Of a stretch of DNA of 64,000 nt, positions 1 to 64,000 are shown piece after piece. The notes under the pieces were generated by a model that saw nothing but the letters and a program-made list of their open reading frames with translations, had not been told where the DNA came from and did no database searches. Both the position numbers and the translations under genes were made by a program. The DNA comes from Prochlorococcus sp. AG-402-M23 (lineage in GTDB: Bacteria > Cyanobacteriota > Cyanobacteriia > PCC-6307 > Cyanobiaceae), in contig QCIR01000001.1 in the NCBI GenBank assembly GCA_003216575.1, positions 1 through 64,000 of the forward strand, written 5' to 3'. Numbering within the stretch: the stretch's first letter is position 1; the number at the start of each line of letters is the position of its first letter.

Positions 1-2
1 AA

Positions 3-281
3 TGGGCTTTAATTCTTTCTCATCGCACACGTAAAGGCTCTGCTCCAAAAGCTGCTGCAGCAAAAAAAACCACAGCAAAAAAAACCACAGCTAAAAAAGC
101 AGTAGCTAAAAAGCCTGTAGCTAAAAAGGCAACAGCAAAGAAAGCAGTAGCTAAAAAGCCAGTAGCTAAAAAGTCTGCAGTCAAAGCAAAAGCTGAGGTT
201 TCTGCAGTTGTTAAGCCAAGTGCTGGTAGACCTGCTAGACGTGCACGCAAAGCCAGAAAAGCACCTGAAGCTGCTAAATAA
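3..281 (+). CDS. Lys/Ala-rich basic protein tail (5' truncated)
   Basis: An open frame runs in from the left edge and stops at TAA 279-281. The visible 92 residues are almost entirely low complexity: about eleven repeats of the form AKK-x-x-A, then a short hinge and an Arg-rich end (GRPARRARKARK). This resembles the C-terminal tail of a histone H1-like or other nucleic-acid-binding protein. The folded N-terminal part lies outside the window, so the family cannot be named. A terminator follows 26 bases later. Confidence 0.7.
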   Translation, partial: WALILSHRTRKGSAPKAAAAKKTTAKKTTAKKAVAKKPVAKKATAKKAVAKKPVAKKSAVKAKAEVSAVVKPSAGRPARRARKARKAPEAAK

Positions 282-306
282 AGCTTACCCAGACCCTCAG
301 GCGGCA

Positions 307-338
307 TGAGAGGTTCAATGCCTCTCACTGGTATTTTT
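307..338 (+). terminator. Rho-independent terminator
   Basis: Stem TGAGAGG / CCTCTCA with a seven-base loop is followed by a T run at 333-338. It closes the Lys/Ala-rich gene upstream. Confidence 0.65.
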
Positions 339-394
339 TGTAGATATCTTGTTAATATTTGTTTGGATCTGTTTGCTCAGGTAGGTCTCTTTCT

Positions 395-691
395 TTAATC
401 AGTAACTATTAAACCTGCATTGCATAGAGCGTTGAATACTTTTTTTTTTCGACCCATTGTTTTTTCTGTTGGCTGAAGAACATCAAGTATGGACGCAATA
501 CAACTTATTTCATAGGAACCCTGGGACATGAGAGCTGCATCACATATTTCATTATTAGCAATTACGGGTTCGATACCCGTGAATTTCAATTTCTGAATTG
601 ATGCTTTTAAAACTTGCTCGAGATATTCTATTTGTTCGTTATTTAATGTCTTTCTGTCTACATAATCCATTAGAACTAATGAGGGCGTCAC
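395..691 (-). CDS. conserved hypothetical protein, 98 aa
   Basis: Small soluble protein without signal peptide or membrane segment. The sequence looks helical (LNNEQIEYLEQVLKASIQKL near residues 17-36) and ends in a basic patch GRKKKVF. The frame opens at GTG 691; an ATG at 670 (MDYVDRK) is an equally good start. Both neighbours are separate, so no operon context helps. I do not recognise a named domain. Confidence 0.7.
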   Translation of the reverse strand: MTPSLVLMDYVDRKTLNNEQIEYLEQVLKASIQKLKFTGIEPVIANNEICDAALMSQGSYEISCIASILDVLQPTEKTMGRKKKVFNALCNAGLIVTD

Positions 692-761
692 AACTAAACC
701 TACAAAAAACTAATTTAACTACTTTTTAGAAATATTTTGATCTCTTTGGATTTTCTATCTT

Positions 762-977
762 TTAGGTGTCTTTTTTATTCATATCAGCTTTATATGCATT
801 GAGAGCCTCTTTAATTCTTCCTGGAGCAAATGGATTTTTACCTTTTGCCTCTTTCTTTGCTTCTTGCCATGCATTGTCGATTTCTTTCTTTGCTATCGGA
901 TCGTTATTGAAATTTGTGTATAGCTTCATCAGATACCATGTGCTTAAAACTAATAGTCCAAGACCTAATAAATACAT
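762..977 (-). CDS. small membrane-anchored protein, 71 aa
   Basis: One N-terminal transmembrane helix (residues about 2-18, LLGLGLLVLSTWYL) is followed by a charged, Lys-rich cytoplasmic-type tail containing NPFAPGRIKEALNAYKAD. The layout is typical of thylakoid or plasma-membrane microproteins of picocyanobacteria. ATG start. Function unknown. Confidence 0.7.
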   Translation of the reverse strand: MYLLGLGLLVLSTWYLMKLYTNFNNDPIAKKEIDNAWQEAKKEAKGKNPFAPGRIKEALNAYKADMNKKDT

Positions 978-1056
978 GAGACTGTCTCGATAATTACGAC
1001 AATCTAACCAATTGAATGGAAATTGCGCCTATAAATAAAAAAAATACGTATGCGCT

Positions 1057-1212
1057 ATGCCACTTATCGTAGATCCTTCTAAAGATACGAGTAATGGAGT
1101 TGGGAAGATTTTTAGAGCAATCAATATCACACTTGCCATCGCTCTACCTTTGTCAGCAATTTTGGTGACTATCTTTTGGGGTTTAAAACATGGTTTCAGT
1201 AGTTTTATTTAA
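1057..1212 (+). CDS. one-helix membrane protein, 51 aa
   Basis: The frame from ATG 1057 gives a short polar N-terminus (MPLIVDPSKDTSNG) and one hydrophobic helix (about residues 25-43), ending HGFSSFI. It is a single-pass microprotein with no recognised family. An upstream ATG at 1050 is in another frame and stops at once, so 1057 is the only sensible start. Confidence 0.55.
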   Translation: MPLIVDPSKDTSNGVGKIFRAINITLAIALPLSAILVTIFWGLKHGFSSFI

Positions 1213-1233
1213 TTTAAATAAAGAAATTATTTT

Positions 1234-1392
1234 TTATCCAAATAAATTTTTAATGAGTTCAAAAAATAATTTGATACTCCAAAATAAGATGCCTCCATAA
1301 ATAAACCCTGCCAGACCAGAAGCCCAGTCATTGTAAATTTTCCACGAAATGATTATCACGAGGATTCCAAGAAAGAGTGAATATGTAGCCAT
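1234..1392 (-). CDS. two-helix membrane protein, 52 aa
   Basis: On the minus strand ATG 1392 opens a frame with a hydrophobic helix (YSLFLGILVIIISW), a short loop NDWASG and a second hydrophobic stretch (FIYGGILFWSIKLFF). Almost the whole protein is membrane-embedded. No family recognised. It converges with the gene ending at 1212. Confidence 0.55.
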   Translation of the reverse strand: MATYSLFLGILVIIISWKIYNDWASGLAGFIYGGILFWSIKLFFELIKNLFG

Positions 1393-1569
1393 TATTTTGT
1401 TGTCTCTTTCAAGAGACGGTTTGTGAAAAAGTTTAGAGGTCGGTATACCTAACTTTTGAGTAGTAGCAACCGAAGTTAGTTGTATTTACCGAATCAATTT
1501 CTACGGTATGCCTCATCCCTAACTGAATTACTTTAGGACAAAGTAGTTGTGTACTCCGAAAGAAAAGTT

Positions 1570-1836
1570 ATGTACAATTCACTCTTCGACACTTTTTTCT
1601 CTGATTCTTTAATTGCACCTACCAGAACTGTTTATGTGGTTTCTGATAGTCAGCTTGAAGAGCTTAAGCGTAATCAACGTCAAGAGGAACTCGACGACAT
1701 CGAGGACTCCAGAAAAAGACTAGAAGAGAGCCATCAAGCTCGTATTAAAGTTCTTGATGAACGTCAAAATGAGATAAAAGAGGAACTTAAGGCTTTGTCT
1801 CCCACAAAGGTTAAGGCTGCCCTTAATAAGAAGTAA
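1570..1836 (+). CDS. coiled-coil protein, 88 aa
   Basis: After a hydrophobic start (MYNSLFDTFFSD) the protein is a highly charged helix: LEELKRNQRQEELDDIEDS and on to the C-terminus, rich in E, K, R and Q with heptad-like spacing. It probably forms a coiled coil. An in-frame GTG at 1549 would add seven residues; ATG 1570 preceded by an A/G-rich stretch was preferred. A strong terminator follows at 1865. Function unknown. Confidence 0.65.
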   Translation: MYNSLFDTFFSDSLIAPTRTVYVVSDSQLEELKRNQRQEELDDIEDSRKRLEESHQARIKVLDERQNEIKEELKALSPTKVKAALNKK

Positions 1837-1864
1837 CTGTTAGTTGGTCTTAAGAATGTGTGTT

Positions 1865-1897
1865 AGCACCTCCCTATCTATGTGGAGGTGCTTTTTT
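1865..1897 (+). terminator. Rho-independent terminator
   Basis: Perfect nine-base stem AGCACCTCC / GGAGGTGCT with a ten-base loop, followed by six T. It ends the coiled-coil gene. Confidence 0.85.
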
Positions 1898-1956
1898 ACT
1901 AAATGTTCAAATGATTTTTCTCAAAGCATTTCTGTGTACCTAAATCTATGAAAGTG

Positions 1957-2091
1957 TTAATTGTCTAGATTCTCTTTTTGGCTTTCTTCAAGTGCCTTGT
2001 TACCCTCTTTAAGAGTTGTTCTGACCCACCAAACTGAAATTCCTGTAATAGCGATGCCTAATGTCATTATTGAAATTATTGTTGAAGTCAC
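1957..2091 (-). CDS. one-helix membrane protein, 44 aa
   Basis: GTG 2091 opens a frame with one transmembrane helix (IISIMTLGIAITGISVWW) followed by a charged tail, VRTTLKEGNKALEESQKEN. This helix-plus-amphipathic-tail layout recurs in many microproteins here. An internal ATG lies in the helix and would destroy it, so GTG is favoured. No known family. Confidence 0.55.
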   Translation of the reverse strand: MTSTIISIMTLGIAITGISVWWVRTTLKEGNKALEESQKENLDN

Positions 2092-2285
2092 TTGTTATAA
2101 CCCTTAATTGCTTGGGTTGATTTTGCTTTTTTTAAGCAGCTCATCAGATGTCTAAAATTGATTTTCCCAGATTAAAAATATTTTAGTTGATGACTCTAAA
2201 ATAATTTAAGAGAAAGATGAGGATAAATTCACTTGCCATAGGCCTTCTTGATGGTTTATACCGAGATTAATTGAAGAGAAAAACT

Positions 2286-2444
2286 ATGAAACTTCAAACT
2301 TCATTTAGCGTCCCAGAGAATATGGGTGACATAGGTAGAAAGCACGAGGCAGTCAAAAGAGGAATGACAGCGATAGCTTCATACTGGGAGAGAGAGTGTG
2401 CTTTAAATCCTTCCTCACCTGCATGTCTTATTTTTGACGACTAG
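2286..2444 (+). CDS. CP12-like C-terminal motif protein, 52 aa
   Basis: Soluble 52-residue protein. Its last part, W-E-R-E-C-(x8)-C-LIFDD, matches the spacing and surroundings of the C-terminal redox loop of CP12 (C-x8-C followed by an acidic end), the disordered linker that holds GAPDH and phosphoribulokinase together in the dark. The N-terminal part (KHEAVKRGMTAIASYW) is helical. The protein is shorter than a full CP12 (about 75 residues) and lacks the N-terminal Cys pair, so it is a CP12-like half at most. Function inferred only. Confidence 0.6.
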   Translation: MKLQTSFSVPENMGDIGRKHEAVKRGMTAIASYWERECALNPSSPACLIFDD

Positions 2445-2506
2445 TAGTTGAAGGGAAATAAGGAAATATACTTTCCTTGAGCAAATAGTTAATCTTTTAC
2501 TTCTCA

Positions 2507-2767
2507 ATGAAAAGTGTTATAAAAACTTGGTTTGGATTATTACTTTCCCTATTTTTAGTAATTAGTATTTGCTTTCAGTCAGTTGAAGCACAGGCGGTGT
2601 TAATGACAACGGATGTTGATATTGAAAATGATCAAAGTTCAATGGATTCAAAAAGCATTGATGATCTTTTAGGACCAGATACAAATTTTCCATTTGATCC
2701 AGCAAATCACAGAGATGGATCTAATCCGATCAAAAGAATTGGAAAAATAAGCGACGATAATTTGTAA
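2507..2767 (+). CDS. secreted acidic FPF-motif protein (family member 1)
   Basis: The 86-residue product starts with a clear signal peptide (KSVIKTWFGLLLSLFLV, cleavage near VEAQA) and continues as an acidic, Ser/Asp-rich chain. Near the end it has DDLLGPDTNFPFDPANH. Two other genes in this window (5896-6141 and 14411-14671) share the plan: signal peptide, acidic linker, then an acidic-G-D-x-x-FPF-x-P motif. The mature product is probably periplasmic or exported. No known family. Confidence 0.7.
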   Translation: MKSVIKTWFGLLLSLFLVISICFQSVEAQAVLMTTDVDIENDQSSMDSKSIDDLLGPDTNFPFDPANHRDGSNPIKRIGKISDDNL

Positions 2768-2779
2768 GTAAGTATCTTT

Positions 2780-2986
2780 TTATTTTCTAAGCAAAATTTC
2801 TAAACGTTTTTTTTGTTCTTCAAGAGATTCGGTCTTTTCATTCTTTTTTGCTTCCATTCTATTTTTTATAGACTCATCAGCTTGTCTTGCGATTCTTGCT
2901 TTCCTAAGGAAGACAAGGATTGAAATCACAGCAAATATAAGTGCAAGTGAACCCAATGGAACTATTGTTGAGCTCATTTCTTCCAT
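2780..2986 (-). CDS. one-helix membrane protein with charged tail, 68 aa
   Basis: ATG 2986 starts a protein with one transmembrane helix (residues about 8-27, VPLGSLALIFAVISILVFL) and a long, strongly charged helical tail rich in K, E and R. The stop of the upstream gene overlaps this ATG by one base (TAATG), so the two are probably translated together. Function unknown. Confidence 0.7.
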   Translation of the reverse strand: MEEMSSTIVPLGSLALIFAVISILVFLRKARIARQADESIKNRMEAKKNEKTESLEEQKKRLEILLRK

Positions 2987-3150
2987 TAGTAATTACAGGC
3001 GTTATATAAACGATTCGCTTTCTGTTGATCCTCACATTTTTTTAGTTTCGTTTCTAACTCTTCCATCTCCTTTTGAGCCTGATTGATTAATTCCAATGAC
3101 CATTGCCAGTTTCGCTCGTTGCAATGTTGTTTTGCAGAATCCCAGTCCAT
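2986..3150 (-). CDS. small helical protein, 54 aa
   Basis: From ATG 3150 the frame encodes a soluble, Gln/Glu/Lys-rich helical protein (WSLELINQAQKEMEELETKL) with three Cys residues (positions about 10, 41 and 52). Its TAA overlaps the ATG of the next minus-strand gene by one base, which supports a two-gene operon. A longer open frame in another register here is a shadow. No family recognised. Confidence 0.6.
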   Translation of the reverse strand: MDWDSAKQHCNERNWQWSLELINQAQKEMEELETKLKKCEDQQKANRLYNACNY

Positions 3151-3358
3151 GGTTGGATTGCTTTAATAATGGGTGATTTAGTCGAGCAGAACTCTTATGA
3201 CTCCCAGAGGATAACAAGTTTATGAACTAAATAATGTGTTTTTATTGTCTCTTTGAAAACTTTATTTGTATTAACTTTAGGCATATCAATTTATAATCAA
3301 CCGTTGATCCTCATTTTGACTCTGCCTCACTTAAGCTCGAAATATCATTTTTTATTCC

Positions 3359-3769
3359 ATGGAAACAGCTTTTGCTTGGAGCCTTTGTCTGTCTGCCGTT
3401 GTTGTTTTGCTTTCAATAGGGCCGCTAACTTATGGCCGAGTCAAAGCTGGATATTCGGCCGAGAATATGAGTGCTCCAAGAGCTTTATTTGATGAGCTCC
3501 CCGATTTTGGCAAAAGAGCTGTTTGGTGTCATCAAAATTGCTGGGAGAGCATAACTCTTCACGCTCCTGCGTGTTTACTATGTCTGATTGCTGGTGTTGT
3601 CTCTCCTGTGGCCTTAATAGCTGCGTGGGTTCACCCAATTATGAGGTTTATCTATATCGGTGCTTATGTTGGCGATATTCCTCCTGCTAGAGGACTTTGT
3701 TGGGCATCGGGTCTTTTATGTTCAACTCTTTTGTATAAAGAGGGCTTAACTGCTTTGCTTTCTTCTTAA
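3359..3769 (+). CDS. MAPEG family membrane protein
   Basis: The 136-residue protein has four hydrophobic helices and the pattern of the MAPEG family (membrane-associated proteins in eicosanoid and glutathione metabolism): a first helix, the polar stretch AENMSAPRALFDELP, then NCWESITLHAPACLL, which corresponds to the family's N-x-x-E-x-x-P region. Bacterial members are often glutathione-linked, but the substrate is unknown. Its 3' end overlaps the convergent gene at 3746 by 24 bases. Confidence 0.8.
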   Translation: METAFAWSLCLSAVVVLLSIGPLTYGRVKAGYSAENMSAPRALFDELPDFGKRAVWCHQNCWESITLHAPACLLCLIAGVVSPVALIAAWVHPIMRFIYIGAYVGDIPPARGLCWASGLLCSTLLYKEGLTALLSS

Positions 3770-4027
3770 TTGATCAACGATTAAACTTCTTGGCTTGCCA
3801 GTCTTAACAGGATTTAATCGATCAAGTACAACTGCTACTGCTGTAAACCAAGAACTTCCCTCTGGAATATTGGTTTGATTACAAATGTGTTTTGGAGCTA
3901 GTTCAAGGGAGAGATTCGTATCGATTTCTTTGATTACCAGTTGATAATGTTTTTCTAAAAGGTCTAGATCCTCTTCCTCGAGAATGTTGCCTGAACAATA
4001 CCAATCTAGTGATGTTTTCCAATCCAT
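3746..4027 (-). CDS. conserved hypothetical protein, 93 aa
   Basis: Soluble protein with an acidic helical N-terminal half (LEEEDLDLLEKHYQLVIKEI) and a C-terminal half SSWFTAVAVVLDRLNPVKTG. No signal or membrane segment. It lies 15 bases downstream of the LOG-family gene on the same strand, so co-transcription is likely. Not recognised beyond that. Confidence 0.65.
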   Translation of the reverse strand: MDWKTSLDWYCSGNILEEEDLDLLEKHYQLVIKEIDTNLSLELAPKHICNQTNIPEGSSWFTAVAVVLDRLNPVKTGKPRSLIVDQLRRKQSS

Positions 4028-4042
4028 TATCAGATGATACGT

Positions 4043-4891
4043 TTATTGTTTGATAATGTCCCATGCTTCTGAAGCACTATCGGCGTATTGAAAGAGATTC
4101 ATGTGCTCATCTGAGATAAGTCCATGGTCTGAAAGAAATTGAAAGTTGATCACTTTCGACCAATAATCTCGACCAAATAGAATAATTGGGATTTGTGTTT
4201 TCATTCCTGTTTGACGAAGAGTTAGTAATTCAAAGAGTTCATCAAATGTTCCAAATCCCCCAGGGAAAAAGACAGCTGCAACTGATCGCATCACAAAATG
4301 AAATTTTCGTAAGGCGAAATAATTAAATTTGAAGCAAAGCCCAGGAGTGATATAAGCATTGGGATGTTGTTCGTTTGGGAGACTTATATTTAAACCTATG
4401 GATTTACAGTCGGCATCAAAAGCGCCTCTGTTGGCAGCCTCCATAATCCCTGGGCCGCCACCAGTGACAATTACATGTGAATTGCAGTGTTCTTTTTGGT
4501 TTTGTCTGGAGACAATCTTTGCGAATTCTCTGGCCGAATCGTAGTAATGAGATATCGATTGTAAATTCTTTAGACGTGTTAGTTCTCTCTGTAAATCAGA
4601 TGAGCTCGGATCTTTGGTGAGAGAGTTCTTCGCTAGTTCAAGTCTGTTATTTATAGAGCTTTTATCGGTAAGGCTCGCTCCTCCAAAGACGATGATTGTT
4701 GATAAAATTTTTTGTTCTTCTAGGATTTTTTCTGGTTTATTAATTTCTAGAAGCATTCGCACTCCTCTCATTTCATCACTATTGAGTAACTCTCTATCTT
4801 CATGGGCTAATTGGTAATTGTTCGAACTAATAATTAATTCAAGGTTTTTCCTGACTAGTTCTGGATCGTCACTTCTATTTTGAGTACTCAT
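4043..4891 (-). CDS. LOG family (lysine decarboxylase-like) nucleotide hydrolase
   Basis: The C-terminal two thirds carry LOG-family hallmarks: VTGGGPGIMEAANRGA (about residue 142) and PGGFGTFDELFELLTLRQTG (about 210-229), the PGGxGTxxE substrate motif. Family members release the base from nucleoside 5'-monophosphates (cytokinin activation in plants) or act in purine turnover; the label lysine decarboxylase is historical. The N-terminal 90 residues are a charged helical extension. ATG 4891 is used in place of the TTG one codon upstream. Confidence 0.88.
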   Translation of the reverse strand: MSTQNRSDDPELVRKNLELIISSNNYQLAHEDRELLNSDEMRGVRMLLEINKPEKILEEQKILSTIIVFGGASLTDKSSINNRLELAKNSLTKDPSSSDLQRELTRLKNLQSISHYYDSAREFAKIVSRQNQKEHCNSHVIVTGGGPGIMEAANRGAFDADCKSIGLNISLPNEQHPNAYITPGLCFKFNYFALRKFHFVMRSVAAVFFPGGFGTFDELFELLTLRQTGMKTQIPIILFGRDYWSKVINFQFLSDHGLISDEHMNLFQYADSASEAWDIIKQ

Positions 4892-4984
4892 CAAAATATG
4901 CCTCCTTGAGTTTTAATGCGGTAAGGAATTAGTTCAATTCATCCATCCATGTGAAATGAATGGTGAAGTGGCTGATGCCATTAT

Positions 4985-5326
4985 CTACATTCCCATTGCT
5001 CTTCTAAGTTTTGTAGCCTCGTCCATTCCCTCCATGATTGTGAAAGTAGAATTAACTGTCGCGGCTGTACGTAGCTTTGATAGCTCTTGATATTCACTGG
5101 ATTCATAAGCTTCTACTGCTATTCGCATTGATGGGAATTCACAAATGACGGCTAGGTTTGAATCTTCAGTTTTTTCTTTTCCTATTGGGTCTGTATCTTT
5201 CGCAAATACCTCTCCACCATTTTCTTTGAGCCATGGTCCAACTTTTTCGACATATTCATTAAATAATTCTTGATTAATAACCTTTGCAGTTGAGATCCAG
5301 TACCCTTTGGCTCCTTTCTTATCCAT
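4985..5326 (-). CDS. DUF1330 family protein (paralogue 1)
   Basis: The 113-residue product matches the DUF1330 dimeric alpha-beta barrel pattern: KGYWISTAKVINQELFNEY, GGEVFAKD, LAVICEFPSMRIAVEAYESS and EYQEL. DUF1330 proteins belong to the ferredoxin-like barrel superfamily; their chemistry is unclear. A second copy is at 47404-47694. A C-terminal extension (MEGMDEATKLRRAMGM) is absent from that paralogue. Confidence 0.85.
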   Translation of the reverse strand: MDKKGAKGYWISTAKVINQELFNEYVEKVGPWLKENGGEVFAKDTDPIGKEKTEDSNLAVICEFPSMRIAVEAYESSEYQELSKLRTAATVNSTFTIMEGMDEATKLRRAMGM

Positions 5327-5414
5327 TACCTTTTAATCAATTATGAATTTAGGATAGATCAGACTTAGCTCAAAAAATAATTTTTAAAATCTATGCCCTA
5401 TAAGTCTCAATAAT

Positions 5415-5825
5415 TTATTTCCATAGACTTCTTTTTTTTAAAAGATCTTCGATGTTAGGCCATGCTGCAATTAGTTCCTTGAGGGCTTGTCTATTGGGAG
5501 TGTATAACACACATGAGAAGGCACTGATGACATAAAAGATAAACCACAATTTATTGATTGAGTAAACAGAGACAAAGGAGAAGATAAAACTACCAATGAA
5601 TACAAAAAATAGTGATCGATTTATCACTTCAAGTGGAGATCTTCTTAATCGTCTAAGCAATCTTTTTGTAGATTTTGTCTTTGAAAATCTTTGTGCCTCT
5701 ATTTCTTCTTCTTTGATTAGTCTTTCATTTTCTTGATCCAAGATTTCGTTTGATCTAACAATATCCTCTATCTCTTGACTGGATAAGTTATCTAGAGGCT
5801 CTGAGTCTTTTTTTATTGCTGCCAT
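5415..5825 (-). CDS. two-helix membrane protein, 136 aa
   Basis: A long charged N-terminal half (coiled-coil-like, rich in E and K, with the basic patch RLLRRLRRSP) precedes two hydrophobic helices at about residues 70-110 and a short tail RQALKELIAAWPNIEDLL. The layout is consistent with a small inner-membrane or thylakoid protein with both ends in the cytoplasm. Conserved-looking but not assignable. Confidence 0.75.
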   Translation of the reverse strand: MAAIKKDSEPLDNLSSQEIEDIVRSNEILDQENERLIKEEEIEAQRFSKTKSTKRLLRRLRRSPLEVINRSLFFVFIGSFIFSFVSVYSINKLWFIFYVISAFSCVLYTPNRQALKELIAAWPNIEDLLKKRSLWK

Positions 5826-5895
5826 TAGTTCAACAAACTTAAAAGTTAGATAGTTATCTGCATCTACCTTACTAAAGCGAATGTTTACCTTTTGA

Positions 5896-6141
5896 TTAAT
5901 TGCCTAGACCAGGTGGAAAAGGAAAAACTTGTTCATCCCCAAAAATATCCTCCATACTCAACTCTTCACTTTGTGAATCCATTCCTAAAGCTTCTTCTTC
6001 GGATTCCATTCCCATTTCATATGAGTCACCTTCTCCATAATCCTCTGGTGGAACCCAGCCTTGTATTACAGCCTCAGCACTATTCAATCCAGAGAAAACA
6101 ATGAATACGAATAAAGCTAATTTGATCAGAAAATTTTTCAT
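5896..6141 (-). CDS. secreted acidic FPF-motif protein (family member 2)
   Basis: Signal peptide (KNFLIKLALFVFIVFSGL, cleavage near NSAEA) followed by a very acidic chain of Glu, Ser and Met and the end motif MEDIFGDEQVFPFPPGLGN. The same plan is seen at 2507-2767 and 14411-14671. Mature length about 60 residues with a strongly negative charge. No function known. Confidence 0.7.
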   Translation of the reverse strand: MKNFLIKLALFVFIVFSGLNSAEAVIQGWVPPEDYGEGDSYEMGMESEEEALGMDSQSEELSMEDIFGDEQVFPFPPGLGN

Positions 6142-6268
6142 ATACCCATGCTCTCATTACTTAGGCTAATGCTTGATCAGAAGGTTGATTAGCTTTAGGA
6201 CTTGTAAAAATACTCTTGTAATGTCTTCTTCATATCGAGGCTTTTCCCTTTCTAATTAGCAACTGATT

Positions 6269-6403
6269 TTAATCTGCATTTTGTCTGACAGGTCTCATCA
6301 TTCCGCCTCCATCATCATCGTCATCCCCAAAACCAAAAAATAGCCAGGTAATAGCAAATACAGCTAATGCCCCTGATAGCGTCAATGCTTGTAACTCGTT
6401 CAA
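6269..6403 (-). CDS. one-helix protein with DDDDDGGG-MM tail (family member 1)
   Basis: TTG 6403 opens a 44-residue frame: a short polar start, one transmembrane helix (LSGALAVFAITWLFFGF) and the tail GDDDDDGGGMMRPVRQNAD. The acidic run, glycines and MM-x-PV motif recur at 13091-13267, 15692-15868 and 61684-61851. There is no in-frame ATG before the upstream stop, so TTG is the likely start. Probably membrane-anchored with the acidic tail exposed. Confidence 0.65.
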   Translation of the reverse strand: MNELQALTLSGALAVFAITWLFFGFGDDDDDGGGMMRPVRQNAD

Positions 6404-6507
6404 AGCTTTTCGGCTAATTTTTCACGACCTTAGCCCTTATTTCGTTTTTTTGTTGAAGAGGAGTGCTTTCTTTCTGGTTATATTGTCGAAACTTAATTTG
6501 ATTACTA

Positions 6508-6600
6508 ATGGAAGAATTAGCCAAAAGAGTGGAAGAACTTGAGCGTCGAGTCCAGCATTTAGAAGCAGTGCTGCAATACCAAGCAAGAAAAAACAAATAA
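6508..6600 (+). CDS. coiled-coil microprotein, 30 aa
   Basis: The frame from ATG 6508 is a near-perfect heptad helix: leucine or valine every three to four residues in EELAKRVEELERRVQHLEAV. It resembles a short leucine zipper or a designed-like coiled coil. Its codons avoid stops on this strand only. It may be a real microprotein, but at 30 residues it cannot be proved from one sequence. Confidence 0.4.
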   Translation: MEELAKRVEELERRVQHLEAVLQYQARKNK

Positions 6601-6613
6601 TCTCTGTTGCCAT

Positions 6614-6808
6614 CTAACCAATACCTGGAATGTCAAAAGGGAGTTTGTCCTCCAGTACTACTAAGTATTTTTGGACTGCAGGAATACGAAGAAGAGCTAA
6701 TGGAACAACAATATTCAGAACAATCCATGCTCCTCCAACTAATGGAGCCCATTTACCAGCTTTTTTAATAAAGCTCATTCCCTTCTCTTTCTCTGGAGTC
6801 TGATTCAT
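6614..6808 (-). CDS. one-helix membrane protein, 64 aa
   Basis: Starts with a charged tract (NQTPEKEKGMSFIKKAGKW), then a transmembrane helix (about 25-42, LVGGAWIVLNIVVPLALL) and a C-terminal segment ending KLPFDIPGIG. No family named. It is the last gene before the first copy of the 656-bp repeat, which begins 36 bases upstream of its start. Confidence 0.7.
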   Translation of the reverse strand: MNQTPEKEKGMSFIKKAGKWAPLVGGAWIVLNIVVPLALLRIPAVQKYLVVLEDKLPFDIPGIG

Positions 6809-6843
6809 GTTTTTGATTTATTGATTAGATCTTAGCTAGACCC

Positions 6844-7499
6844 CAAACTTACTATTTTTGACCAGGTTAAGTGGAAATGCAATGGGCATTAAGGCTGATT
6901 GCGTTGAGGTGCGAATAGAGCAAAGATACGTTTGTTGAGCTCAGAGGCACCATTGATGGTCGACACTCCACCTGAGTATTTAAGAGAAGCGAACTGAATT
7001 CTGGTTCCTGCTCCAACATTCTCAATGAATAAGTAGGCTATTCGTCTGATGCGACAAGGATCAATGATATAGGTGCGTCAATTCAGTCGAAACTCCTCTG
7101 CATCGTTTAGGTGCCCTAACGGAGTACAAAAGCCTTTCTACTAGACACTTGGCCCCAGGCCACCAATATCCAGAAGCTTCTACAAAGAATCGGTAATGAA
7201 AAAGGGCCCCCTAGGGCCCTTTTTAAATGTCTATTAAAAGAGATTTGATATTTCTACGGTTTCCCTACCTAAGACGTACGGTCCTACAGAACCATTGAAG
7301 AAAAGGAGATTTTAGGATTAATGTACGTCAGGCAATTAATTGAATTGGTCATCAATTAATTGGCTTCTGGGGGGGAGCACTGACGTTTTTTATTCAAAGA
7401 AACAACCTTCTAAAGCTCAGTATAAAAAGAAGGTTGTCCTGAGAAGTTCAAAAAATATAAGAACAAACCACTATCAGCCGTGTAGGAATAATTACTCAA
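6844..7499. repeat. 656-bp perfect direct repeat, copy 1
   Basis: Every base from 6844 to 7499 recurs at 16922-17577 in the same orientation (offset 10,078), and identity stops at both edges. Inside: a minus-strand open fragment without any start codon (6889-7077) reading like the 3' end of a gene (ENVGAGTRIQ, KYSGGVSTINGASELNK); a bidirectional terminator (7199-7224); two copies of the palindrome CAATTAATTG (near 7331 and 7351); a seven-G run; and a ten-base stem ACAACCTTCT / AGAAGGTTGT. No inverted-repeat ends or transposase gene are visible. Confidence 0.97.
7199..7224. terminator. bidirectional terminator inside repeat copy 1
   Basis: AAAAAGGGCCC and GGGCCCTTTTT form an 11-base stem around a four-base loop, with T runs on either strand. 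Confidence 0.85.
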
Positions 7500-7527
7500 A
7501 AATTCTGGTTTTTATTTTCTTTAAAGA

Positions 7528-7758
7528 TTAGTTTCCATCGCAGTCTTCATCTTTTGGCAACTGAAGCCATCCACTCGTCCATTTTGAGTATGTTTTTAAT
7601 TCCGACCATGGAACTCTTATAAGAATTTCGTTGTTATTAACTGGAAATAGTTCTACCCACCGTTCATCTTTTTTGCCTCCATAGCTTTTAACTTCAAAAT
7701 GTCGATAACCTTCTCTTTTTACGGCTGAGGTCCAAGCTGCATTCGGTGGCCATCTCAT
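7528..7758 (-). CDS. Trp-rich DUF2389 family protein
   Basis: The 76-residue product fits the tryptophan-rich DUF2389/TIGR02450 family of cyanobacteria and proteobacteria: AAWTSAVKREGYRHFEV, WVELFPVNN, RVPWSELKTYSKWTSGWLQL. Five Trp in a small soluble protein is characteristic. The role is unknown. It lies just outside repeat copy 1. Confidence 0.8.
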   Translation of the reverse strand: MRWPPNAAWTSAVKREGYRHFEVKSYGGKKDERWVELFPVNNNEILIRVPWSELKTYSKWTSGWLQLPKDEDCDGN

Positions 7759-7860
7759 TTAGTTTCCTCTTTTCTTCAAGCCTTCACTCTTTATCTATTT
7801 TAGTCTAAATTTATACCCTTAAACCTTATTTATGTTTTATATTTTTGTAAACATTACATT

Positions 7861-8001
7861 TTAATCTAGAAAGATTCCTTTAACAGATAAATCTTTTCTC
7901 TCACTAGGATCTGGATATGTGTTTTTGTATTGCCTAATAGATATAGATGTGCCGATTATTAAGACTAGGATTATTAGAAGATATTTTACTTTGTTTTTCA
8001 A
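7861..8001 (-). CDS. one-helix membrane protein, 46 aa
   Basis: TTG 8001 starts a frame with Lys-rich N-terminus, one transmembrane helix (YLLIILVLIIGTSISI) and a polar tail QYKNTYPDPSERKDLSVKG. No ATG is available in frame. Single-pass layout like its many neighbours; real but unassignable is my best reading. Confidence 0.45.
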   Translation of the reverse strand: MKNKVKYLLIILVLIIGTSISIRQYKNTYPDPSERKDLSVKGIFLD

Positions 8002-8153
8002 CTTCTTATTAAATGCTTGATTGTTCTATTGGTTGGTTTTCAACCAAGCATCAATCCTATTATGGCTTGTGAATCTACTCCTTCGCTCCATAAAAATATA
8101 TTTTTATTTTGAACTAGTTTCTGCCGCAAGCTCTACATCAAACTATATTGATA

Positions 8154-8171
8154 ATATCAATAAATATTGAT
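8154..8171. promoter_or_regulatory. ArsR-type palindrome upstream of pstS
   Basis: ATATCAAT-AAAT-ATTGAT has the same half-sites and same four-base spacer as the palindrome between gap and arsR (11893-11912). An overlapping inverted repeat TATTGAT-AAT-ATCAATA lies at 8147-8163. The site is 57 bases before the preferred pstS start at 8228, a promoter-proximal position. Regulation by ArsR is inferred from this match; no classical Pho box was seen. Confidence 0.5.
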
Positions 8172-8227
8172 CAATGTCAGTACCTTCGCGTTCTATGCTT
8201 CCATTGCTTTTACGACGCAGACGTTTG

Positions 8228-9199
8228 ATGAGCTTTGCTAAGAAGAGTATTATTCTTTCCTCTTTAATTATTCTTGGCTCAGGAGGAAGTGCCCTTGCGG
8301 GTGCTCGACTCAGTGGAGCTGGAGCCTCTTTTCCCGCTAAAATCTATACTCGATGGTTTTCTGACTTAGCTAAAGAGCGTGGACCTCGTGTTAACTATCA
8401 GGCTGTTGGTTCAGGTTCTGGCCGCAAAGCTTTCATTGATGAAACCGTTAATTTTGGTGCGTCTGATGATCCGATGAAAGCTACAGATATTGCAAAAGTG
8501 ACGCGTGGATTAGTTCAAATCCCAATGGTTGGTGGCACTATTGCCTTTGGTTATAACTACGATTGCGATCTTAAACTTACTCAAGAGCAAGCAGTTCGTG
8601 TTGCTATGGGTAAAATTACAAACTGGAAAGAGGTTGGTTGCTCTGAAGGAAAACTAACTTGGGCGCATCGTTCTGATGGTTCGGGTACTACGAAGGCTTT
8701 TACAAATTCCATGCAAGCTTTCTCAAAGACCTGGACTTTAGGTACAGGTAAATCTGTCGCCTGGCCTGCTGGTGTTGGTGGTAAAGGTAATGCTGGTGTC
8801 GCTGGCGTTATTCGAAACACTCCTGGTGCAATTGGTTATGTAAACCAGTCATATATAAGAGGTGAAATCAAAGCAGCCGCTCTCCAGAATTTATCAGGAG
8901 AGTTCTTACAGCCGACTACTGAGGCTGGTGCGATTGCTCTTAATGGAATACAACTAGATAAAAATCTAGCCGGAAAAAATCCCAACCCTAAGGCCAAGGG
9001 TGCATACCCAATCGCAACCCTTACATGGATTCTTGCTTACGAAACTGGTAATGGTAAAAACACTGATGCCATTAAAGATTCACTTAACTACCTACTAAGT
9101 GATAAAGCCCAGGCTAAGGCTCCTTCTCTTGGATTTGTTCCTCTAAAAGGTGATATTCTTTCCAAGTCTCGCGCTGCTGTAAAGCGTATTGGTAAATAA
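8228..9199 (+). CDS. pstS: phosphate ABC transporter substrate-binding protein
   Basis: Periplasmic phosphate-binding protein of the Pst system. A signal peptide (SFAKKSIILSSLIILGSGGS, cleavage near ALA-G) is followed by the PstS signature LSGAGASFPAKIYTRW and the phosphate-contacting loops GSGSGRKAFID and RSDGSGTTKAF. About 320 residues, full length. The frame also opens at ATG 8174, which would add an Arg-rich 18-residue lead. I chose 8228 because it gives a normal signal peptide. No pstC/A/B genes are adjacent. A strong terminator follows. Confidence 0.95.
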   Translation: MSFAKKSIILSSLIILGSGGSALAGARLSGAGASFPAKIYTRWFSDLAKERGPRVNYQAVGSGSGRKAFIDETVNFGASDDPMKATDIAKVTRGLVQIPMVGGTIAFGYNYDCDLKLTQEQAVRVAMGKITNWKEVGCSEGKLTWAHRSDGSGTTKAFTNSMQAFSKTWTLGTGKSVAWPAGVGGKGNAGVAGVIRNTPGAIGYVNQSYIRGEIKAAALQNLSGEFLQPTTEAGAIALNGIQLDKNLAGKNPNPKAKGAYPIATLTWILAYETGNGKNTDAIKDSLNYLLSDKAQAKAPSLGFVPLKGDILSKSRAAVKRIGK

Positions 9200-9217
9200 A
9201 TTAAACCTCATGATCTT

Positions 9218-9243
9218 AAAAAGGAGGCATTAGCCTCCTTTTT
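9218..9243 (+). terminator. Rho-independent terminator after pstS
   Basis: AAAAAGGAGGC-ATTA-GCCTCCTTTTT, 11-base stem with a four-base loop. Confidence 0.9.
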
Positions 9244-9318
9244 AATGTCTTTTTTGCTAGCCAGTCACTTCCTAACTTAAGCTAAAAAACAAGCTCTTTA
9301 ATATGAAAAAAAGAATCA

Positions 9319-9498
9319 ATGAATAATTGGAAGGAAATAGTTGGATCACCCATTTGGTGGGTTCCAGTTTCACTACTAGTTTTATTTATTTCGATTGAGG
9401 GATTACATCTAGCCGAGCATGGTAAAAACTGTAAAACGAAAGCAGCTTGGATGAATGAAGTTGGACTTGAATATGACCGAGAATCAGAGGTTCAGTAG
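9319..9498 (+). CDS. one-helix membrane protein, 59 aa
   Basis: ATG 9319 opens a protein with one hydrophobic helix (IWWVPVSLLVLFISI) followed by a polar, charged domain: EGLHLAEHGKNCKTKAAWMN and an acidic end. It sits between pstS and arsJ, on the pstS strand and behind its terminator. No family recognised; a role in phosphate or arsenic handling would be guesswork. Confidence 0.55.
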   Translation: MNNWKEIVGSPIWWVPVSLLVLFISIEGLHLAEHGKNCKTKAAWMNEVGLEYDRESEVQ

Positions 9499-9545
9499 TA
9501 TTTCTTTCGCGTGATATTTAATTTATTTTTAATTGATATGGGATT

Positions 9546-10808
9546 TTAGGCTTTTTCAATAGCTATAGCACTTGAAACTGGTGGTAGTCGTAAACTAGTC
9601 AACAATGAGATAAATACAAATAGACTTGAACACCATAAACATAGTTGCATTCCTATAGAGGCATTAGTTCCAAGCATGAATAAAACTCCTGATAGGAGAG
9701 TACCAATCAGTCTCCCTGCCGCATTTGCCATGTAATAGAAGCCTACGTTTAGACTCACGTTTTCCTTGTCCGTATAAGCAAGAACCATATATGAATGTAT
9801 TGATGAGTTCATTGCAAAAATGAACCCAAATAATATCAATCCAGTTGTAATTGCTATTTCTGGATTGCTTTGTCGCCATAGTGCTATTGCTATTAGCGCT
9901 GGTATTGCAGTTAAGACAGCACTCCAGAATTGAACAGAAGAAACTCCTGGGCTTGTTTTATTTCCCCATAAATTTCTTAAAGACGGCGCAAACGCTTGAA
10001 TAAAACCATAACCAATAACCCATAAGCCTAGGAACGCTCCAATCTCAGAAAAATTCCAATTTAGATACGTTTCAAGAAAAACAGGAAGTGCTACGACGAA
10101 CCATACATCTCTTGCTCCAAAGAGAAAAAAACGTGCAACAGATAGGAGGTTGATCCCTTGAGATTTAGAGAATAAGTCTTTAAATATGGGTTTGCTTTTC
10201 ATCTTTCCAATATCTCCAGGCAAAATCAATGTCAATAAAAACGAAACACTTAATCCGATTGCCATTAATTCAACTGCTTTATTAAAACCGAAACTGGTCA
10301 GCAACAATCCACCAAGAAAGAAGCCAACTCCTTTGAGTGCATTTTTGGAACCAGTTAAGATAGCTACCCATTTAAATAATTGATTATTTCCACCATCTTC
10401 TTCTGAGGAGTCTGGAACGACAGTTTTGATGGCACTTTTAGCACTCATCTTATTGAGATCTTTTGCTATACCACTAATCGCTTGAGCAACCATGACATAA
10501 ATGACGCTCAAAAGTTTCGACCAACCACTCGAAACTGGTATCAACATCAATAAGGCACCGATTTGTAAAAGAGTCCCGACCCATAGTGTTAGACGTAATC
10601 CATATCTTGCTCCAATCCATCCACCATAGAGATTAGTGATGACGCCAAAGAACTCGTAAAAAAGGAATAAGAATGCGATTTCTAAGGTTGTATATCCAAG
10701 GCTATGAAAGTGAAAAATCACTAGCATCCTTAGAGCACCATCTGTCAGTGTGAATGCCCAATAGTTGGTCGTTACGATTCCATATTGCTGTAATGACGAT
10801 AATTTCAT
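9546..10808 (-). CDS. arsJ: organoarsenical efflux MFS transporter
   Basis: A 420-residue protein with about 12 hydrophobic helices and MFS loops (GWIGARYGLRLTLWVGT after helix 2). The start NYWAFTLTDGALRMLVIFHF and the AKDLNKMSAKSAIKTVVP stretch are typical of ArsJ, which exports 1-arseno-3-phosphoglycerate. The ArsJ-type GAPDH gene lies ten bases upstream on the same strand and arsR is divergent, the known gene set of this arsenate pathway. Located in the inner membrane. Confidence 0.88.
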   Translation of the reverse strand: MKLSSLQQYGIVTTNYWAFTLTDGALRMLVIFHFHSLGYTTLEIAFLFLFYEFFGVITNLYGGWIGARYGLRLTLWVGTLLQIGALLMLIPVSSGWSKLLSVIYVMVAQAISGIAKDLNKMSAKSAIKTVVPDSSEEDGGNNQLFKWVAILTGSKNALKGVGFFLGGLLLTSFGFNKAVELMAIGLSVSFLLTLILPGDIGKMKSKPIFKDLFSKSQGINLLSVARFFLFGARDVWFVVALPVFLETYLNWNFSEIGAFLGLWVIGYGFIQAFAPSLRNLWGNKTSPGVSSVQFWSAVLTAIPALIAIALWRQSNPEIAITTGLILFGFIFAMNSSIHSYMVLAYTDKENVSLNVGFYYMANAAGRLIGTLLSGVLFMLGTNASIGMQLCLWCSSLFVFISLLTSLRLPPVSSAIAIEKA

Positions 10809-10817
10809 TCTTTATTT

Positions 10818-11843
10818 TTATTCTTTTTCTAGCTTTATTACATGTGATACGAGATCTGCCATTCGACAGCTATAACCCCATTCATTGTCATACCAAATAT
10901 AGACTTTCAGTTGAGTTTTGTTGACCACCATGGTTGAGAGAGCATCAATAATTGAACTCCTTGAGTCATTGACATAATCGATTGATACAAGTGGTTTTTC
11001 TTCGTAACCAAGTATTCCTTTTAATTCTTCTTCGGAAGCTTTTTTGAACACATGATTGACTTCTTCTTGCGTGACCTCTTTCTCTAATTCAAATACAGCA
11101 TCAGTTAAAGATCCATTGAGGAGAGGAACTCGAACTGCATGACCATTTAATTTTCCTTGTAATTCAGGGAATATCATCCCTATCGCTTTTGCTGATCCTG
11201 TCGTTGTTGGAATTAAGCTTTGTGATCCGCTTCTGGCTCTTCTTAAATCTGGCTTAAATGAATCAACGATTACCTGAGTATTTGTTAGGTCATGGAGTGT
11301 AGTGATGCTTCCATGCTTAATACCAAAGGTTTGATTAACGACCTTCACGACTGGAGCTAAGCAATTAGTTGTGCAGGATGCTGCTGTTACTAAGCGATGT
11401 TTATTGGGCTCATATAAATCATGATTAATACCGTAGACGATATTTAGAGCATCCTCTCCCTGTATTTCACCTTTAACAGGACATGCAACGACAACTCTTT
11501 TCATTCCAAGAGTATCGAAATATGGATTTAATGTATGAGGGGTTTTGAATTTTCCTGAACATTCGAGAATTAGTTCTATTCCTTTTTCCTTCCATGGGAC
11601 TTTTGTGAAATCACTTTCTTGAGAAAAAGATATTGATTGACCTTCAATACTCAGGTTGTTTTGGTCGTTGCTTATTGCTTTGTTCCATCGACCATGTACT
11701 GAATCAAATTCAACTAAATGCGCGGCTCCCTTTGCATCACCCAATGGATCGTTGATATGTGTAATCTCGATATTTTCTCTACCCCACAGCGCTCGTAGAA
11801 CAAGTCGTCCTATTCGACCGAAACCATTAATACCGATTCGCAT
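10818..11843 (-). CDS. gap: ArsJ-associated glyceraldehyde-3-phosphate dehydrogenase
   Basis: Type I GAPDH, 341 residues: NAD-binding start [18 protein letters not shown], catalytic [14 protein letters not shown] with the active Cys, and the C-terminal signature [18 protein letters not shown]. Next to arsJ, this enzyme is expected to use arsenate in place of phosphate to make 1-arseno-3-phosphoglycerate for export. That role is inferred from context; central-metabolism GAPDH genes are usually elsewhere. Same strand as arsJ with a ten-base gap, so one operon under the ArsR operator. Confidence 0.92.
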
Positions 11844-11892
11844 AAGCAGTAATTGAGTTGATTGAGTGAATCAATAAAGGATAAGATTCCTC

Positions 11893-11912
11893 ATATCAAT
11901 TTATATTGATAT
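11893..11912. promoter_or_regulatory. probable ArsR operator (gap-arsJ / arsR)
   Basis: Perfect palindrome ATATCAAT-TTAT-ATTGATAT in the divergent promoter region between gap and arsR. The ATCAA-N6-TTGAT core is typical of ArsR/SmtB operators. The same half-sites and spacing occur upstream of pstS at 8154-8171. Confidence 0.7.
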
Positions 11913-11981
11913 ATAGAGGTTTGTCGATGCAAGCCTTTTCTGAAGTTTGTTTTATCATGTGATTATATTTTTCCTTCTGTG

Positions 11982-12311
11982 ATGGCCACAGCGATAAAGA
12001 GCGAAGTAGTTCTTGAAAATGCAATGGCCAGGAAATTGCTAAAAGCTTTATCTGATCCATTGCGATTGCAAATCATTGAGTCTCTTTCAGGAGGAGAGCG
12101 ATGTGTTTGTGATTTGATTAATGAAATTGGATTGGCGCAATCGAAAATATCTTTTCATTTAAAAGTTTTAAAAGACGCAGGTTTGATTACCGATAGGCAA
12201 ACTGGTAGATGGGTTTATTACCAATTGAATATTGACTCATTAAATTCTTTGCAAAATTGGATTGAACTGTTAAAAGAAAGCTCGCAACAACCATCGCAAG
12301 CTTGTAAATAA
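11982..12311 (+). CDS. arsR: ArsR family arsenic-responsive repressor
   Basis: A 109-residue winged-helix repressor: DPLRLQIIESL, then ERCVCDLINEIGLAQSKISFHLKVLKDAGLI and a wing GRWVYYQL. The CVC pair in the ERCVCDL stretch is the arsenite-binding motif of classical ArsR proteins. Binding of As(III) releases the DNA. It is divergent from gap-arsJ with the operator between them. ATG 11982 chosen; a GTG lies one codon upstream. Confidence 0.92.
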   Translation: MATAIKSEVVLENAMARKLLKALSDPLRLQIIESLSGGERCVCDLINEIGLAQSKISFHLKVLKDAGLITDRQTGRWVYYQLNIDSLNSLQNWIELLKESSQQPSQACK

Positions 12312-12461
12312 AGCAATCAATTTAAATCTAGTTTCCAATTGATTTAGCTCTATTCAGAATTGTTCTAATAATTTTTAGGTAATTATTTCTACTAGGTATC
12401 AATGGATACTCTTTTATGCTTGGATGGTTATCATATTCTTATTACATCAAGATTTTTTGAT

Positions 12462-12620
12462 ATGAGCAAGAAAATCTCTAAGAAAGCCAGTGCTATTAGA
12501 ACAATTTCTTTAGCAGTTGGTTCTCTAAGCCTTCTCGTTATTGCTGTTTCTCAAGTTACAGGCAATGAGGCCTGCACAAGCAATGCTTATTCGATTGAAA
12601 ATCAAATAAGACTTTCATGA
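12462..12620 (+). CDS. small secreted or membrane protein, 52 aa
   Basis: Starts SKKISKKASAIRTIS, then a hydrophobic helix (LAVGSLSLLVIAVSQV) and a short polar end with one Cys (NEACTSNAYSIENQ). It reads as a signal peptide or anchor plus a 20-residue mature part. The same frame opens at 12402, but the extra 20 residues look unnatural. Downstream of arsR on the same strand. Confidence 0.5.
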   Translation: MSKKISKKASAIRTISLAVGSLSLLVIAVSQVTGNEACTSNAYSIENQIRLS

Positions 12621-12663
12621 TTTAATTTTTAATCTAAATATTTATAGTGCTTGATTTTTTTAG

Positions 12664-12816
12664 GTGAATTTTTCAAAAGATATTTTTATTACTAGTTTGA
12701 TTATTGTGGGATCCTCTTCGATTGTGGGATATTTTTATCAACTTCAAATTGCTGTTGGATATGCATTGTTTAACGTGTTGGTACTACTTATTTGGTCAAA
12801 ACTCGCATCTCGTTAA
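12664..12816 (+). CDS. two-helix membrane protein, 50 aa
   Basis: GTG 12664 opens a frame with two hydrophobic helices (IFITSLIIVGSSSIVGYFY and AVGYALFNVLVLLIW) and a short basic end. Found 43 bases after the previous small gene, so possibly co-transcribed. No family recognised. Confidence 0.5.
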   Translation: MNFSKDIFITSLIIVGSSSIVGYFYQLQIAVGYALFNVLVLLIWSKLASR

Positions 12817-12845
12817 TCCTTCATTCATCTCGACTTGTATATAAG

Positions 12846-12983
12846 TTATTTTTGTTCTTGTGAAAAATCTGCTAGTTCCATTATTTTTTTAAATTCGTCC
12901 ATCTCTTCATCCGAAACTCCTGTTTTCTCCTGAAGTTCTTTTAATAAAGCATCTATTTTTCTTTTGATATTTTCTTCGCTCAA
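12846..12983 (-). CDS. small helical protein, 45 aa
   Basis: TTG 12983 starts a charged helical protein: SEENIKRKIDALLKELQEKT, then VSDEEMDEFKKIMELADF. Soluble, no Cys. Codon pattern and the lack of stops support a real gene, but the start codon is weak and the family unknown. Confidence 0.5.
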   Translation of the reverse strand: MSEENIKRKIDALLKELQEKTGVSDEEMDEFKKIMELADFSQEQK

Positions 12984-13090
12984 AATTTTTAATTAATTAC
13001 ATAAGTAAGTATATATTCAATTCAACCTATACCTGTATAAAGACGACAAATTTTTGTTGTCAATTAGTACATATTGTTTTGGTAGTCAAT

Positions 13091-13267
13091 TCAGGCCTGT
13101 GCTCCATCTGCTACACGCATCGTCATTCCTCCATCCATGTCATCATCATCGTTGTTGTCCATTATTGCCTTTCCAACCTCATAAAGAAGATAAGTCCCAA
13201 CAATGATTAGAACGAAAAGGAAATTAAAATCTCCTGAGTTTGAAGTGTATGTTTGAATTTCACCCAT
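13091..13267 (-). CDS. one-helix protein with NNDDDD-GG tail (family member 2)
   Basis: ATG 13267 gives 58 residues: a polar start, one transmembrane helix (FNFLFVLIIVGTYLLYEVG) and the tail NNDDDDMDGGMTMRVADGAQ. The acidic run, glycines and Met-x-Met-x-V end match the family also found at 6269-6403, 15692-15868 and 61684-61851. It lies two bases downstream of another one-helix gene on the same strand. Confidence 0.7.
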   Translation of the reverse strand: MGEIQTYTSNSGDFNFLFVLIIVGTYLLYEVGKAIMDNNDDDDMDGGMTMRVADGAQA

Positions 13268-13269
13268 AA

Positions 13270-13446
13270 TTATCCTCTGTTAAATAACCCTCTTCTTTTT
13301 TGTTGTGGCTTAGCTGCTCTAGTTCCACGAGATTGCAGCATTTCAGCCTTGGTAATTGGCTTACGATTTTGGAAAGTGTCCCAACCAAGTAAAGCCACAG
13401 TTCCAATGGCTCCAAAGATAAGTACGACACCCGGTATTAAATCCAT
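13270..13446 (-). CDS. one-helix membrane protein with basic tail, 58 aa
   Basis: From ATG 13446: hydrophobic N-terminal helix (LIPGVVLIFGAIGTVALLGW), then a basic tail with RKPITKAEMLQSRGTRAAK and a run of Lys/Arg before the end. The tail would bind nucleic acid or acidic lipid if cytoplasmic. It precedes the acidic-tail gene by two bases; a basic-tail and an acidic-tail partner made from one operon is notable. Confidence 0.65.
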   Translation of the reverse strand: MDLIPGVVLIFGAIGTVALLGWDTFQNRKPITKAEMLQSRGTRAAKPQQKRRGLFNRG

Positions 13447-13611
13447 CTAGTTGAATTCAGTGCAATAAAGTTAGTGGAATTGTTATTTAGACCGTGGATA
13501 AAAAATATTGCTTGAGCTAATAACCCTGATAACTTTTGCTTTGTACGGGTGCCCCCTTTACATTCCTTTACTTTTCCTTTACATTCATTCGCATTATTTG
13601 AGATTAGTCTC

Positions 13612-13719
13612 GTGACTCCAGAAGCAGAAAAGTTTAATGGTTGGATGGCAATGATCGGCTTTATTGCTGCTTTCGGTGCTTACGCAACAACAGGTCAAAT
13701 CATTCCAGGCATTTTTTAG
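13612..13719 (+). CDS. hli: high-light-inducible protein (Hli), 35 aa
   Basis: One-helix chlorophyll-binding protein: EAEKFNGWMAMIGFIAAFGAY with the Chl a/b-binding motif (E-x-x-N-G-x-x-A-M), ending TTGQIIPGIF. These thylakoid proteins protect photosystems and newly made chlorophyll under light stress. GTG start. It differs from the Hli at 22511-22618 at only a few positions. Followed after eight bases by a longer Hli. Confidence 0.9.
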   Translation: MTPEAEKFNGWMAMIGFIAAFGAYATTGQIIPGIF

Positions 13720-13727
13720 GTTAACAA

Positions 13728-14012
13728 ATGACTTCTAGTAACCCAGTTTCTGATCAATCAATTGATCCAACTGATAATCAATCAGTTAATCCAACAGGAA
13801 TCCCAGCTTACAGTTCTGCTTCTAATCAGATCATTACTGAATACGGTAAGCAAAACATGTTTGCGACTCAGGTACAAACTCAATTAGTTGAAAACTATTC
13901 CAACTATCCTGAAGAAGCTGAAAAGACCAATGGTCGTTGGGCCATGATAGGAATGATTGCTTTACTTGGCGCTTATATCACTACTGGACAAATTATTCCG
14001 GGTATATTTTAA
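13728..14012 (+). CDS. hli: high-light-inducible protein with long N-terminus, 94 aa
   Basis: The last 35 residues are a standard Hli helix (EKTNGRWAMIGMIALLGAY, ending ITTGQIIPGIF). The first 55-60 residues are a polar Ser/Asn/Gln-rich extension (DPTDNQSVNPTGIPAYSSAS) not seen on the 35-48 residue Hli proteins here. The extension probably lies on the stromal side. Located just after hli 13612-13719, with a terminator at 14041, so a two-gene light-stress operon. Confidence 0.88.
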   Translation: MTSSNPVSDQSIDPTDNQSVNPTGIPAYSSASNQIITEYGKQNMFATQVQTQLVENYSNYPEEAEKTNGRWAMIGMIALLGAYITTGQIIPGIF

Positions 14013-14040
14013 AAAGCTTCAAACCAATAAATCTTTATTT

Positions 14041-14071
14041 AAATCTAGAGATTTTTCTCTAGATTTTTTTT
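14041..14071 (+). terminator. Rho-independent terminator after hli pair
   Basis: AAATCTAGAGA and TCTCTAGATTT form the stem, followed by a T run. Confidence 0.8.
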
Positions 14072-14203
14072 GTTCCATTCAAGCATTTCAGCCATCTTTC
14101 CAGTATTTGCAAAATAAAAAATTAATAAGGAAAAAACTTTCAAAAGTAATCATGTTAGTAATAATTCCTTCAATCATCTCAGCTTGCCCAAGCAAAATCA
14201 TTC

Positions 14204-14308
14204 TTAGGAAATACGATCACTGATCATCCTTATCAATGGCGCGATTGACCCAATGGCAAGCACTGCAAACATGATAAAAATTATTATTTTTGATTCCCAT
14301 TTTTCCAT
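14204..14308 (-). CDS. one-helix microprotein, 34 aa
   Basis: ATG 14308 gives MEKWESK, one transmembrane helix (IIIFIMFAVLAIGSIAPLI) and a short polar end. Single-pass microprotein with no recognised family; supported only by its coherent layout. Confidence 0.4.
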   Translation of the reverse strand: MEKWESKIIIFIMFAVLAIGSIAPLIRMISDRIS

Positions 14309-14410
14309 GAAAATGGTTTAGCTAACCATCACTTATATCTGTGGATTTTTTCTAGCCTTCGAAAAAATTAGTAATTTATTATCAATCAATCCTTTTAAAC
14401 AAAAAGATGA

Positions 14411-14671
14411 TCAGTCTTTACCGGAATTTTTACCAAAACCTGGAATAAAAGGGAATGCTTGATCATCTCCAAGGTCTGGGGCAGAACTAGTTTTAGAGCC
14501 ATCCAAGCTATCCCTTGATTCTTCGATCACAATACTCATAGAGTTGTCTTCATTCATATCAGAACCCATTTGGGCAGCCTCTACAGACTTTATTCCTGAA
14601 AAGATAGTTGATGAAGCTATAAAAATAGACAAAGCTAAGCAACTAACAGCCCTAATTATCTTTTTGAGCAT
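14411..14671 (-). CDS. secreted acidic FPF-motif protein (family member 3)
   Basis: Signal peptide (KKIIRAVSCLALSIFIASST, cleavage near VEA), acidic Ser/Asp/Met-rich linker and end motif PDLGDDQAFPFIPGFGKNSG. The same plan as 2507-2767 and 5896-6141; the FPF-x-PG-x-G ending is closest to the 5896 copy. Probably exported to the periplasm or beyond. Confidence 0.7.
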   Translation of the reverse strand: MLKKIIRAVSCLALSIFIASSTIFSGIKSVEAAQMGSDMNEDNSMSIVIEESRDSLDGSKTSSAPDLGDDQAFPFIPGFGKNSGKD

Positions 14672-14753
14672 GAATATAAATCAGTTATATACAATCTAAC
14701 GTCGTTATTCGCTCGAACGCGTTAGGTCTGAATACTCAATTAATGAGATTCAG

Positions 14754-14834
14754 CTAAATAATGGGTGTCGTAGCAATTGTTGAAACTTCTGAGAAGATTG
14801 CAACAGCCATGAATATGTAAGGAACTAATTTCAT
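14754..14834 (-). CDS. possible one-helix microprotein, 26 aa
   Basis: A 26-codon frame encodes KLVPYIFMAVAIFSEVSTIA plus a short end. Length is like that of small photosystem subunits, but I cannot match it to any. Could be chance. Confidence 0.25.
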   Translation of the reverse strand: MKLVPYIFMAVAIFSEVSTIATTPII

Positions 14835-14960
14835 TGTTTTTGTGAATATTTATTAAGCATATATGCTCGTTATCTAATCAGAGGTATCTGATTGTACGGT
14901 TCTCGTCCCAACCACTATAAGTAAATTTGTTTTTAATATAAAAATTTCTGATAACTTATA

Positions 14961-15173
14961 TCAATTGCTATCACTGTTTTGTTGTATTGCTTTTTTAGCA
15001 AGGTTTTCTAATTGATCAGTTGAAACAGGCGTCGTTTTGTTTTTTCTTTCTTTTAATCCTCTTATGAATGAAGTTGTTATAGCCAGTCCTAAATATGTAC
15101 CTAACCCCAACCAAAAAATTCTCTCTACTAAGAGCGCTGTCGGATTACCTATTGGTTGAGTTACTTGTTCCAT
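14961..15173 (-). CDS. one-helix membrane protein, 70 aa
   Basis: Polar N-terminus (EQVTQPIGNPTALLVERIFW), transmembrane helix around residues 20-40 and a charged tail containing KERKNKTTPVSTDQLENLAK. ATG 15173. No named family; the even codon use and clean layout support a real gene. Confidence 0.65.
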   Translation of the reverse strand: MEQVTQPIGNPTALLVERIFWLGLGTYLGLAITTSFIRGLKERKNKTTPVSTDQLENLAKKAIQQNSDSN

Positions 15174-15272
15174 CTTTTTCGATTAGAGAAAAACATAAGG
15201 ATCAGTTCAGATTTATATTTAATAGTTTTGCCTTTAACCATCTTAGAAATTAATTAGAGAAATTCATGGCAT

Positions 15273-15295
15273 AAAAAAACCCTCAAATTTGAGGG
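15273..15295 (-). terminator. minus-strand terminator without an annotated gene
   Basis: The 16-base palindrome CCCTCAAATTTGAGGG is followed, on the minus strand, by seven T. No minus-strand gene lies between 15296 and 16534, so it may end a small RNA. Confidence 0.55.
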
Positions 15296-15310
15296 CAATA
15301 TACTGAGAAA

Positions 15311-15513
15311 TCCCCATCACCCAGTATTTGAAAAAATAATACTCGCTGGGAACATTTTACGCAAGCTAACAATTCCAGATATGGGTCTTTTTTTCGGTTT
15401 TTTTAATCTTGCACACACCAGATCTGGTAGGGGTTGCAATTTGGATGAAAAACAGTTAAAAATAAGATCCCCATCATCCAGGCCCAAAGGACACCATACC
15501 TAGGGTCTTTTTT
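15311..15513. other. gene-free region with two similar structured elements
   Basis: Two stretches share the start TCCCCATCA-y-CCAG and the end GGGTC plus six or seven T: 15311-15394 and 15468-15513. The first contains a hairpin CCCAGTATT / AATACT..CTGGG; a palindrome CCAGATCTGG lies between them at 15418-15427. They could be small RNAs or tandem terminators; the remaining sequence from 15296 to 15691 shows no protein gene. Confidence 0.4.
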
Positions 15514-15691
15514 ATTGGAATTCAATAATTAGAGAGGATTTATGATTTTCAAGCATCCGAAGGTGTGGAAAACCGGGAAAAAATTTGTGAATTTACGCAG
15601 CAATAATTTTTTAATTAAACATTACTTCGTGCTAACCGTAACACTAATTATTTTTTAGATCAGTTAGGTTTGTCGAAACTTTCTCTAATGT

Positions 15692-15868
15692 ATGTCTGAG
15701 CTCCAGCTTGTTGACTCATTTCCCTTCTGGAAAGCCGTTTTATGGTGCTTCTATCCTATGGCTGCTCTGTTAATCCTAGAATTAATTTCTAGATCACTTC
15801 CAGATGATGATGATGATTTCGGCGGTGGAAAGATGATGCCTGCTTACCAGCCCGTTCGCGCAAGGTAG
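15692..15868 (+). CDS. one-helix protein with DDDDD-GGGKMM tail (family member 3)
   Basis: ATG 15692 gives 58 residues: SELQLVDSFPFWKAVLWC, a transmembrane helix (FYPMAALLILELI) and the tail PDDDDDFGGGKMMPAYQPVR. It shares the acidic run, glycines and MM-P..PV end with the genes at 6269, 13091 and 61684. The conserved tail is longer here. Likely membrane-anchored with an exposed acidic tail. Confidence 0.7.
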   Translation: MSELQLVDSFPFWKAVLWCFYPMAALLILELISRSLPDDDDDFGGGKMMPAYQPVRAR

Positions 15869-15978
15869 ATTTAATTTCTCACTTTAATCAGAATTGATTC
15901 GTATTTAATTAATGGATAATTAGCTAATAGCTTCTAATTGGCTGTTGTGTATTTAAACTTATTTACCTAGACTTCTTC

Positions 15979-16477
15979 GTGAAAGATTTTAACTCCTTCA
16001 TCTTAGATTTGAGTATAAATATACTTCATAGAATTTATGAAGGTAGACCGATACAAAGGTTTTGGGTTCTTAAGTAATTGCTAGGGCTCCTTATTTCACA
16101 TTTCGTCGATCTTGCATTTGTAGGAATCGCTTGGCCTTAAGACCGCTGTATGTAACAAGCTTATGAAATCTCATTTTTAGCAAGCAACAATGAAATGGAG
16201 CATTTGTAGGGGATGGAATTACATAGTGGGATAAATTTTGGGTTGTCGATTTCTTGCTAGGCATTTATTAATTTTCTATTCCTGGGTCATGGTTTCTTAT
16301 TACTTACTATCTCCATCAAATGGATACGATATCAATATAAAAATTGAAGAACATGCTTATGAAAGCTACGCAAAGTATTTAGGCGTCAATCCAAATGATC
16401 AGAGGATAAGTGAAATTCCTCAAGATGACATTAATCATCCTAACGAATTGAAAGAAGCAGTTGCTTTGATAAGTTAA
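15979..16477 (+). pseudogene. decayed plastoquinol terminal oxidase (PTOX)
   Basis: Pieces of one protein lie in order in changing frames. Frame 1 from GTG 15979 ends IYEGRPIQRFWVLK-stop (16077). Then VIARAPYFTF (from 16074), SILHL-stop-ESLGL (16107-16139), SNNEMEHL-stop-GMEL (16183-16218), and from 16241 RFLARHLLIFYSWVMVSYY, LLSPSNGYDINIKIEEHAYE, SYAKYLGVNP. These match successive parts of the alternative-oxidase/PTOX family, including the di-iron motifs around NExxxH and EEHAxxxY. The gene would be near full length (about 165 codons) but carries at least two stops and several frameshifts, so it is inactive. Confidence 0.75.
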
Positions 16478-16533
16478 TTCGCCAATTTATTGTTGGTGTT
16501 TAAATAAATAATTTTTATTTATTCGTTTTTTAG

Positions 16534-16803
16534 TTATCTAAAGCAAGCATCACCTACAATTCTAAGCTTCTCAATTCGAGTAAGGTTCTCTCTCTTAAGC
16601 AATGTTTTTGGGGAAACAGCTAATCCTAATTTGATTCTGTTTGGCAATGATTCAACTAATGATTCAATATCTGTTAACTCTTCATTAGAAGATGCAATTA
16701 CATCTTTGGTGCATTCCCAACCTTTGGATGTAATGATTTGAGGCCATATAAACCAAAGACCACTAAATGCTCCGAGAATTAAGAAAAACAGATTTCTAAT
16801 CAT
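16534..16803 (-). CDS. membrane-anchored or secreted protein, 89 aa
   Basis: An N-terminal hydrophobic helix (RNLFFLILGAFSGLWFIW) acts as anchor or signal; the rest is polar (ECTKDVIASSNEELTDIESL, SLPNRIKLGLAVSPKTLL) with a Cys near each end of the mature part. No family recognised. It is the last gene before repeat copy 2. Confidence 0.6.
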   Translation of the reverse strand: MIRNLFFLILGAFSGLWFIWPQIITSKGWECTKDVIASSNEELTDIESLVESLPNRIKLGLAVSPKTLLKRENLTRIEKLRIVGDACFR

Positions 16804-16921
16804 TGTTCAGATTTAATTGAGACTAATCTTTTGTTTGATTCTTTTTATTTATACCTAAGCTAAGTGCATCCTCAAGCCCAAAGACTAGTTTCTGCCGTAC
16901 TTATGATTGCACCAATTTGTT

Positions 16922-17577
16922 CAAACTTACTATTTTTGACCAGGTTAAGTGGAAATGCAATGGGCATTAAGGCTGATTGCGTTGAGGTGCGAATAGAGCA
17001 AAGATACGTTTGTTGAGCTCAGAGGCACCATTGATGGTCGACACTCCACCTGAGTATTTAAGAGAAGCGAACTGAATTCTGGTTCCTGCTCCAACATTCT
17101 CAATGAATAAGTAGGCTATTCGTCTGATGCGACAAGGATCAATGATATAGGTGCGTCAATTCAGTCGAAACTCCTCTGCATCGTTTAGGTGCCCTAACGG
17201 AGTACAAAAGCCTTTCTACTAGACACTTGGCCCCAGGCCACCAATATCCAGAAGCTTCTACAAAGAATCGGTAATGAAAAAGGGCCCCCTAGGGCCCTTT
17301 TTAAATGTCTATTAAAAGAGATTTGATATTTCTACGGTTTCCCTACCTAAGACGTACGGTCCTACAGAACCATTGAAGAAAAGGAGATTTTAGGATTAAT
17401 GTACGTCAGGCAATTAATTGAATTGGTCATCAATTAATTGGCTTCTGGGGGGGAGCACTGACGTTTTTTATTCAAAGAAACAACCTTCTAAAGCTCAGTA
17501 TAAAAAGAAGGTTGTCCTGAGAAGTTCAAAAAATATAAGAACAAACCACTATCAGCCGTGTAGGAATAATTACTCAA
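16922..17577. repeat. 656-bp perfect direct repeat, copy 2
   Basis: Identical to 6844-7499 at all 656 positions, in the same orientation. The internal minus-strand fragment lies at 16967-17155 here. Left and right flanks differ from those of copy 1, so the unit was copied as a block. Perfect identity in non-coding DNA points to a recent duplication or ongoing gene conversion. Confidence 0.97.
17277..17302. terminator. bidirectional terminator inside repeat copy 2
   Basis: Same 11-base stem and CCTA loop as in copy 1. Confidence 0.85.
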
Positions 17578-17745
17578 GGTCTAATTTTTAAAGGCATTTA
17601 TTCTTTTTTTAGTAGAAATTATATATTGGTAAATTTTTTATTATATTTTTAATCAATTTTACCGAAAGCAATTATCCCTTTCGGTCTTTACGGTCTCTGA
17701 GGCCACTTACATGTTGTTAAATTTGCACCATATTTAATTTGTACA

Positions 17746-17868
17746 ATGTCTAAAGAAGCCTACCAAGAAATAAAAAGAGTGAGTGGAGAAGAATTTCGAG
17801 AGCTCCTATCTGATTTGGATAAAGTTTTTGGTTTGGGTAAACGTACTTTAATGGGTGATAGTTTTTAA
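17746..17868 (+). CDS. small soluble protein, 40 aa
   Basis: ATG 17746 opens SKEAYQEIKRVSGEEFRELL and a C-terminal DKVFGLGKRTLMGD. A charged helical microprotein directly after repeat copy 2. Family unknown. Confidence 0.5.
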   Translation: MSKEAYQEIKRVSGEEFRELLSDLDKVFGLGKRTLMGDSF

Positions 17869-17964
17869 CTTTAATAGATTATTAGGTTTCTATTCATTGA
17901 AGTTGTGTTGCTGTATTTGCTATTTAATTTTTTTCCTCTACATTTAAAAAAAATTAAGTTTCCA

Positions 17965-18117
17965 ATGAATCATTTTTTGGCAACCTATGTAGATTTTATT
18001 CAAAGTGTTGGTTTTATATTTCTTTTTACCTTGCAAGTTTTAATCTTCAGAAAACTCATTTTAGATAATAAAAAGAACAATTACATTGAAGCGGTGAAAA
18101 TAAAAGTTGATATTTGA
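17965..18117 (+). CDS. one-helix membrane protein, 50 aa
   Basis: From ATG 17965: NHFLATYVDFIQSVGFIFLF forms a helix continuing to LQVLIFRKLI, then a Lys/Asn-rich tail. The frame extends upstream to GTG 17905, but the added residues are AT-driven hydrophobic codons. Function unknown. Confidence 0.45.
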   Translation: MNHFLATYVDFIQSVGFIFLFTLQVLIFRKLILDNKKNNYIEAVKIKVDI

Positions 18118-18148
18118 ATTATTTGCTAGAACATAAAAAAATAGAAAA

Positions 18149-18319
18149 ATGCCAAAAGCTTTTGAGGAATTTAAATTCTCTGATGATCAAAAAATGGGAG
18201 CAGTGTCAGTATTTTGGGAGAACGTTCATCTTGCAGCCAAGGCCTTAAAGGAAGATACTGATTGTCCCAATGAGATCATTGCTAGTGGGTTAAGAGCCGT
18301 CGCGGCTGAATGGGATTGA
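18149..18319 (+). CDS. short helical LKxxTxC protein (family member 1)
   Basis: A 56-residue soluble protein with the core AAKALKEDTDCPNEIIASGL. The pattern (A/C)xxLKxxTxC-x4-I-x3-L recurs at 25785-25997, 37018-37200 and 43173-43343. All are short, helical and mostly acidic with one central Cys. Function unknown; the conserved Cys could bind metal or make a disulfide dimer. Confidence 0.6.
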   Translation: MPKAFEEFKFSDDQKMGAVSVFWENVHLAAKALKEDTDCPNEIIASGLRAVAAEWD

Positions 18320-18355
18320 TTATGTGGAATGCAAAAATTTAGGAGTTTTTAACTT

Positions 18356-18490
18356 TTAATTTTGTTTTGTATTGTTATTTGATTCTGGCTTCTTTTTGTC
18401 TTCTTCTTCTTTCTTAAATTGTTTCATGGCTTTGCTTCCTATTGCATCTTCGATCAATTCAAAAAACCAGGTTTTAATAGGGTTGGCCAT
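18356..18490 (-). CDS. small charged protein, 44 aa
   Basis: ATG 18490: MANPIKTWFFELIEDAIGSK followed by a run of Lys and Glu and an Asn-rich end. Starts two bases after the stop of the upstream Hli-like gene, so the two form an operon. The N-terminal amphipathic helix may contact membrane. Confidence 0.55.
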   Translation of the reverse strand: MANPIKTWFFELIEDAIGSKAMKQFKKEEEDKKKPESNNNTKQN

Positions 18491-18492
18491 TC

Positions 18493-18594
18493 TTAACGAA
18501 GTAGATAGTTTGTTAATAACCAGATAGCAACGACCAACATAGCAGCTCTTCCATGAATCACTTCTGATCTGCTTAGACGACCAAAGATAGTCAT
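18493..18594 (-). CDS. Hli-like one-helix protein, 33 aa
   Basis: A 33-residue protein: RLSRSEVIHGRAAMLVVAIW then LLTNYLLR. The E-x-x-H-G-R-x-A-M core is the chlorophyll-binding signature of the LHC/Hli superfamily (Glu-Arg salt bridge). It lacks the TTGQIIPG ending of the other Hli proteins here. Likely a thylakoid one-helix protein. Very short, but the motif is convincing. Confidence 0.7.
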   Translation of the reverse strand: MTIFGRLSRSEVIHGRAAMLVVAIWLLTNYLLR

Positions 18595-18714
18595 TATTAC
18601 TATGCTGATATTCCCTTTATATCAGTACTTCTCTGAGTATGCATCGGTAATTGTTGGGATCTTTCGTTTGTTTTAGGCTTTTAAACTTTTTCTCAATGCT
18701 TGTAATTCCTTCTG

Positions 18715-19008
18715 CTATTTGTCTCTTACGCTTTGAATTTTTTCTTTAAATAATTGCTTCTTATCTGTACGTGTATTTACTTTTAATGTTGTGTAAATAC
18801 GCGGAGCACCTTTGCTATGAACTATCTCATGGCAATTTTTTATACACAAAAAAACTTGATCCCACTCCCCTTCAATTGCAGTTCCATTTGGCCCCAGTTC
18901 ATAGTCGAGCTTATGTTCCTTAATAATCGATAAGCATGCCTTGATGTATGGAGATAATGAGACACCTACACCTATTGGCACTAAACAAAGATCTATGCTT
19001 ACCCACAT
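18715..19008 (-). CDS. MTH1187/YkoF-type thiamine-binding family protein
   Basis: The 97-residue product fits the MTH1187/YkoF family (DUF77): VPIGVGVSLSPYIKACLSII, YELGPNGTAIEGEWDQVFLC and CHEIVHSKGAPRIYTTLKV, then R-x-D. Members are ferredoxin-like folds that bind thiamine or hydroxymethylpyrimidine in related proteins. No thiamine genes are adjacent, so ligand is uncertain. Confidence 0.85.
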   Translation of the reverse strand: MWVSIDLCLVPIGVGVSLSPYIKACLSIIKEHKLDYELGPNGTAIEGEWDQVFLCIKNCHEIVHSKGAPRIYTTLKVNTRTDKKQLFKEKIQSVRDK

Positions 19009-19195
19009 GTCAGTCTATGAATTAACTCTATCTTTATATTTTAGCTATTAATATTTTTAATTAAAGTCCTCTTAGCTAATTGCTTAATTGCTTTATTTGA
19101 TAAAACTTAGTTGGCTCGGTTATTACGAATGCATTTTTCCAGTTCTTCTTCTTGTTTTTCTATTAATTTATTAATCTCTTTTAATTTGAAAATCT

Positions 19196-19282
19196 ATGGA
19201 TAAGAATCAAATTGAGGTGCTTCCTTTTTTTATTATCACCTTTGCTGTTTTGATCAGTGGTTTTACCGTTATCTTTACCTGA
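19196..19282 (+). CDS. possible one-helix microprotein, 28 aa
   Basis: ATG 19196: MDKNQIEVLP then one hydrophobic helix to the end (FFIITFAVLISGFTVIFT). Length and layout like small photosystem subunits, but no match recognised. Confidence 0.35.
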   Translation: MDKNQIEVLPFFIITFAVLISGFTVIFT

Positions 19283-19339
19283 GTTGTCGTATTTAAACTT
19301 CCTGTTAGATTATGAATTCAATTAGAACAAATATTTTTT

Positions 19340-19474
19340 ATGAATTTTGCCTCAGTAGCAATTATTACATTAATTTTTACAGTATTTTTTTACATGATTT
19401 TCTTAGTGCTTGGGGTAGGAGGTATTGCCAAAAACCGAATAGCTCAAGGCCTTGATCAAAAATCAAAAAAGTGA
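19340..19474 (+). CDS. one-helix membrane protein, 44 aa
   Basis: ATG 19340: a hydrophobic helix (VAIITLIFTVFFYMIFLVLG) followed by GGIAKNRIAQGLDQKSKK. Single-pass with a basic cytoplasmic-type tail. 57 bases after the preceding microprotein on the same strand. Confidence 0.45.
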   Translation: MNFASVAIITLIFTVFFYMIFLVLGVGGIAKNRIAQGLDQKSKK

Positions 19475-19535
19475 CAACGAATTGAATTAGAAAATTCTTT
19501 AAGTAGTATTTTTTATATTTGGCATGTCAATATTC

Positions 19536-19973
19536 TTAACCTCTGCCTTTTTGACAAATTCCTATTAAAGTTCTATTTCTTTGAGGGAATTCAACCATAT
19601 AAGTACCATAAGTTGCATTTATCTTGTAGATATTTTTAAGTCTGTTTCTCTTATCTCTGTTCGTAATAGTGTATGAATTACGTCTAATAAAGGTCCTGCC
19701 TTTCCTTTTAATCCCCTTATCGTCAATTGTAGATTGTAATCCATCTAGATTAATTGTTAAATAGGTCGTTTCCCAATCTGGCTTTATTAGAGCACCTCTA
19801 TTTATTTCAAATTTACCAATACATTTGAGAAAAATTTCTTCAGATTTAGTTCCTTGCACCTGTAGTAAGAGTACTCCAGTTAGAAATATCAGAATCAATC
19901 GAAACTTCTTAAATTCGATTGAGCTTTTCCAATTGACTAAATTAGGAAATAAAATTTGAATATTTTTATCCAT
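19536..19973 (-). CDS. secreted or anchored beta-rich protein, 145 aa
   Basis: An N-terminal hydrophobic segment around residues 25-42 (FRLILIFLTGVLLLQVQG) is followed by a polar, beta-looking domain with a Cys at each end (KCIGKFEI and GICQKGRG) and several Thr/Tyr-rich strands (YTITNRDKRNR, YGTYMVEFPQRNRTL). The two Cys may form a disulfide in the periplasm. Not recognised. Confidence 0.6.
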   Translation of the reverse strand: MDKNIQILFPNLVNWKSSIEFKKFRLILIFLTGVLLLQVQGTKSEEIFLKCIGKFEINRGALIKPDWETTYLTINLDGLQSTIDDKGIKRKGRTFIRRNSYTITNRDKRNRLKNIYKINATYGTYMVEFPQRNRTLIGICQKGRG

Positions 19974-20088
19974 ATATTGCTCTTATTAAATCATGCTTTT
20001 TTTCTATTTTAATATAAATCCTTATTGTGTCGTTGTTTGTTTAGTTACTAATTAAATTTATTTTTCATTAACATAGTCAGTAAAAAAA

Positions 20089-20235
20089 CTAATCTTTCTT
20101 TCCTTTTAAAATCATTATTAATGGTACTCCGACTGTAAATACTATCCCTATGGTTAAGATGATCAAACCAATTGGGGAAAGTATGTCTACTCCTCCCAAA
20201 ACTTCGTATCCTTGTTGGGTTGTAGTAAGAAACAT
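20089..20235 (-). CDS. one-helix membrane protein, 48 aa
   Basis: ATG 20235 overlaps the stop of the upstream ligase-like gene by one base (TAATG). The protein has a polar start (FLTTTQQGYEVLGGVD), one helix (SPIGLIILTIGIVFTVGVPL) and a Lys-rich end. It resembles small photosystem-associated subunits in layout but I cannot name it. Translational coupling to a ligase-like protein is the only context. Confidence 0.55.
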   Translation of the reverse strand: MFLTTTQQGYEVLGGVDILSPIGLIILTIGIVFTVGVPLIMILKGKKD

Positions 20236-20921
20236 TAATTTATGGCGTATGCCCAATGCATTGATAGATTATTCTCTCCAAGATACTTTTGTAATTTTCT
20301 TGAATTGATTTTCAATACTATTCCGTTTGTTGGATAGCGTTTAAATAATTTACCCTCTTTCCAACATTGCAGATAGATTTCAATATCTGAAATAAAGTTT
20401 GTAAATTGAGTTTGTGGAATTTCGAAATTTAGGTTTTTTAATTCTTGAAGTGCTTGAAATTGATTGATTTTGCAATGAAATATTTGAAAAGCACAGAATC
20501 TAAGTCTTTTATTTTGCTGTATTGATTTTTGAATTCCTATTATTTTAATTTTATTATTCTGGTTTGATTTAGTTTGATCATCGTATAGAACTCCTCGTAT
20601 TTCAATTCGATTTTTTAGTGGTAGGCGTTTAGGAATATTTTTTAGAGAACTTATACTGTCGGTTATGTCGTCACTATTTTCATTTATTGCTTTGTTTAAT
20701 TTTCCATCGATATATTGAATGCCAATACTTGATCCGATGATTTTTGGTTCTAATATTATTCTTGTATTCGGAAGAAGTGACTCCAACCATTCACGAATAT
20801 TTCCTTGACTTAATGATAAGAAGGCTTTTCTTCCAGATTTGTAATTAAAGATTGAACTTTCTGGTGATACCCTCTCCAGATTCTTTATAAGATGATTTGA
20901 GACTTCATTTTTTTTCTTCAT
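20235..20921 (-). CDS. orphan LigA-adenylation-domain-like protein (paralogue 1)
   Basis: The 228 residues follow the order of motifs in the nucleotidyltransferase domain of NAD-dependent DNA ligase: EPKIIGSSIGIQY (LigA: EPKxDG), RIEIRGVLYDD (LigA: LEVRGEV), RFCAFQIF, YPTNGIVLKI (LigA: DGVVxKV) and HWAYAIN (LigA: WAxAxK). K60 of motif I is kept, but Asp of KxDG is Ile, Asp of DG is Asn and the last motif Lys is lost. There is no OB fold, zinc finger, HhH or BRCT. A second copy is at 25097-25699. Activity unknown; ligation is unlikely. Confidence 0.72.
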   Translation of the reverse strand: MKKKNEVSNHLIKNLERVSPESSIFNYKSGRKAFLSLSQGNIREWLESLLPNTRIILEPKIIGSSIGIQYIDGKLNKAINENSDDITDSISSLKNIPKRLPLKNRIEIRGVLYDDQTKSNQNNKIKIIGIQKSIQQNKRLRFCAFQIFHCKINQFQALQELKNLNFEIPQTQFTNFISDIEIYLQCWKEGKLFKRYPTNGIVLKINSRKLQKYLGENNLSMHWAYAIN

Positions 20922-21011
20922 CTTTCAGTCCTATATTTAAACATTCTAGTTTGTTGTTTATTATGGTAGACAAATTTAATATAGATCTATTTTCTTTTTC
21001 TAAGATCATAA

Positions 21012-21269
21012 ATGAGCCGATATTATTGCCCATTCTGCTCTTCTCGTTACCAATTTCATAAGACTAGGAGTGAGGGTGTTTTGATTTGTGGTCAGTGTGG
21101 AGACCCATTAATGAAAAAAAATTTCATAAATACTAGACAAATTTTTGGAGCAGTTGCCGCTTCAGCATTTTTAGCTCCCTTATTAATTATGATTATTTTC
21201 GTGATTAATGATCTTAATAAGGAAAAACCTCTAAGAAATTCTGAATCAGTAGTCGTATTAAAATTTTAA
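21012..21269 (+). CDS. zinc-ribbon membrane protein, 85 aa
   Basis: The N-terminus has CPFC and, 20 residues later, CGQCG, a four-Cys zinc ribbon. A transmembrane helix (about 46-66, GAVAASAFLAPLLIMIIFV) and a short tail follow. The zinc ribbon faces the cytoplasm if the usual topology applies. Two bases separate it from the DUF938 gene, so an operon. Confidence 0.75.
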   Translation: MSRYYCPFCSSRYQFHKTRSEGVLICGQCGDPLMKKNFINTRQIFGAVAASAFLAPLLIMIIFVINDLNKEKPLRNSESVVVLKF

Positions 21270-21271
21270 TT

Positions 21272-21904
21272 ATGGAAAATATTAATTTAGACAACCGATT
21301 AAATTTTCCTGCAACGATAAGGAATCGTGAAGTAATAGCTAAAGTTTTGAGCAATTATATCCCGCCTAATGGTTGCATATTGGAAATAGCAAGTGGAAGC
21401 GGAGAACACGGAGTATTTTTTCAAAAAACATTCCCGTCAATTATCTGGCAAACTAGTGATCCTGAATTAGTGCACAGAAAAAGTATTATTTCATGGATAG
21501 ATCATTACGGACTTTCCTCCAGGATGCCTGAACCACTTGCTGTTGATGTAGAAAAACGTCCTTGGCCAATAAATAAGCAACTTAGACTTTTAATTAAAGG
21601 AATTGTGTGTATTAATATGATTCATATAACGCCATGGAGTTGTACCCAAGACTTTTTTGAAGAATCTAAAACATACTTGAATAAAAATAATTTTTTAATG
21701 CTTTATGGACCTTTTTTCAGAAAGGACATATTAACTTCTCAAAGTAATTTGAATTTTGATAAATCTCTTAAAATGAAAAATCCACTTTGGGGAATACGAC
21801 ATTTAGATAAAGTTAATGAAATTGCAATTAAAAATAAATTTGTGCACGTTAAAACAATTGAAATGCCAGTTGATAACCTTTCAGTGATATATCGCATGAA
21901 ATAA
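21272..21904 (+). CDS. DUF938 family SAM-dependent methyltransferase-like protein
   Basis: The 210-residue product matches DUF938: it starts with NRLNFPATIRNREVIAKVL, has the SAM loop ILEIASGSGEHGVFFQ at about 39-54, and continues WQTSDPELVHRKSI, INMIHITPWS and LYGPF. DUF938 proteins resemble class I methyltransferases; the substrate is unknown. Full length for the family. Confidence 0.88.
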   Translation: MENINLDNRLNFPATIRNREVIAKVLSNYIPPNGCILEIASGSGEHGVFFQKTFPSIIWQTSDPELVHRKSIISWIDHYGLSSRMPEPLAVDVEKRPWPINKQLRLLIKGIVCINMIHITPWSCTQDFFEESKTYLNKNNFLMLYGPFFRKDILTSQSNLNFDKSLKMKNPLWGIRHLDKVNEIAIKNKFVHVKTIEMPVDNLSVIYRMK

Positions 21905-21988
21905 ATTTTCAATTTTCATAATATTTCATAGGGAAAAAGAAAACTAGGCAGCTTTGATAGCACAATAGATTCTACATGCTATTTTTTT

Positions 21989-22261
21989 GTGGATTTTTCA
22001 GGCCCTGATGCAATTGATAAAGCGATTGAAGTCGGATTAGATCTTGATGGGAGCCCTATTCCTTCAGCGATGCTAAATCTCTATAAAGAAGTCATGGATA
22101 AAGAAAACGCTCGAAAAAGGAGTGGAGTAAAGAAATCAATGCGAAACCGAATCGTCAAAACAGGTTCTAAACATTTCGAAAAAGACACTCTCAATTCACT
22201 TTTGATTGACGCTGGCTGGGACGGCTTAAGACCTAAGGAAATAGACTTTTTCTATAATTGA
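21989..22261 (+). CDS. conserved hypothetical protein, 90 aa
   Basis: GTG 21989 opens a soluble protein: DKAIEVGLDLDGSPIPSAML, a basic middle (ENARKRSGVKKSMRNRIVK) and an end LLIDAGWDGLRPKEIDFF. The basic helix suggests nucleic-acid contact, but no domain is recognised. No ATG gives a longer frame. Confidence 0.65.
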   Translation: MDFSGPDAIDKAIEVGLDLDGSPIPSAMLNLYKEVMDKENARKRSGVKKSMRNRIVKTGSKHFEKDTLNSLLIDAGWDGLRPKEIDFFYN

Positions 22262-22510
22262 GTTAAATAATCATAAGATTCAATCCATAGTCATTGAATA
22301 AGTGTCATACATTACTTGCACAATTTAATGATTACTGATTGACGATAATCAACTTTTCGGCCCCTTTTTGTTTTGCTAAAATCCTTCTTATAAGGAGAAT
22401 TTGTATAATTGGATTCATATTTTTATCTTCAATGCGGCAAGCCGTACAAGTCAAACTTTACATATATTAATAATTGATTTACATTTATTTACATAATATT
22501 TTTTCTCACA

Positions 22511-22618
22511 ATGACACCTGAAGCAGAAAAGTTTAATGGCTGGGCAGCAATGCTTGGTTTTGTTGCAGCTTTCGGAGCATATGCAACAACCGGTCAAATC
22601 ATTCCTGGAATTTTCTAA
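22511..22618 (+). CDS. hli: high-light-inducible protein, 35 aa (cluster gene 1)
   Basis: Hli of the short type: TPEAEKFNGWAAMLGFVAAF then GAYATTGQIIPGIF. It is nearly identical to 13612-13719. First of five Hli genes in a row; the gap to the second is 20 bases. Confidence 0.92.
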   Translation: MTPEAEKFNGWAAMLGFVAAFGAYATTGQIIPGIF

Positions 22619-22638
22619 ACCAATAACTACTAATAACA

Positions 22639-22758
22639 ATGCAACCATCTAACAAAACAATCCTAGAAAGAAGCATCGGCAGACCAGCCATGATGGCCTT
22701 CGTTCTACTAACAGGTATCTACCTAACAACCGGTCAACTTATCCCAGGTGTCGTTTAA
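22639..22758 (+). CDS. hli: high-light-inducible protein, 39 aa (cluster gene 2)
   Basis: Hli-type helix with RSIGRPAMMAFVLLTGIYLT and the ending TTGQLIPGVV. The core reads E-R-x-x-G-R-x-A-M, so the Glu and Arg of the chlorophyll-binding motif are present. Its TAA overlaps the next ATG by one base. Confidence 0.88.
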   Translation: MQPSNKTILERSIGRPAMMAFVLLTGIYLTTGQLIPGVV

Positions 22759-22904
22759 TGATTAACCAAACTACTGAAACCCCAAGAGTCGAAGAAGGCA
22801 AAGTCATTGCTGAAAGGTTAAATGGCTACGCGGCATTTGTTGGATGCTGGGCACTAATCGGTGCATATCTAACAACTGGTCAAATCATTCCTGGAGTTGT
22901 GTAA
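22758..22904 (+). CDS. hli: high-light-inducible protein, 48 aa (cluster gene 3)
   Basis: Polar N-terminus (INQTTETPRVEEGKV) and Hli helix AERLNGYAAFVGCWALIGAY, ending TTGQIIPGVV. Start and stop codons overlap both neighbours (TAATG), implying translational coupling. Confidence 0.9.
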   Translation: MINQTTETPRVEEGKVIAERLNGYAAFVGCWALIGAYLTTGQIIPGVV

Positions 22905-23050
22905 TGTCTACCCCCAAAAACTATGCAAAAAACATTGACACTGAAAAGTTTACCGCTGAGAGAGTTAACGGCTACGCTGCATTATTAGGTTGTATTGCAC
23001 TAGTTGGTGCATATATGACTACTGGTCAGATTATTCCTGGTTTTGTCTAA
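22904..23050 (+). CDS. hli: high-light-inducible protein, 48 aa (cluster gene 4)
   Basis: Hli of the same length as gene 3: TAERVNGYAALLGCIALVGA, ending MTTGQIIPGFV. Genes 3 and 4 are likely tandem duplicates. A longer frame upstream (from 22844) would run through gene 3 and is rejected in favour of ATG 22904. Confidence 0.9.
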   Translation: MSTPKNYAKNIDTEKFTAERVNGYAALLGCIALVGAYMTTGQIIPGFV

Positions 23051-23172
23051 TGGACAATAATAACTACTGGAAAATGGCTGAATTGATGAACGGTCGTTTA
23101 GCGATGATGGGTTTATTTGCAGCTGTAATCAACTACGGATTCACTGGGTGGATCATTCCTGGATTTGTTTAA
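23050..23172 (+). CDS. hli: high-light-inducible protein, 40 aa (cluster gene 5)
   Basis: Hli with a divergent helix: WKMAELMNGRLAMMGLFAAV, ending GFTGWIIPGFV. The E-x-x-N-G-R-x-A-M motif is intact. TAATG overlap with gene 4. Confidence 0.9.
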   Translation: MDNNNYWKMAELMNGRLAMMGLFAAVINYGFTGWIIPGFV

Positions 23173-23189
23173 ACACACTATTTACTACC

Positions 23190-23300
23190 ATGGCATTAAG
23201 TTATTGGCTACGTGCAGAAGTCGAAGATCTTTTAAACGAAGATACTTTTTTTGACATCTCTGATTACTCATCACTTCTTGAAGATACTGATTGGGCCTAA
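23190..23300 (+). CDS. small acidic protein, 36 aa
   Basis: ATG 23190: LSYWLRAEVEDLLNEDTFFD followed by an acidic end (YSSLLEDTDWA). It begins 17 bases after the Hli cluster and is probably part of its transcript. No family known. Confidence 0.5.
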   Translation: MALSYWLRAEVEDLLNEDTFFDISDYSSLLEDTDWA

Positions 23301-23305
23301 AATCA

Positions 23306-23437
23306 ATGTTGGGTTTCTCAACGGGAAATAAGTTTTGTTGTCAACTTTGTCAGCAAAATTTTTCAGAATCATGCTGGAGGAGAAAAGGTTTAATCTTATG
23401 CAAAGAATGCTTTGATAAGCTTCAAAAAAACATTTAA
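23306..23437 (+). CDS. small Cys-rich (zinc-ribbon-like) protein, 43 aa
   Basis: The protein has six Cys: CCQLC, then ESC, then CKEC near the end (LILCKECFDKL). Two CxxC pairs separated by about 20 residues suggest a zinc ribbon. Starts five bases after the previous small gene, so in the same operon as the Hli cluster. Confidence 0.55.
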   Translation: MLGFSTGNKFCCQLCQQNFSESCWRRKGLILCKECFDKLQKNI

Positions 23438-23748
23438 GAAGATTATTCAAGTTTTATCTTCATCGTGATTTTCAATTATTTGTTAGAACATTCAACATTT
23501 GATTATTAAGTGACCATTTAATCAAAACAAAGAGTCTAATAGGCTGCTTTCTTAAGCCTTCAATCCATTTTAATAACTAACCCTTCAAATATAATCTATG
23601 ATTGAGGTTTAACCTTTCTATGTTGCTTTTATGTCAATTAGAATTATTGCCAATTAATAATGTGTCATCACTGAGCAATTTAAGTAAGTTATTTTATTTA
23701 TTTTTAACTAATACAGCGTGCTAATTTCTTATCCTTGTTAATTTAGAA
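23438..23748. other. gene-free stretch
   Basis: About 310 bases of AT-rich DNA. A 34-codon frame (from ATG 23620) is Leu-rich and unconvincing. No terminator or RNA structure stood out. Confidence 0.4.
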
Positions 23749-23901
23749 ATGAGTAACATGATTGATAAGATTAAATACTTTTTTCCTTTTGTTGGTATAT
23801 TATCTTGCCCGCTAACAATTTTATTTGTATGGACATTTTTCTCCGTACCAGTGGTTAATTATGAACCTGATTCTGTTCAAGTATTAGAGCCCTTAAATTA
23901 G
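23749..23901 (+). CDS. one-helix membrane protein, 50 aa
   Basis: ATG 23749: a Lys-rich start, one hydrophobic helix (FPFVGILSCPLTILFVWTFF) and an acidic end (NYEPDSVQVLEPLN). Unnamed. Confidence 0.5.
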   Translation: MSNMIDKIKYFFPFVGILSCPLTILFVWTFFSVPVVNYEPDSVQVLEPLN

Positions 23902-23938
23902 TTTTACTAATTGATGATCTATAGTTCAGTAGGTTTGT

Positions 23939-24139
23939 CTAGATGTCAATAAAAAATAGTTGAGTTTGAGCGATTTCTAATGTTAATAGACTTATGGCTT
24001 TTTCCAATTCATCATCAGATATAAATCCTAATACATCTGCTGGCTCCAAACCCAATGAACTGTAATCTGGCTCAATTCCAAATGGTTCTATATTATCTAG
24101 ACATCCAACAATATCTTCAAGTTCTTCTAATTCGGTCAT
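23939..24139 (-). CDS. acidic soluble protein, 66 aa
   Basis: Starts TELEELEDIVGCLDNIEPFG and includes EPADVLGFISDDELEKAISL, all strongly acidic. One Cys. It lies 18 bases downstream of the 24158 gene on the same strand, so the three genes 24730-23939 may be one operon. No family recognised. Confidence 0.6.
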   Translation of the reverse strand: MTELEELEDIVGCLDNIEPFGIEPDYSSLGLEPADVLGFISDDELEKAISLLTLEIAQTQLFFIDI

Positions 24140-24157
24140 GATAATTATTTAAGAATT

Positions 24158-24412
24158 TTAAGAGACTTCAAGTTTGAAACCTTTATCTAAAAGTTGTTGG
24201 TAGGTGAGCCTCGCTTGAAAAGCGAGAATTTCTATGGGCTCTTTATCGTCTCTTTGCATAATGAAATAGTGATTATCTTCACCTTTTCTGGCAAAGATGA
24301 CAATTTCGGAACCTCTAACTAATCTCCAGCAATCTAGAGATTTATGCTCTGATAATGGACCTAAATCCCATGGAGCCTTTTCAGGATACTTCTCTCTTTT
24401 TACCCTTGGCAT
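24158..24412 (-). CDS. conserved hypothetical protein, 84 aa (tandem paralogue A)
   Basis: Soluble: KREKYPEKAPWDLGPLSE, WRLVRGSEIVIFARKG, NHYFIMQRDD and QARLTYQQLLDKGFKL. The next gene (24479-24730) has the same order of motifs: KYPE-x-x-PWDL at the start, an aromatic Y/F-I-x-x-D/N segment in the middle and the ARxTYQ-x-L-x-D-x-G end. Tandem duplication. Function unknown. Confidence 0.68.
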   Translation of the reverse strand: MPRVKREKYPEKAPWDLGPLSEHKSLDCWRLVRGSEIVIFARKGEDNHYFIMQRDDKEPIEILAFQARLTYQQLLDKGFKLEVS

Positions 24413-24478
24413 GTATTGAAAGTGACTATTTCTTTTAGACTACACTTATGAACTGCGACGTCAAGAAATATTTTTTAA

Positions 24479-24730
24479 TCAGGAAATGGCAGCCAATAGA
24501 TATCCATCGTCAAATAATCTTTGATACGTAAATCTAGCTTCATATTCTTTATAAGCTTTACTTTTTTCATCGTTTTTTTGTATGTATACATAGTTATTGT
24601 TCATGCGACTCCTAGTAAATGTGTAAACGATATCAGATTTTGTTAGAACCCATTTAATCGAATTGTCTTTAGATTGTTCAATATTTAAATCCCATGGAAT
24701 ATTCTCTGGATATTTCTCTAATTTTGTCAT
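24479..24730 (-). CDS. conserved hypothetical protein, 83 aa (tandem paralogue B)
   Basis: Paralogue of 24158-24412: KLEKYPENIPWDLNIEQSK, FTRSRMNNNYVYIQKND and EARFTYQRLFDDGYLLA. The motif order is kept while overall identity is modest, so the duplication is old. ATG 24730. Confidence 0.68.
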   Translation of the reverse strand: MTKLEKYPENIPWDLNIEQSKDNSIKWVLTKSDIVYTFTRSRMNNNYVYIQKNDEKSKAYKEYEARFTYQRLFDDGYLLAAIS

Positions 24731-25096
24731 ATAGAACCTAATACCTACTCAAAATATTTCATGCTTCAGCTTTGAACATGAGAATAAATACTGCTTTATA
24801 AAATTGTCTATATTTAATTATTTACTAAATAGATTAAACAATTTATTTTGGATTCATTCAACATTAGTCTATTAAAATATATCAATGTCTACTCATCTCG
24901 ATATATTATTGATCTGATTTAGATCCCATCTGGATTTATCAATTTGAACCGATGTCGAATACTGTTGTATTTTTGATTCATAGTTATAGATTCTTTTTAG
25001 ATTTTTCATTTCTCATTTGATCGTTTTTGATTGATTCCTTAAGAAAAGACGTTAAAGAAGCTACTTTGGCTCACATTTACCTATTGATAGATATAT
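24731..25096. other. gene-free stretch
   Basis: About 365 bases between divergent genes. AT-rich; no coding frame, repeat or terminator was convincing. It must hold the promoters of both the paralogue pair and the ligase-like gene. Confidence 0.4.
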
Positions 25097-25699
25097 ATGA
25101 AACTACTTGGCCTAGATAAGGATTGTTTCTCCAACTGGTGTGCAAAACTACCAGAAGGATCAATTATGGTTGTGCAACCCAAAATTGAGGGATGTGCAAT
25201 TGGGCTTAGATATAAATATGGTCAATTAGTAGATGCTTATTCTCGGGGAAATCCAGAGATTATAGAGATTATTAGAACTATCAATACTATTCCTTTAAGC
25301 ATTGATGATTCTCTAAAAGTGGAAGTTGAGTTAGAAGGCGTTTTATATTCTTCAACAATTTGTTCCGCATTTTCAAAAGGCAAATTTATTGCTAACTCAA
25401 CTATGCCGCTTGTCTCTAATGCAAGTCTTTCTTTTCTAGCATTTCAAATCTTTTCATCAAAATCTGATGAGTTGTCTGATTTGACTCAACTTCAAAAATG
25501 GGGATTTGAGGTACCTATTACTCTAAGAACAAATGATCCTATGCAAGTCAAGAGATGGCATTCTCAGTGGATAAATAATGAATTGTTTTCAAATTTCCCT
25601 ACTAATGGAATCGTCGCCAAATGCAATTCTTTCTCCACTAAGGATTTATTAGGAGTAAGCGCGTCTTCACCTAATTGGGCTCTAGCTTTAACTCGTTAA
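25097..25699 (+). CDS. orphan LigA-adenylation-domain-like protein (paralogue 2)
   Basis: A 200-residue stand-alone relative of the LigA nucleotidyltransferase domain: VVQPKIEGCAIGLRYKYGQL (motif I, K29), YSRGNPEI, VEVELEGVLYSS, FLAFQIF, LQKWGFEVP, NFPTNGIVAKC and NWALALT. Compared with LigA the motif I Asp is Glu, DGxxxK reads NGIVAK and the final Lys is missing. Relative to paralogue 1, the Arg of the ExRG motif is Glu. OB, zinc, HhH and BRCT parts are absent. The shared changes suggest a conserved new role. Confidence 0.72.
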   Translation: MKLLGLDKDCFSNWCAKLPEGSIMVVQPKIEGCAIGLRYKYGQLVDAYSRGNPEIIEIIRTINTIPLSIDDSLKVEVELEGVLYSSTICSAFSKGKFIANSTMPLVSNASLSFLAFQIFSSKSDELSDLTQLQKWGFEVPITLRTNDPMQVKRWHSQWINNELFSNFPTNGIVAKCNSFSTKDLLGVSASSPNWALALTR

Positions 25700-25784
25700 C
25701 TATTGAATTCTTTTCGTTATGGCACCTGTTGGTAAATAAATATTTTTTGCATAGATTCGTAATTATTATTGCCAATTAACGTTG

Positions 25785-25997
25785 ATGAAAATACTCTCTA
25801 ATAAAGCAGACTCTTTCGAAATGGGATTTACAGACAGGCAAATGTTTGAAGCAATTGAAAAGAATGGGGATGTAAAAGATTGTTTTAATAAAATCATTAA
25901 TGCATGCAAAGAACTAAAGAGCAATACCGACTGTCCTGATGATGATGTGGATCGATTTCTTGAATTTACGATCGGCAAATGGCAGTCATACGATTAA
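25785..25997 (+). CDS. short helical LKxxTxC protein (family member 2)
   Basis: A 70-residue protein with KIINACKELKSNTDCPDDDV and an end FLEFTIGKWQSYD. It shares the (A/C)xxLKxxTxC core with 18149, 37018 and 43173. The DTDCP/NTDCP form is closest to 18149. ATG 25785 chosen over a TTG one codon upstream. Confidence 0.62.
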   Translation: MKILSNKADSFEMGFTDRQMFEAIEKNGDVKDCFNKIINACKELKSNTDCPDDDVDRFLEFTIGKWQSYD

Positions 25998-26172
25998 GTA
26001 GGATTATTTATAGGTCTCGAAATGCATTTAAAATTCTGGATTGATTTAAAATGTTTTGAGAACATTTCAAATTAATTAGTTTATTTGAAATTTTGTTATT
26101 GGGATGGTGAAAGTATAAGTTCTCCCTTAATCTGATTGAAAAGCCTTATTTAGTTTTTAATTTAGTATAAAA

Positions 26173-26418
26173 ATGACTGGTGTTGATCCAAAAGTTTTTC
26201 TAGGACTTATTTCTGTTGGTTTTATCACAGTTTCAATTCAGTTGATTCCTTTGTTTAATCAAGCTTCTAGCTGGAATCGATGCTTAAGGAAAACATCTGA
26301 GTCATTGGGCCAAGTCAAAGGTTTTCAGAAGATTGATGATGAAAGCAAGGAAGTCTTATCTGTGATGATATGCAATGGGGCAGTTTTTGAACCTAAATTA
26401 AAAACGAATATCCAATAA
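26173..26418 (+). CDS. one-helix protein with polar domain, 81 aa
   Basis: Hydrophobic helix at about residues 8-28 (FLGLISVGFITVSIQLIPLF), then a polar domain: ASSWNRCLRKTSESLGQVKG and a second Cys at about 69 (MICNGAVFEP). It may be a signal anchor with a disulfide in the exported part. Family unknown. Confidence 0.62.
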   Translation: MTGVDPKVFLGLISVGFITVSIQLIPLFNQASSWNRCLRKTSESLGQVKGFQKIDDESKEVLSVMICNGAVFEPKLKTNIQ

Positions 26419-26545
26419 ACAACAGTATTTTTTATAAAAAGTGCTTGTCCTGAATTCTGATATATATGTTTGTACTAATCTTACTATGACTAAAGAAAAT
26501 ACTAAATCTAAAGCAGTGCTTGAAAGTTAATATTTCTTGTTGATA

Positions 26546-26638
26546 CTAGGAATTTAATAGTGTTCCAAATAATCCAGCAAATGCCGAAAGGATGAATATA
26601 GATACAATGCAAATCGATAGAATTTTAGATAGATTCAT
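26546..26638 (-). CDS. possible one-helix microprotein, 30 aa
   Basis: ATG 26638: NLSKILSICIVSIFILSAFA then GLFGTLLNS. Nearly all hydrophobic; a plausible membrane microprotein but also compatible with chance. Confidence 0.3.
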   Translation of the reverse strand: MNLSKILSICIVSIFILSAFAGLFGTLLNS

Positions 26639-27052
26639 TTTTTGTTGTAATAAGTTATTTTATTCTGAATCATTGCTTAACCAATATTCAAAAGTTAAGC
26701 TTTATCAACTGAACGAATTGATAGTAGGAAAATAGCATTGAGCTCATGGTTGTGTTTAAGGAATTATAGATTTTGACTTATTTTATAAATTTATCTTGCT
26801 ATTGCTGGATATTGAGCGTTTTCTAATGGATAAATGATTGCCAGAATCATTTATTTTTCAGCATGCCAAAAAGGATTTTTCCTATAAATCATGCCTTTAA
26901 CCTTGAACAATTTTCCATATAACCTTGAATTTCTGAGTTTAATCTAGATGCTTCGGTTCCCATAACTTTTAGCTTTAAAGTCTAGGACTAATGTAAATAT
27001 TGTAAGTTTGTTAATTATAAGTTAGTATTATAAGTACAACCATTTATTTATC
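26639..27052. other. gene-free stretch upstream of cyAbrB
   Basis: About 410 AT-rich bases. No frame or structure was convincing. The part near 27000 should contain the cyAbrB promoter. Confidence 0.4.
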
Positions 27053-27409
27053 ATGCTCACTGGTAAGGATTTATTAGCCAAGGTCAAAGACTTGGGAGAT
27101 GTCTCAAAATCTGATCTTGTTAAAGCTTGTGGATATGTTTCCACCAAGAAAGGAGGCGGAGAGCGTCTTAACTATACAGCTTTTTATGAAGCACTTCTAG
27201 AGGCTAAAGGTGTAAACCTAGCAGCTGAAAGTGCTGGTGGAATTGGTAAAGGTGGAAGAAAGCTTAGTTATGTGGCTACCGTTCAAGGAAATGGAAACCT
27301 ATTGATAGGAAAGGCCTATACAGCCCTTTTAGATCTCAAACCAGGTGATAATTTTGAGATTAAGATGGGACGTAAAGGATTCCGTTTAGTTCCAGAAGGA
27401 GAAGGTTAA
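27053..27409 (+). CDS. cyAbrB family transcriptional regulator
   Basis: The 118-residue product matches cyanobacterial AbrB-like regulators: GKDLLAKVKDLGDVSKSDLV, ACGYVSTKKGGGERLNYTAF, YEALLEAKG and the C-terminal AbrB-like DNA-binding part (NLLIGKAYTALLDLKPGDNF, EIKMGRKGFRL). cyAbrB proteins are nucleoid-associated global regulators of carbon/nitrogen balance in cyanobacteria. Monocistronic with its own terminator. Confidence 0.9.
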   Translation: MLTGKDLLAKVKDLGDVSKSDLVKACGYVSTKKGGGERLNYTAFYEALLEAKGVNLAAESAGGIGKGGRKLSYVATVQGNGNLLIGKAYTALLDLKPGDNFEIKMGRKGFRLVPEGEG

Positions 27410-27442
27410 TTCCTGAAAAACTGAATCAAAAATCATAGATTT

Positions 27443-27475
27443 AGCCGAGATGCATATCTGCATCTCGGCTTTTTT
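27443..27475 (+). terminator. Rho-independent terminator after cyAbrB
   Basis: AGCCGAGATGC-ATATCT-GCATCTCGGCT, 11-base stem, followed by T5. Confidence 0.92.
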
Positions 27476-28234
27476 ATTATCCATATATTCCTCGATATAT
27501 TCGTCTGATTAGCCATCTATATTTTATTTACCTTGATTTATCTTTCATTTGTTTTTCTATGGTTTTTCCAATTTTGCATTTATGGGTTCTAGGTTTTCAG
27601 CATTTGGATTTTTTCAGTTTTATATATCTTTCGTTCTTCTAGCTATACAAAAATTTGATCTACCTTTTAGAAGTTTTGTCTTTTATCTATTTCTATTCTG
27701 GTTCAACTAAATTTTTACTATTTTATTTTAGAGACTTGATAATTTTCCTCTTGGTATAATCGTAGGCTTTTATTTCTCACCTACTTTTGCATTTGAGATA
27801 GAACCTTGTCCAGCATTCTCTTTTATTGCCAACACCCCCATTTATTTGATCAGGTATATTGACTTCTTAATCTTCCCCTTAATTATTTATATTCACTGAC
27901 TGTTATCTAATTTCATTATCCTTAATAGGTTGTATTTTTCTTAGATTCTTGTTTGATCGTCTTTATGAAGATGTTGTCACTAATACACCGGCCTTAATGC
28001 TTTATATGGGACGTCATTTTTTAGTGAGCTTTTTTTGACCTTGTTTGATTTTGTTGCTGTGATGCTTATTTTTTTTTGTGGATTGGTGTTGGTTACCATT
28101 TTCAAGTATTGATAAGGAAAGGGCTAGTAGTCTTCGAGAAGAAAAAACATCTTTTGGAAGATGTTAACTGTTAATTTTTTGTTCAAACTTACTAATTGAT
28201 TAGCTTCATTATCGAAATATCTTATTAATAGACA
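27476..28234. other. gene-poor stretch with possible gene remnants
   Basis: About 760 bases without a convincing gene. A T-rich 42-codon frame (27582-27710) and a start-less open stretch near 27940-28040 (RFLFDRLYEDVVTNTPALML, MGRHFLVSFF) could be remains of membrane-protein genes. Composition is unusually T-rich on the plus strand. Confidence 0.4.
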
Positions 28235-28339
28235 TTATTTGATTTTTTTAATTTTAGTTTGGATTCCGAAATATATTGATAAACCAATCAAAAAAATAAC
28301 TAGTAATGAAGTGCTATTCCCAAGAAGTTCTATAAGCAT
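28235..28339 (-). CDS. one-helix microprotein, 34 aa
   Basis: ATG 28339: LIELLGNSTSLLVIFLIGLS then IYFGIQTKIKKIK. A single helix with a Lys-rich end, positive-inside orientation. No family. Confidence 0.4.
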   Translation of the reverse strand: MLIELLGNSTSLLVIFLIGLSIYFGIQTKIKKIK

Positions 28340-28678
28340 ATCTATTTTTGAGATATAAAATCATTTTACATATTAAACTCCTCATCGGTATCGGATCTAT
28401 CGACTTATCAACTGCTGTTACAAAAGAGAGCTAAAATATAACTACTTAAAAATAATTACCTAATCTTTTTGCTACATAAGATTCTTCCAATACATGAATA
28501 ATTTATTTGTAAGAATGAAAGTTGTTGTAAGGTTGCAATTAAAATTTTTCTTATGAACAATTTTTTTTGCATTAGATCATTGATGAGACTTTGATTGATT
28601 TGTATTGATAGTAAATTAGGGGAAAGTATAAATATTCAATCAATTTTTATTAATATGAACGTAGGTCAAGAATTGAAT
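28340..28678. other. gene-free stretch
   Basis: About 340 AT-rich bases in which I see no coding frame, repeat or stable stem. Confidence 0.4.
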
Positions 28679-29086
28679 TTAGAAAAATTGATTATTTTCG
28701 TTAACAGGTTGCCATACCTTTCCTTTTAAAGTCAGTGATAACCGTCTACCCCATAAAAGGAATGGGAATAAAAATTTAGTTCTCTTGTTAGAGGTAAAAA
28801 TAATCCGAAGTAATTCTAATAGTGAATTGCTTGGTTCTTCGATCTCTGAGCAAATCCAATTGATTGCTGAAGCACCATGCATGATATTTCCACCGTTCAT
28901 GAGAATTGCGCCTTTGTTCAAATCATATCCTTGCTTATATAGTTGCGATAAAAGAGCTAGATTTTTTCTTCCATCTATTATTTCGAATTTTGGAAGTCTG
29001 CTTTTTAATTCAACTAATTGTGCAAAGTGATTGCAAAAAGGGCAATCACCATCGTATATAAATAAACTTTTATCTGACATGATCAT
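28679..29086 (-). CDS. DCC family thiol-disulfide oxidoreductase-like protein (DUF393)
   Basis: The DUF393 hallmark YDGDCPFC is at residues about 10-17, with the DxDCxxC redox motif. Further family features: EIIDGRKN, GAILMNGGNIMHGASAINWI and a hydrophobic C-terminal half ending LTLKGKVW. A role in thiol-disulfide exchange is inferred. Full length at 135 residues; ATG 29086, or MSDKS at 29080. Confidence 0.85.
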   Translation of the reverse strand: MIMSDKSLFIYDGDCPFCNHFAQLVELKSRLPKFEIIDGRKNLALLSQLYKQGYDLNKGAILMNGGNIMHGASAINWICSEIEEPSNSLLELLRIIFTSNKRTKFLFPFLLWGRRLSLTLKGKVWQPVNENNQFF

Positions 29087-29424
29087 TTAAAACCTTATGT
29101 ATTGTACATTCATTTTGGATGAAATCGTGTCATATAGAGTGGAAAACAAAAAAACATCTTAAAAATCAGAGTAAATATAATTTTTTCTAACCTTTTTTTG
29201 GTCTTTATCTTTTTATAAATTTATTAGTATTTTTAGCTTTATTGATATTGCCTTATTTTAATGAAATATTTTTATATTTTATGAGTAAACCTTCGATAGA
29301 TCTATTAGAAAATATTAAAAAAAATTTAAGCCTTTACTTGATTTTGGCTGAAATCAATATATAGATTTTATTTGAATCTTAGCTATATTTCCTCATCCAG
29401 TCGTAATTATAAAGCTAGAGTATT
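29087..29424. other. gene-free stretch
   Basis: About 340 bases, very AT-rich, with no supported frame or structure on either strand. Confidence 0.4.
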
Positions 29425-29619
29425 TTAGTTTGTACTTCTGAAAACATTACTCTTGACATTATCTTCTTGAATTTGAGGTCGCAATAAAGACATTGGAAGT
29501 GCTGTGACTATTGCGAATGAAAGAACAAGGATCAAATCTGTTGTGAAGTGGCTTATACCTAGCTCTGAATGTGCCAGAGCAAAGTTTAGTAATGACATTT
29601 TTGTTTTATCTAATACCAT
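29425..29619 (-). CDS. one-helix membrane protein, 64 aa
   Basis: After LNFALAHSELGISHF there is a transmembrane helix (TTDLILVLSFAIVTALPMSL) and a polar tail. The frame opens at ATG 29619, and MSLLNF at 29598 is an alternative start. Family not recognised. Confidence 0.5.
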   Translation of the reverse strand: MVLDKTKMSLLNFALAHSELGISHFTTDLILVLSFAIVTALPMSLLRPQIQEDNVKSNVFRSTN

Positions 29620-29825
29620 ACAATTTTATTTTAGATTGTATATATAAATTTATTATGTAGTAAAAATTATTGCTCAATCACAAAAAGTATTAACTTCTAA
29701 TTGTAACAAATATCATTATTCAATCAACCATAACCAAAACAGCATTTATTGCTAATGAAAGGCCCAATCGCCCTGAAAATTCTTTAGTATTTATTTTGTT
29801 AGTGTATTTGTTCATAATTGACATT

Positions 29826-30059
29826 ATGTTTAAAACCATTGCCTTTGTTCGTTATTCAAATGCTTCAATAATTTTAGATTGGCATTTCTTTCTTGGTGCC
29901 CTTATTTTTTTTATATTATGTGGCGTACTGATTTTTCAAAATCAGATTTGGGAGGAGGAGGAATTTTCAAGAAACAAAAAATGGTACAAATGGAAAGCAT
30001 CGGCTATTAAGGAGAATAAAGGAGATTTGTCTGGCATTTATCCAACATCAAAAAAGTAA
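29826..30059 (+). CDS. two-helix membrane protein, 77 aa
   Basis: From ATG 29826: FKTIAFVRYSNASIILDWHF, a transmembrane helix (FLGALIFFILCGVLIF), then a charged tail (QIWEEEEFSRNKKWYKWKAS). The TTG start at 29796 would add a hydrophobic decapeptide. Unknown function. Confidence 0.5.
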   Translation: MFKTIAFVRYSNASIILDWHFFLGALIFFILCGVLIFQNQIWEEEEFSRNKKWYKWKASAIKENKGDLSGIYPTSKK

Positions 30060-30205
30060 AAAGTTAAATTTCTATAGTAAAAATATATCCTCCCCTAGTT
30101 TGAAATTTTATTCATAGCTGATTTTTGGGATTAACATATTTCTTGCTTGTCGAAGCTAAAACAGATAAAAAGGGAGAATAATTAGTTTGTCTTCAGAATT
30201 TAAAA

Positions 30206-31498
30206 ATGAATGAAATCAAATGCCCTGAATGTGGAAGTACTATCACCATTGATGAAGATAATTATTCAAATATCATTAAGCAGGTAAGAGATCAAGAGTT
30301 CGAGGCTGAAATGAGCAAAAGAGTTGATCTACTTGAAAAAGATAAACAGAAATCAGTTGATCTTGCAATTCAAAATATTCGATTCAAAATGCAAGAGTCC
30401 GCATTTGAAAATGAAAAAAAAATTCAATGTCTTCATTCTCAGTTGATTGCTGCTGAAGCTGAAAAAAGCATGGCTTTAAATAAAATAAAGCAAAGCTTTG
30501 AAAAAGAAAGAGACTCGCTTTCATATTTATTGGAAAAAACGAAGGAAAAGAATGAATATGAAAAAAAACTTGCAGTTTCTAATGCAATATCCCAATTAAA
30601 AGAAGGGTATGATCAAATCAAAAATAACTTAGATAAAGTTGAACTGCAAAAACAATTATCTGAAAGATCTATAAAAATGAAATATGAGATTCAGTTAAAA
30701 GAACGTGATGATGTGATCGAGAGACTACGCGATATGAAAATAAAATTGTCGACAAAAATGGTAGGTGAGTCATTGGAGCAACATTGCGAGAATGAGTTTA
30801 ATCGTATTAGGGCAACAGCCTTTCCTAATGCTTATTTTGATAAAGATAATGATACTAGTCTTGGTAGTAAAGGCGATTATATTTTTCGTGATATAGATAG
30901 TGAGGGCCACGAAATCGTTTCTATTATGTTTGAGATGAAGAACGAATGTGATAGTACCTCCACAAAGAAGAAAAATGAGGATTTTCTAAAAGAATTAAAT
31001 AAAGACCGTATAGAAAAAAATTGTGAATACGCAGTATTAGTTTCTTTATTAGAATCTGATAATGATTTATTTAACTCTGGTATTGTTGATTTTTCATATC
31101 GATATCCAAAAATGTATGTAGTTCGCCCACAATGCTTTTTACCTATAATTTCCTTATTAAGGAATTCTTCACTTAAGGCGCTTAAATATAAATCAGAACT
31201 AGCTGCAATTAAAGAACAGAATATTGATATCACAAATTTTGAAAATAGCCTTGAACTATTTAAGGATTCTTTTGGTAAAAACTATACGTTAGCTTCAAAA
31301 CGATTTGAAACGGCAATTACGGAGATAGATAAATCTATAAATCACTTGCAAAAAACCAAAGATGCATTACTTGGTGCTGATAGAAATCTTAGGTTAGCTA
31401 ACGATAAGGCTCAAGAAGTTTCGGTTAAAAGATTAACCAGAAATAATCCTACTATGAGAGAAAAGTTTAACTCAATAAGAAACAATGAGGCAGCATAG
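30206..31498 (+). CDS. DUF2130 family protein (zinc ribbon, coiled coil, nuclease-like)
   Basis: The 430-residue protein has three parts: a zinc-finger start ([11 protein letters not shown]), a long coiled coil (about 25-190, rich in E, K and Q), and the DUF2130 domain at about 190-340. That domain shows a restriction-nuclease-like core KGDYIFRD ... IMFEMKNE (D-x(n)-E-x-K). A second charged helix ends the protein. Family function is not established. The next gene, 42 bases downstream, is a GIY-YIG-like protein on the same strand. Confidence 0.85.
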
Positions 31499-31540
31499 CT
31501 CAACCATTAATCTTTTTTAATTTTATAGTTTTTAATTATC

Positions 31541-32083
31541 ATGTCCGGTTGGCTCTATTTAATTAGAAATAGAGATTTATATAAGATTGGCATAACAAAA
31601 AACTTTGTGAATAGGATGAGACAACTCAAGCCAGATAACGTTGTTGCTAAATTTTATACTGCTGATTTTGTAAAACTTGAAAGAGAGTTACATAATCGCT
31701 ATAAAAAGCTTAGAATCCCTCAGACAGAGTACTTTAGATTGGAAAATTCTCATGTTAATGAGATAAAACAAAGAATTTACATACTTAATTATCCTTTAGG
31801 TTTAACTTTCGGAATTTGTATAAAATCAATATTATTATTATTATTATTATTTTTTCTTACAGTGGTAGTTATATCTTTGTATGTTAATGACTTAAGTATA
31901 GCTACATATAAGTCACTTTTTTGGATCGAGCGGATTTCATTTGGACTAGCCTTTATTTCTTTATTTGTTTATTCAGGTAAATATTTAAGTTTTTGGAATG
32001 AATTAAAATATAGATCCACTAGATTAATTATTTTTCTTTTCTTTTCTTTCTTGTTTCGTCTTGCCGCCATCTTTTTCTCTTAA
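31541..32083 (+). CDS. GIY-YIG-like (T5orf172/MUG113) domain with membrane helices
   Basis: The first 85 residues fit the T5orf172/MUG113 branch of GIY-YIG nucleases: GWLYLIRNRDLYKIGITKNF, RMRQLKP and ERELHNRYKKLRIPQTEYFR. The rest contains three hydrophobic helices (about 87-110, 125-145, 158-178), an unusual membrane tether for such a domain. Probably co-transcribed with the DUF2130 gene. Whether it cuts DNA is unknown. Confidence 0.78.
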   Translation: MSGWLYLIRNRDLYKIGITKNFVNRMRQLKPDNVVAKFYTADFVKLERELHNRYKKLRIPQTEYFRLENSHVNEIKQRIYILNYPLGLTFGICIKSILLLLLLFFLTVVVISLYVNDLSIATYKSLFWIERISFGLAFISLFVYSGKYLSFWNELKYRSTRLIIFLFFSFLFRLAAIFFS

Positions 32084-32141
32084 AATATATTCAATATTAG
32101 TGATATATATCAAAATCAAACAACATTTATGATCTTTAAAC

Positions 32142-32495
32142 TTACCACATGTCTTTGCTTGACTCGTCTTCTTGTTGTTGCTTTAGAAGACCAAGTCTTC
32201 TGTCAAATTCAATCTCTTCTTGACTTTTTTGTTCAACTTTAGGGTTTTTATTGCATTTTTCTTTCACTTCAAGAATCTTTTTACTTAAGTCTTCTGAGAA
32301 ATGATCTTTTATTTCTTCCCATGCTTCCTTCTCTTCAGCATTACCTACAGTTCCTTTGATTTGATCGATAATTATTTCCTTAACAAATTTCCTTAGATCA
32401 CTTTCGGTCATAGAGTTAACTCGACTTGATATGTACATATCTTTAAGAGTGTCTAATTCTTTGTTGCTCAGATCCTTGTAGGTAAGTTCTTCCAT
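32142..32495 (-). CDS. charged helical protein, 117 aa
   Basis: Soluble, Glu/Lys-rich: MEELTYKDLSNKELDTLKDM, NSMTESDLRKFVKEIIIDQI and a long charged tail (EEIEFDRRLGLLKQQQEDES). Looks like a conserved picocyanobacterial protein; no domain assigned. The preceding gene (32512-32658) lies 16 bases upstream on the same strand, so an operon is likely. Confidence 0.68.
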   Translation of the reverse strand: MEELTYKDLSNKELDTLKDMYISSRVNSMTESDLRKFVKEIIIDQIKGTVGNAEEKEAWEEIKDHFSEDLSKKILEVKEKCNKNPKVEQKSQEEIEFDRRLGLLKQQQEDESSKDMW

Positions 32496-32511
32496 TTTTT
32501 TTATTTAAAAA

Positions 32512-32658
32512 TTATTTATAGACCCAAGTAGCTTCTAATACTGTTGAATGGGGATTAAAATCCAGCACATTCTTTTTTGCTTCCTCTTCATTACCTGCAA
32601 TAACAGTCTCTTCATGGCAATTACCTTGATCATTAATCATAGAAACTTTAAATCTCAT
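32512..32658 (-). CDS. small soluble protein, 48 aa
   Basis: ATG 32658: MRFKVSMINDQGNCHEETVI, then AGNEEEAKKNVLDFNPHSTV and the end LEATWVYK. A beta-alpha-beta like microprotein; the pattern strand-helix-strand with FNP-x-S and WVYK suggests a small folded domain. Function unknown. Confidence 0.6.
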   Translation of the reverse strand: MRFKVSMINDQGNCHEETVIAGNEEEAKKNVLDFNPHSTVLEATWVYK

Positions 32659-32747
32659 TTTGAATTTAAATCTTATTCATTTTATTACATTTATCTTTTA
32701 AAACAAATGATTGCTCAAAAATGTTGAAAGCTTAACCTTGCCTAAAT

Positions 32748-32999
32748 TTATTTATTCTTACGATTAACTAGAGAATTTATGACAGCTTCAACCAATATGG
32801 CTGTAAAGAATAAACTTAAAGATGGAATAAATACTGGATACCAGAGTTTTTGAAATAAATTATAAAAATGAGAGTTCCCATTAACACTTAATACAAAACT
32901 AAAAACTAGATATAAGGAACCTATTATTAAAATATAAAGATTATAAATTAATATATTATCTAAGGCTTTTTTCCATTTGGTTTGGTTTTCTTTTTCCAT
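32748..32999 (-). CDS. two-helix membrane protein, 83 aa
   Basis: Two transmembrane helices (IYNLYILIIGSLYLVFSFVL and YPVFIPSLSLFFTAILVEAV) with short basic ends. Compact hairpin topology with both ends on the same side. No family recognised. Confidence 0.6.
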   Translation of the reverse strand: MEKENQTKWKKALDNILIYNLYILIIGSLYLVFSFVLSVNGNSHFYNLFQKLWYPVFIPSLSLFFTAILVEAVINSLVNRKNK

Positions 33000-33055
33000 T
33001 TAATCTAAATTCCTATCAATTTGATTTTGTATCGTTAAAGGCAACTTGACTAAAA

Positions 33056-33184
33056 TCAGGAAGTACCCCTGAAGGCATAAAGGTCAATTCCAATTGATTT
33101 AAGGTAAAAAGCTCCCCCAATAGCAATTAAGTTGAGGCAAAAAACAAAAACCCATACTTTCCACGATTGATTTTCGGAATCCAT
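33056..33184 (-). CDS. one-helix membrane protein, 42 aa
   Basis: ATG 33184: DSENQSWKVWVFVFCLNLIA then IGGAFYLKSIGIDLYAFRGT. One helix with short polar ends. Unnamed. Confidence 0.5.
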   Translation of the reverse strand: MDSENQSWKVWVFVFCLNLIAIGGAFYLKSIGIDLYAFRGTS

Positions 33185-33263
33185 CTTTTTTAATAAACAT
33201 TATTTATACATCACATAATTAGATGTATAAATAAATAGTAGCTTTAACTGAATACGAAAAGTA

Positions 33264-33515
33264 TCAACTCAATGCATCCAGATCTCTTCTGTAATGTTTC
33301 GAGGATTTAAAATCAATGTCATTTGATTTCCAATCGGTATCTTCTAGCAACTCCGAATATTTATTACTATTTGATGGCAGTTTTTTTTCTAATCTCCATC
33401 CAGCTTCGCTCAAGAAATCTACGTAGTCTTTAGAAAATAAGTACCCATTCTTTTTTGTTGACTCAATGTTTGTTTCTATTTCAGCAGCTAACTCTTGTTT
33501 TGTTTGTAATGACAT
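33264..33515 (-). CDS. small soluble protein, 83 aa
   Basis: Charged helical protein: SLQTKQELAAEIETNIESTK, FSKDYVDFLSEAGWRLEKKL and two late W/D/K-rich segments. It has the general feel of Nif11-neighbour or regulatory microproteins, but I cannot place it. Confidence 0.58.
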   Translation of the reverse strand: MSLQTKQELAAEIETNIESTKKNGYLFSKDYVDFLSEAGWRLEKKLPSNSNKYSELLEDTDWKSNDIDFKSSKHYRRDLDALS

Positions 33516-33615
33516 CTGCGTAAAATTAATTCACTTTCGTTCTAATCATTTTTTTTTGAAGGTGTTAAGTGTTTCTTGTAGTGTTAACCCTCGCTGGATT
33601 GTTTTCAAAGATTAA

Positions 33616-34656
33616 CTATGTTTTTTTTACTAAAACTTCTTTAAGGTGAACTCGAATCCTGTTTAATTGCTCTTGACTTCCAAGGAATATCAAAATCATA
33701 CCTGGAGAGATAGATACCTTGTTTTTAGGATTACCTATTAATTGACCCGAGACTTTAGTTGCTAAAAGTAGTGCTTCACCTCGTTTTGAAATTTCAAAAA
33801 CATATTCATTTTGACTTCTGAAAGTCTCAATTGTATCAATATCCTCAGTAAGCTTAAATTCTTCTATTTCGCAATCTGAACCTGCAAGTAAATCAATAAA
33901 GTCTACAGCTATGGGTCTTAATGCAGAGGCTGCCATTGTTCTCCCTGCCGCAACATATGGACTGACTACCGCATCAGCTCCTGCAAGTTTTAATTTACTA
34001 GCAGCTTCCTCGTTCGCTGCCCTAGCGATCAATCTGCAACTATCATTTAGAGCTTTTGCACTAAGAACAACATATAAATTCGCTGCATCATTTGGAAGAG
34101 TAACCACTAAGCTACGACAATTGTTTACTCCTGCTAGTAATAATGTTTCGTCCATTGTTGCATCTGCTAATAAGACGTTGAATCCTTTTTCCTCAGCTTC
34201 GGTTTTTCTTGTAGGGTCGTTTTCTATTATTAGTGTAGATATTTTTTCAGAATATAATTGGTCAGCAATTTCTTTACCTGTACGACCATACCCACATATA
34301 ATTACATGATTTTTCATTCTTCGAATTAATCTCCTTAATCGGAGCTCCTCTAATTTTATGAAATATCCTGGTTCAGATAATTGTATAAATCTTTGAAGAG
34401 TTAATTGAACTACAAATAATCCCCCTCCGATGATTAAAAAAGTTATAACCCGCCCAGCCGAAGTTAAAACTTCAACTTCGCCAAAGCCTATTGTTGTAAT
34501 GGTTATCAGTACCATCCATAAACAGTCTCCCCAATCCCAACCTTCTGTAAATCGATAGCCTAAAGCACCAAATAAAAATAAGAATATGAGTAAAGATATT
34601 GGCGCTGCCCAAACTTTTAAATAGCCTCTAAATTTATTTGTTTTTATCAGATTCAA
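33616..34656 (-). CDS. potassium channel with RCK (TrkA-N) domain
   Basis: Two transmembrane helices surround a pore loop with selectivity filter TTIGFGEV (GFG in place of GYG), at about residues 53-60. From residue 114 an RCK/TrkA-N Rossmann domain begins: HVIICGYGRTGKEIADQL, then DATMDETLL and GADAVVSPYVAAGRTMAA. TrkA-C-like end after 270. Controls K+ flux across the inner membrane, gated by nucleotide or ions in the RCK ring. TTG start; no ATG in range. Confidence 0.9.
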   Translation of the reverse strand: MNLIKTNKFRGYLKVWAAPISLLIFLFLFGALGYRFTEGWDWGDCLWMVLITITTIGFGEVEVLTSAGRVITFLIIGGGLFVVQLTLQRFIQLSEPGYFIKLEELRLRRLIRRMKNHVIICGYGRTGKEIADQLYSEKISTLIIENDPTRKTEAEEKGFNVLLADATMDETLLLAGVNNCRSLVVTLPNDAANLYVVLSAKALNDSCRLIARAANEEAASKLKLAGADAVVSPYVAAGRTMAASALRPIAVDFIDLLAGSDCEIEEFKLTEDIDTIETFRSQNEYVFEISKRGEALLLATKVSGQLIGNPKNKVSISPGMILIFLGSQEQLNRIRVHLKEVLVKKT

Positions 34657-34816
34657 TTTAATTCTTTAGTCTTAATTTTTATAGTATAGTGAAAATTGAA
34701 TTAAATATTTTTTCGTTTTTATTTTTATAGGTATAAATCTAGCATATTAGATAATCATCCATTTTCAATCATTACTTATAGTATGATTGATTTAAATGTG
34801 TTAGTAATCATCTGAT

Positions 34817-35038
34817 ATGCAATCTCTTACAGCTGAAGATAAAAAAGAATTATGTAAGGATGCATTCCAAGACATATCATCAATTCTTGCAAATTTACGC
34901 GATCAGGGTTTATCTGATTTGGAAATTTTTGAGTTTGGCAAGTCACTCATAGATCATTTTGACCCAATTAAAATGGAAATTTTAAAAAAAGAGTCAGATT
35001 ATCAAGATGCTTTGTTCAGAGAAGCTAATGATCTTTAG
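34817..35038 (+). CDS. helical protein, 73 aa
   Basis: Soluble: QSLTAEDKKELCKDAFQDIS, ILANLRDQGLSDLEIFEFGK and a charged end. In plan it resembles the LKxxTxC group (helix, polar turn, helix) but lacks the TxC core. No family named. Confidence 0.58.
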   Translation: MQSLTAEDKKELCKDAFQDISSILANLRDQGLSDLEIFEFGKSLIDHFDPIKMEILKKESDYQDALFREANDL

Positions 35039-35148
35039 ATGTATTCTGATTCTTTTTTCTTTTAGTATTTTTACCTACTTAGTCAGGTCATATTTTTGCT
35101 TTGTTATTCAAAAAAATTCAATTTTATAATTCAATTTAGTTGTATAAA

Positions 35149-35349
35149 TTATTCTTCATCAATATTTTGCTTGGGGTGTGTCTTTTGAATGTAGTCAATT
35201 ATTTCTTTGCTCTGCTCTACTGTTAATGATGATAGAGGCGATGAAGCAGGTATTTGTAAGAGCGTACATGTTGCAATTATTTCAGGAGAATCAACGCTTA
35301 GGGCTTCTGCAAGTTCCTTTACTCTCAATCTAGCCACATTAAAAGTCAT
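35149..35349 (-). CDS. stand-alone IF2-N-like protein, 66 aa
   Basis: The sequence resembles the N-terminal domain of translation initiation factor IF-2 (IF2_N): VARLRVKELAEALSVDSPEI, TCTLLQIPASSPLSSLTVEQ, SKEIIDYI, matching the family VxELAKEL-x-V and SxxSxLS-x-E-x-A-E/I pattern. Such domains are normally part of IF-2; a free copy of 66 residues is unusual. It may bind RNA or the ribosome. No IF-2 gene is nearby. Confidence 0.6.
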   Translation of the reverse strand: MTFNVARLRVKELAEALSVDSPEIIATCTLLQIPASSPLSSLTVEQSKEIIDYIQKTHPKQNIDEE

Positions 35350-35434
35350 TCTATTTAATGATCTTATAAAGATCTATGTGTTTATTTTTTTATTTTATTG
35401 CTATGTGTTGAGGTATTAGTTGCGAAATTGTCAA

Positions 35435-35632
35435 ATGAGTGATGATAGTGATTTGAAGTTGACCCTTCACAAAGTTGTCTCTTATGCTGTGCTTAGAATG
35501 GAATCTGCATCAGATTCCAATATAAGAAGATGTATATTTCAAGAATATAAGGAATGGTTAGGAACTTCTATTGATGATTGGGTATTGGCATTGCCTAACG
35601 ATTGGGGTAGGTCTGATGTGAATTTTCATTAG
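35435..35632 (+). CDS. conserved hypothetical protein, 65 aa
   Basis: From ATG 35435: SDDSDLKLTLHKVVSYAVLR, QEYKEWLGTSIDDWVLALPN, DWGRSD. Soluble, Trp-rich C-terminal half. The frame extends five codons upstream to TTG 35420. Unknown family. Confidence 0.55.
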   Translation: MSDDSDLKLTLHKVVSYAVLRMESASDSNIRRCIFQEYKEWLGTSIDDWVLALPNDWGRSDVNFH

Positions 35633-35681
35633 ACTTATTTATATTTAAGTTCATAACATGAATTGTTTATATTTAAGAGGA

Positions 35682-35918
35682 TTAATTAAAGTTTTTTAGA
35701 GCACACTCGTAACCTGATTCTCTAATATCTTTATCTTCATCAATAATTGCTTTTAGAGCACAATCGCAATAGTTTTTTATTGCATTTTCTGATATTGACT
35801 CAGTTGCAGGATTTCTTAAAGCACTTGAAACGCAGTCATCCATTTGACTTTCAGGGTATGAATAGGCTGTTCCAGAGCAAGTAAGAAATATAATAGATAT
35901 AATTAAGATTGCTTTCAT
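35682..35918 (-). CDS. secreted Cys-rich protein, 78 aa
   Basis: Signal peptide (KAILIISIIFLTCSGTAYS) then a mature part with four Cys: DDCVSSALRN, NYCDCALKAI and GYECALKNF. The Cys spacing (C-x(n)-C-x-C-x(n)-C) suggests two disulfides in the periplasm. Function unknown. Confidence 0.65.
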   Translation of the reverse strand: MKAILIISIIFLTCSGTAYSYPESQMDDCVSSALRNPATESISENAIKNYCDCALKAIIDEDKDIRESGYECALKNFN

Positions 35919-36076
35919 TTTTATATAGTAACTTATTAACTATACATTTTATTTTAATTCTTGATTAATATACGATTTAAATATTTATAGTTTGTTGTTA
36001 TTTTATTAATATTTAATTAAATTGGTCTTTGATATTCTAAGGTGTTTAATCTAATAAATGTATTTGCTTTTCTTAA

Positions 36077-36292
36077 ATGTCATTAGATCACTTAAGAAGA
36101 TTTTTAAAGGAAATGCAGAATGACGACATTTTAAAAGATGAAGTTCTTTCTTCCTCAACCGCAGATGACGTTGCACTGATTGCCTTACGCAAAGGGTATG
36201 AATTCTCAGGCGATGAATTGCTTCGATTTTCAGGTAAAAAAGTTGGAAGAGTTACAGTACAAAAGAATGATGTACCTGGAGAATATAATTAG
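36077..36292 (+). CDS. Nif11-like domain protein, 71 aa
   Basis: Fits the Nif11 leader-type domain: LRRFLKEMQNDDILKDEVLS, SSTADDVALIALRKGYEFSG and DELLRF. Nif11 domains serve as leaders of lanthipeptide precursors (prochlorosins) and also occur free. Here no GG cleavage site followed by a Cys/Ser/Thr-rich core is present and no modifying enzyme is in the window, so it is probably a free Nif11 protein. Confidence 0.75.
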   Translation: MSLDHLRRFLKEMQNDDILKDEVLSSSTADDVALIALRKGYEFSGDELLRFSGKKVGRVTVQKNDVPGEYN

Positions 36293-36297
36293 AAAGT

Positions 36298-36444
36298 CTA
36301 TTTTCTTCTTCTTAGCTCATTAACTATTCTATCCCACTTCTTACCGGCCTTGAGATAAGAATTTCTCTTTTGCCTGTTGATTAAATAAATAAATATACAA
36401 ATAGTTAATATAAATATAATAACTATTACAAAGTTTAAATTCAC
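36298..36444 (-). CDS. one-helix protein with basic tail, 48 aa
   Basis: GTG 36444: hydrophobic helix NLNFVIVIIFILTICIFIYL followed by a strongly basic tail (KKWDRIVNELRRRK). Single-pass, positive-inside. Converges with the Nif11 gene ending at 36292. Unnamed. Confidence 0.5.
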   Translation of the reverse strand: MNLNFVIVIIFILTICIFIYLINRQKRNSYLKAGKKWDRIVNELRRRK

Positions 36445-36618
36445 TTTACTTAAATATTCGTATATTTTTATTATATAGATATCTATTTAATGTGTCAGTT
36501 ATAAATCAATTAAACATAACTTCGATTTGGCATTAAGTGATCCTACTCAATTTAATAATGATATTTTCCCATTTCCTTTCTTTATCAACTAAGATAGATT
36601 GAAATTCTTACTAATTTT

Positions 36619-36951
36619 ATGGATATTACATTAATAGCTATAGCTATTTTTATCTTGGTTGCAATAGTATTTCTTGTACTATATTTGTTTAAAAGTATTA
36701 ATAAAAAATCTTACACAGCTGAAGATGGTTCTGTTTTTGATAACGAATCTGATCTAGATGTTTATAAGAAGCTATATGAGAAGACAAAGCCTTTATTTAG
36801 CAGTGATGCTGAGAAAGGTTCTGCACAGTCAATACTAGGCTTTGAGAAATCATTCATAACTAATCTATCATCAGAAGGTTTTCCAGATTTAAAAACACTT
36901 TTCAAATATCGTAAGCAATTTAAGTCCTTATCAGATTTAATTAATACTTAG
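36619..36951 (+). CDS. one-helix membrane protein with soluble domain, 110 aa
   Basis: N-terminal helix (ITLIAIAIFILVAIVFLVLY), then a soluble part: YTAEDGSVFDNESDLDVYKK, SSDAEKGSAQSILGFEKSFI and KTLFKYRKQFKSLSDLI. The soluble part looks folded but is not a family I know. Confidence 0.65.
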   Translation: MDITLIAIAIFILVAIVFLVLYLFKSINKKSYTAEDGSVFDNESDLDVYKKLYEKTKPLFSSDAEKGSAQSILGFEKSFITNLSSEGFPDLKTLFKYRKQFKSLSDLINT

Positions 36952-37017
36952 TTTCATTTTGGTACTTTGACGTATCGGTATACTAATATTGACATATTAT
37001 ATAATTATTAAGTAAAA

Positions 37018-37200
37018 ATGAGTAAAGCAGGATATTCAGAAGAACAACTATCTGAAATGAGAGAAGATGCCTTTGTAAATATTAAAGAAGCTTGTATGAG
37101 ACTTCAAGAAAGAACAAGGTGTAGTAACGAAGTCGTCATAAAAATGCTAAATGAAGTATCTCAATTTTATATTACTCAAGTCGAGAAAAATAATATATAG
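37018..37200 (+). CDS. short helical LKxxTxC-type protein (family member 3)
   Basis: A 60-residue protein with NIKEACMRLQERTRCSNEVV and IKMLNEVSQF. The core CxxLQxxTxC matches the other members with LQ for LK and an additional Arg. Two Cys six and seven residues apart from the motif ends are conserved in position with 43173. Confidence 0.58.
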   Translation: MSKAGYSEEQLSEMREDAFVNIKEACMRLQERTRCSNEVVIKMLNEVSQFYITQVEKNNI

Positions 37201-37215
37201 ATGACTTCTCTTTGT

Positions 37216-37956
37216 TTAGTTTTTCTCGAATTTATATTCTTTTAATGGTTCAGGGCTTATTAAACTAGCACTACTATCCTTCAACAAGGTTTTATCTTTA
37301 ACAGAACCATCAACTTTGATTAAATTATTTATTAAGCCTGTAAAAGTAATATCTCCTCCTGTTGTGCTTGCTAATACTGTTGTTGGATTAAATAACTTTA
37401 ATAATTGAGGTAGTACTGTTTTACCTCTAATAAATTTACCTGCGAGTGGTAATGAAAAATCTATTACTGGTGTTATTAATAAATCTATATTTCTAGGTTT
37501 AATTTGTTTGTCAAGAAAACCATGTGGCTCGATGTAAATTGAATCTTGGCCTGATTCAATAATGTATCCATTTTCAATATTTGGAACTGAAGCACCTGAT
37601 GTAGCTTGAATATTTATATTGTCCTTTTTAAAAGCTTCACCTGGTTTTAGTGTGTTTATTTCTGTAAAACCAATTTTACTTACAACATTACTAGCTGCTT
37701 GTGAAGCTATTACTGGAATACTTTTATTTATTTTCTCTAGTGTTGGCGGATGGGCATGATCAGGCTGGCCTTGTGTTAGTAATAAAAAATCAATGCTTCT
37801 GGGAATCTCAACTTCTTTACCCAGTTCCCCCTTTATTAGCCAATCTCCTGGAGGGAAAGTTAAATCGCCATTTAACCAGGGGTCAATCAAAATTCTTGTT
37901 TTATCCAATTCAATAAGCCAACCATTCGCTCCGTAGTAAGTTGCTTTTATCGTCAT
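37216..37956 (-). CDS. metallo-beta-lactamase-fold protein, 246 aa
   Basis: Related to the UPF0173 branch of MBL-fold hydrolases: YYGANGWLIELDKTRILIDP, GDLTFPPGDW, then LLLTQGQPDHAHPPTL where the usual metal motif HxHxDH is expected. The first His and second His are Gln-Gly-Gln here, with only DH kept, so metal binding is likely changed. Later SGASVPNIENGYIIES and EPHGFLD are kept. ATG 37956 used in place of an upstream TTG. Confidence 0.8.
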   Translation of the reverse strand: MTIKATYYGANGWLIELDKTRILIDPWLNGDLTFPPGDWLIKGELGKEVEIPRSIDFLLLTQGQPDHAHPPTLEKINKSIPVIASQAASNVVSKIGFTEINTLKPGEAFKKDNINIQATSGASVPNIENGYIIESGQDSIYIEPHGFLDKQIKPRNIDLLITPVIDFSLPLAGKFIRGKTVLPQLLKLFNPTTVLASTTGGDITFTGLINNLIKVDGSVKDKTLLKDSSASLISPEPLKEYKFEKN

Positions 37957-38030
37957 TTTTTTTTCTTTCAATATAACTGTAGATTTTTAATATGGTGGAT
38001 TAGTCTATTGATTTCCTTTGTTTTACGAAA

Positions 38031-38135
38031 TCAATATATCACTGATATTATTAATAATATAATCAAAATTAGAATTATTAGAAGTGCAAATTTCTTTATA
38101 TATATTTGAAATTCATACAACCAGTCATTTTCCAT
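38031..38135 (-). CDS. one-helix microprotein, 34 aa
   Basis: ATG 38135: ENDWLYEFQIYIKKFALLII followed by an all-Ile/Leu helix to the end. A possible membrane microprotein; the composition could also arise by chance in AT-rich DNA. Confidence 0.4.
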   Translation of the reverse strand: MENDWLYEFQIYIKKFALLIILILIILLIISVIY

Positions 38136-38265
38136 GATATCAATATATTTTTATCATTATATACATTAATTATTATATTAGGTGATTTATGTAGATAAAT
38201 TTAGTTTATTTGAACTCTCGATTGTGAAAAGATTTCTCTAATATTGAGTTTAATTTCTTAATATC

Positions 38266-38985
38266 ATGACAATTCGAGATTGGGATGGAGTAGCTCTAAT
38301 TATTGGTGCTGGCGATATTGGTAAATGTATGTCAGATTATTTGACAACTATATCACCAAAGTTGGATGTTTTTGTATGTGGGCGAAATCTAAAAAGTCAA
38401 AATGCGATTTATTTAGACTTAGAGAATGATCATTCTTTTATATCTTTTGAAAACCAAATCTCACTGTTTAATAAGCCGCTTCGTCTAGTCATAAATACAA
38501 GTGGTTTTCTTCACTCAACTCACTTAAAACCTGAAAAGAGACTTTCACATATCAATCGCTCTAATATTATCAAGAATTTTTCTATTAATTCTATTGCCCC
38601 AATTATGATTGCTAAATGTATAGAAAAATTTATCAGACCAGAATTTCCATTCTCCTATGCAAGTTTAAGTGCCAGGGTTGGAAGTATTGGTGATAATAGG
38701 CTTGGTGGTTGGTATTCATATAGGGCTTCTAAGGCTGCTCAGAATCAATTTTTAAAAACTCTCAGTATTGAATGGCGTCGAAAATTCCCTTTATCAATTG
38801 TATCTTTATTGCATCCTGGGACTTGTGATACGAAATTATCAAAACCTTTTCAATCTGCTGTTCCTAAGGATAAACTTTTTACTCCTGCTCAATCAACGGA
38901 ATACTTAATTAATATTATTTCTTCGCAAAGACCATCTGATTCAGGTAAGTTTTTAGCTTGGGATAGCAGTGTTATTCCTTGGTAA
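38266..38985 (+). CDS. short-chain dehydrogenase/reductase (SDR)
   Basis: A 239-residue SDR: nucleotide-binding LIIGAGDIGKCMSDYL, NTSGFLHS (NNAG equivalent), NSIAP and the catalytic Y-x3-K in WYSYRASKAAQNQFLKTLSI with Ser in SYASLSARVGS. C-terminal HPGTCDTKLSKPF. It resembles C-factor-type SDRs of cyanobacteria; the substrate is unknown. Soluble, NAD(P)-dependent. Confidence 0.88.
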   Translation: MTIRDWDGVALIIGAGDIGKCMSDYLTTISPKLDVFVCGRNLKSQNAIYLDLENDHSFISFENQISLFNKPLRLVINTSGFLHSTHLKPEKRLSHINRSNIIKNFSINSIAPIMIAKCIEKFIRPEFPFSYASLSARVGSIGDNRLGGWYSYRASKAAQNQFLKTLSIEWRRKFPLSIVSLLHPGTCDTKLSKPFQSAVPKDKLFTPAQSTEYLINIISSQRPSDSGKFLAWDSSVIPW

Positions 38986-39086
38986 GTTTTAGATTTATTA
39001 ATTAAACTCTTTCTATTTAAACATGTAGATATTTTTTCTAATATTTATTTATTCGTTGTATTATATTATAAGTAATATATTTTCCC

Positions 39087-39779
39087 TTGAAAAAACATAT
39101 TATCGCAATAGGTGGTGGTGGATTTGGGAGAAAGAATTCATCTCAGTTGATCGAAGAATATTTACTTAGTATTTCAGCTAAGAATTACCCAAAAATTTGC
39201 TTCTTACCAACAGCAACTGGTGATAATGATAGCTATATAGTGCGTTTTTATTCGATTTTTACTCGCCTGAAGTGCATTCCTAGTCACATTGAATTTTTTA
39301 ATAGAACTATCGATATAAAAAATCATATTATGGATCAAGATATTGTATTTGTTGGTGGTGGAAATACAAAGAGCATGCTTGCGATTTGGGATGATTGGGG
39401 GATGAGTCAATTACTTAAAGAGGCATATAATAAAGGAGTAATCATGAGTGGTGTAAGTGCAGGAGCAATTTGTTGGTTTACTAATGGTATTACCGACTCT
39501 TGGGACAACGAATTAAGGATATTACCTTGTTTGAATTTTATTAGTGGGACTTGCTGTCCTCATTATGATGAGGAACCTGCACGTATTCCTTATGTAAAAA
39601 AAATACTACTTGACGAAAAATTAACTAATTGTATTTCTATTGAAGGCGGTTCCGCCATGCACTTTATTGACGGTAAACCATTTATAAATATAAGTTTCAA
39701 AAATAATAAAAATACTTATAATGTATTTCTAGATAACAAGGATATAGTTGAGATTCCCTACAAAAAAATTCAATTATAG
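39087..39779 (+). CDS. peptidase E-like (family S51) protein
   Basis: The 230-residue product fits the S51 dipeptidase E/cyanophycinase clan: IIAIGGGGFGRKN, CFLPTATGD, DIVFVGGGNTKSMLAIWDDW and VIMSGVSAGAICWFTNGITD with the nucleophilic Ser in G-x-S-A-G-A. The His partner lies later (CCPHYDEEPARIPYV). It cleaves Asp-linked peptides in characterised relatives. TTG start at 39087. Confidence 0.87.
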   Translation: MKKHIIAIGGGGFGRKNSSQLIEEYLLSISAKNYPKICFLPTATGDNDSYIVRFYSIFTRLKCIPSHIEFFNRTIDIKNHIMDQDIVFVGGGNTKSMLAIWDDWGMSQLLKEAYNKGVIMSGVSAGAICWFTNGITDSWDNELRILPCLNFISGTCCPHYDEEPARIPYVKKILLDEKLTNCISIEGGSAMHFIDGKPFINISFKNNKNTYNVFLDNKDIVEIPYKKIQL

Positions 39780-39894
39780 ATAATTATTATTCATTTACAT
39801 TTGTTTATCTTTTAATCAATTCGTTTAATATAAGAATTCTTATATTTATTTATTAGTAACTAGAATGTATCTTTTTTTATTATCTTTTTCAGAG

Positions 39895-40071
39895 ATGGGT
39901 CTTAACTTGCCTCTTGTAATTATATTAGTTTTATTTGGTGGTTTTTTTCTTGTAAGCTTTTTTATTACTAGTCCTAATATGGATACAAAAGGTCTATTAA
40001 GAGTTCTATATTCTAAACCAGTTAGGAAGGCAAATGGATCGGTTGAATATCCAGAAAGTAGGAAGAAATAA
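39895..40071 (+). CDS. one-helix membrane protein, 58 aa
   Basis: From ATG 39895: LNLPLVIILVLFGGFFLVSF, then FITSPNMDTKGLLRVLYSKP and a charged tail. The F-x-T/S-SPN element after the helix also occurs in 42192-42350 (FLTASPN). The frame starts ten codons earlier at 39865. Unknown function. Confidence 0.55.
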   Translation: MGLNLPLVIILVLFGGFFLVSFFITSPNMDTKGLLRVLYSKPVRKANGSVEYPESRKK

Positions 40072-40260
40072 TTTTTTACATATAAGTATTTTTTATGAAT
40101 TTCTAGTTGTTTTTATTGATATTAAATTCAAATAAATTGAGTTTAATTAGACATTATGAGACTTTAACAAACTATTTTTTGTGAAAGTTAGAAATTCCTA
40201 TAGCCTCATAGCACTCTTGCAGAGTAACGTCGTATATGATCCGTAATCATGTTCTAAAAA

Positions 40261-41478
40261 TTGAAAAAAAATTTGGTTACTAGATTCGAGAGGGTCAATA
40301 CCGAAACTAATAATAGGACTTTTCTTCCTTCTGGTCTTAATGGGAAAGCATTAGATATTTCACTGGATGATATTCCCTCTAGAAAAGAAGTTAGAGATGC
40401 GATACCCAAGCATTGTTTTACTCGCCAAACTAATAGATCTCTTTTTTATCTCTCTAGGACAGTAGTTATTCAGATCTTTGTTGTTTTGATAGGTCTCTCT
40501 ATCCCTCTTACCAAGGGGATGATTCCAATTTGGATTTTATATTCAATTCTCTCTGGGACAACTTCAATGGGGCTATGGGTTTTAGCTCATGAATGTGGAC
40601 ATGGTGCATTTTCTGATAATCGTAAACTTGAAACACTTGTCGGATATTGTCTTCATTCTTTTTTATTAGTTCCATATTTTTCGTGGCAAAGATCACATGC
40701 TGTTCACCATGCTTTTACCAATCACATAACCGATGGAGAGACCCATGTTCCTGTTGTGATATCAGGAGATGGTAAATCCGAAAAAAAAGGTGGAGAGAAT
40801 GAAATGGAGTCTTCGTTGTTTTTTGGCAAAATTCTATATGGATTTAATCAACTATTTCTTCACTTGATTCTGGGATGGCCAGCTTACTTACTACTTGGCA
40901 AAACAGGCGGACCTCGATATGGGACCAGTAATCATTTCTGGCCAACAGCTCCCTTCTCGAAAAAACTATGGCCATCCATATGGGCTAAAAAGGTATGGAT
41001 CTCCGACTGGGGAATTGGTTTTATGCTCCTTTTATTGATCCTTTGGTCTATAAATTTTGGACTTAATTCTATGATTAGTCTATATTTAGGTCCTCTTATT
41101 GTTGTTAATATCTGGCTAGTTATTTATACATGGCTCCACCATACAGATACTGATGTTCCACATCTTGGTGCTAGTCAATTCTCCTATATGAGAGGAGCCT
41201 TCTTATCTATAGATAGACCCTATGGAAGGATATTTGATTTTCTTCATCACTCAATAGGTTCTACTCACGCCATTCATCATATTGAACCAACAGTTCCTCA
41301 CTATCATGCAAGACTTGCAACGAGAATTTTGAAAAATAAATTTCCTAAAGTATACCTATACAATCCCACCCCAATTCACAAGTCTCTTTGGCACATAGCC
41401 ACTAATTGTGTTGCAGTAAAAAAGGATTATGCTATCGATAGATATGTTTGGAAACAACCCGACCATTCACAGTCTTAA
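40261..41478 (+). CDS. fatty acid desaturase (delta-12 type)
   Basis: Integral membrane desaturase of 405 residues with the three His boxes: HECGH (about 117-121), RSHAVHH (about 152-158) and STHAIHHIEPTVPHYHA near 345-360, which bind the di-iron site. Four hydrophobic helices in pairs. The sequence around box 1 (LWVLAHECGHGAFSDN) and box 3 is that of DesA-type delta-12 desaturases, which introduce the second double bond into membrane lipids. TTG start assumed. Confidence 0.9.
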   Translation: MKKNLVTRFERVNTETNNRTFLPSGLNGKALDISLDDIPSRKEVRDAIPKHCFTRQTNRSLFYLSRTVVIQIFVVLIGLSIPLTKGMIPIWILYSILSGTTSMGLWVLAHECGHGAFSDNRKLETLVGYCLHSFLLVPYFSWQRSHAVHHAFTNHITDGETHVPVVISGDGKSEKKGGENEMESSLFFGKILYGFNQLFLHLILGWPAYLLLGKTGGPRYGTSNHFWPTAPFSKKLWPSIWAKKVWISDWGIGFMLLLLILWSINFGLNSMISLYLGPLIVVNIWLVIYTWLHHTDTDVPHLGASQFSYMRGAFLSIDRPYGRIFDFLHHSIGSTHAIHHIEPTVPHYHARLATRILKNKFPKVYLYNPTPIHKSLWHIATNCVAVKKDYAIDRYVWKQPDHSQS

Positions 41479-41584
41479 TTATCACTGTTATATCTTTAAT
41501 ATAATCTTCTACAAATTTTTTTAATTTCTCTAAATTCACTAGATAAAATATTTATATAATTTATTTTTTTAAGCTTAAAATAAA

Positions 41585-41767
41585 ATGTCAAAAAAAGATT
41601 ATGAAAGGTTTTTAAATAAAATTGATCAATTAAATCAATTAGTTAAATTAATTAATAGTTCGCCTGAAAAGTATAAATTAATTACTAGTTGTAAAAAACA
41701 TGAAGATGTCGTTGAACTTGCAAAGCTATGGGGATATGAAATTGGAAAGAGATGGGGTGAATCCTAG
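41585..41767 (+). CDS. Nif11-like protein, 60 aa
   Basis: Fits the Nif11 pattern: FLNKIDQLNQLVKLINSSPE, KLITSCKKHEDVVELAKLWG and YEIG near the end. As with 36077-36292, it lacks a core peptide and no lanthipeptide synthetase is near. ATG 41585. Confidence 0.62.
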   Translation: MSKKDYERFLNKIDQLNQLVKLINSSPEKYKLITSCKKHEDVVELAKLWGYEIGKRWGES

Positions 41768-41790
41768 TCCTCCAATGGAAAGAAGATAGC

Positions 41791-42042
41791 CTATTGTCCT
41801 CCTCCATTGCAGCTCCAAACCTTTGAGGGCATTCCTTGTGTATTTTTTCCGTCGATGCGAAATGTTTTTGTTATGCATTCATTTTGTGAGTCAGCCCATG
41901 TTGAAATCGGTTCCAAGTCAGCTGATAACTCCTTAACCGATTTAGATACGGATATAATTGAAATTGACGTAAATACTAGAGATAAAGTACTTAAGCCTGC
42001 ACAAATTAGGTATTTGTTATTGTCAAAGAATTCCTTTTGCAT
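41791..42042 (-). CDS. one-helix protein with exported Cys domain, 83 aa
   Basis: Short basic start, a transmembrane helix (YLICAGLSTLSLVFTSISII), then a polar part SVKELSADLEPISTWADSQN with two Cys (NECITKTFRI and VWSCNGGGQ) that could pair. ATG 42042 chosen. A similar plan to several secreted genes here. Confidence 0.6.
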   Translation of the reverse strand: MQKEFFDNNKYLICAGLSTLSLVFTSISIISVSKSVKELSADLEPISTWADSQNECITKTFRIDGKNTQGMPSKVWSCNGGGQ

Positions 42043-42191
42043 CTCTAGCAATGATTATTTATTGCCAACATTACTTATGTTTTAGAGATTGATCTGATTA
42101 AGTTATCCTTTGAGAATATTAGCTATGTTCAAGAATCTTGTTTTTCTGTTATTAAAATGATTAGTAGTCACGATTTTATGTACTTTATAAT

Positions 42192-42350
42192 TTAATTCTT
42201 TTTTTCAAAAAAGTCTAAGATCTTTTTTAATCTATCTGTGTTTTCAAAGTTAGGACTTGCTGTAAGGAAAATAACTAAAAGTATCATTAGTACCCCAACA
42301 CTAGTTACGCCTAATAGTAGTTGCTGGAATGGATCTAAGGATGCAAGCAT
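42192..42350 (-). CDS. one-helix membrane protein, 52 aa
   Basis: ATG 42350: LASLDPFQQLLLGVTSVGVL and on to LLVIFLTASPNFENTDRLKK. One helix, then a charged tail. FLTASPN resembles FFITSPN in 39895-40071. Confidence 0.58.
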   Translation of the reverse strand: MLASLDPFQQLLLGVTSVGVLMILLVIFLTASPNFENTDRLKKILDFFEKKN

Positions 42351-42451
42351 TTCAAATTCTTTTAAACCATATAAATCTTGTATTAATGCTAATTGACCAA
42401 AAGCCTTTATAACGCAATGAAAACTTTATGTTTTAGTTCTTAGATAATTAT

Positions 42452-42619
42452 TTACTTCTCTTTAGTTTCTTTGGGCCATCTTGCCTTCAGATTAAGTGGG
42501 TTTTTGAGATTAATTTCTACGGGTTTCCCTTGAGCTATCGATATCAATGCTTTAAAAGCCCACCCACCAAGAATTAATAGCATTGAGATTAAAAATATAT
42601 AACTTATGTTCGTTACCAT
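42452..42619 (-). CDS. one-helix membrane protein, 55 aa
   Basis: ATG 42619: VTNISYIFLISMLLILGGWA helix, then FKALISIAQGKPVEINLKNP and LNLKARWPKETKEK. Single-pass with a basic tail. Unnamed. Confidence 0.58.
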   Translation of the reverse strand: MVTNISYIFLISMLLILGGWAFKALISIAQGKPVEINLKNPLNLKARWPKETKEK

Positions 42620-42944
42620 TAATCATAAAATTATTTAAATATATATTAAGCTGTTATTTGATATTTTTTTCAATTGTAAATGTAAATAATTAAATTTGTT
42701 CTTTTTTTATAATAAATTTTACTTGCTTTTGATTTTGAAAATTACTTGAATTCTCTATTCCCACAGATCCTCTCGAAAAGGAGACACTCGCGAAATAGAC
42801 GAAATCTTTTAGTCATAAATACTTAATATATGTATTCATTTAATCCCTGATTGTGCTTGTTCAAGCATTTTCTTATATTTTTTTTAACTTTTATTGATTT
42901 TTATCTGATTTGGTATAAATATAAAAATGTAATTATTTATCTGA
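42620..42944. other. gene-free stretch
   Basis: About 325 AT-rich bases. A GC-richer patch near 42765-42790 contains CTCGAAAAGGAGACACTCG; no gene or clear terminator is visible. Confidence 0.35.
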
Positions 42945-43151
42945 ATGATCAACAGTACATATTTATATTCTTTTTTTCTATTAGTTGGTTTTGGTTCTCT
43001 TTTTTACTTTTTTCTAAATTTCAGATCCGGCAAAAATGGAATTAACAATAAAATCCTTTTAAAAAATTTATTAGAAGGTTTAGATCTGGAAGTGCCTGAT
43101 GAATTGAAAACTTTAGATAATTCATCTACTGATCCTCAAAAATTATCCTAG
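42945..43151 (+). CDS. one-helix membrane protein, 68 aa
   Basis: ATG 42945: INSTYLYSFFLLVGFGSLFY helix to FLNFRSGKNG, then a soluble acidic tail (LLKNLLEGLDLEVPDELKTL). The frame from 42851 reads other codons and was rejected. Followed 21 bases later by an LKxxTxC family gene. Confidence 0.5.
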   Translation: MINSTYLYSFFLLVGFGSLFYFFLNFRSGKNGINNKILLKNLLEGLDLEVPDELKTLDNSSTDPQKLS

Positions 43152-43172
43152 CTTGTCCTTGGATGTAATCTA

Positions 43173-43343
43173 ATGTCCCAATTTAACTTTGACGATACAG
43201 AAACGTCAGGTATTTGGTGGTCAACTAATGTATCTATTAGAGATTTATGCGTAGAGCTTAAGGCTGATACAAGTTGTGGCGATAGTGAGATTGTTGAATT
43301 GCTAAGATCAATTGCACAATCGATTGAGGTAAATGGTTTATAA
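43173..43343 (+). CDS. short helical LKxxTxC protein (family member 4)
   Basis: A 56-residue protein: SQFNFDDTETSGIWWSTNVS, then IRDLCVELKADTSCGDSEIV and ELLRSIAQSI. The CxxLKxxTxC core matches 18149, 25785 and 37018. ATG 43173. Confidence 0.62.
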   Translation: MSQFNFDDTETSGIWWSTNVSIRDLCVELKADTSCGDSEIVELLRSIAQSIEVNGL

Positions 43344-43373
43344 ACTTTTATTTACTGAATTATATATCCTTTA

Positions 43374-44432
43374 TTATTTATCCCATTGAAGTTTCCATTG
43401 AGATGATTTCCACTGCATTACCCATGAATTTTGTTTCTTATTTTGTTTTTCAAGTTTTGTCTTTAGCCAGTCTTTAAGTGATGTAGGAGCAATATTTAAC
43501 TCTTTCTGAATCGATTGAAGATTATTCATATCAGCTCCATACCCTGATCTTTCAATCCAATCTGCCATAACGCCAATGTCGTATTCCAATAACTTAATTG
43601 CTAATCTAGGGATCATCACATAATTTGTTTTTAGTCCTTCTGAAGAAACTATTCTTTGAAGTGTCATAGCCATTTCCAGTCCTGTTAGTTCCTCGCCGGC
43701 AATATTGATAGATTGATTTTTATATTTCTCTGATTTCGATAAAACACCTCTAACCCATTTACCTATATCTTCTACTGCGATTGTTTGCCACTTATAATTC
43801 TTGCCAACTATTCCTGGAAAAATTTTCTTTGAAATTGTATAGCCAGGTAATTTGTTTTCAAAGTTTTCAAAGTAGCTAACGGGTCTTAATACAGTAGTAA
43901 TTTTTTTAAGACCTGATTTTTCTATAAATTCTTCAATATCCCATTTACTCGTAAAATGTCCTGGAGCCGGATCATTTTTTAGTGGGTCTTTTGCTTTACT
44001 AATTGAGCTAAATATAAAGTGATTTAGACGTCCTTTTTCGTAGGCAGTTTTGACTTGATTTATTAAGTTATAACCTTGTTCCATTTCATAAGTTCTGACG
44101 ATACTTCCTCTAAATAATTTCCATCCTTTTGTTGGTGTTGTATTTCCAAAAATCACATCAACTCCTTCAAAAGCTTTTTTAAGGCTTTCAGGATCCATTA
44201 AATCTCCCTTGACTAGTTCAACGTTGTTTAGGTTTCCTAGCTCTAGAGCTTTTGTACTCTTTATATTTCTTGTGATAGCACGTATTTGGTATTTGTCTGT
44301 TTGGCTTAATTCTTTAACGACACCAATACCTTGCCTGCCTGTGGCCATGGTTACAGCTACTACAAGCTTTTTATTGGCATCTGACTCCAAAATTTCTACT
44401 TGCTTAAGCACTCTCAAACACCTATATGCCAA
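43374..44432 (-). CDS. NmrA-like atypical short-chain dehydrogenase
   Basis: The Rossmann start VVAVTMATGRQGIGVVKELS has the NmrA/atypical SDR pattern TGxQG; then VKGDLMDPESLKKAFEGVDV and IFSSISKAKDPL. A substrate domain follows (FTSKWDIEEFIEKSGLKKIT). The usual second Gly of TGATGxxG is missing, as in NmrA proteins that sense NADP. TTG start. May act as redox sensor or reductase. Confidence 0.83.
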   Translation of the reverse strand: MAYRCLRVLKQVEILESDANKKLVVAVTMATGRQGIGVVKELSQTDKYQIRAITRNIKSTKALELGNLNNVELVKGDLMDPESLKKAFEGVDVIFGNTTPTKGWKLFRGSIVRTYEMEQGYNLINQVKTAYEKGRLNHFIFSSISKAKDPLKNDPAPGHFTSKWDIEEFIEKSGLKKITTVLRPVSYFENFENKLPGYTISKKIFPGIVGKNYKWQTIAVEDIGKWVRGVLSKSEKYKNQSINIAGEELTGLEMAMTLQRIVSSEGLKTNYVMIPRLAIKLLEYDIGVMADWIERSGYGADMNNLQSIQKELNIAPTSLKDWLKTKLEKQNKKQNSWVMQWKSSQWKLQWDK

Positions 44433-44633
44433 TAAATTAAATCATAAGTGAATTTATGTAAAGTTGTTGTGCTTTTCTTCCTGAAACTGATAGTCATCTA
44501 GCACTTGGTCGGTTTTTATATATCTTTGCTGTCGTATTTTTTAGAACCTGGTCTTTTCGTAAAGGAATGTTTTATTTGCTTTTACAGTTGCAAGATATTG
44601 GCTATGTATTAATTAGTACTAAGTTTGATCCTT

Positions 44634-44834
44634 ATGGCAAATGAAGTTCTTGCAGAAATTGATCGACAAAACATTATCTTTGATGTTGTCGACGGCATTC
44701 CTCCATCAGGAGATGAAACCGAAGAAATTAGATCCTTCCGTTCCCAAATAGAATCTGATAATTTGATGCTTGAATATTCAGCCGAAGAGTTAGGTTTTAA
44801 TAATGTCTTGTTTGAGTACCTTAGTCAGGGATAA
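44634..44834 (+). CDS. acidic soluble protein, 66 aa
   Basis: From ATG 44634: ANEVLAEIDRQNIIFDVVDG, IPPSGDETEEIRSFRSQIES and SAEELGFNNVLFEYLSQG. Acidic helix protein. An in-frame start three codons earlier (44625) is also possible. Unrecognised. Confidence 0.58.
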   Translation: MANEVLAEIDRQNIIFDVVDGIPPSGDETEEIRSFRSQIESDNLMLEYSAEELGFNNVLFEYLSQG

Positions 44835-44855
44835 CCATTTATCTAAATTAGAAAT

Positions 44856-45257
44856 TTAATCCAGACCTTGGAATAATTCTTTGTGTACAGCAAATGTATG
44901 GTATAAGCATGTGCCATTTTCTGGTGATAATCGCTCTCCGTCTTTATTCCATGCCAGTGAACACACTAGGTCTCCATCCCATTTAACCTTATGCTCATTA
45001 ATTTCTTTTGACCAGTCTCTGACACTACTAAAGTGTTCGGGCATATTCTTACCTATCTTTCTGCAAATTTCACATAGCACTGATAATATTGGTGGCTTTG
45101 AATCTAATTTTAGATCCTTCGTAAGTGACGGTTGAGTAAATACACCAACATATCTAATGTGATCTATAATCTTTTGTTCTTTATTATTTAACTTAGCTTT
45201 TATACATGCTCGTTCAAATTCATCAACGGGTGTTATTGGACGTAGGTTAGAAATCAC
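44856..45257 (-). CDS. conserved hypothetical protein, 133 aa
   Basis: Soluble: PVDEFERACIKAKLNNKEQK, HIRYVGVFTQPSLTKDLKLD, CEICRKIGKN and SLAWNKDGERLSPENGTCLY. Five Cys and a CxxC (CEIC). It may bind metal. GTG start. Not recognised. Confidence 0.62.
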   Translation of the reverse strand: MISNLRPITPVDEFERACIKAKLNNKEQKIIDHIRYVGVFTQPSLTKDLKLDSKPPILSVLCEICRKIGKNMPEHFSSVRDWSKEINEHKVKWDGDLVCSLAWNKDGERLSPENGTCLYHTFAVHKELFQGLD

Positions 45258-45571
45258 TTGTACACTTTTAAATTGCTTTTATTTTCTTATATTAACAAAT
45301 TTTCTTCTTTTTTTATATTTTGATTGAAGTTCATTGGACATTAAATAATATTTTTCCTCTTTTATATCTTTTATTTTTGACTTAATCAATCTGTTCGATA
45401 AACAGCAGAGTGGCTATCTTTCATGAATTTGAGTTTCACATAGATTTCTTCATGATTCTCTTTGTAAACCCAGTCATAGCTTACTTAAGCTAGATTAAAA
45501 TGTTACAAAGTAAAATATCAATGGTCATATTCCCTAATGGCTGGTATTTATATTGGGTCTTACTAAAGAAC
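45258..45571. other. gene-free stretch
   Basis: About 310 bases. An in-frame extension of the following gene back to 45500 reads unnatural residues. Nothing else seen. Confidence 0.35.
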
Positions 45572-45721
45572 ATGCTTCCTTTAACTTTCGCTGGACTACT
45601 AAGTACACCAGCTCCTACTGCTCCAATCGTAGGTATCGCGTTTATGGCTCTATTTGGAATTATGGCTGTCGTAGTTGGTCCTAATTACGATGGTTTCAAT
45701 GATCCAAATACATCTAAATAA
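45572..45721 (+). CDS. 49-aa STPAPTA membrane protein (tandem paralogue 1)
   Basis: Starting at ATG 45572 the product has exactly 49 residues: PLTFAGLLSTPAPTAPIVGI, one helix (AFMALFGIMAVVV) and GPNYDGFNDPNTSK. The next gene is also 49 residues with the same plan (AGL-x-STPAPTA, VGP-x-YDG). The extended frame from 45500 was rejected because the equal length supports 45572. Confidence 0.6.
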   Translation: MLPLTFAGLLSTPAPTAPIVGIAFMALFGIMAVVVGPNYDGFNDPNTSK

Positions 45722-46011
45722 ATAGTCTATCTATTTAAATTAAGTGGGTCGATATGTTTTCCATGTTTACCCATTTTTTTATGTTTTAAAATAATCGTAT
45801 CTTTATCAAATGATTCCTTCCAGACATATTCTTAAAATCTTACCTGTACGATTAACAATTAAATTTGTATAGAATATTTTCTAGCTTTTAAACAAAAGTT
45901 TCTTATGTATGTATCAAAACGTCTATTTCTACATTTTTAGTTCAAAACTAGTTACTAATTAATTTATTGATTCCTTTTTCTGCTATTTATAACTAGCTTT
46001 ATTTATCTTTT

Positions 46012-46161
46012 ATGGGTAATTTATTATTTGCTGGTCTTACTAGTACTCCGGCCCCAACAGCAGTTTTAGTGGGAGTTGCGTCAATTGCTTTGTTTGCAAT
46101 TGTAGGACTTATGGTTGGTCCTGACTACGATGGTATGAATGCTCCAGAGGTGAAAAAGTAG
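46012..46161 (+). CDS. 49-aa STPAPTA membrane protein (tandem paralogue 2)
   Basis: GNLLFAGLTSTPAPTAVLVG, one helix (VASIALFAIVGLMV) and GPDYDGMNAPEVKK. Paralogue of 45572-45721, separated by about 290 bases. The conserved N-terminal STPAPTA and C-terminal GPxYDG could face opposite sides of the thylakoid. No match to a known photosystem subunit recognised. Confidence 0.65.
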   Translation: MGNLLFAGLTSTPAPTAVLVGVASIALFAIVGLMVGPDYDGMNAPEVKK

Positions 46162-46182
46162 GAACAATAAATTTTAATATAT

Positions 46183-46232
46183 AAAAAACTAACTAAGAGA
46201 AATAAATGAATTATTTTTTTAGTTAGTTTTTT
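46183..46232. terminator. convergent bidirectional terminator
   Basis: AAAAAACTAACTAA and TTAGTTAGTTTTTT pair over a 22-base loop, between the convergent STPAPTA and kinase genes. The right arm includes the kinase stop codon. Confidence 0.6.
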
Positions 46233-46830
46233 GTTTTTGTAAATATAAAAATAATTGATTGTATGAAACAATATCTAATGGATTTATTGACAATACCTCA
46301 AAGTTATTAAGATAGTTTTGTACATTCTCATGAAACAAATACCATGAAATATTGAATTTATTATTAACTTCTCTACTATCCCTACCTCTTTCTAGTTGAT
46401 CTCTTTTTAGTCTTCTTTTAAAACAAATATCTTTTTCCTCCTGACATACAATATTTATAGTCTCGTTATAGTTTAAATCTAACCTATGAGCAAATATTCC
46501 TTCTAATATTAGTAATTGATTTTCACCTTCATAGTTAATGGTTACTTCTGATTTTGAAGATTGTTTTCTTTGGAAGTCATAATTATAAAATGATATTAAT
46601 CTATCTTTATTATGTAATGATCTTAGCGTCTTCTTTATTTCTCTTTTGTTGAAACTAATAGTCCTATCATAAATATCATATTGAAATATTGATAGAAATT
46701 TGATAAATATATTATCTTTATAATATGAATCTGTTTTTATTACTATTGTATTATTAAATAATTTAGAAATTTTTTTACTTAGATAAGACTTACCTGAGCC
46801 AGATGGTCCTGTAATTATAAGAGTTTTCAT
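46219..46830 (-). CDS. uridine kinase-like P-loop kinase
   Basis: The 203-residue product begins LIITGPSGSGKSYLSKKISK (Walker A GPSGSGKS), with KTDSYYKD matching the family acceptor region and LLILEGIFAH (Walker B) further on. RRLKRDQLERGRDSREV is the LID-like Arg region. Related to uridine/phosphoribulokinase-type kinases; the substrate may be a nucleoside or another small molecule. Confidence 0.84.
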   Translation of the reverse strand: MKTLIITGPSGSGKSYLSKKISKLFNNTIVIKTDSYYKDNIFIKFLSIFQYDIYDRTISFNKREIKKTLRSLHNKDRLISFYNYDFQRKQSSKSEVTINYEGENQLLILEGIFAHRLDLNYNETINIVCQEEKDICFKRRLKRDQLERGRDSREVNNKFNISWYLFHENVQNYLNNFEVLSINPLDIVSYNQLFLYLQKQKTN

Positions 46831-46892
46831 TCTTTATAATATTACTTATGCTTGAATAGGCTAATTATAAATATTTTCTTATTAATTTATTA

Positions 46893-47033
46893 TCAGACTA
46901 TTTTATTGTAATTAAGTTCTTCCTTAGTCCAGTTTCTATTATTAAATCTGTTTTCAATAAATCTTAGAACTAGTATAATTAAAGGAATATGCATAAGTCC
47001 ACCAATAACCACGGTGATTTGGTTGTAAGGCAT
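46893..47033 (-). CDS. one-helix membrane protein, 46 aa
   Basis: ATG 47033: PYNQITVVIGGLMHIPLIIL helix, then VLRFIENRFNNRNWTKEELN. A helix and charged tail. No family assigned. Confidence 0.5.
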   Translation of the reverse strand: MPYNQITVVIGGLMHIPLIILVLRFIENRFNNRNWTKEELNYNKIV

Positions 47034-47132
47034 GATCTTTTCTATTAGTTAACGTCAATATACGTTATCAGTCTTTTGTTATCTTAATATGTATCTTTTA
47101 GTCATACATGTAATACCCTTCTTAGGTATAAA

Positions 47133-47360
47133 TTACATAATTTCAGATAATTCCTTTTCGAAAAACCAATTTATTTCACCATTCGTAAGTTTAACCACTA
47201 GGCCAAATTGATTGCCATCTACCATTTTATAACCAACTAGTTCAACTACCGGCTCTATTCTTATTATCTCAAGAATATTTTGTGGTAGTCGATCTTTTAC
47301 TTCATTAATTTCTATTCTTAAATTTTGTCCTTTTTGAAGAGTTGAAGAATCTCTTATCAT
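47133..47360 (-). CDS. DUF2862 family protein
   Basis: Matches the cyanobacterial DUF2862: GQNLRIEINEVKDRLPQNIL, VGYKMVDGNQFGLVVKLTNG and the closing NWFFEKELSE. Short beta-rich soluble protein, 75 residues; function unknown. Confidence 0.83.
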   Translation of the reverse strand: MIRDSSTLQKGQNLRIEINEVKDRLPQNILEIIRIEPVVELVGYKMVDGNQFGLVVKLTNGEINWFFEKELSEIM

Positions 47361-47403
47361 AATTAATTTTCTGTTTATTCATTTATTAATAAGGATAATG
47401 CCG

Positions 47404-47694
47404 CTAACCAATTATTGATAGGGATAACTGATTTTCAATTCCACTATATTTTATATATTCTTGAAATTCTGATGAGTTAAATGCCTTCTGAGCAGCGGCT
47501 TTAGATTCAAATTCTACTATTACCCCTAATTGACCCCCATCCCATTCGTTTAAATCTGAATTTTGATTTACATCTTTTGCAATTATGGTTCCACCCACTG
47601 ATCTAAGCCATGGAACCACGGTTTTTACGTATTCGATGAATTGCGCCGTGCTTTCAATCTTGGCCTGCTTTAGCCAGTAGCCTTTGGTTCCCAT
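47404..47694 (-). CDS. DUF1330 family protein (paralogue 2)
   Basis: The second DUF1330 protein in the window: KGYWLKQAKIESTAQFIEY, TVVPWLRSVGGTIIAKDVNQ, LGVIVEFESKAAAQKAFNSS and EFQEYIKY. The four features are in the same order as in 4985-5326. 96 residues, no C-terminal extension. ATG 47694. Confidence 0.84.
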   Translation of the reverse strand: MGTKGYWLKQAKIESTAQFIEYVKTVVPWLRSVGGTIIAKDVNQNSDLNEWDGGQLGVIVEFESKAAAQKAFNSSEFQEYIKYSGIENQLSLSIIG

Positions 47695-47886
47695 GGCTTT
47701 ATATTTTCTTTAGATTCTCTCATGGCTTCGTCATCTTCGTCGCTATAAATCAAATTATTTAATGTTTATAGTTTATGAGTATAATTACAAATCTTTGTGA
47801 TATATGCCTTTTAATTGAATTGGTATTAATCATTCATTGCTATAAATACATATATAAAGATAAAAGTTTTAAATGCTAAATAAATA

Positions 47887-48114
47887 TTAATTGATAGGAT
47901 TTATTGTTTCAAGTTTTGCCTTTAACTGCATAGCGAGATGTTGCCGACCGACAGCTAGTACTTTTAGGGTGTCTTCTTGCATCCTTAATTGTGCATCTGC
48001 AACTTGCATCCCTTTAACTAGTTCTTGTACTTCTTTTGGTAAGTTTTTAATATCATATTTTTTATCCTCAAATGTTAGAATAGCTTCCCTTTCATTTGAT
48101 GTGCTATTTGACAT
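47887..48114 (-). CDS. DUF6447-like small protein, 75 aa
   Basis: Sequence plan: LTFEDKKYDIKNLPKEVQEL, VKGMQVADAQLRMQEDTLKV and VGRQHLAMQLKAKL. The strand-plus-helix layout (TF-x-x-K-KY-D-x-x-x-LP) is seen in phage-like and cyanobacterial small proteins of the DUF6447 type. Identification by pattern only. Confidence 0.6.
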   Translation of the reverse strand: MSNSTSNEREAILTFEDKKYDIKNLPKEVQELVKGMQVADAQLRMQEDTLKVLAVGRQHLAMQLKAKLETINPIN

Positions 48115-48159
48115 TAATTTAGCTTATAATTTGAATATAATATAGCATTGATTACATTC

Positions 48160-49896
48160 TTAGAAGCTCTTGATAAATTGTTTATCGCAAAACTCTTTAT
48201 ATCTTCCTTGCCTGTTAATTAATTCATTATGGTTACCTACTTCACATATTTTTCCTTTCTCAATCACAGCTATTTTATCTGCCTTTTGTATAGTTGATAA
48301 TCTATGAGCGATTATCAACACTGTTCGACTATGCATAGCTTGTTTAAGACCTTTTTGAACGGACTCTTCGGCTTCCGCATCTAAAGCACTTGTAGCTTCA
48401 TCTAATAATAAAATTGTTGGATTTCCTAGTAAAGCTCTTGCAATTGATATTCTTTGTAGTTGACCTCCAGAAAGATTTGTTCCCCTTTCTTCTATAAATG
48501 TTTCATAGCCATCGGGGAATTTTTGAATAAAGTCATGCGCATTTGCAATTTTTGCAGCATTTACAATATTTTCTCTGGTTGTAGATCTTCCAAATCTTAT
48601 AGCTTCTGCAATTGTCCCTGAAAATATAAATGTTTTTTGTGGAACTATACCAATTAATCTTCTTAAATACTTGGTATTTAAATTTTTTATATTATATTCA
48701 TCTATAAATATCGATCCATAATTTGGTTCTATGAATTTTAATATTAATGAAAAGATTGTACTTTTTCCTGCGCCCGAAGGGCCAACTAATGCAATTATTT
48801 TACCACTATCTATATCTAAACTGATATCCTCTATTACATTATTATCTTGACTATAGGAAAAGAATACATTCTTAAAGGTTATATTACCATTAATTTTATT
48901 AGGTATAATACCTCTATCTAATGTCATGATTCCTTGTGGATTAGTAGTTATTTCATTTAATCTTTCTAGTGATGCTTGACCTTGCTTTAATTCGTTGTAG
49001 TTACTAGTTATATGGCTTATTGGATCAATTAACATTATCAATGCTGTAAAATAACTGCCAAATTCTTCGTTAGACATACCTCCAGTTTGTATTCTATATG
49101 TTCCAATTGCAAGAATACTCAAAATACCTATTACTTCTATTAATCCAACAATGGGATGTTGGAGAGCTATAAGTTTAAGCATATTAAATTTAGCTTCTTT
49201 ATGTAATTTAACTTGTTTGTCAAAGTCGTTTTGCAACCATTCTTCTACTGCAAATGCTTTAACCATTGGTAGTCCTTGAATTGCCTCCGAAAGCAAACCT
49301 GCTAAAGAGCTAATTTTGTTTTGACTTTTTTCAGATGCTTTTAATACCCTGCCGCCAAAATTACTAACCAATAATGCAATTAAGGGAGCTAATATGAATG
49401 TTGCAAGAGATAAATTCCAATCAATAAATATCATATATCCAAATACTGCTAGTAATTGAAATATGGATGGTGTCGTATCTTGAATAGATTTATATATAAC
49501 TTCCCCAACTCGATCAACATCCTCTGTAAGCCTGTACGCAATATCTCCAGATGAAAGTTTTTCTATAAATAGAATATTACTTTTTTGTAGTTTTCTAAAT
49601 AGTGTTGTTCGGAGATCTTGGCTTAATGCTAAGGCGGGTTTTGCTAGGAGACTATCTTGAAGATATTGTGCAGTTTTTTGAATTATAAAAATAATTAGAG
49701 CTTGTAATATTACAGTTAAAACTTGTTTTGTATTTCCTTGACCAATTGCTGGTATTAACTTTCCTGATAACCAAGCGAGAATTGGCCAGCAAATTACATA
49801 TACAAACATGCTTATTCCACCCAGAAGCAAGATTGGCAAATGTCCTCTGAGTCTGCCTATAAGGTAAATGAAATTTATTTTGTTTTTTTTGTTCAT
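48160..49896 (-). CDS. ABC transporter, ABCB (MsbA-like) exporter
   Basis: A 578-residue fused exporter: membrane domain (about 1-310, six helices), then an ATPase domain with Walker A GPSGAGKST, the signature LSGGQLQRISIARALL and Walker B LLLDEATSALDAEAEE, plus H-loop IAHRLSTIQKAD. A homodimer exporting lipids, peptides or drugs; substrate unknown. Encoded alone on the minus strand next to the S4 gene. Confidence 0.92.
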   Translation of the reverse strand: MNKKNKINFIYLIGRLRGHLPILLLGGISMFVYVICWPILAWLSGKLIPAIGQGNTKQVLTVILQALIIFIIQKTAQYLQDSLLAKPALALSQDLRTTLFRKLQKSNILFIEKLSSGDIAYRLTEDVDRVGEVIYKSIQDTTPSIFQLLAVFGYMIFIDWNLSLATFILAPLIALLVSNFGGRVLKASEKSQNKISSLAGLLSEAIQGLPMVKAFAVEEWLQNDFDKQVKLHKEAKFNMLKLIALQHPIVGLIEVIGILSILAIGTYRIQTGGMSNEEFGSYFTALIMLIDPISHITSNYNELKQGQASLERLNEITTNPQGIMTLDRGIIPNKINGNITFKNVFFSYSQDNNVIEDISLDIDSGKIIALVGPSGAGKSTIFSLILKFIEPNYGSIFIDEYNIKNLNTKYLRRLIGIVPQKTFIFSGTIAEAIRFGRSTTRENIVNAAKIANAHDFIQKFPDGYETFIEERGTNLSGGQLQRISIARALLGNPTILLLDEATSALDAEAEESVQKGLKQAMHSRTVLIIAHRLSTIQKADKIAVIEKGKICEVGNHNELINRQGRYKEFCDKQFIKSF

Positions 49897-49934
49897 TCCA
49901 TCAAACTATCAATGTTTAATTTAAAGGCACGTAA

Positions 49935-50153
49935 ATGAAATTAGATCAATTTCTAAAATTTATGGGGATCGTTCAGACTGGCGGAGAAGCAAAAATGATT
50001 ATCAAGTCAGGAAAAATATCAGTTAATGGCATAGTGGAAAACAGAAGAGGTAGAAAATTAATTTATGGTGATCAAATTATTTTTGCAAATGAAACATACA
50101 TTGTTCCAAATTCTGATCCTCTAGGCCGTAAGTTGGCAAGAAGCGATAAATGA
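49935..50153 (+). CDS. S4 domain RNA-binding protein
   Basis: The 72-residue protein is one S4 domain: LDQFLKFMGIVQTGGEAKMI, KSGKISVNGIVENRRGRKLI, GDQIIF. Similar to YbcJ-like proteins that bind structured RNA and may act in ribosome quality control. Its stop lies nine bases before tpiA on the same strand, so probably an operon with tpiA and folP. Confidence 0.88.
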   Translation: MKLDQFLKFMGIVQTGGEAKMIIKSGKISVNGIVENRRGRKLIYGDQIIFANETYIVPNSDPLGRKLARSDK

Positions 50154-50162
50154 GGAGCTAGC

Positions 50163-50903
50163 GTGCGTAAACCGGTCATCGCAGGGAATTGGAAGATGAA
50201 CATGACATGTACTGAGGCGATTGAGTACATGCGGGTATTGATCCCATTATTGAAAGATATACCAAAAAAAGATAGGGAAGTAGTTATTGCACCACCATTT
50301 ACAGCCCTATACCCTCTATCAGAGTTCATTAGGGACAATAGCGAATATCTTTCTTTATCTAGCCAAAATGTACATTGGGAGGATAGTGGAGCCTATACGG
50401 CCGAAGTATCTCCTCTCATGCTTAACGAGCTTTCGGTTAAATGTGCAATTGTTGGACACAGTGAACCGCGAAAATATTTCAGTGAAAGTGATGAACAAAT
50501 TAATAAGAGAGCTCAATCGGCTCAAGATCATCAATTAATTCCAATTGTTTGTGTTGGGGAAACTATTGAACAAAGAGAGCTTGGTGAAGCAGAAAGGGTT
50601 ATTAGAAGGCAAATTGATCAGGGCCTTGAAGGTATTGATGTAAAAAGGCTGATAGTTGCTTATGAACCAATTTGGGCAATAGGAACTGGAAAAACATGTG
50701 AAGCAAATGAGGCTAATAGAATTTGTGGACTAATTCGTAAATGGACTGGTTACGATGACGTGATTATTCAATACGGTGGATCAGTTAAATCAAATAATAT
50801 TGATGAGATTATGTCTATGTCAGATATTGATGGTGTACTAGTTGGTGGAGCCTCATTAGATCCTACAAATTTTGCGAGAATTGCAAACTACAAAACAATT
50901 TAA
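50163..50903 (+). CDS. tpiA: triosephosphate isomerase
   Basis: Converts dihydroxyacetone phosphate and glyceraldehyde 3-phosphate in glycolysis and the Calvin cycle. Motifs: GNWKMN (catalytic Lys), [12 protein letters not shown] (His), [14 protein letters not shown] (Glu) and [10 protein letters not shown]. About 247 residues, full length. GTG start. The 3' end overlaps folP by 32 bases if the upstream TTG start of folP is used. Confidence 0.95.
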
Positions 50904-51723
50904 TAATTATCTGCCAGAAGATTGGGAAAGTGAAACTCATTTAATGGCAATAGTAAACATCACTGAGGATTCATTTAGTGATGGAGGACTTTATATTGAC
51001 TTAGACTCTGCAATTAATCATGCTTCATCATGCATTAAACTAGGAGCAGATATTTTAGATATTGGCGCTCAGAGCACACGCCCTGGTGCATCTGATGTTG
51101 GAGCCGAAATTGAAATTAAAAGATTGGTTCCTTTAATAAAAGAATTAAAAACATTACATCCCAAGATTCCACTTTCTGTAGATACCTTTCATCATTCTGT
51201 CGCTGAGAAAGTATTGAATGTTGGTGCTGATTGGATTAATGATGTTAGTGGTGGTCGTTATGATCCCGAAATTTTTACTGTTATTGCTGATAAACGTTGT
51301 CCTTATATCTTGACTCATAGTCGTGGAAATAGTAGAACAATGGATTCTTTAGCTACATATACAAACGTCGTTAATGATGTAAAAAAAGAATTATCTAATC
51401 AAATTGATTTAGCAATATCTAAAGGTATAAATAATCAACAAATTATTATTGATCCTGGAATAGGTTTTGCAAAGAATGTCGATCAAAACTTAACTATACT
51501 AAAAAATTTAGAAGAATTTCTTTCTATGAATTATCCGGTATTAATAGGAGCTTCAAGAAAAAGATTTATTGGGTCAGTTATTAATGAACCTGACCCTACT
51601 AAGAGAATATTTGGAACCTCTGCAGTAGCATCTCGGTGCGTGATTGCTGGGGTTGATATTTTAAGAGTTCATGATGTTAAACAAATTCATCAAGTTTTAA
51701 CAATGACTAAATCAATTATTTAA
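50872..51723 (+). CDS. folP: dihydropteroate synthase
   Basis: Joins p-aminobenzoate and dihydropterin pyrophosphate in folate synthesis. Motifs: [15 protein letters not shown] (usual TPDSFSDGG; Pro is Glu here), [27 protein letters not shown] and GASRKRFIG. 283 residues from TTG 50872; the next ATG (50944) would remove the first strand context. Overlap with tpiA implies coupled translation. Confidence 0.94.
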
Positions 51724-51730
51724 TATAAAA

Positions 51731-54700
51731 CTAGTCTTCTGTATTAACTCCTTCAATTCTATCTTCTACCTCTTGGTATAGTTCTTTTAACTGTTCAATA
51801 TTTTCATCGGATGTTTCCCAATAGCCTCTCCCATTAACTTCTAGTAATGTACCAACTATTCTTCTAAAGCTATGAGGGTTCAATTCCATTAATCTTTTTC
51901 TCATCTCTGGATCATTTATAAAAGTTTCATTTGATTCTTCATATACGAAATTATCGACTTGCCCACTGGTTGCACTCCATCCTAATGTGTAATTAAGTCT
52001 ATTAGATACCTCTCTTACTCCCTCATATCCAGACTTGAGCATTCCCTCGTACCATTTTGGGTTAAGTAATTTTGTTCTAGAATCTAGTCTAATAGTTTCA
52101 CTTAATGATCTAACCTGAGCATTTGCTGTAGTTGTGTCTGCTATATAACTGCTTGGAGCCTTACCATCATCTCTAAGATTTTTAATTAAGTTTGTTGGAT
52201 CAGAATCAAAATAATGACTTACATCTGTTAGTGATATTTCGGAAGAATCAAGGTTCTGGAACGTAACGTCAGCTGTTTTCATTACTGATTCAAATACATC
52301 TCTGTTCTGATTCATTTCCCCTGGATTATCTGCGTTGAAAGCATAAGTTTTTCTTGAAAGGTACATTTCTTGTAACTCATTTTCTTCTTCCCATGTTGAG
52401 TTTTCTACAGCCAAATTGACGTTCGAGCTATAACTTCCACTTGCATTTGAGAAAACTCTGCTTGCAGATTCCCTGATGCTTTTCCCTTCCTTTTCTGCCT
52501 GCTCAAGAGCATGTTTTCGTACGAAGTTCTGATCAAGTGGTTCATCTGCCTCAGCAGCCATTTTCACTGCTTGATCAATCAATGCCATTTGATTAATAAA
52601 TAAATCCCTAAATACACCAGAACAGTTGACTACTACATCAATTCTTGGTCTTCCTAATTCCTCTAGAGATAGTAGCTCTAATTTATTTACTCTACCGACA
52701 GAGTCTGGTTTAGGTTTTACACCTACGAACCATAGGATTTGAGCAAGTGATTCTCCATAGGTTTTAATATTATCAGTACCCCAGAGTACGCAAGCAATTG
52801 TTTCTGGCCATGTTCCTTGTTCCTCTTTTTGTCTTTCGATAAGCTTATCTACTACACCTTTAGCTGAAGCAACAGCAGCTACGGTAGGAATCGATTGAGG
52901 GTCTAATGCATGAATATTTTTACCACTTGGTAATACTCCAGGGTTCCTTATTGGATCTCCACCCGGGCCAGGAATAACATAATCTCCATCAAGAGCTTTT
53001 AAAAGGCTCTCCATTTCTTTATCTGCACATATTTGCTCTAAACAAAATCTCAAATAATCAAACAATTTATCTAGTGAACTTGCTTGTACATTTTCAAAAC
53101 CTGCTTTCTTAGCAGATGCTTGCCATGGCGATGGAATTGAGAAACCTATTCCTCTCAAAAACTCAACAATTAAGGTCCAAATATTTTTTTTCATATTTAC
53201 TCTTCCATCTCTTCCTGTTAGAGACTTAACCATTGATCCAACGGCTTCTCTTGATGTTTCTGTAATTAATTTATTAAGTTCAACATCTTCTAGTTTGCCT
53301 TTGTTATTACCTTCATAGACTTCCTCAATAGTTTTGCCTTTTGATTCAGCTAATAAACCTGGCAAAGATCTGATTCCATCATCTTCTCTTTCTATTGATG
53401 CAATGCTGACTAAAGTTGCAATAGCTTCCTCTGCAGTGGCTGGTTTTCCAATAGTGTGTAAGCCGCAAGGTAATAATCGACTTTCTATTTCCATTAATTG
53501 TTTATAAACATTTCCAACTACCAAATCTCTTTCATCAATTTCTAATTCGGAAGCGTCTTTTTCAGGTAGTTTTACATCTTCATCAAGATTACATTTTTTT
53601 GATGTTTCAACTATTGCGTTAACAATTTGAATTCCCCTTCCACTTTCTCGCAATTGTTGATAAGAGCCAACCAACTCTCCTAGTTCTTTTAGACCTTTAT
53701 ATAGCCCAGCATTTTCAGCAGGTGGAGTTAAATAACTAATTGTTGAAGCGTATCCTCTTCTTTTTGCGATTGTTGCTTCCGAAGGATTGTTTGCTGCGTA
53801 GTAATAAAGATTAGGCAAACCTCCAATTAATGAATCTGGATAGCAAGTCTCACTCATGCCCATTTGTTTACCAGGCATGAATTCAAGCGATCCGTGAGTA
53901 CCAAAATGAAGAACTGCGTCTGCCTTCCAAATTTTTTCTAAATAAGTGTAATAAGCTGCAAAACCATGATGAGGGCTAGCACTTCTTGAATAAAGCAATC
54001 TCATAGGATCGCCTTCATATCCAAAAGTTGGTTGTACTCCAACAAATACATTCCCAAATTCTTTTCCATATATAAGAAGATTTTGTCCGTCACTATTTAA
54101 ATTTCCAGGTGGTTTTCCCCAGTTCTCTTCTAGCCTTTCAGAATATGGAGTTAATTTTTCATATTCTTTAACGCTCATTCGATGGGCTATTGATAGTTCA
54201 GGTGAACCTTGTAAAGCCTCAGGATCATTTATTAATGTCTCCATCAATTCTTTTGGATTTTTAGGTAAATCTTTTATGTCATAACCTTGTTGTTTCATTT
54301 CTTCTAAAACTCTATAAATAGAACCAAAAACGTCTAAATACGCTGCTGTTCCAACATTCCCTTTGTCTGGTGGGAAACTAAATATTGTAATAGCTAATTT
54401 CTTCTGGTCACGTTTTTTTATTCTTAGTGATGACCATCTAATAGCTCTTTCTGCTATTGCATCAACTCTATCTTGGAGTGTATGAGCTTTCCCAGTAGCA
54501 TCATCTCGACCAGATAAAACTATTGGCTCAATAGCACCATCTAATTCAGGAATAGCAATCTGAAGAGCAACCTGAACTGGATGAAGACCTAGATCACTTC
54601 CTTCCCATTCTTGTGTGGTTTGGAAAACTAGTGGAAGGGCAACCATATAAGGTCGATTGAGTTTCTTTAAGGCCTCCACCGCTTTTGGATGATCTTGTCT

Positions 54701-55744
54701 TGCAGGACCTCCTACAAGTGCAAAACCTGTAAGTGAAACAACCCCATCTACAATTGGTTTGTCAGGGTTGATTGGATCGTAATAAAATTCATTGACAGGC
54801 TTAGAAAAATCTAATCCACCACAAAAAATAGGTATGACTGTTGCTCCCCGATATTCCAGTTCTTGAATTACTGCAACGTAGTGAGCATCATCACCAGTAA
54901 CGATATGACTTCTTTGTAGTACAAGACCAATTACTGGACCACGTTTAGCTTTATTTGATAGGTCATCTCTAGATGCAGTCCAATTTAAATATTCTTTTTT
55001 ATCTTCAAACATATTTGGTGCTAGAGGATGCCAAATTCCTAAATCTGGGAAAACTTCAGGCTCTGCTACCTCGATCTTTTCTTCTTGAATGTTTAGTTCT
55101 GGAAATACATATTTATCACCAAGCATTAATAGGAGGTTTCTTAAATTATCTGGAGTGCCTCCTAACCAATATTGGAAGCTAAGCATAAAACTACGAGCAT
55201 CTTGAGCCTTGTCTACAGGGAGAAACTTAAGAATTGAGGGAAGAGTATTTAGAAGCTTCAACATTGAATCTTGAAAGCCAGCGCCGCCAGCTTCTTTCCG
55301 CTTCTTCATAAAATCGCCAATAATGCTTTTGCTCTGACCTAACTGGGCCATTGAAAAAGTTCCCAGTTTATTCAATCGCATTACTTCAGGCATAGAGGGA
55401 AATACTACCGCCGCCTTCAGATTTTTCTTATGAGGTTCGACTGCTTCAACAACTTTTTGTGCCAAATCTTCAATGAAAATCAATGAAGCTACAAATAAAT
55501 CAGCATTTTCTATATCTTTTTTAAAGCTTTCATAATTTGCTGTATCTCTAAGTTCTTCAATTAAATATCCATTAAGTTCAATACCTATAGGACCATTTTG
55601 TGAATTTAATGAGTTTGCAGCCTGTGTTAGAGCATTTTGATATTGAGGCTCAAGAACCACATAAACAGCCTTCATCACTGCTTTATGTCTGTGATTCTCA
55701 ACAGGTGAAACTCTGCGATTGGCTGAGCGAACCTGTGTAAACAT
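51731..55744 (-). CDS. chlH: magnesium chelatase subunit H
   Basis: The large porphyrin-binding subunit of Mg-chelatase (ChlHID), which inserts Mg2+ into protoporphyrin IX, the first committed step of chlorophyll synthesis. 1337 residues, as usual for cyanobacteria. Key parts: [40 protein letters not shown], the repeated CobN-like domain and the C-terminal [23 protein letters not shown] 55744. It lies back to back with dapB. Confidence 0.97.
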
Positions 55745-55857
55745 CTTTTCTTCTATCGGAATTCGACCAAGCCTAGTGTTCAGTGGCCCTTTAGTGTGTT
55801 ATTTAGTTAATGCGTGTTACAAGGGATATCAAATATGATTGTAAAAAAAGCAATTCA

Positions 55858-56706
55858 ATGAGTTCTGCTAATCAATCAATACCCGTTTTAGTCGCTGGAG
55901 CTTTAGGTCGAATGGGATCTGAGGTTATTAAAGCGATTAATTCATCCAATGATTATCAACTTGTTGGCGCAATTGATTCTCAGAAGGATAAAGAGGGGCA
56001 AGATGTAGGTTCATTATTAGGGTTAGGGCCACTGGAGGTATTTCTTTCAAGCGACTTTGAAGGCTCGTTGTGTGCTGCGAGTCAAAATGTCCCTAAGGAT
56101 GGTTCCAATGATGGTGCTGTACTAGTTGATTTCACTCACCCCAAAGTCGCTTACAAACATACTCGTACAGCTATAGCTTATGGAGTTCATCCTGTTATCG
56201 GAACTACTGGGATTACTTCAGATCAATTGAATGATCTTACTGATTTCGCTGAAAAGGCTTCTCTTGGTTCTGCAATTATTCCTAACTTCTCTGTAGGTAT
56301 GGTTTTATTGCAACAAGCAGCCGCTGCTGCTGCTCGCTTTTATGAGTACGCAGAATTAACTGAAATGCACCACAATAGAAAGGCTGACTCTCCAAGTGGT
56401 ACATGCATTAAAACCGCTGAATTGATTGAAGAACAACGATCATTATTTAATAAAGCTTTGGTTAAAGAAGAAGAATCTATAATTGGTTCACGCGGTGGGT
56501 CTCGTCCAAGTGGTTTGAGACTTCATTCAATAAGATTGCCAGGCCTAGTCGCTCATCAACAAGTTATGTTTGGATCAAATGGGGAGACTTATGAATTATC
56601 TCATAATACTATTGACAGGTCTGCGTATATGCCTGGAGTTCTTTTAGTAATAAAAAAAATTAGAACATTTACTGAATTGGTATACGGATTAGAAAAAATC
56701 TTATAA
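55858..56706 (+). CDS. dapB: 4-hydroxy-tetrahydrodipicolinate reductase
   Basis: Second step of the lysine/diaminopimelate pathway. Motifs: VLVAGALGRMGSEVIKAI (NAD(P) site), IGTTGIT, NFSVGMVLLQQAAAAAA and the catalytic MHHNRKADSPSGTCIK, C-terminal GEIYELSH-like GETYELSHNTIDRSAYMPG. Start 55858 (MSSANQ) chosen; a frame from 55810 adds an unlikely basic lead. Full length near 282 residues. Confidence 0.94.
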   Translation: MSSANQSIPVLVAGALGRMGSEVIKAINSSNDYQLVGAIDSQKDKEGQDVGSLLGLGPLEVFLSSDFEGSLCAASQNVPKDGSNDGAVLVDFTHPKVAYKHTRTAIAYGVHPVIGTTGITSDQLNDLTDFAEKASLGSAIIPNFSVGMVLLQQAAAAAARFYEYAELTEMHHNRKADSPSGTCIKTAELIEEQRSLFNKALVKEEESIIGSRGGSRPSGLRLHSIRLPGLVAHQQVMFGSNGETYELSHNTIDRSAYMPGVLLVIKKIRTFTELVYGLEKIL

Positions 56707-56718
56707 ATATATAGAAAG

Positions 56719-57360
56719 ATGTTGTTACCTATTAAGCAAAATGAAATTAACAAGTTAATTCCTTCGGTAGCGACAGGGAAACAATTTAACGCTGCATTAG
56801 GTAATCCTCAGAAGATATTCCAGAGGATTTTGATTTCAGCTATAGGGGGCGTAATTACATTGTTAATCAGTCAAAGTCAGATAACTAGTCAATTTTATTC
56901 CCTATGGTTGGTATTGGGCGTAATATTTCTATTATATATTTTATGGGGACCAATACTTGAAGCTAGTAAGAAAAATTCTAAGTTTAAAAGTTACTCATTT
57001 CCAGCATTATTTGATGGATATATATCTGATGTTTATGTTGAAGAAAGAGTTGAAAACCAACAAGAACAAGCAAGCAAAGATGGAAGATTACAGGTAATTG
57101 AGAAGAAAAGATCTTGGGTGGTTTTGGGAATAGAAGATGAAGATGGTTTTTTAGGTGATATTAGTTTCCCATTGCAAAATAAATTTAATATTCTTAAAGA
57201 AGGTATGAGAATTAATTGTGTTGTATTTAGTAATAGAAAAGACTTTGGTAATATTCAGGCTATTAGTGATGCATGGTGTCCAGAAATTAATTTATGGGTA
57301 GGCTATTATCCATTTTTACTTCGTCCAGCTTTTGAGGAATTTGTTAATAGAAGAATTTAA
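56719..57360 (+). CDS. conserved cyanobacterial membrane protein, 213 aa
   Basis: Two transmembrane helices (about 37-53 and 62-78, ILISAIGGVITLLIS and LWLVLGVIFLLYILWGP) followed by a soluble domain FPALFDGYISDVYVEERVEN ... FSNRKDFGNIQAISDAWCPE. The N-terminal half probably anchors it in the membrane. Conserved in cyanobacteria; function unknown. 12 bases after dapB. Confidence 0.75.
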   Translation: MLLPIKQNEINKLIPSVATGKQFNAALGNPQKIFQRILISAIGGVITLLISQSQITSQFYSLWLVLGVIFLLYILWGPILEASKKNSKFKSYSFPALFDGYISDVYVEERVENQQEQASKDGRLQVIEKKRSWVVLGIEDEDGFLGDISFPLQNKFNILKEGMRINCVVFSNRKDFGNIQAISDAWCPEINLWVGYYPFLLRPAFEEFVNRRI

Positions 57361-57398
57361 TTTAATATTCTTAATAATTTAAATGATATAATTTAAAT

Positions 57399-58520
57399 AT
57401 GAATGTAGCTATTATTGGCTCTGGATTATCAGGATCTGTTGCCGCGATATCATTAGCAAAAGCTGGATGTACTGTTGATTTATATGAGAGATTGTCTGAT
57501 GAAGAACTTTGTAATAGAGACCGAACATATGCAATTACACATTCTTCTAGGAAAATCCTAGAAAATATAGATATATGGTCATCGATTCAATCAAATCTTG
57601 TACCATTTCAATATCTTAATGTTATTGATTTTGAATTAAATAAGCAAGTTCAATTTCATGTTGGAGATTTAAAAAAGGAAGACAAAAATACCTTATGCAT
57701 TGGCTGGATTGCAGATCACAAAAAATTAATGATCAAAATTTTGAAACACATATCTCAACTTGATAATATTAACAAGATCCCTACATCTGTTATCCCTAAT
57801 ACTAAAAATTATGACCTTATTGTAGCAGCAGATGGTTCTAACTCTAATACCAAAAAGAAACTTAAAACATCATCATTTTCATTTGATTATGATCAGATGT
57901 GTATTACTGCAAAAGTTCTTTTAAGAGGCGCTAAATCAAACGAAGCCTTTGAAATCTTAAATACTCAAGGGCCATTTGCTGTTTTACCTCTAGGAGGAGA
58001 TTTATTTCAAATTATTTGTAGCCAGACTATAAAACAAGGCTTTATTAACATGAATCTTTCAAAATCCTTGTTTTTAGACTACTTATCAACAGTCCTTCCA
58101 TACGGTATTGAGCCAGATACACTTATCGATGAGCCTAAATCGTATCCAATAAGATTCTTGTTGAATTATTCATTATTTTCTGGAAAATATATATACATAG
58201 GAGAAACAGCACATATCTTCCATCCAGTAGGCGGACAGGGCTTAAATTTATGCTGGCGTGATGTGAATAATCTTACTAATATAATATCAATACCATTTCT
58301 CAGAAGAAATGTTTTTTTTGTTCCCATTCTATATTCGATGTCCAGATTAATTGATATCCTATCAGTATCAATTTTTACTGACACTTTAGTTCGATATTCA
58401 AGAAGTAATAGTTTTATATTCTTTATACCTAGAGCAGTTGTTTTCTTTATTTTGAAAAACTCGAAAATTGCCCGGAAGTCTATTCTTAATATTATGACTA
58501 ATGGACTTTGGCAATGGTAA
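57399..58520 (+). CDS. UbiH/Coq6-type FAD monooxygenase
   Basis: A 373-residue flavoprotein: FAD site AIIGSGLSGSVAAISLAKAG and E/D end (DLYERL), mid-motif LIVAADGSNS, and YIGETAHIFHPVGGQGLNLC with the second FAD motif (GDAAHxxxPxxGQGLN). Belongs to the UbiH/VisC monooxygenases that hydroxylate quinone precursors. Which ring is hydroxylated is not evident. Same strand as the membrane protein upstream. Confidence 0.86.
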   Translation: MNVAIIGSGLSGSVAAISLAKAGCTVDLYERLSDEELCNRDRTYAITHSSRKILENIDIWSSIQSNLVPFQYLNVIDFELNKQVQFHVGDLKKEDKNTLCIGWIADHKKLMIKILKHISQLDNINKIPTSVIPNTKNYDLIVAADGSNSNTKKKLKTSSFSFDYDQMCITAKVLLRGAKSNEAFEILNTQGPFAVLPLGGDLFQIICSQTIKQGFINMNLSKSLFLDYLSTVLPYGIEPDTLIDEPKSYPIRFLLNYSLFSGKYIYIGETAHIFHPVGGQGLNLCWRDVNNLTNIISIPFLRRNVFFVPILYSMSRLIDILSVSIFTDTLVRYSRSNSFIFFIPRAVVFFILKNSKIARKSILNIMTNGLWQW

Positions 58521-58526
58521 TAGTAA

Positions 58527-58736
58527 ATGATTAATACTAATAAACCGATTTACCCTCCTTCTGAAGAATTATGTTCTTTTATTATTGATAGTCTTGGAAT
58601 AAGCCAAAGTGCTTTGGATTTAGGAATTAAGAGATCATGTTTAGAGAATTCTCCATTACCCATAGTTATGTGGAGCTACGGATTGGTTACACTTTATCAA
58701 CTTAATATTATTCTTTCATGGCAGCAGGATCATTAG
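58527..58736 (+). CDS. DUF2949 family protein
   Basis: Matches DUF2949: LCSFIIDSLGISQSALDLGI, SCLENSPLPIVMWSYGLVTL and YQLNIILSWQ. 69 residues, soluble, helical. Six bases after the monooxygenase, so probably the end of that operon. Function unknown. Confidence 0.83.
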   Translation: MINTNKPIYPPSEELCSFIIDSLGISQSALDLGIKRSCLENSPLPIVMWSYGLVTLYQLNIILSWQQDH

Positions 58737-59251
58737 TATTTTACTACACTTTCAATTACTAATTCATTATCTAATCTTTTCCTTCCTTTAAGTGCCGTTA
58801 GTTCTACAAGGAATCCATATCCAATTAAGTTAGCTCCAGCTTTTTTAAGCAAATTACCAGCGGCTTCTGCAGTTCCTCCTGTGGCTAATAAATCATCAAT
58901 TACAATTATTTTACTATCATTCTTTATATGATCCTCCTGAATTTCTAACCTGTCTTCACCGTATTCTAGTTTATAATTTATACTTAATACTTTTCCTGGT
59001 AATTTATTAGCTTTTCTAATCGGGATGAATCCAATATCATTTTTAAAAGCCAGAGCTGAAGCGCTGATAAATCCACGCGACTCTATTCCAGCCAGATAAT
59101 CTGGTTTTAAAGTAATTATTAGGTTCCTTAAAGGCTCCATGATTTGTTTCCATATCTTTGGCTCTCCATATATCGGATTAATGTCTTTGAACACTATTCC
59201 CTCTTTAGGAAAATTATTTACCTCAGAAATATAGCTTTTCAGATTTTTCAT
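58733..59251 (-). CDS. apt: adenine phosphoribosyltransferase
   Basis: Salvages adenine to AMP with PRPP. Motifs: FPKEGIVFKDINPIYG at the start, AGIESRGFISASALAFK, GFIPIRKANKLPG, and the PRPP loop VIDDLLATGGTAEAAGNLLK. 172 residues, full length. It converges with the DUF2949 gene with a four-base overlap. Confidence 0.95.
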   Translation of the reverse strand: MKNLKSYISEVNNFPKEGIVFKDINPIYGEPKIWKQIMEPLRNLIITLKPDYLAGIESRGFISASALAFKNDIGFIPIRKANKLPGKVLSINYKLEYGEDRLEIQEDHIKNDSKIIVIDDLLATGGTAEAAGNLLKKAGANLIGYGFLVELTALKGRKRLDNELVIESVVKY

Positions 59252-59334
59252 TCTTTATAATTTTTTTAGTGTGCAATTTTAAAAAACCAACAATAAAGCT
59301 AGCTAATCTTCAAACTCCTGTCATTATTTAATTT

Positions 59335-59931
59335 ATGAAAACTTCTTATTTAGTGGCTTCTAATAGAATTGATCTCGATAATGTCACAATCTCGAACAAT
59401 AAAACTCTTCAAAGTACATATGTTAATTGCGTGATCGCCAATGATGCTCCAAAAAAACTTGACTTCTTGATACTAGTTATTGAGACTCTTCAAATTAACG
59501 CGACTGATACTCTCTTGTTGAAAGCAAAAAACATCGGATTGTCAGATGACTTTTCTAGTCGAGTTAAATTTTGGAAAATGAGGATATCAAATCCTTTGAG
59601 AACCTCTTACGCCTTTACTTCACTTACATCAGATCAGGTTGACTCACTTGTAAAACTTATTTCATCTATGGCTGAAAGCCTATACCCTCTTATTAGACAA
59701 CTTTTATCATCAAAGGAATCAAGTACTCTTAACCAGGAAAGATGGTTTCTATTTAGTTCTCGTCTTAAGTCTCTTATTCGAGAAAGAATGAATTTGCAGA
59801 GAAGTTATATTACTTCTTTATTAAATGATGACACTAATGAGATATTTAGAGAATTATTAGTCACCCTGTCATTGTCATGTGGACCAGGTGGTTCAAATCG
59901 TCTCAAAGCATCCTTGTACCGTCAATCATAA
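59335..59931 (+). CDS. DUF3038 family protein
   Basis: Matches DUF3038 of cyanobacteria (soluble, helical): LDFLILVIETLQINATDTLL, FWKMRISNPLRTSYAFTSLT, RWFLFSSRLKSLIRERMNLQ. 198 residues. The DUF4335 gene follows after nine bases, the usual pairing in cyanobacteria. Function unknown. Confidence 0.85.
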   Translation: MKTSYLVASNRIDLDNVTISNNKTLQSTYVNCVIANDAPKKLDFLILVIETLQINATDTLLLKAKNIGLSDDFSSRVKFWKMRISNPLRTSYAFTSLTSDQVDSLVKLISSMAESLYPLIRQLLSSKESSTLNQERWFLFSSRLKSLIRERMNLQRSYITSLLNDDTNEIFRELLVTLSLSCGPGGSNRLKASLYRQS

Positions 59932-59940
59932 AACATATCA

Positions 59941-60549
59941 ATGATTAATTTATCTTATAGGTTTGAACAAAACTCATGTTCATTACAACTTGCAGGTATG
60001 CCTGATGTCTCAAATGGAGATTCAATAGATACTATAGGTATCTTGTCTTCATGGACTTTAAAAATTATTGGTTTCCCTTTGTTGGAGGGTGAAAAAGAGC
60101 ATCTTGATAATTTAATGCAGGTCGTTCTTCAATACTCACGATTGTATATATCTGGAATCCGAAAAAAAGTTGTCTCTAGTAAAAACGTTGTAGCAATATT
60201 TCCTTTTGGGAAAAAACATAAGCTTCTTCTTAATAGCACCAGGGATGGAGTTAAGCCTCTAGAAATTATTTTAGATGATTCAGAATTTTCAGATCTTATA
60301 CGATGTTTTGATCTTTTAAGATATGACTCTAGATTTAATATAAATTGGGAGAAAGATAAGGATATACCTTTTACTAAAAGATATATTAATCAAAATTCAA
60401 GCAAATCGAAACGAAATATAAATATAATTTATGCATTTATTGTCTTTATTGCAACGGGTTCATTGTTATTATTAGTTCCAATCAAAAATAACAATGAACT
60501 CAAGATGAATAATAATAAATCTACAGATATATCCGAAATCAATAAATAA
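59941..60549 (+). CDS. DUF4335 family protein
   Basis: Pattern of DUF4335: SYRFEQNSCSLQLAGMPDVS, LSSWTLKIIGFPLLEGEKEH, LDNLMQVVLQYSRLYISGIR, a middle soluble part and a C-terminal transmembrane helix (IIYAFIVFIATGSLLLLVPI) near residue 165-185. Partner of DUF3038. The helix suggests a membrane complex. Function unknown. Confidence 0.85.
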   Translation: MINLSYRFEQNSCSLQLAGMPDVSNGDSIDTIGILSSWTLKIIGFPLLEGEKEHLDNLMQVVLQYSRLYISGIRKKVVSSKNVVAIFPFGKKHKLLLNSTRDGVKPLEIILDDSEFSDLIRCFDLLRYDSRFNINWEKDKDIPFTKRYINQNSSKSKRNINIIYAFIVFIATGSLLLLVPIKNNNELKMNNNKSTDISEINK

Positions 60550-60663
60550 AAGCTTTTTCAATTTTTATTATTCAATAAGACATATACATTTTATTGATTT
60601 TTTATATTAATCATCTCAGATACATTAAAAATCATTTAGTATATCTATAAATATTTATTTTAT

Positions 60664-61314
60664 ATGAAACTTTCTTTTGAAGATAGGAATAAAATCGATA
60701 CATCTGATGATCAGATATTTTATCAACAGCCAAGGTATGTATATCATCTCAGCAAGTCATTTAGAACGCGACTTTCATATTTATATTCATTATATCTTTT
60801 AAATCATTATGTAATTCTTGATTTAATGAGTAGCTGGGTAAGTCACTTGCCAAACGATAAAAAATATAAAAAAGTCATTGGACATGGACTTAACGAATTA
60901 GAGCTCAAAAGCAATAATAGACTTGATACATACTGGGTCCAAAATTTAAATGAATCTCAGAATATGCCATTTGAGGATTCAACTATTGACGCTGCCTTAA
61001 TTGTAGCCGGATGGCAGTATCTCCAATATCCTGAAAATGTATCGTTAGAACTATCTAGGATTATCAAATCTAATTCATTATTGATTATTTCTTTTACAAA
61101 TCGAGCATTCTGGACTAAATCTCCCAATATCTGGACTTATTCTTCAGAGGAAAAAAGAATTGAATATGTATATGGCATTCTAGAATCTAATGGATGGAGA
61201 ATTGAAAAAATAATTAAAGAAAAAACATATGAAAAAAAGCTATTAGGGCTTTATACTTCAGAGAGTGATCCATTCTTTTCTGTTATTGCGAAAAATAATA
61301 AGTCTAACAACTGA
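60664..61314 (+). CDS. SAM-dependent methyltransferase-like protein
   Basis: A 216-residue protein: VILDLMSSWVSHLPND is the likely SAM loop (motif I is diverged, DLMSSW for DxGxG), with GLNELELKSNNRLDTYWVQN, NMPFEDSTIDAALIVAGWQY and SRIIKSNSLLIISFTNRAFW matching methyltransferase strands 2-5. Conserved in cyanobacteria; the substrate is unknown and SAM binding is uncertain because of the changed motif I. Confidence 0.75.
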   Translation: MKLSFEDRNKIDTSDDQIFYQQPRYVYHLSKSFRTRLSYLYSLYLLNHYVILDLMSSWVSHLPNDKKYKKVIGHGLNELELKSNNRLDTYWVQNLNESQNMPFEDSTIDAALIVAGWQYLQYPENVSLELSRIIKSNSLLIISFTNRAFWTKSPNIWTYSSEEKRIEYVYGILESNGWRIEKIIKEKTYEKKLLGLYTSESDPFFSVIAKNNKSNN

Positions 61315-61367
61315 ACTAGTTTTAATGAATTAATTTATATATTATAGTAAAACAATAGTATTTTTTT

Positions 61368-61676
61368 ATGCCCTACTCTCTAATTAAATTTAGTTCTGAG
61401 GATTGTGGTACCTGTCACAGAATGAGTTTCTTTGATTCAAAAGTTGCTCAAGAATTAGGTATTGAATTTATTAGCGTTAAACTCCAGGATACCTTGGTTT
61501 ATAGAAAATATAGACCAATTCTGTTGAAAAAATATCCTACTAAAGAAGGAATGGGATGGCCAACCTATCTATTGGTAAATGATCCCGAAGGAGATTTCAA
61601 AATTATCGGTGAGTTAAAAGGAGGGATTGCTAAGGGTGATTTTAGAGAAAGACTTGCAAAAATATTATCTGAATAA
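61368..61676 (+). CDS. thioredoxin-like protein
   Basis: A 102-residue thioredoxin fold: IKFSSEDCGTCHRMSFF with the active CGTC motif (CxxC), then FISVKLQDT, the cis-Pro region GMGWPTYLLV and GGIAKGDFRERL. The CGTCH site differs from CGPC, usual for specialised thioredoxins. Probably cytoplasmic disulfide reductase for an unknown partner. Confidence 0.87.
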   Translation: MPYSLIKFSSEDCGTCHRMSFFDSKVAQELGIEFISVKLQDTLVYRKYRPILLKKYPTKEGMGWPTYLLVNDPEGDFKIIGELKGGIAKGDFRERLAKILSE

Positions 61677-61683
61677 ACTAATA

Positions 61684-61851
61684 TCAATTCACTGGCTGCA
61701 TTAAGCCACCACTACCTGAGTCTGAATCATCATCATCGTTCTCTGCGTCAAAGGTCAACAGTGTATATAGCCCCAAAGCTACAAGGCTAATTATTCCACT
61801 AACTAGACTTAAGCCATATTGGTTAGTACTCGTTTCAAGTATTTCTCCCAA
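61684..61851 (-). CDS. one-helix protein with NDDDD-GG tail (family member 4)
   Basis: TTG 61851 gives 55 residues: GEILETSTNQYGLSLVSGII, helix to ALGLYTLLTF and the tail AENDDDDSDSGSGGLMQPVN. It shares the acidic run, glycines and Met-x-PV end with 6269, 13091 and 15692. No in-frame ATG, so TTG is used. Sits behind mfd, which is on the same strand. Confidence 0.65.
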   Translation of the reverse strand: MGEILETSTNQYGLSLVSGIISLVALGLYTLLTFDAENDDDDSDSGSGGLMQPVN

Positions 61852-61962
61852 GGTAAAATGCTCAAATTTTGGAGACTATAGCAAGCTTTGATAATAAAAG
61901 TGTTTTGCTCAACCAATTGAAGAATTGACATGATCTTTTTTATCTCAAAAATATAAATAAAT

Positions 61963-64000
61963 TTAATTATTAGTAATTTCTAAATTCATTAAATTAAGCC
62001 ATTCAGTTAGTTGTTCTAAAAGTTTATCGCTATCCAATATTCCTAGTCCTCTTATAGTAACAGTCGAGCAACGATCTCCTTTTTTAAAAATAAATCGTCC
62101 GTGAAGATGATTTGCCAAGCCTTTTCTTAATAATTTAAATGCTGGCTCATCCATCATGGTCTCTAATTCCACATTAGGTTTAGACAATTTTATTCTTGAG
62201 AAGCCACATTTTTTAGCGATAATTTTTAACTTCATTACCTCTATTAATGATTCAACTGCCTTAGGTAATGCTCCATACCTGTCGATAAGGCTGCTTGCAA
62301 ATTGAACTAATGAATCATTGTTTTCACATTGCGTTGCTAATCTATAAGCATTTATTTTTTCGTCTGGATCAGTTATCCAATCACCAGGTATAAAAGCTGT
62401 AATGGGTAAATCTATTTGTGTATCCTCCACAGATGGAATATCCTGCCCTTGAATTTCTGCAATAGTTTCTTGTAATAATTCCATGTACAAATCAAATCCA
62501 ATTGATTCCATTTGCCCACTTTGCTCAATGCCTAAAATATTTCCAACTCCCCTTATTTCCATATCTCTCATCGCTAATTGATAACCACTACCCAAGTCAC
62601 TAAATTCTTGAATTGCCTTTAATCGCTGCCTTGCAGGATCATTTAATTTTTCGTTACTAGGATAAAATAACCAAGCATGTGCTTGTACACCACTACGACC
62701 GACTCGGCCCCTTAATTGATATAGCTGAGATAATCCAAATTTATGCGAATCTTCAATTAAAATTGTATTAACTCTAGGAATATCTAAACCACTTTCAACA
62801 ATAGTTGTACAGAGCAATATATCTGCCTCACCAGCATTGAATGCCAGCATTGCATTTTCAAGTGTGCCTTCCTCCATTTGTCCATGAGCAATAAGTAATT
62901 TTACATTTGGAATCATTATTTTTAATTTTTCAGCTACTTCTTCTATCCCTTTGATTCGAGGAACTATATAAAATATTTGACCACCTCTATCAATTTCTTG
63001 GGAAATTGCACTTCTTATTATTTCATTATCGAGTGGTGCTAAATGAGTTTTAATAGGTCTACGTAATGGTGGAGGTGTTGTAATTAAGCTCATTTCACGT
63101 ACTCCAGAAAGACTCATATATAGCGTTCGTGGAATTGGAGTTGCAGAAAGGGTTAATACATCAACACTTTTTTTTAACTCCTTAATTTTTTCTTTCTGAT
63201 TAACTCCAAAACGCTGTTCTTCATCTATAACTAAAAGTCCTAAATCCTTATAAAGTAATTTTTTATTTAGAAGCTGATGTGTACCAACAACTGCATCAAT
63301 TTGACCATCCTTAAGTCCACTTACTATTTGTTTTCTTTCACTACTAGTTTTAAATCTATTCAATAATGATACTTTTATAGGGTATGGGGCAAATCGATCA
63401 GATATAGTTCTCCAATGTTGTTGAGATAAGACAGTTGTTGGTGCTAAAAATGCTATTTGTTTTCCTGAAGTAATGGCCTTAAATATTGCTCTTATTGCAA
63501 CTTCAGTCTTACCAAATCCAACGTCTCCACAGACTAGTCTATCCATAGGTTTATTACTTTCCATATCAGCTTTTACTTCTGTTGTAGCTTTTGCCTGATC
63601 AGGAGTCAGAGCATAAGGAAACGAATCTTCTAGTTCTTCTTGCCAAGGGCCGTCAATCGGAAACTTGAATCCTTTTTCTTTGCTTCTTTCTGCATATAAC
63701 TTAATTAAATCAATTGCAACTTTTTTTACAGATTTCTTAGCTTTTTCTTTGATTTTGTTCCAGTTTGCACCACCAAGTTTGCTTATAGAAGGAGTCTTGG
63801 AATTTGAATTTCTGTATCTACCTAAACTACCTAATTGATCTGCTGCAACACTAAGTTTACCATCCATATATTTTATCACCAAGTAATCTCTAGATTCTCC
63901 ATTAATGTTTAGTTTTTCTATTTTTTGAAACAATCCAATACCATGGTTTCTATGAACAACATAATCACCAGGATTCATTTTATTAGGGTCGATTCTCTTA
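61963..64000 (-). CDS. mfd: transcription-repair coupling factor (N-terminal part beyond window)
   Basis: Frees stalled RNA polymerase and brings UvrA to the lesion. The visible 679 residues start in the RNAP-interacting domain ([18 protein letters not shown]), then the helicase: Walker [46 protein letters not shown], and [15 protein letters not shown], with C-terminal repression domain. The reading frame continues to the right edge, so the true start lies outside. ATG 63978 is internal. Confidence 0.95.

Follow-up and report, generated by a model that had tools for sequence, protein, structure and literature searches.

Two genes in the window (the whole 64-kb stretch of DNA analysed), here called P1 and P2, encode stand-alone nucleotidyltransferase (NTase) domains of the NAD+-dependent DNA ligase kind, alongside a normal LigA of 688 aa encoded on another contig of the same genome. 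Both proteins retain the fold, have lost catalytic residues and are under purifying selection. We therefore consider it likely that P1 and P2 are catalytically dead pseudoenzymes, separately domesticated from a family of NTases that lack an OB domain and are spread by phages and integrative elements.

The positions and lengths of the two open reading frames in the first-pass annotation are correct (Table 1). Both proteins match the NAD+-ligase adenylation domain (PF01653) above the curated cut-off (E 1.3e-16 for P1, 5.8e-19 for P2), and no other Pfam family was matched in either. Open reading frame length and Pfam content thus bear out the earlier statement that both proteins lack OB, zinc, HhH and BRCT parts, and a profile search of the host genome detected no OB or zinc domains outside LigA. 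AlphaFold models, predicted from alignments of the proteins' own family (pLDDT 80.4 for P1, 88.6 for P2), show an NTase fold with collinear motifs I–V. The P1 model matches the LigA NTase domain in Foldseek (E 6e-15), and the P2 model aligns with the LigA NTase domain of 7k72 over 200 residues (Z 22.6, rmsd 2.4 Å); an unrelated fold was not found. Chance similarity to LigA is ruled out by family, fold and tree, and P1 and P2 are true relatives of its adenylation domain, as had been proposed.

Table 1. Positions of P1, P2, their active-site motifs and two conserved neighbours in the window
Feature	Coordinates	Strand	Evidence
P1, 228-aa stand-alone LigA-type NTase domain with degenerate active site	20235..20921	-	PF01653, AlphaFold2 fold, omega
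P1 motif V, WAYAIN; last Lys gone	20238..20255	-	alignments
P1 motif IV, NGIVLK (LigA DGxxxK); Asp replaced by Asn, Lys retained	20310..20327	-	alignments
P1 motif III, Val in place of the RGE Glu	20589..20591	-	alignments
P1 motif I, EPKIIG (LigA KxDG); Lys retained, Asp replaced by Ile	20733..20750	-	alignments
Small protein, N-terminus Zn-ribbon-like; conserved neighbour oriented divergently from P1	21012..21269	+	sub-cut-off Zn-ribbon matches, synteny
DUF938 protein, adjoining P1 in the genus	21272..21904	+	PF06080 (E 7.8e-60), synteny
P2, 200-aa stand-alone LigA-type NTase domain without domain Ia, with degenerate active site	25097..25699	+	PF01653, AlphaFold2, omega
P2 motif I, QPKIEG; Lys retained, Asp position varies across orthologues	25175..25192	+	alignments
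P2 motif III, Glu replaced by Val	25340..25342	+	alignments
P2 hypervariable segment, at the SQRxAAGxLR position of complete copies	25352..25426	+	omega, pLDDT
P2 motif IV, NGIVAK; Asp replaced by Asn, Lys retained	25604..25621	+	alignments
P2 motif V, WALALTR; last Lys gone	25676..25696	+	alignments

P1 and P2 share with the LigA NTase domain (PF01653) the fold, the order of the motifs and the lysines of motifs I and IV, but, beyond the missing OB, zinc, HhH and BRCT parts, they lack domain Ia (missing in P2, a mere remnant in P1) and the catalytic Glu, Asp and last Lys. In E. coli LigA, the counterparts of these residues are established as essential. In alignments of 10 P1 and 14 P2 orthologues (24 in total), the Glu of RGE is replaced by Val or Ile in every sequence, and the motif IV Asp by Asn in 23 and by Ser in one, in agreement with the reported change of DG to NG in both proteins. 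The last Lys, in motif V, is lost everywhere except in one P1 orthologue, also as reported, and a hypervariable stretch, which in the P2 model mostly has pLDDT < 50, takes the place of the AAGxLR segment. The losses of the RGE Glu, the AAGxLR segment and domain Ia had been overlooked. For motif I, the earlier reading stood only in part: its Asp, said to be changed in both proteins, is indeed Ile in 10/10 P1 orthologues, but shows no consistent change in P2 (6 Asp, 6 Glu and 2 Val among 14), and its Lys, said to be kept, is present in 23/24 orthologues (14/14 P2, 9/10 P1) but not absolutely conserved, being Arg in the remaining P1 orthologue and Ser or Asp in four other lineages of the wider family. 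The motif IV Lys is found in 24/24. This near-universal retention of two lysines goes beyond what a scaffold would need and speaks against a purely scaffolding role.

The homologue search thus showed the same catalytic residues to be lost across the orthologues of the genus. Without domain Ia, the catalytic acids and the motif V lysine, P1 and P2 should be unable to transfer AMP; judged by these residues, they are predicted not to be ligases and probably are not AMP-transferases either.

Loss of the catalytic residues was not accompanied by loss of constraint. Codon models gave omega values, dependent on the alignments used, of 0.229 for P1 (n=10), 0.106 for P2 (n=14) and 0.164 for the complete high-light copy (n=12), and fixing omega at 1 (kappa 2.5) cost 94 units of lnL for P1 and 353 for P2. 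In the same six genomes, omega was 0.227 for P1 and 0.109 for P2, the latter equal to that of the LigA NTase domain (0.109). Within P2, the hypervariable segment stands out with an omega of 0.389, compared to 0.07–0.09 on either side. The 27 P1 frames and the P2 orthologues are free of stop codons, and homologues are found genus-wide, so that the selection assumed in the first-pass annotation is upheld: P1 and P2 are both under purifying selection, and P2 is as constrained as the LigA NTase domain.

P1 and P2 belong to a wider family of stand-alone, OB-less NTases of about 190–280 aa. Relatives are encoded on about 33 marine viral contigs and in many genomes of the family Cyanobiaceae, including many high-light Prochlorococcus genomes and picocyanobacteria broadly. 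When 244 genomes of the phylum were sampled, every strong hit to a stand-alone copy among the matches listed came from this same bacterial family. OB matches in 61 genomes of that family all lie within long LigA frames, and none was detected in 27 viral records tested, many of them fragments. The phage copies and most of the high-light or mobile copies keep KxDG, RGE, AAGxLR, DGxxxK and the final Lys, as well as a domain-Ia-like N-terminus (YRxG...SDxxFD). Given these motifs, we infer that the ancestral complete enzyme would load its motif I lysine with AMP taken from NAD+.

In Prochlorococcus, complete copies are found in mobile surroundings. One adjoins a tyrosine recombinase (L037:1749-2966; Phage_integrase E 5.9e-6, just below the cut-off) that overlaps the NTase start by 4 nt; another lies beside a homologous recombinase with RHxY and MGH motifs (L036:4040-5425); a third (L057) follows immediately after tRNA-Pro. 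A further copy (L061) is accompanied by genes for a VapE-type primase, an excisionase-like protein and a capsid/prohead protease. On viral contigs, the NTase is preceded by a helicase, in some cases a cytosine methylase, a VRR-NUC nuclease, a primase and a minor tail protein. Cyanophages S-LBS1 and S-2L have similar primases, and the inspected parts of these two genomes (15–30 kb only in S-2L) hold no annotated stand-alone NTase. With recombinases and tRNA-Pro as neighbours and with phage replication modules, the complete form is therefore a gene of phages and integrative elements.

In a tree, P1 and P2, both of which end at motif V, group with the phage and mobile-element copies and apart from LigA, which lends no support to their assumed paralogy with the host LigA. 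The P2 orthologues are sister to complete copies of the LLI clade (support 100/98). The P1 orthologues belong to a degenerate group (99/94), itself nested in a clade (100/100) that also holds complete copies from high-light genomes and viruses. The bootstrap had yet to converge completely, and a number of branches are long. AU tests, for groups defined after the first tree had been seen, rejected P1 and P2 as one clade (p 0.007) as well as P1, P2 and other degenerate copies held together (p 0.013). Descent of P1 and P2 as sisters from a single dead ancestor is thus rejected, and the catalytic losses are parallel rather than inherited. The change of the motif IV Asp to Asn occurred in at least three lineages (the P1 group, P2 and a second high-light copy). 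The stems leading to P1 and P2 are long (0.51 and 0.83 changes per site) and their crowns short, which points to a shift followed by new constraint.

Gene order is conserved around P1 and P2 in the genus, and the small protein divergent from P1 keeps its place in the loci examined. Among 17 near-complete genomes of the genus, 15 carry both P1 and P2 (P2 presence counted at ≥ 74% identity) and two carry neither; the latter also lack the DUF938 gene between P1 and P2, so that the co-occurrence of the pair may be linkage only, reflecting loss of a segment. A DUF938 gene also lies near related copies in two other genomes (G052, whose copy has complete motifs and where a recombinase fragment is present, and G085), which suggests an old common site for P1. 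P1 and P2 occur with complete copies in one genome (G130), and three further P1/P2 genomes (G178, G189 and G202) carry copies assigned to the complete class by type rather than by motif reading; the pair therefore does not exclude elements. The window contains no tRNA genes and no integrase, the only integrase of the genome being on contig 2; Rfam matches were absent at 17–29 kb, and promoter and terminator patterns were at or below chance level. In the relative G110, the P1 and P2 orthologues have coordinates identical to those of published NATL2A genes, from which we infer that the window belongs to Prochlorococcus clade LLI or a very close neighbour of it.

Based on these results, we suggest that a complete OB-less NTase, spread by phages and integrative elements, would form lysyl-AMP from NAD+, and that P1 and P2 were probably domesticated separately from such elements, with parallel loss of catalytic residues. 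A fold that selection maintains in the absence of catalysis suggests binding as its role: with AMP transfer from NAD+ gone, P1 and P2 would act by binding, most plausibly to whatever the complete enzyme or LigA binds, be it a DNA end, a nucleotide or a replication or repair partner, and might serve as non-catalytic modulators or competitors. Any specific target is proposed with far lower confidence than the pseudoenzyme reading itself. We put forward tentatively that this domesticated, non-enzymatic pair, made twice from a mobile-element NTase, uses binding to control LigA, the processing of nicks or incoming elements; to our knowledge, no regulatory pseudoenzyme has been described for the NAD+-ligase superfamily.

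As a special case of such binding, the dead copies could be immunity factors, acting as dominant negatives against the enzyme of an incoming element or phage. That they arose at least twice from genes of elements or phages and have been retained as a linked pair would fit this role, but the coexistence of P1, P2 and a complete-type copy in some genomes does not, and we regard it as unlikely. Quite unlikely, too, is an altered chemistry, in which the motif I lysine would still accept AMP, from ATP or NAD+, and hand it to protein or RNA. The counts for the motif I and motif IV lysines favor it; against it stand the loss of domain Ia, the RGE Glu, the DG Asp and the last Lys, the drift of the motif I Asp position in P2 and the loss of the motif I Lys itself in four related lineages. 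The new function envisaged in the first-pass annotation, protein or RNA AMPylation, is thus improbable, as the residues that would bind NAD+ and transfer AMP are missing.

The two genes are very improbably decaying, functionless remnants of mobile-element genes, a fate that their lost catalytic residues and element origin would allow and that a related copy with five stops (G135) illustrates: the intact frames, the omega values and, for P2, a constraint equal to that of LigA refute decay for the genus. Hardly credible, finally, is a split ligase, in which P1 and P2 would each pair, as one subunit, with the product of another gene. Among annotated phage proteins, those closest to the complete copies are subunits of T5-type split NAD+ ligases, in which, as in the heterodimeric ligase of phage PR1, a structural match to the P1 and P2 models, the NTase resides with domain Ia on a separate polypeptide (subunit A). 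However, T5 subunit A itself includes the OB domain (PF03120, E 3.8e-22), with subunit B (HhH, BRCT) adjacent, whereas members of the stand-alone family stop at motif V, and no partner turned up; the confinement of OB matches to long LigA frames, their absence from the viral records, the missing catalytic residues and the lack of a partner OB or zinc domain in the host genome outside LigA largely refute this arrangement.

The pair is not undescribed, as had been thought: its NATL2A orthologues (954713-955315 for P2, 959226-959912 for P1) were published in 2018 as LLI-specific 'DNA ligase' genes, known from annotation only and discussed with DNA repair, with no remark on active-site loss (PMC6102989). 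A truncated ligase-like gene, comparable to P1 and P2 by description alone, was noted in Prochlorococcus MED4 in 2005 (PMC1242208), and a 'DNA ligase' gene cluster is absent from some HLII genomes (PMC5804319, PMC9040837). The open literature, most subscription papers being outside the search, yielded no treatment of such proteins as a stand-alone or inactive family; what is new here is the interpretation of the pair, not its existence.

Gene-content studies of Prochlorococcus tally such genes as DNA repair, and the LLI pair, at least, should not be read in this way: given their descent from viral or mobile stand-alone ligase pieces, P1 and P2 are probably reused binding proteins, not repair enzymes. 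The family adds a predicted OB-less NAD+-ligase-like enzyme to the repertoire of phages and integrative elements, and P1 and P2 present a repeated loss of catalysis in a highly streamlined, abundant phototroph, in the case of P2 under constraint as strong as that on the essential ligase.

Lysine changes were also found in other stand-alone LigA-type nucleotidyltransferases (NTases). Asp or Ser replaces the motif I lysine in four related copies, while the motif IV lysine, with the remaining motifs intact, is replaced by Gln in copies from relatives with larger genomes and by Thr in the NTase of one Prochlorococcus subgroup. At one locus of this subgroup (L061), a tRNA-Pro-like stretch precedes the NTase gene, and primase and capsid genes are also present.

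In contig L136 and similar viral contigs, the genes are ordered helicase, C5-methylase, VRR-NUC, VapE-type primase, minor tail protein, NTase and small proteins; the primases of cyanophages S-LBS1 and S-2L resemble the VapE-type primase of these contigs. At another locus (L037), integrase and NTase genes overlap by 4 nt; the product of the next gene is 740 aa long, contains DUF4214 and matches cadherin weakly.

Within the window, two adjoining, mutually homologous small proteins (E about 1e-12) lie beside the 200-aa NTase, P2; the pair is conserved in the genus at the same place and had no Pfam match.

Coordinates of NTase copies and neighboring features
Feature	Location
No motif I lysine	L023:1399-2073; L026:1375-2085; L028:1477-2184; L047:3589-4347
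Motif IV Lys to Gln	L014:1297-2085; L015:1309-2085
Motif IV Lys to Thr	L061:9989-10711; also L060, L062
Phage module with NTase	L136:3472-11245; similar viral contigs
Integrase, NTase and 740-aa DUF4214 protein genes	L037:1749-6109
Small-protein pair beside P2	window 24158-24412; 24479-24730
High-light-inducible-protein-like ORFs between P1 (228-aa NTase) and P2	window 22844-23172
Second high-light copies	L041:3508-4257; L045:3081-3830; L048:2960-3709

In some high-light Prochlorococcus, a second copy of the stand-alone type reads NGIV and lacks the last Lys. It represents a third independent loss, beside P1 and P2.
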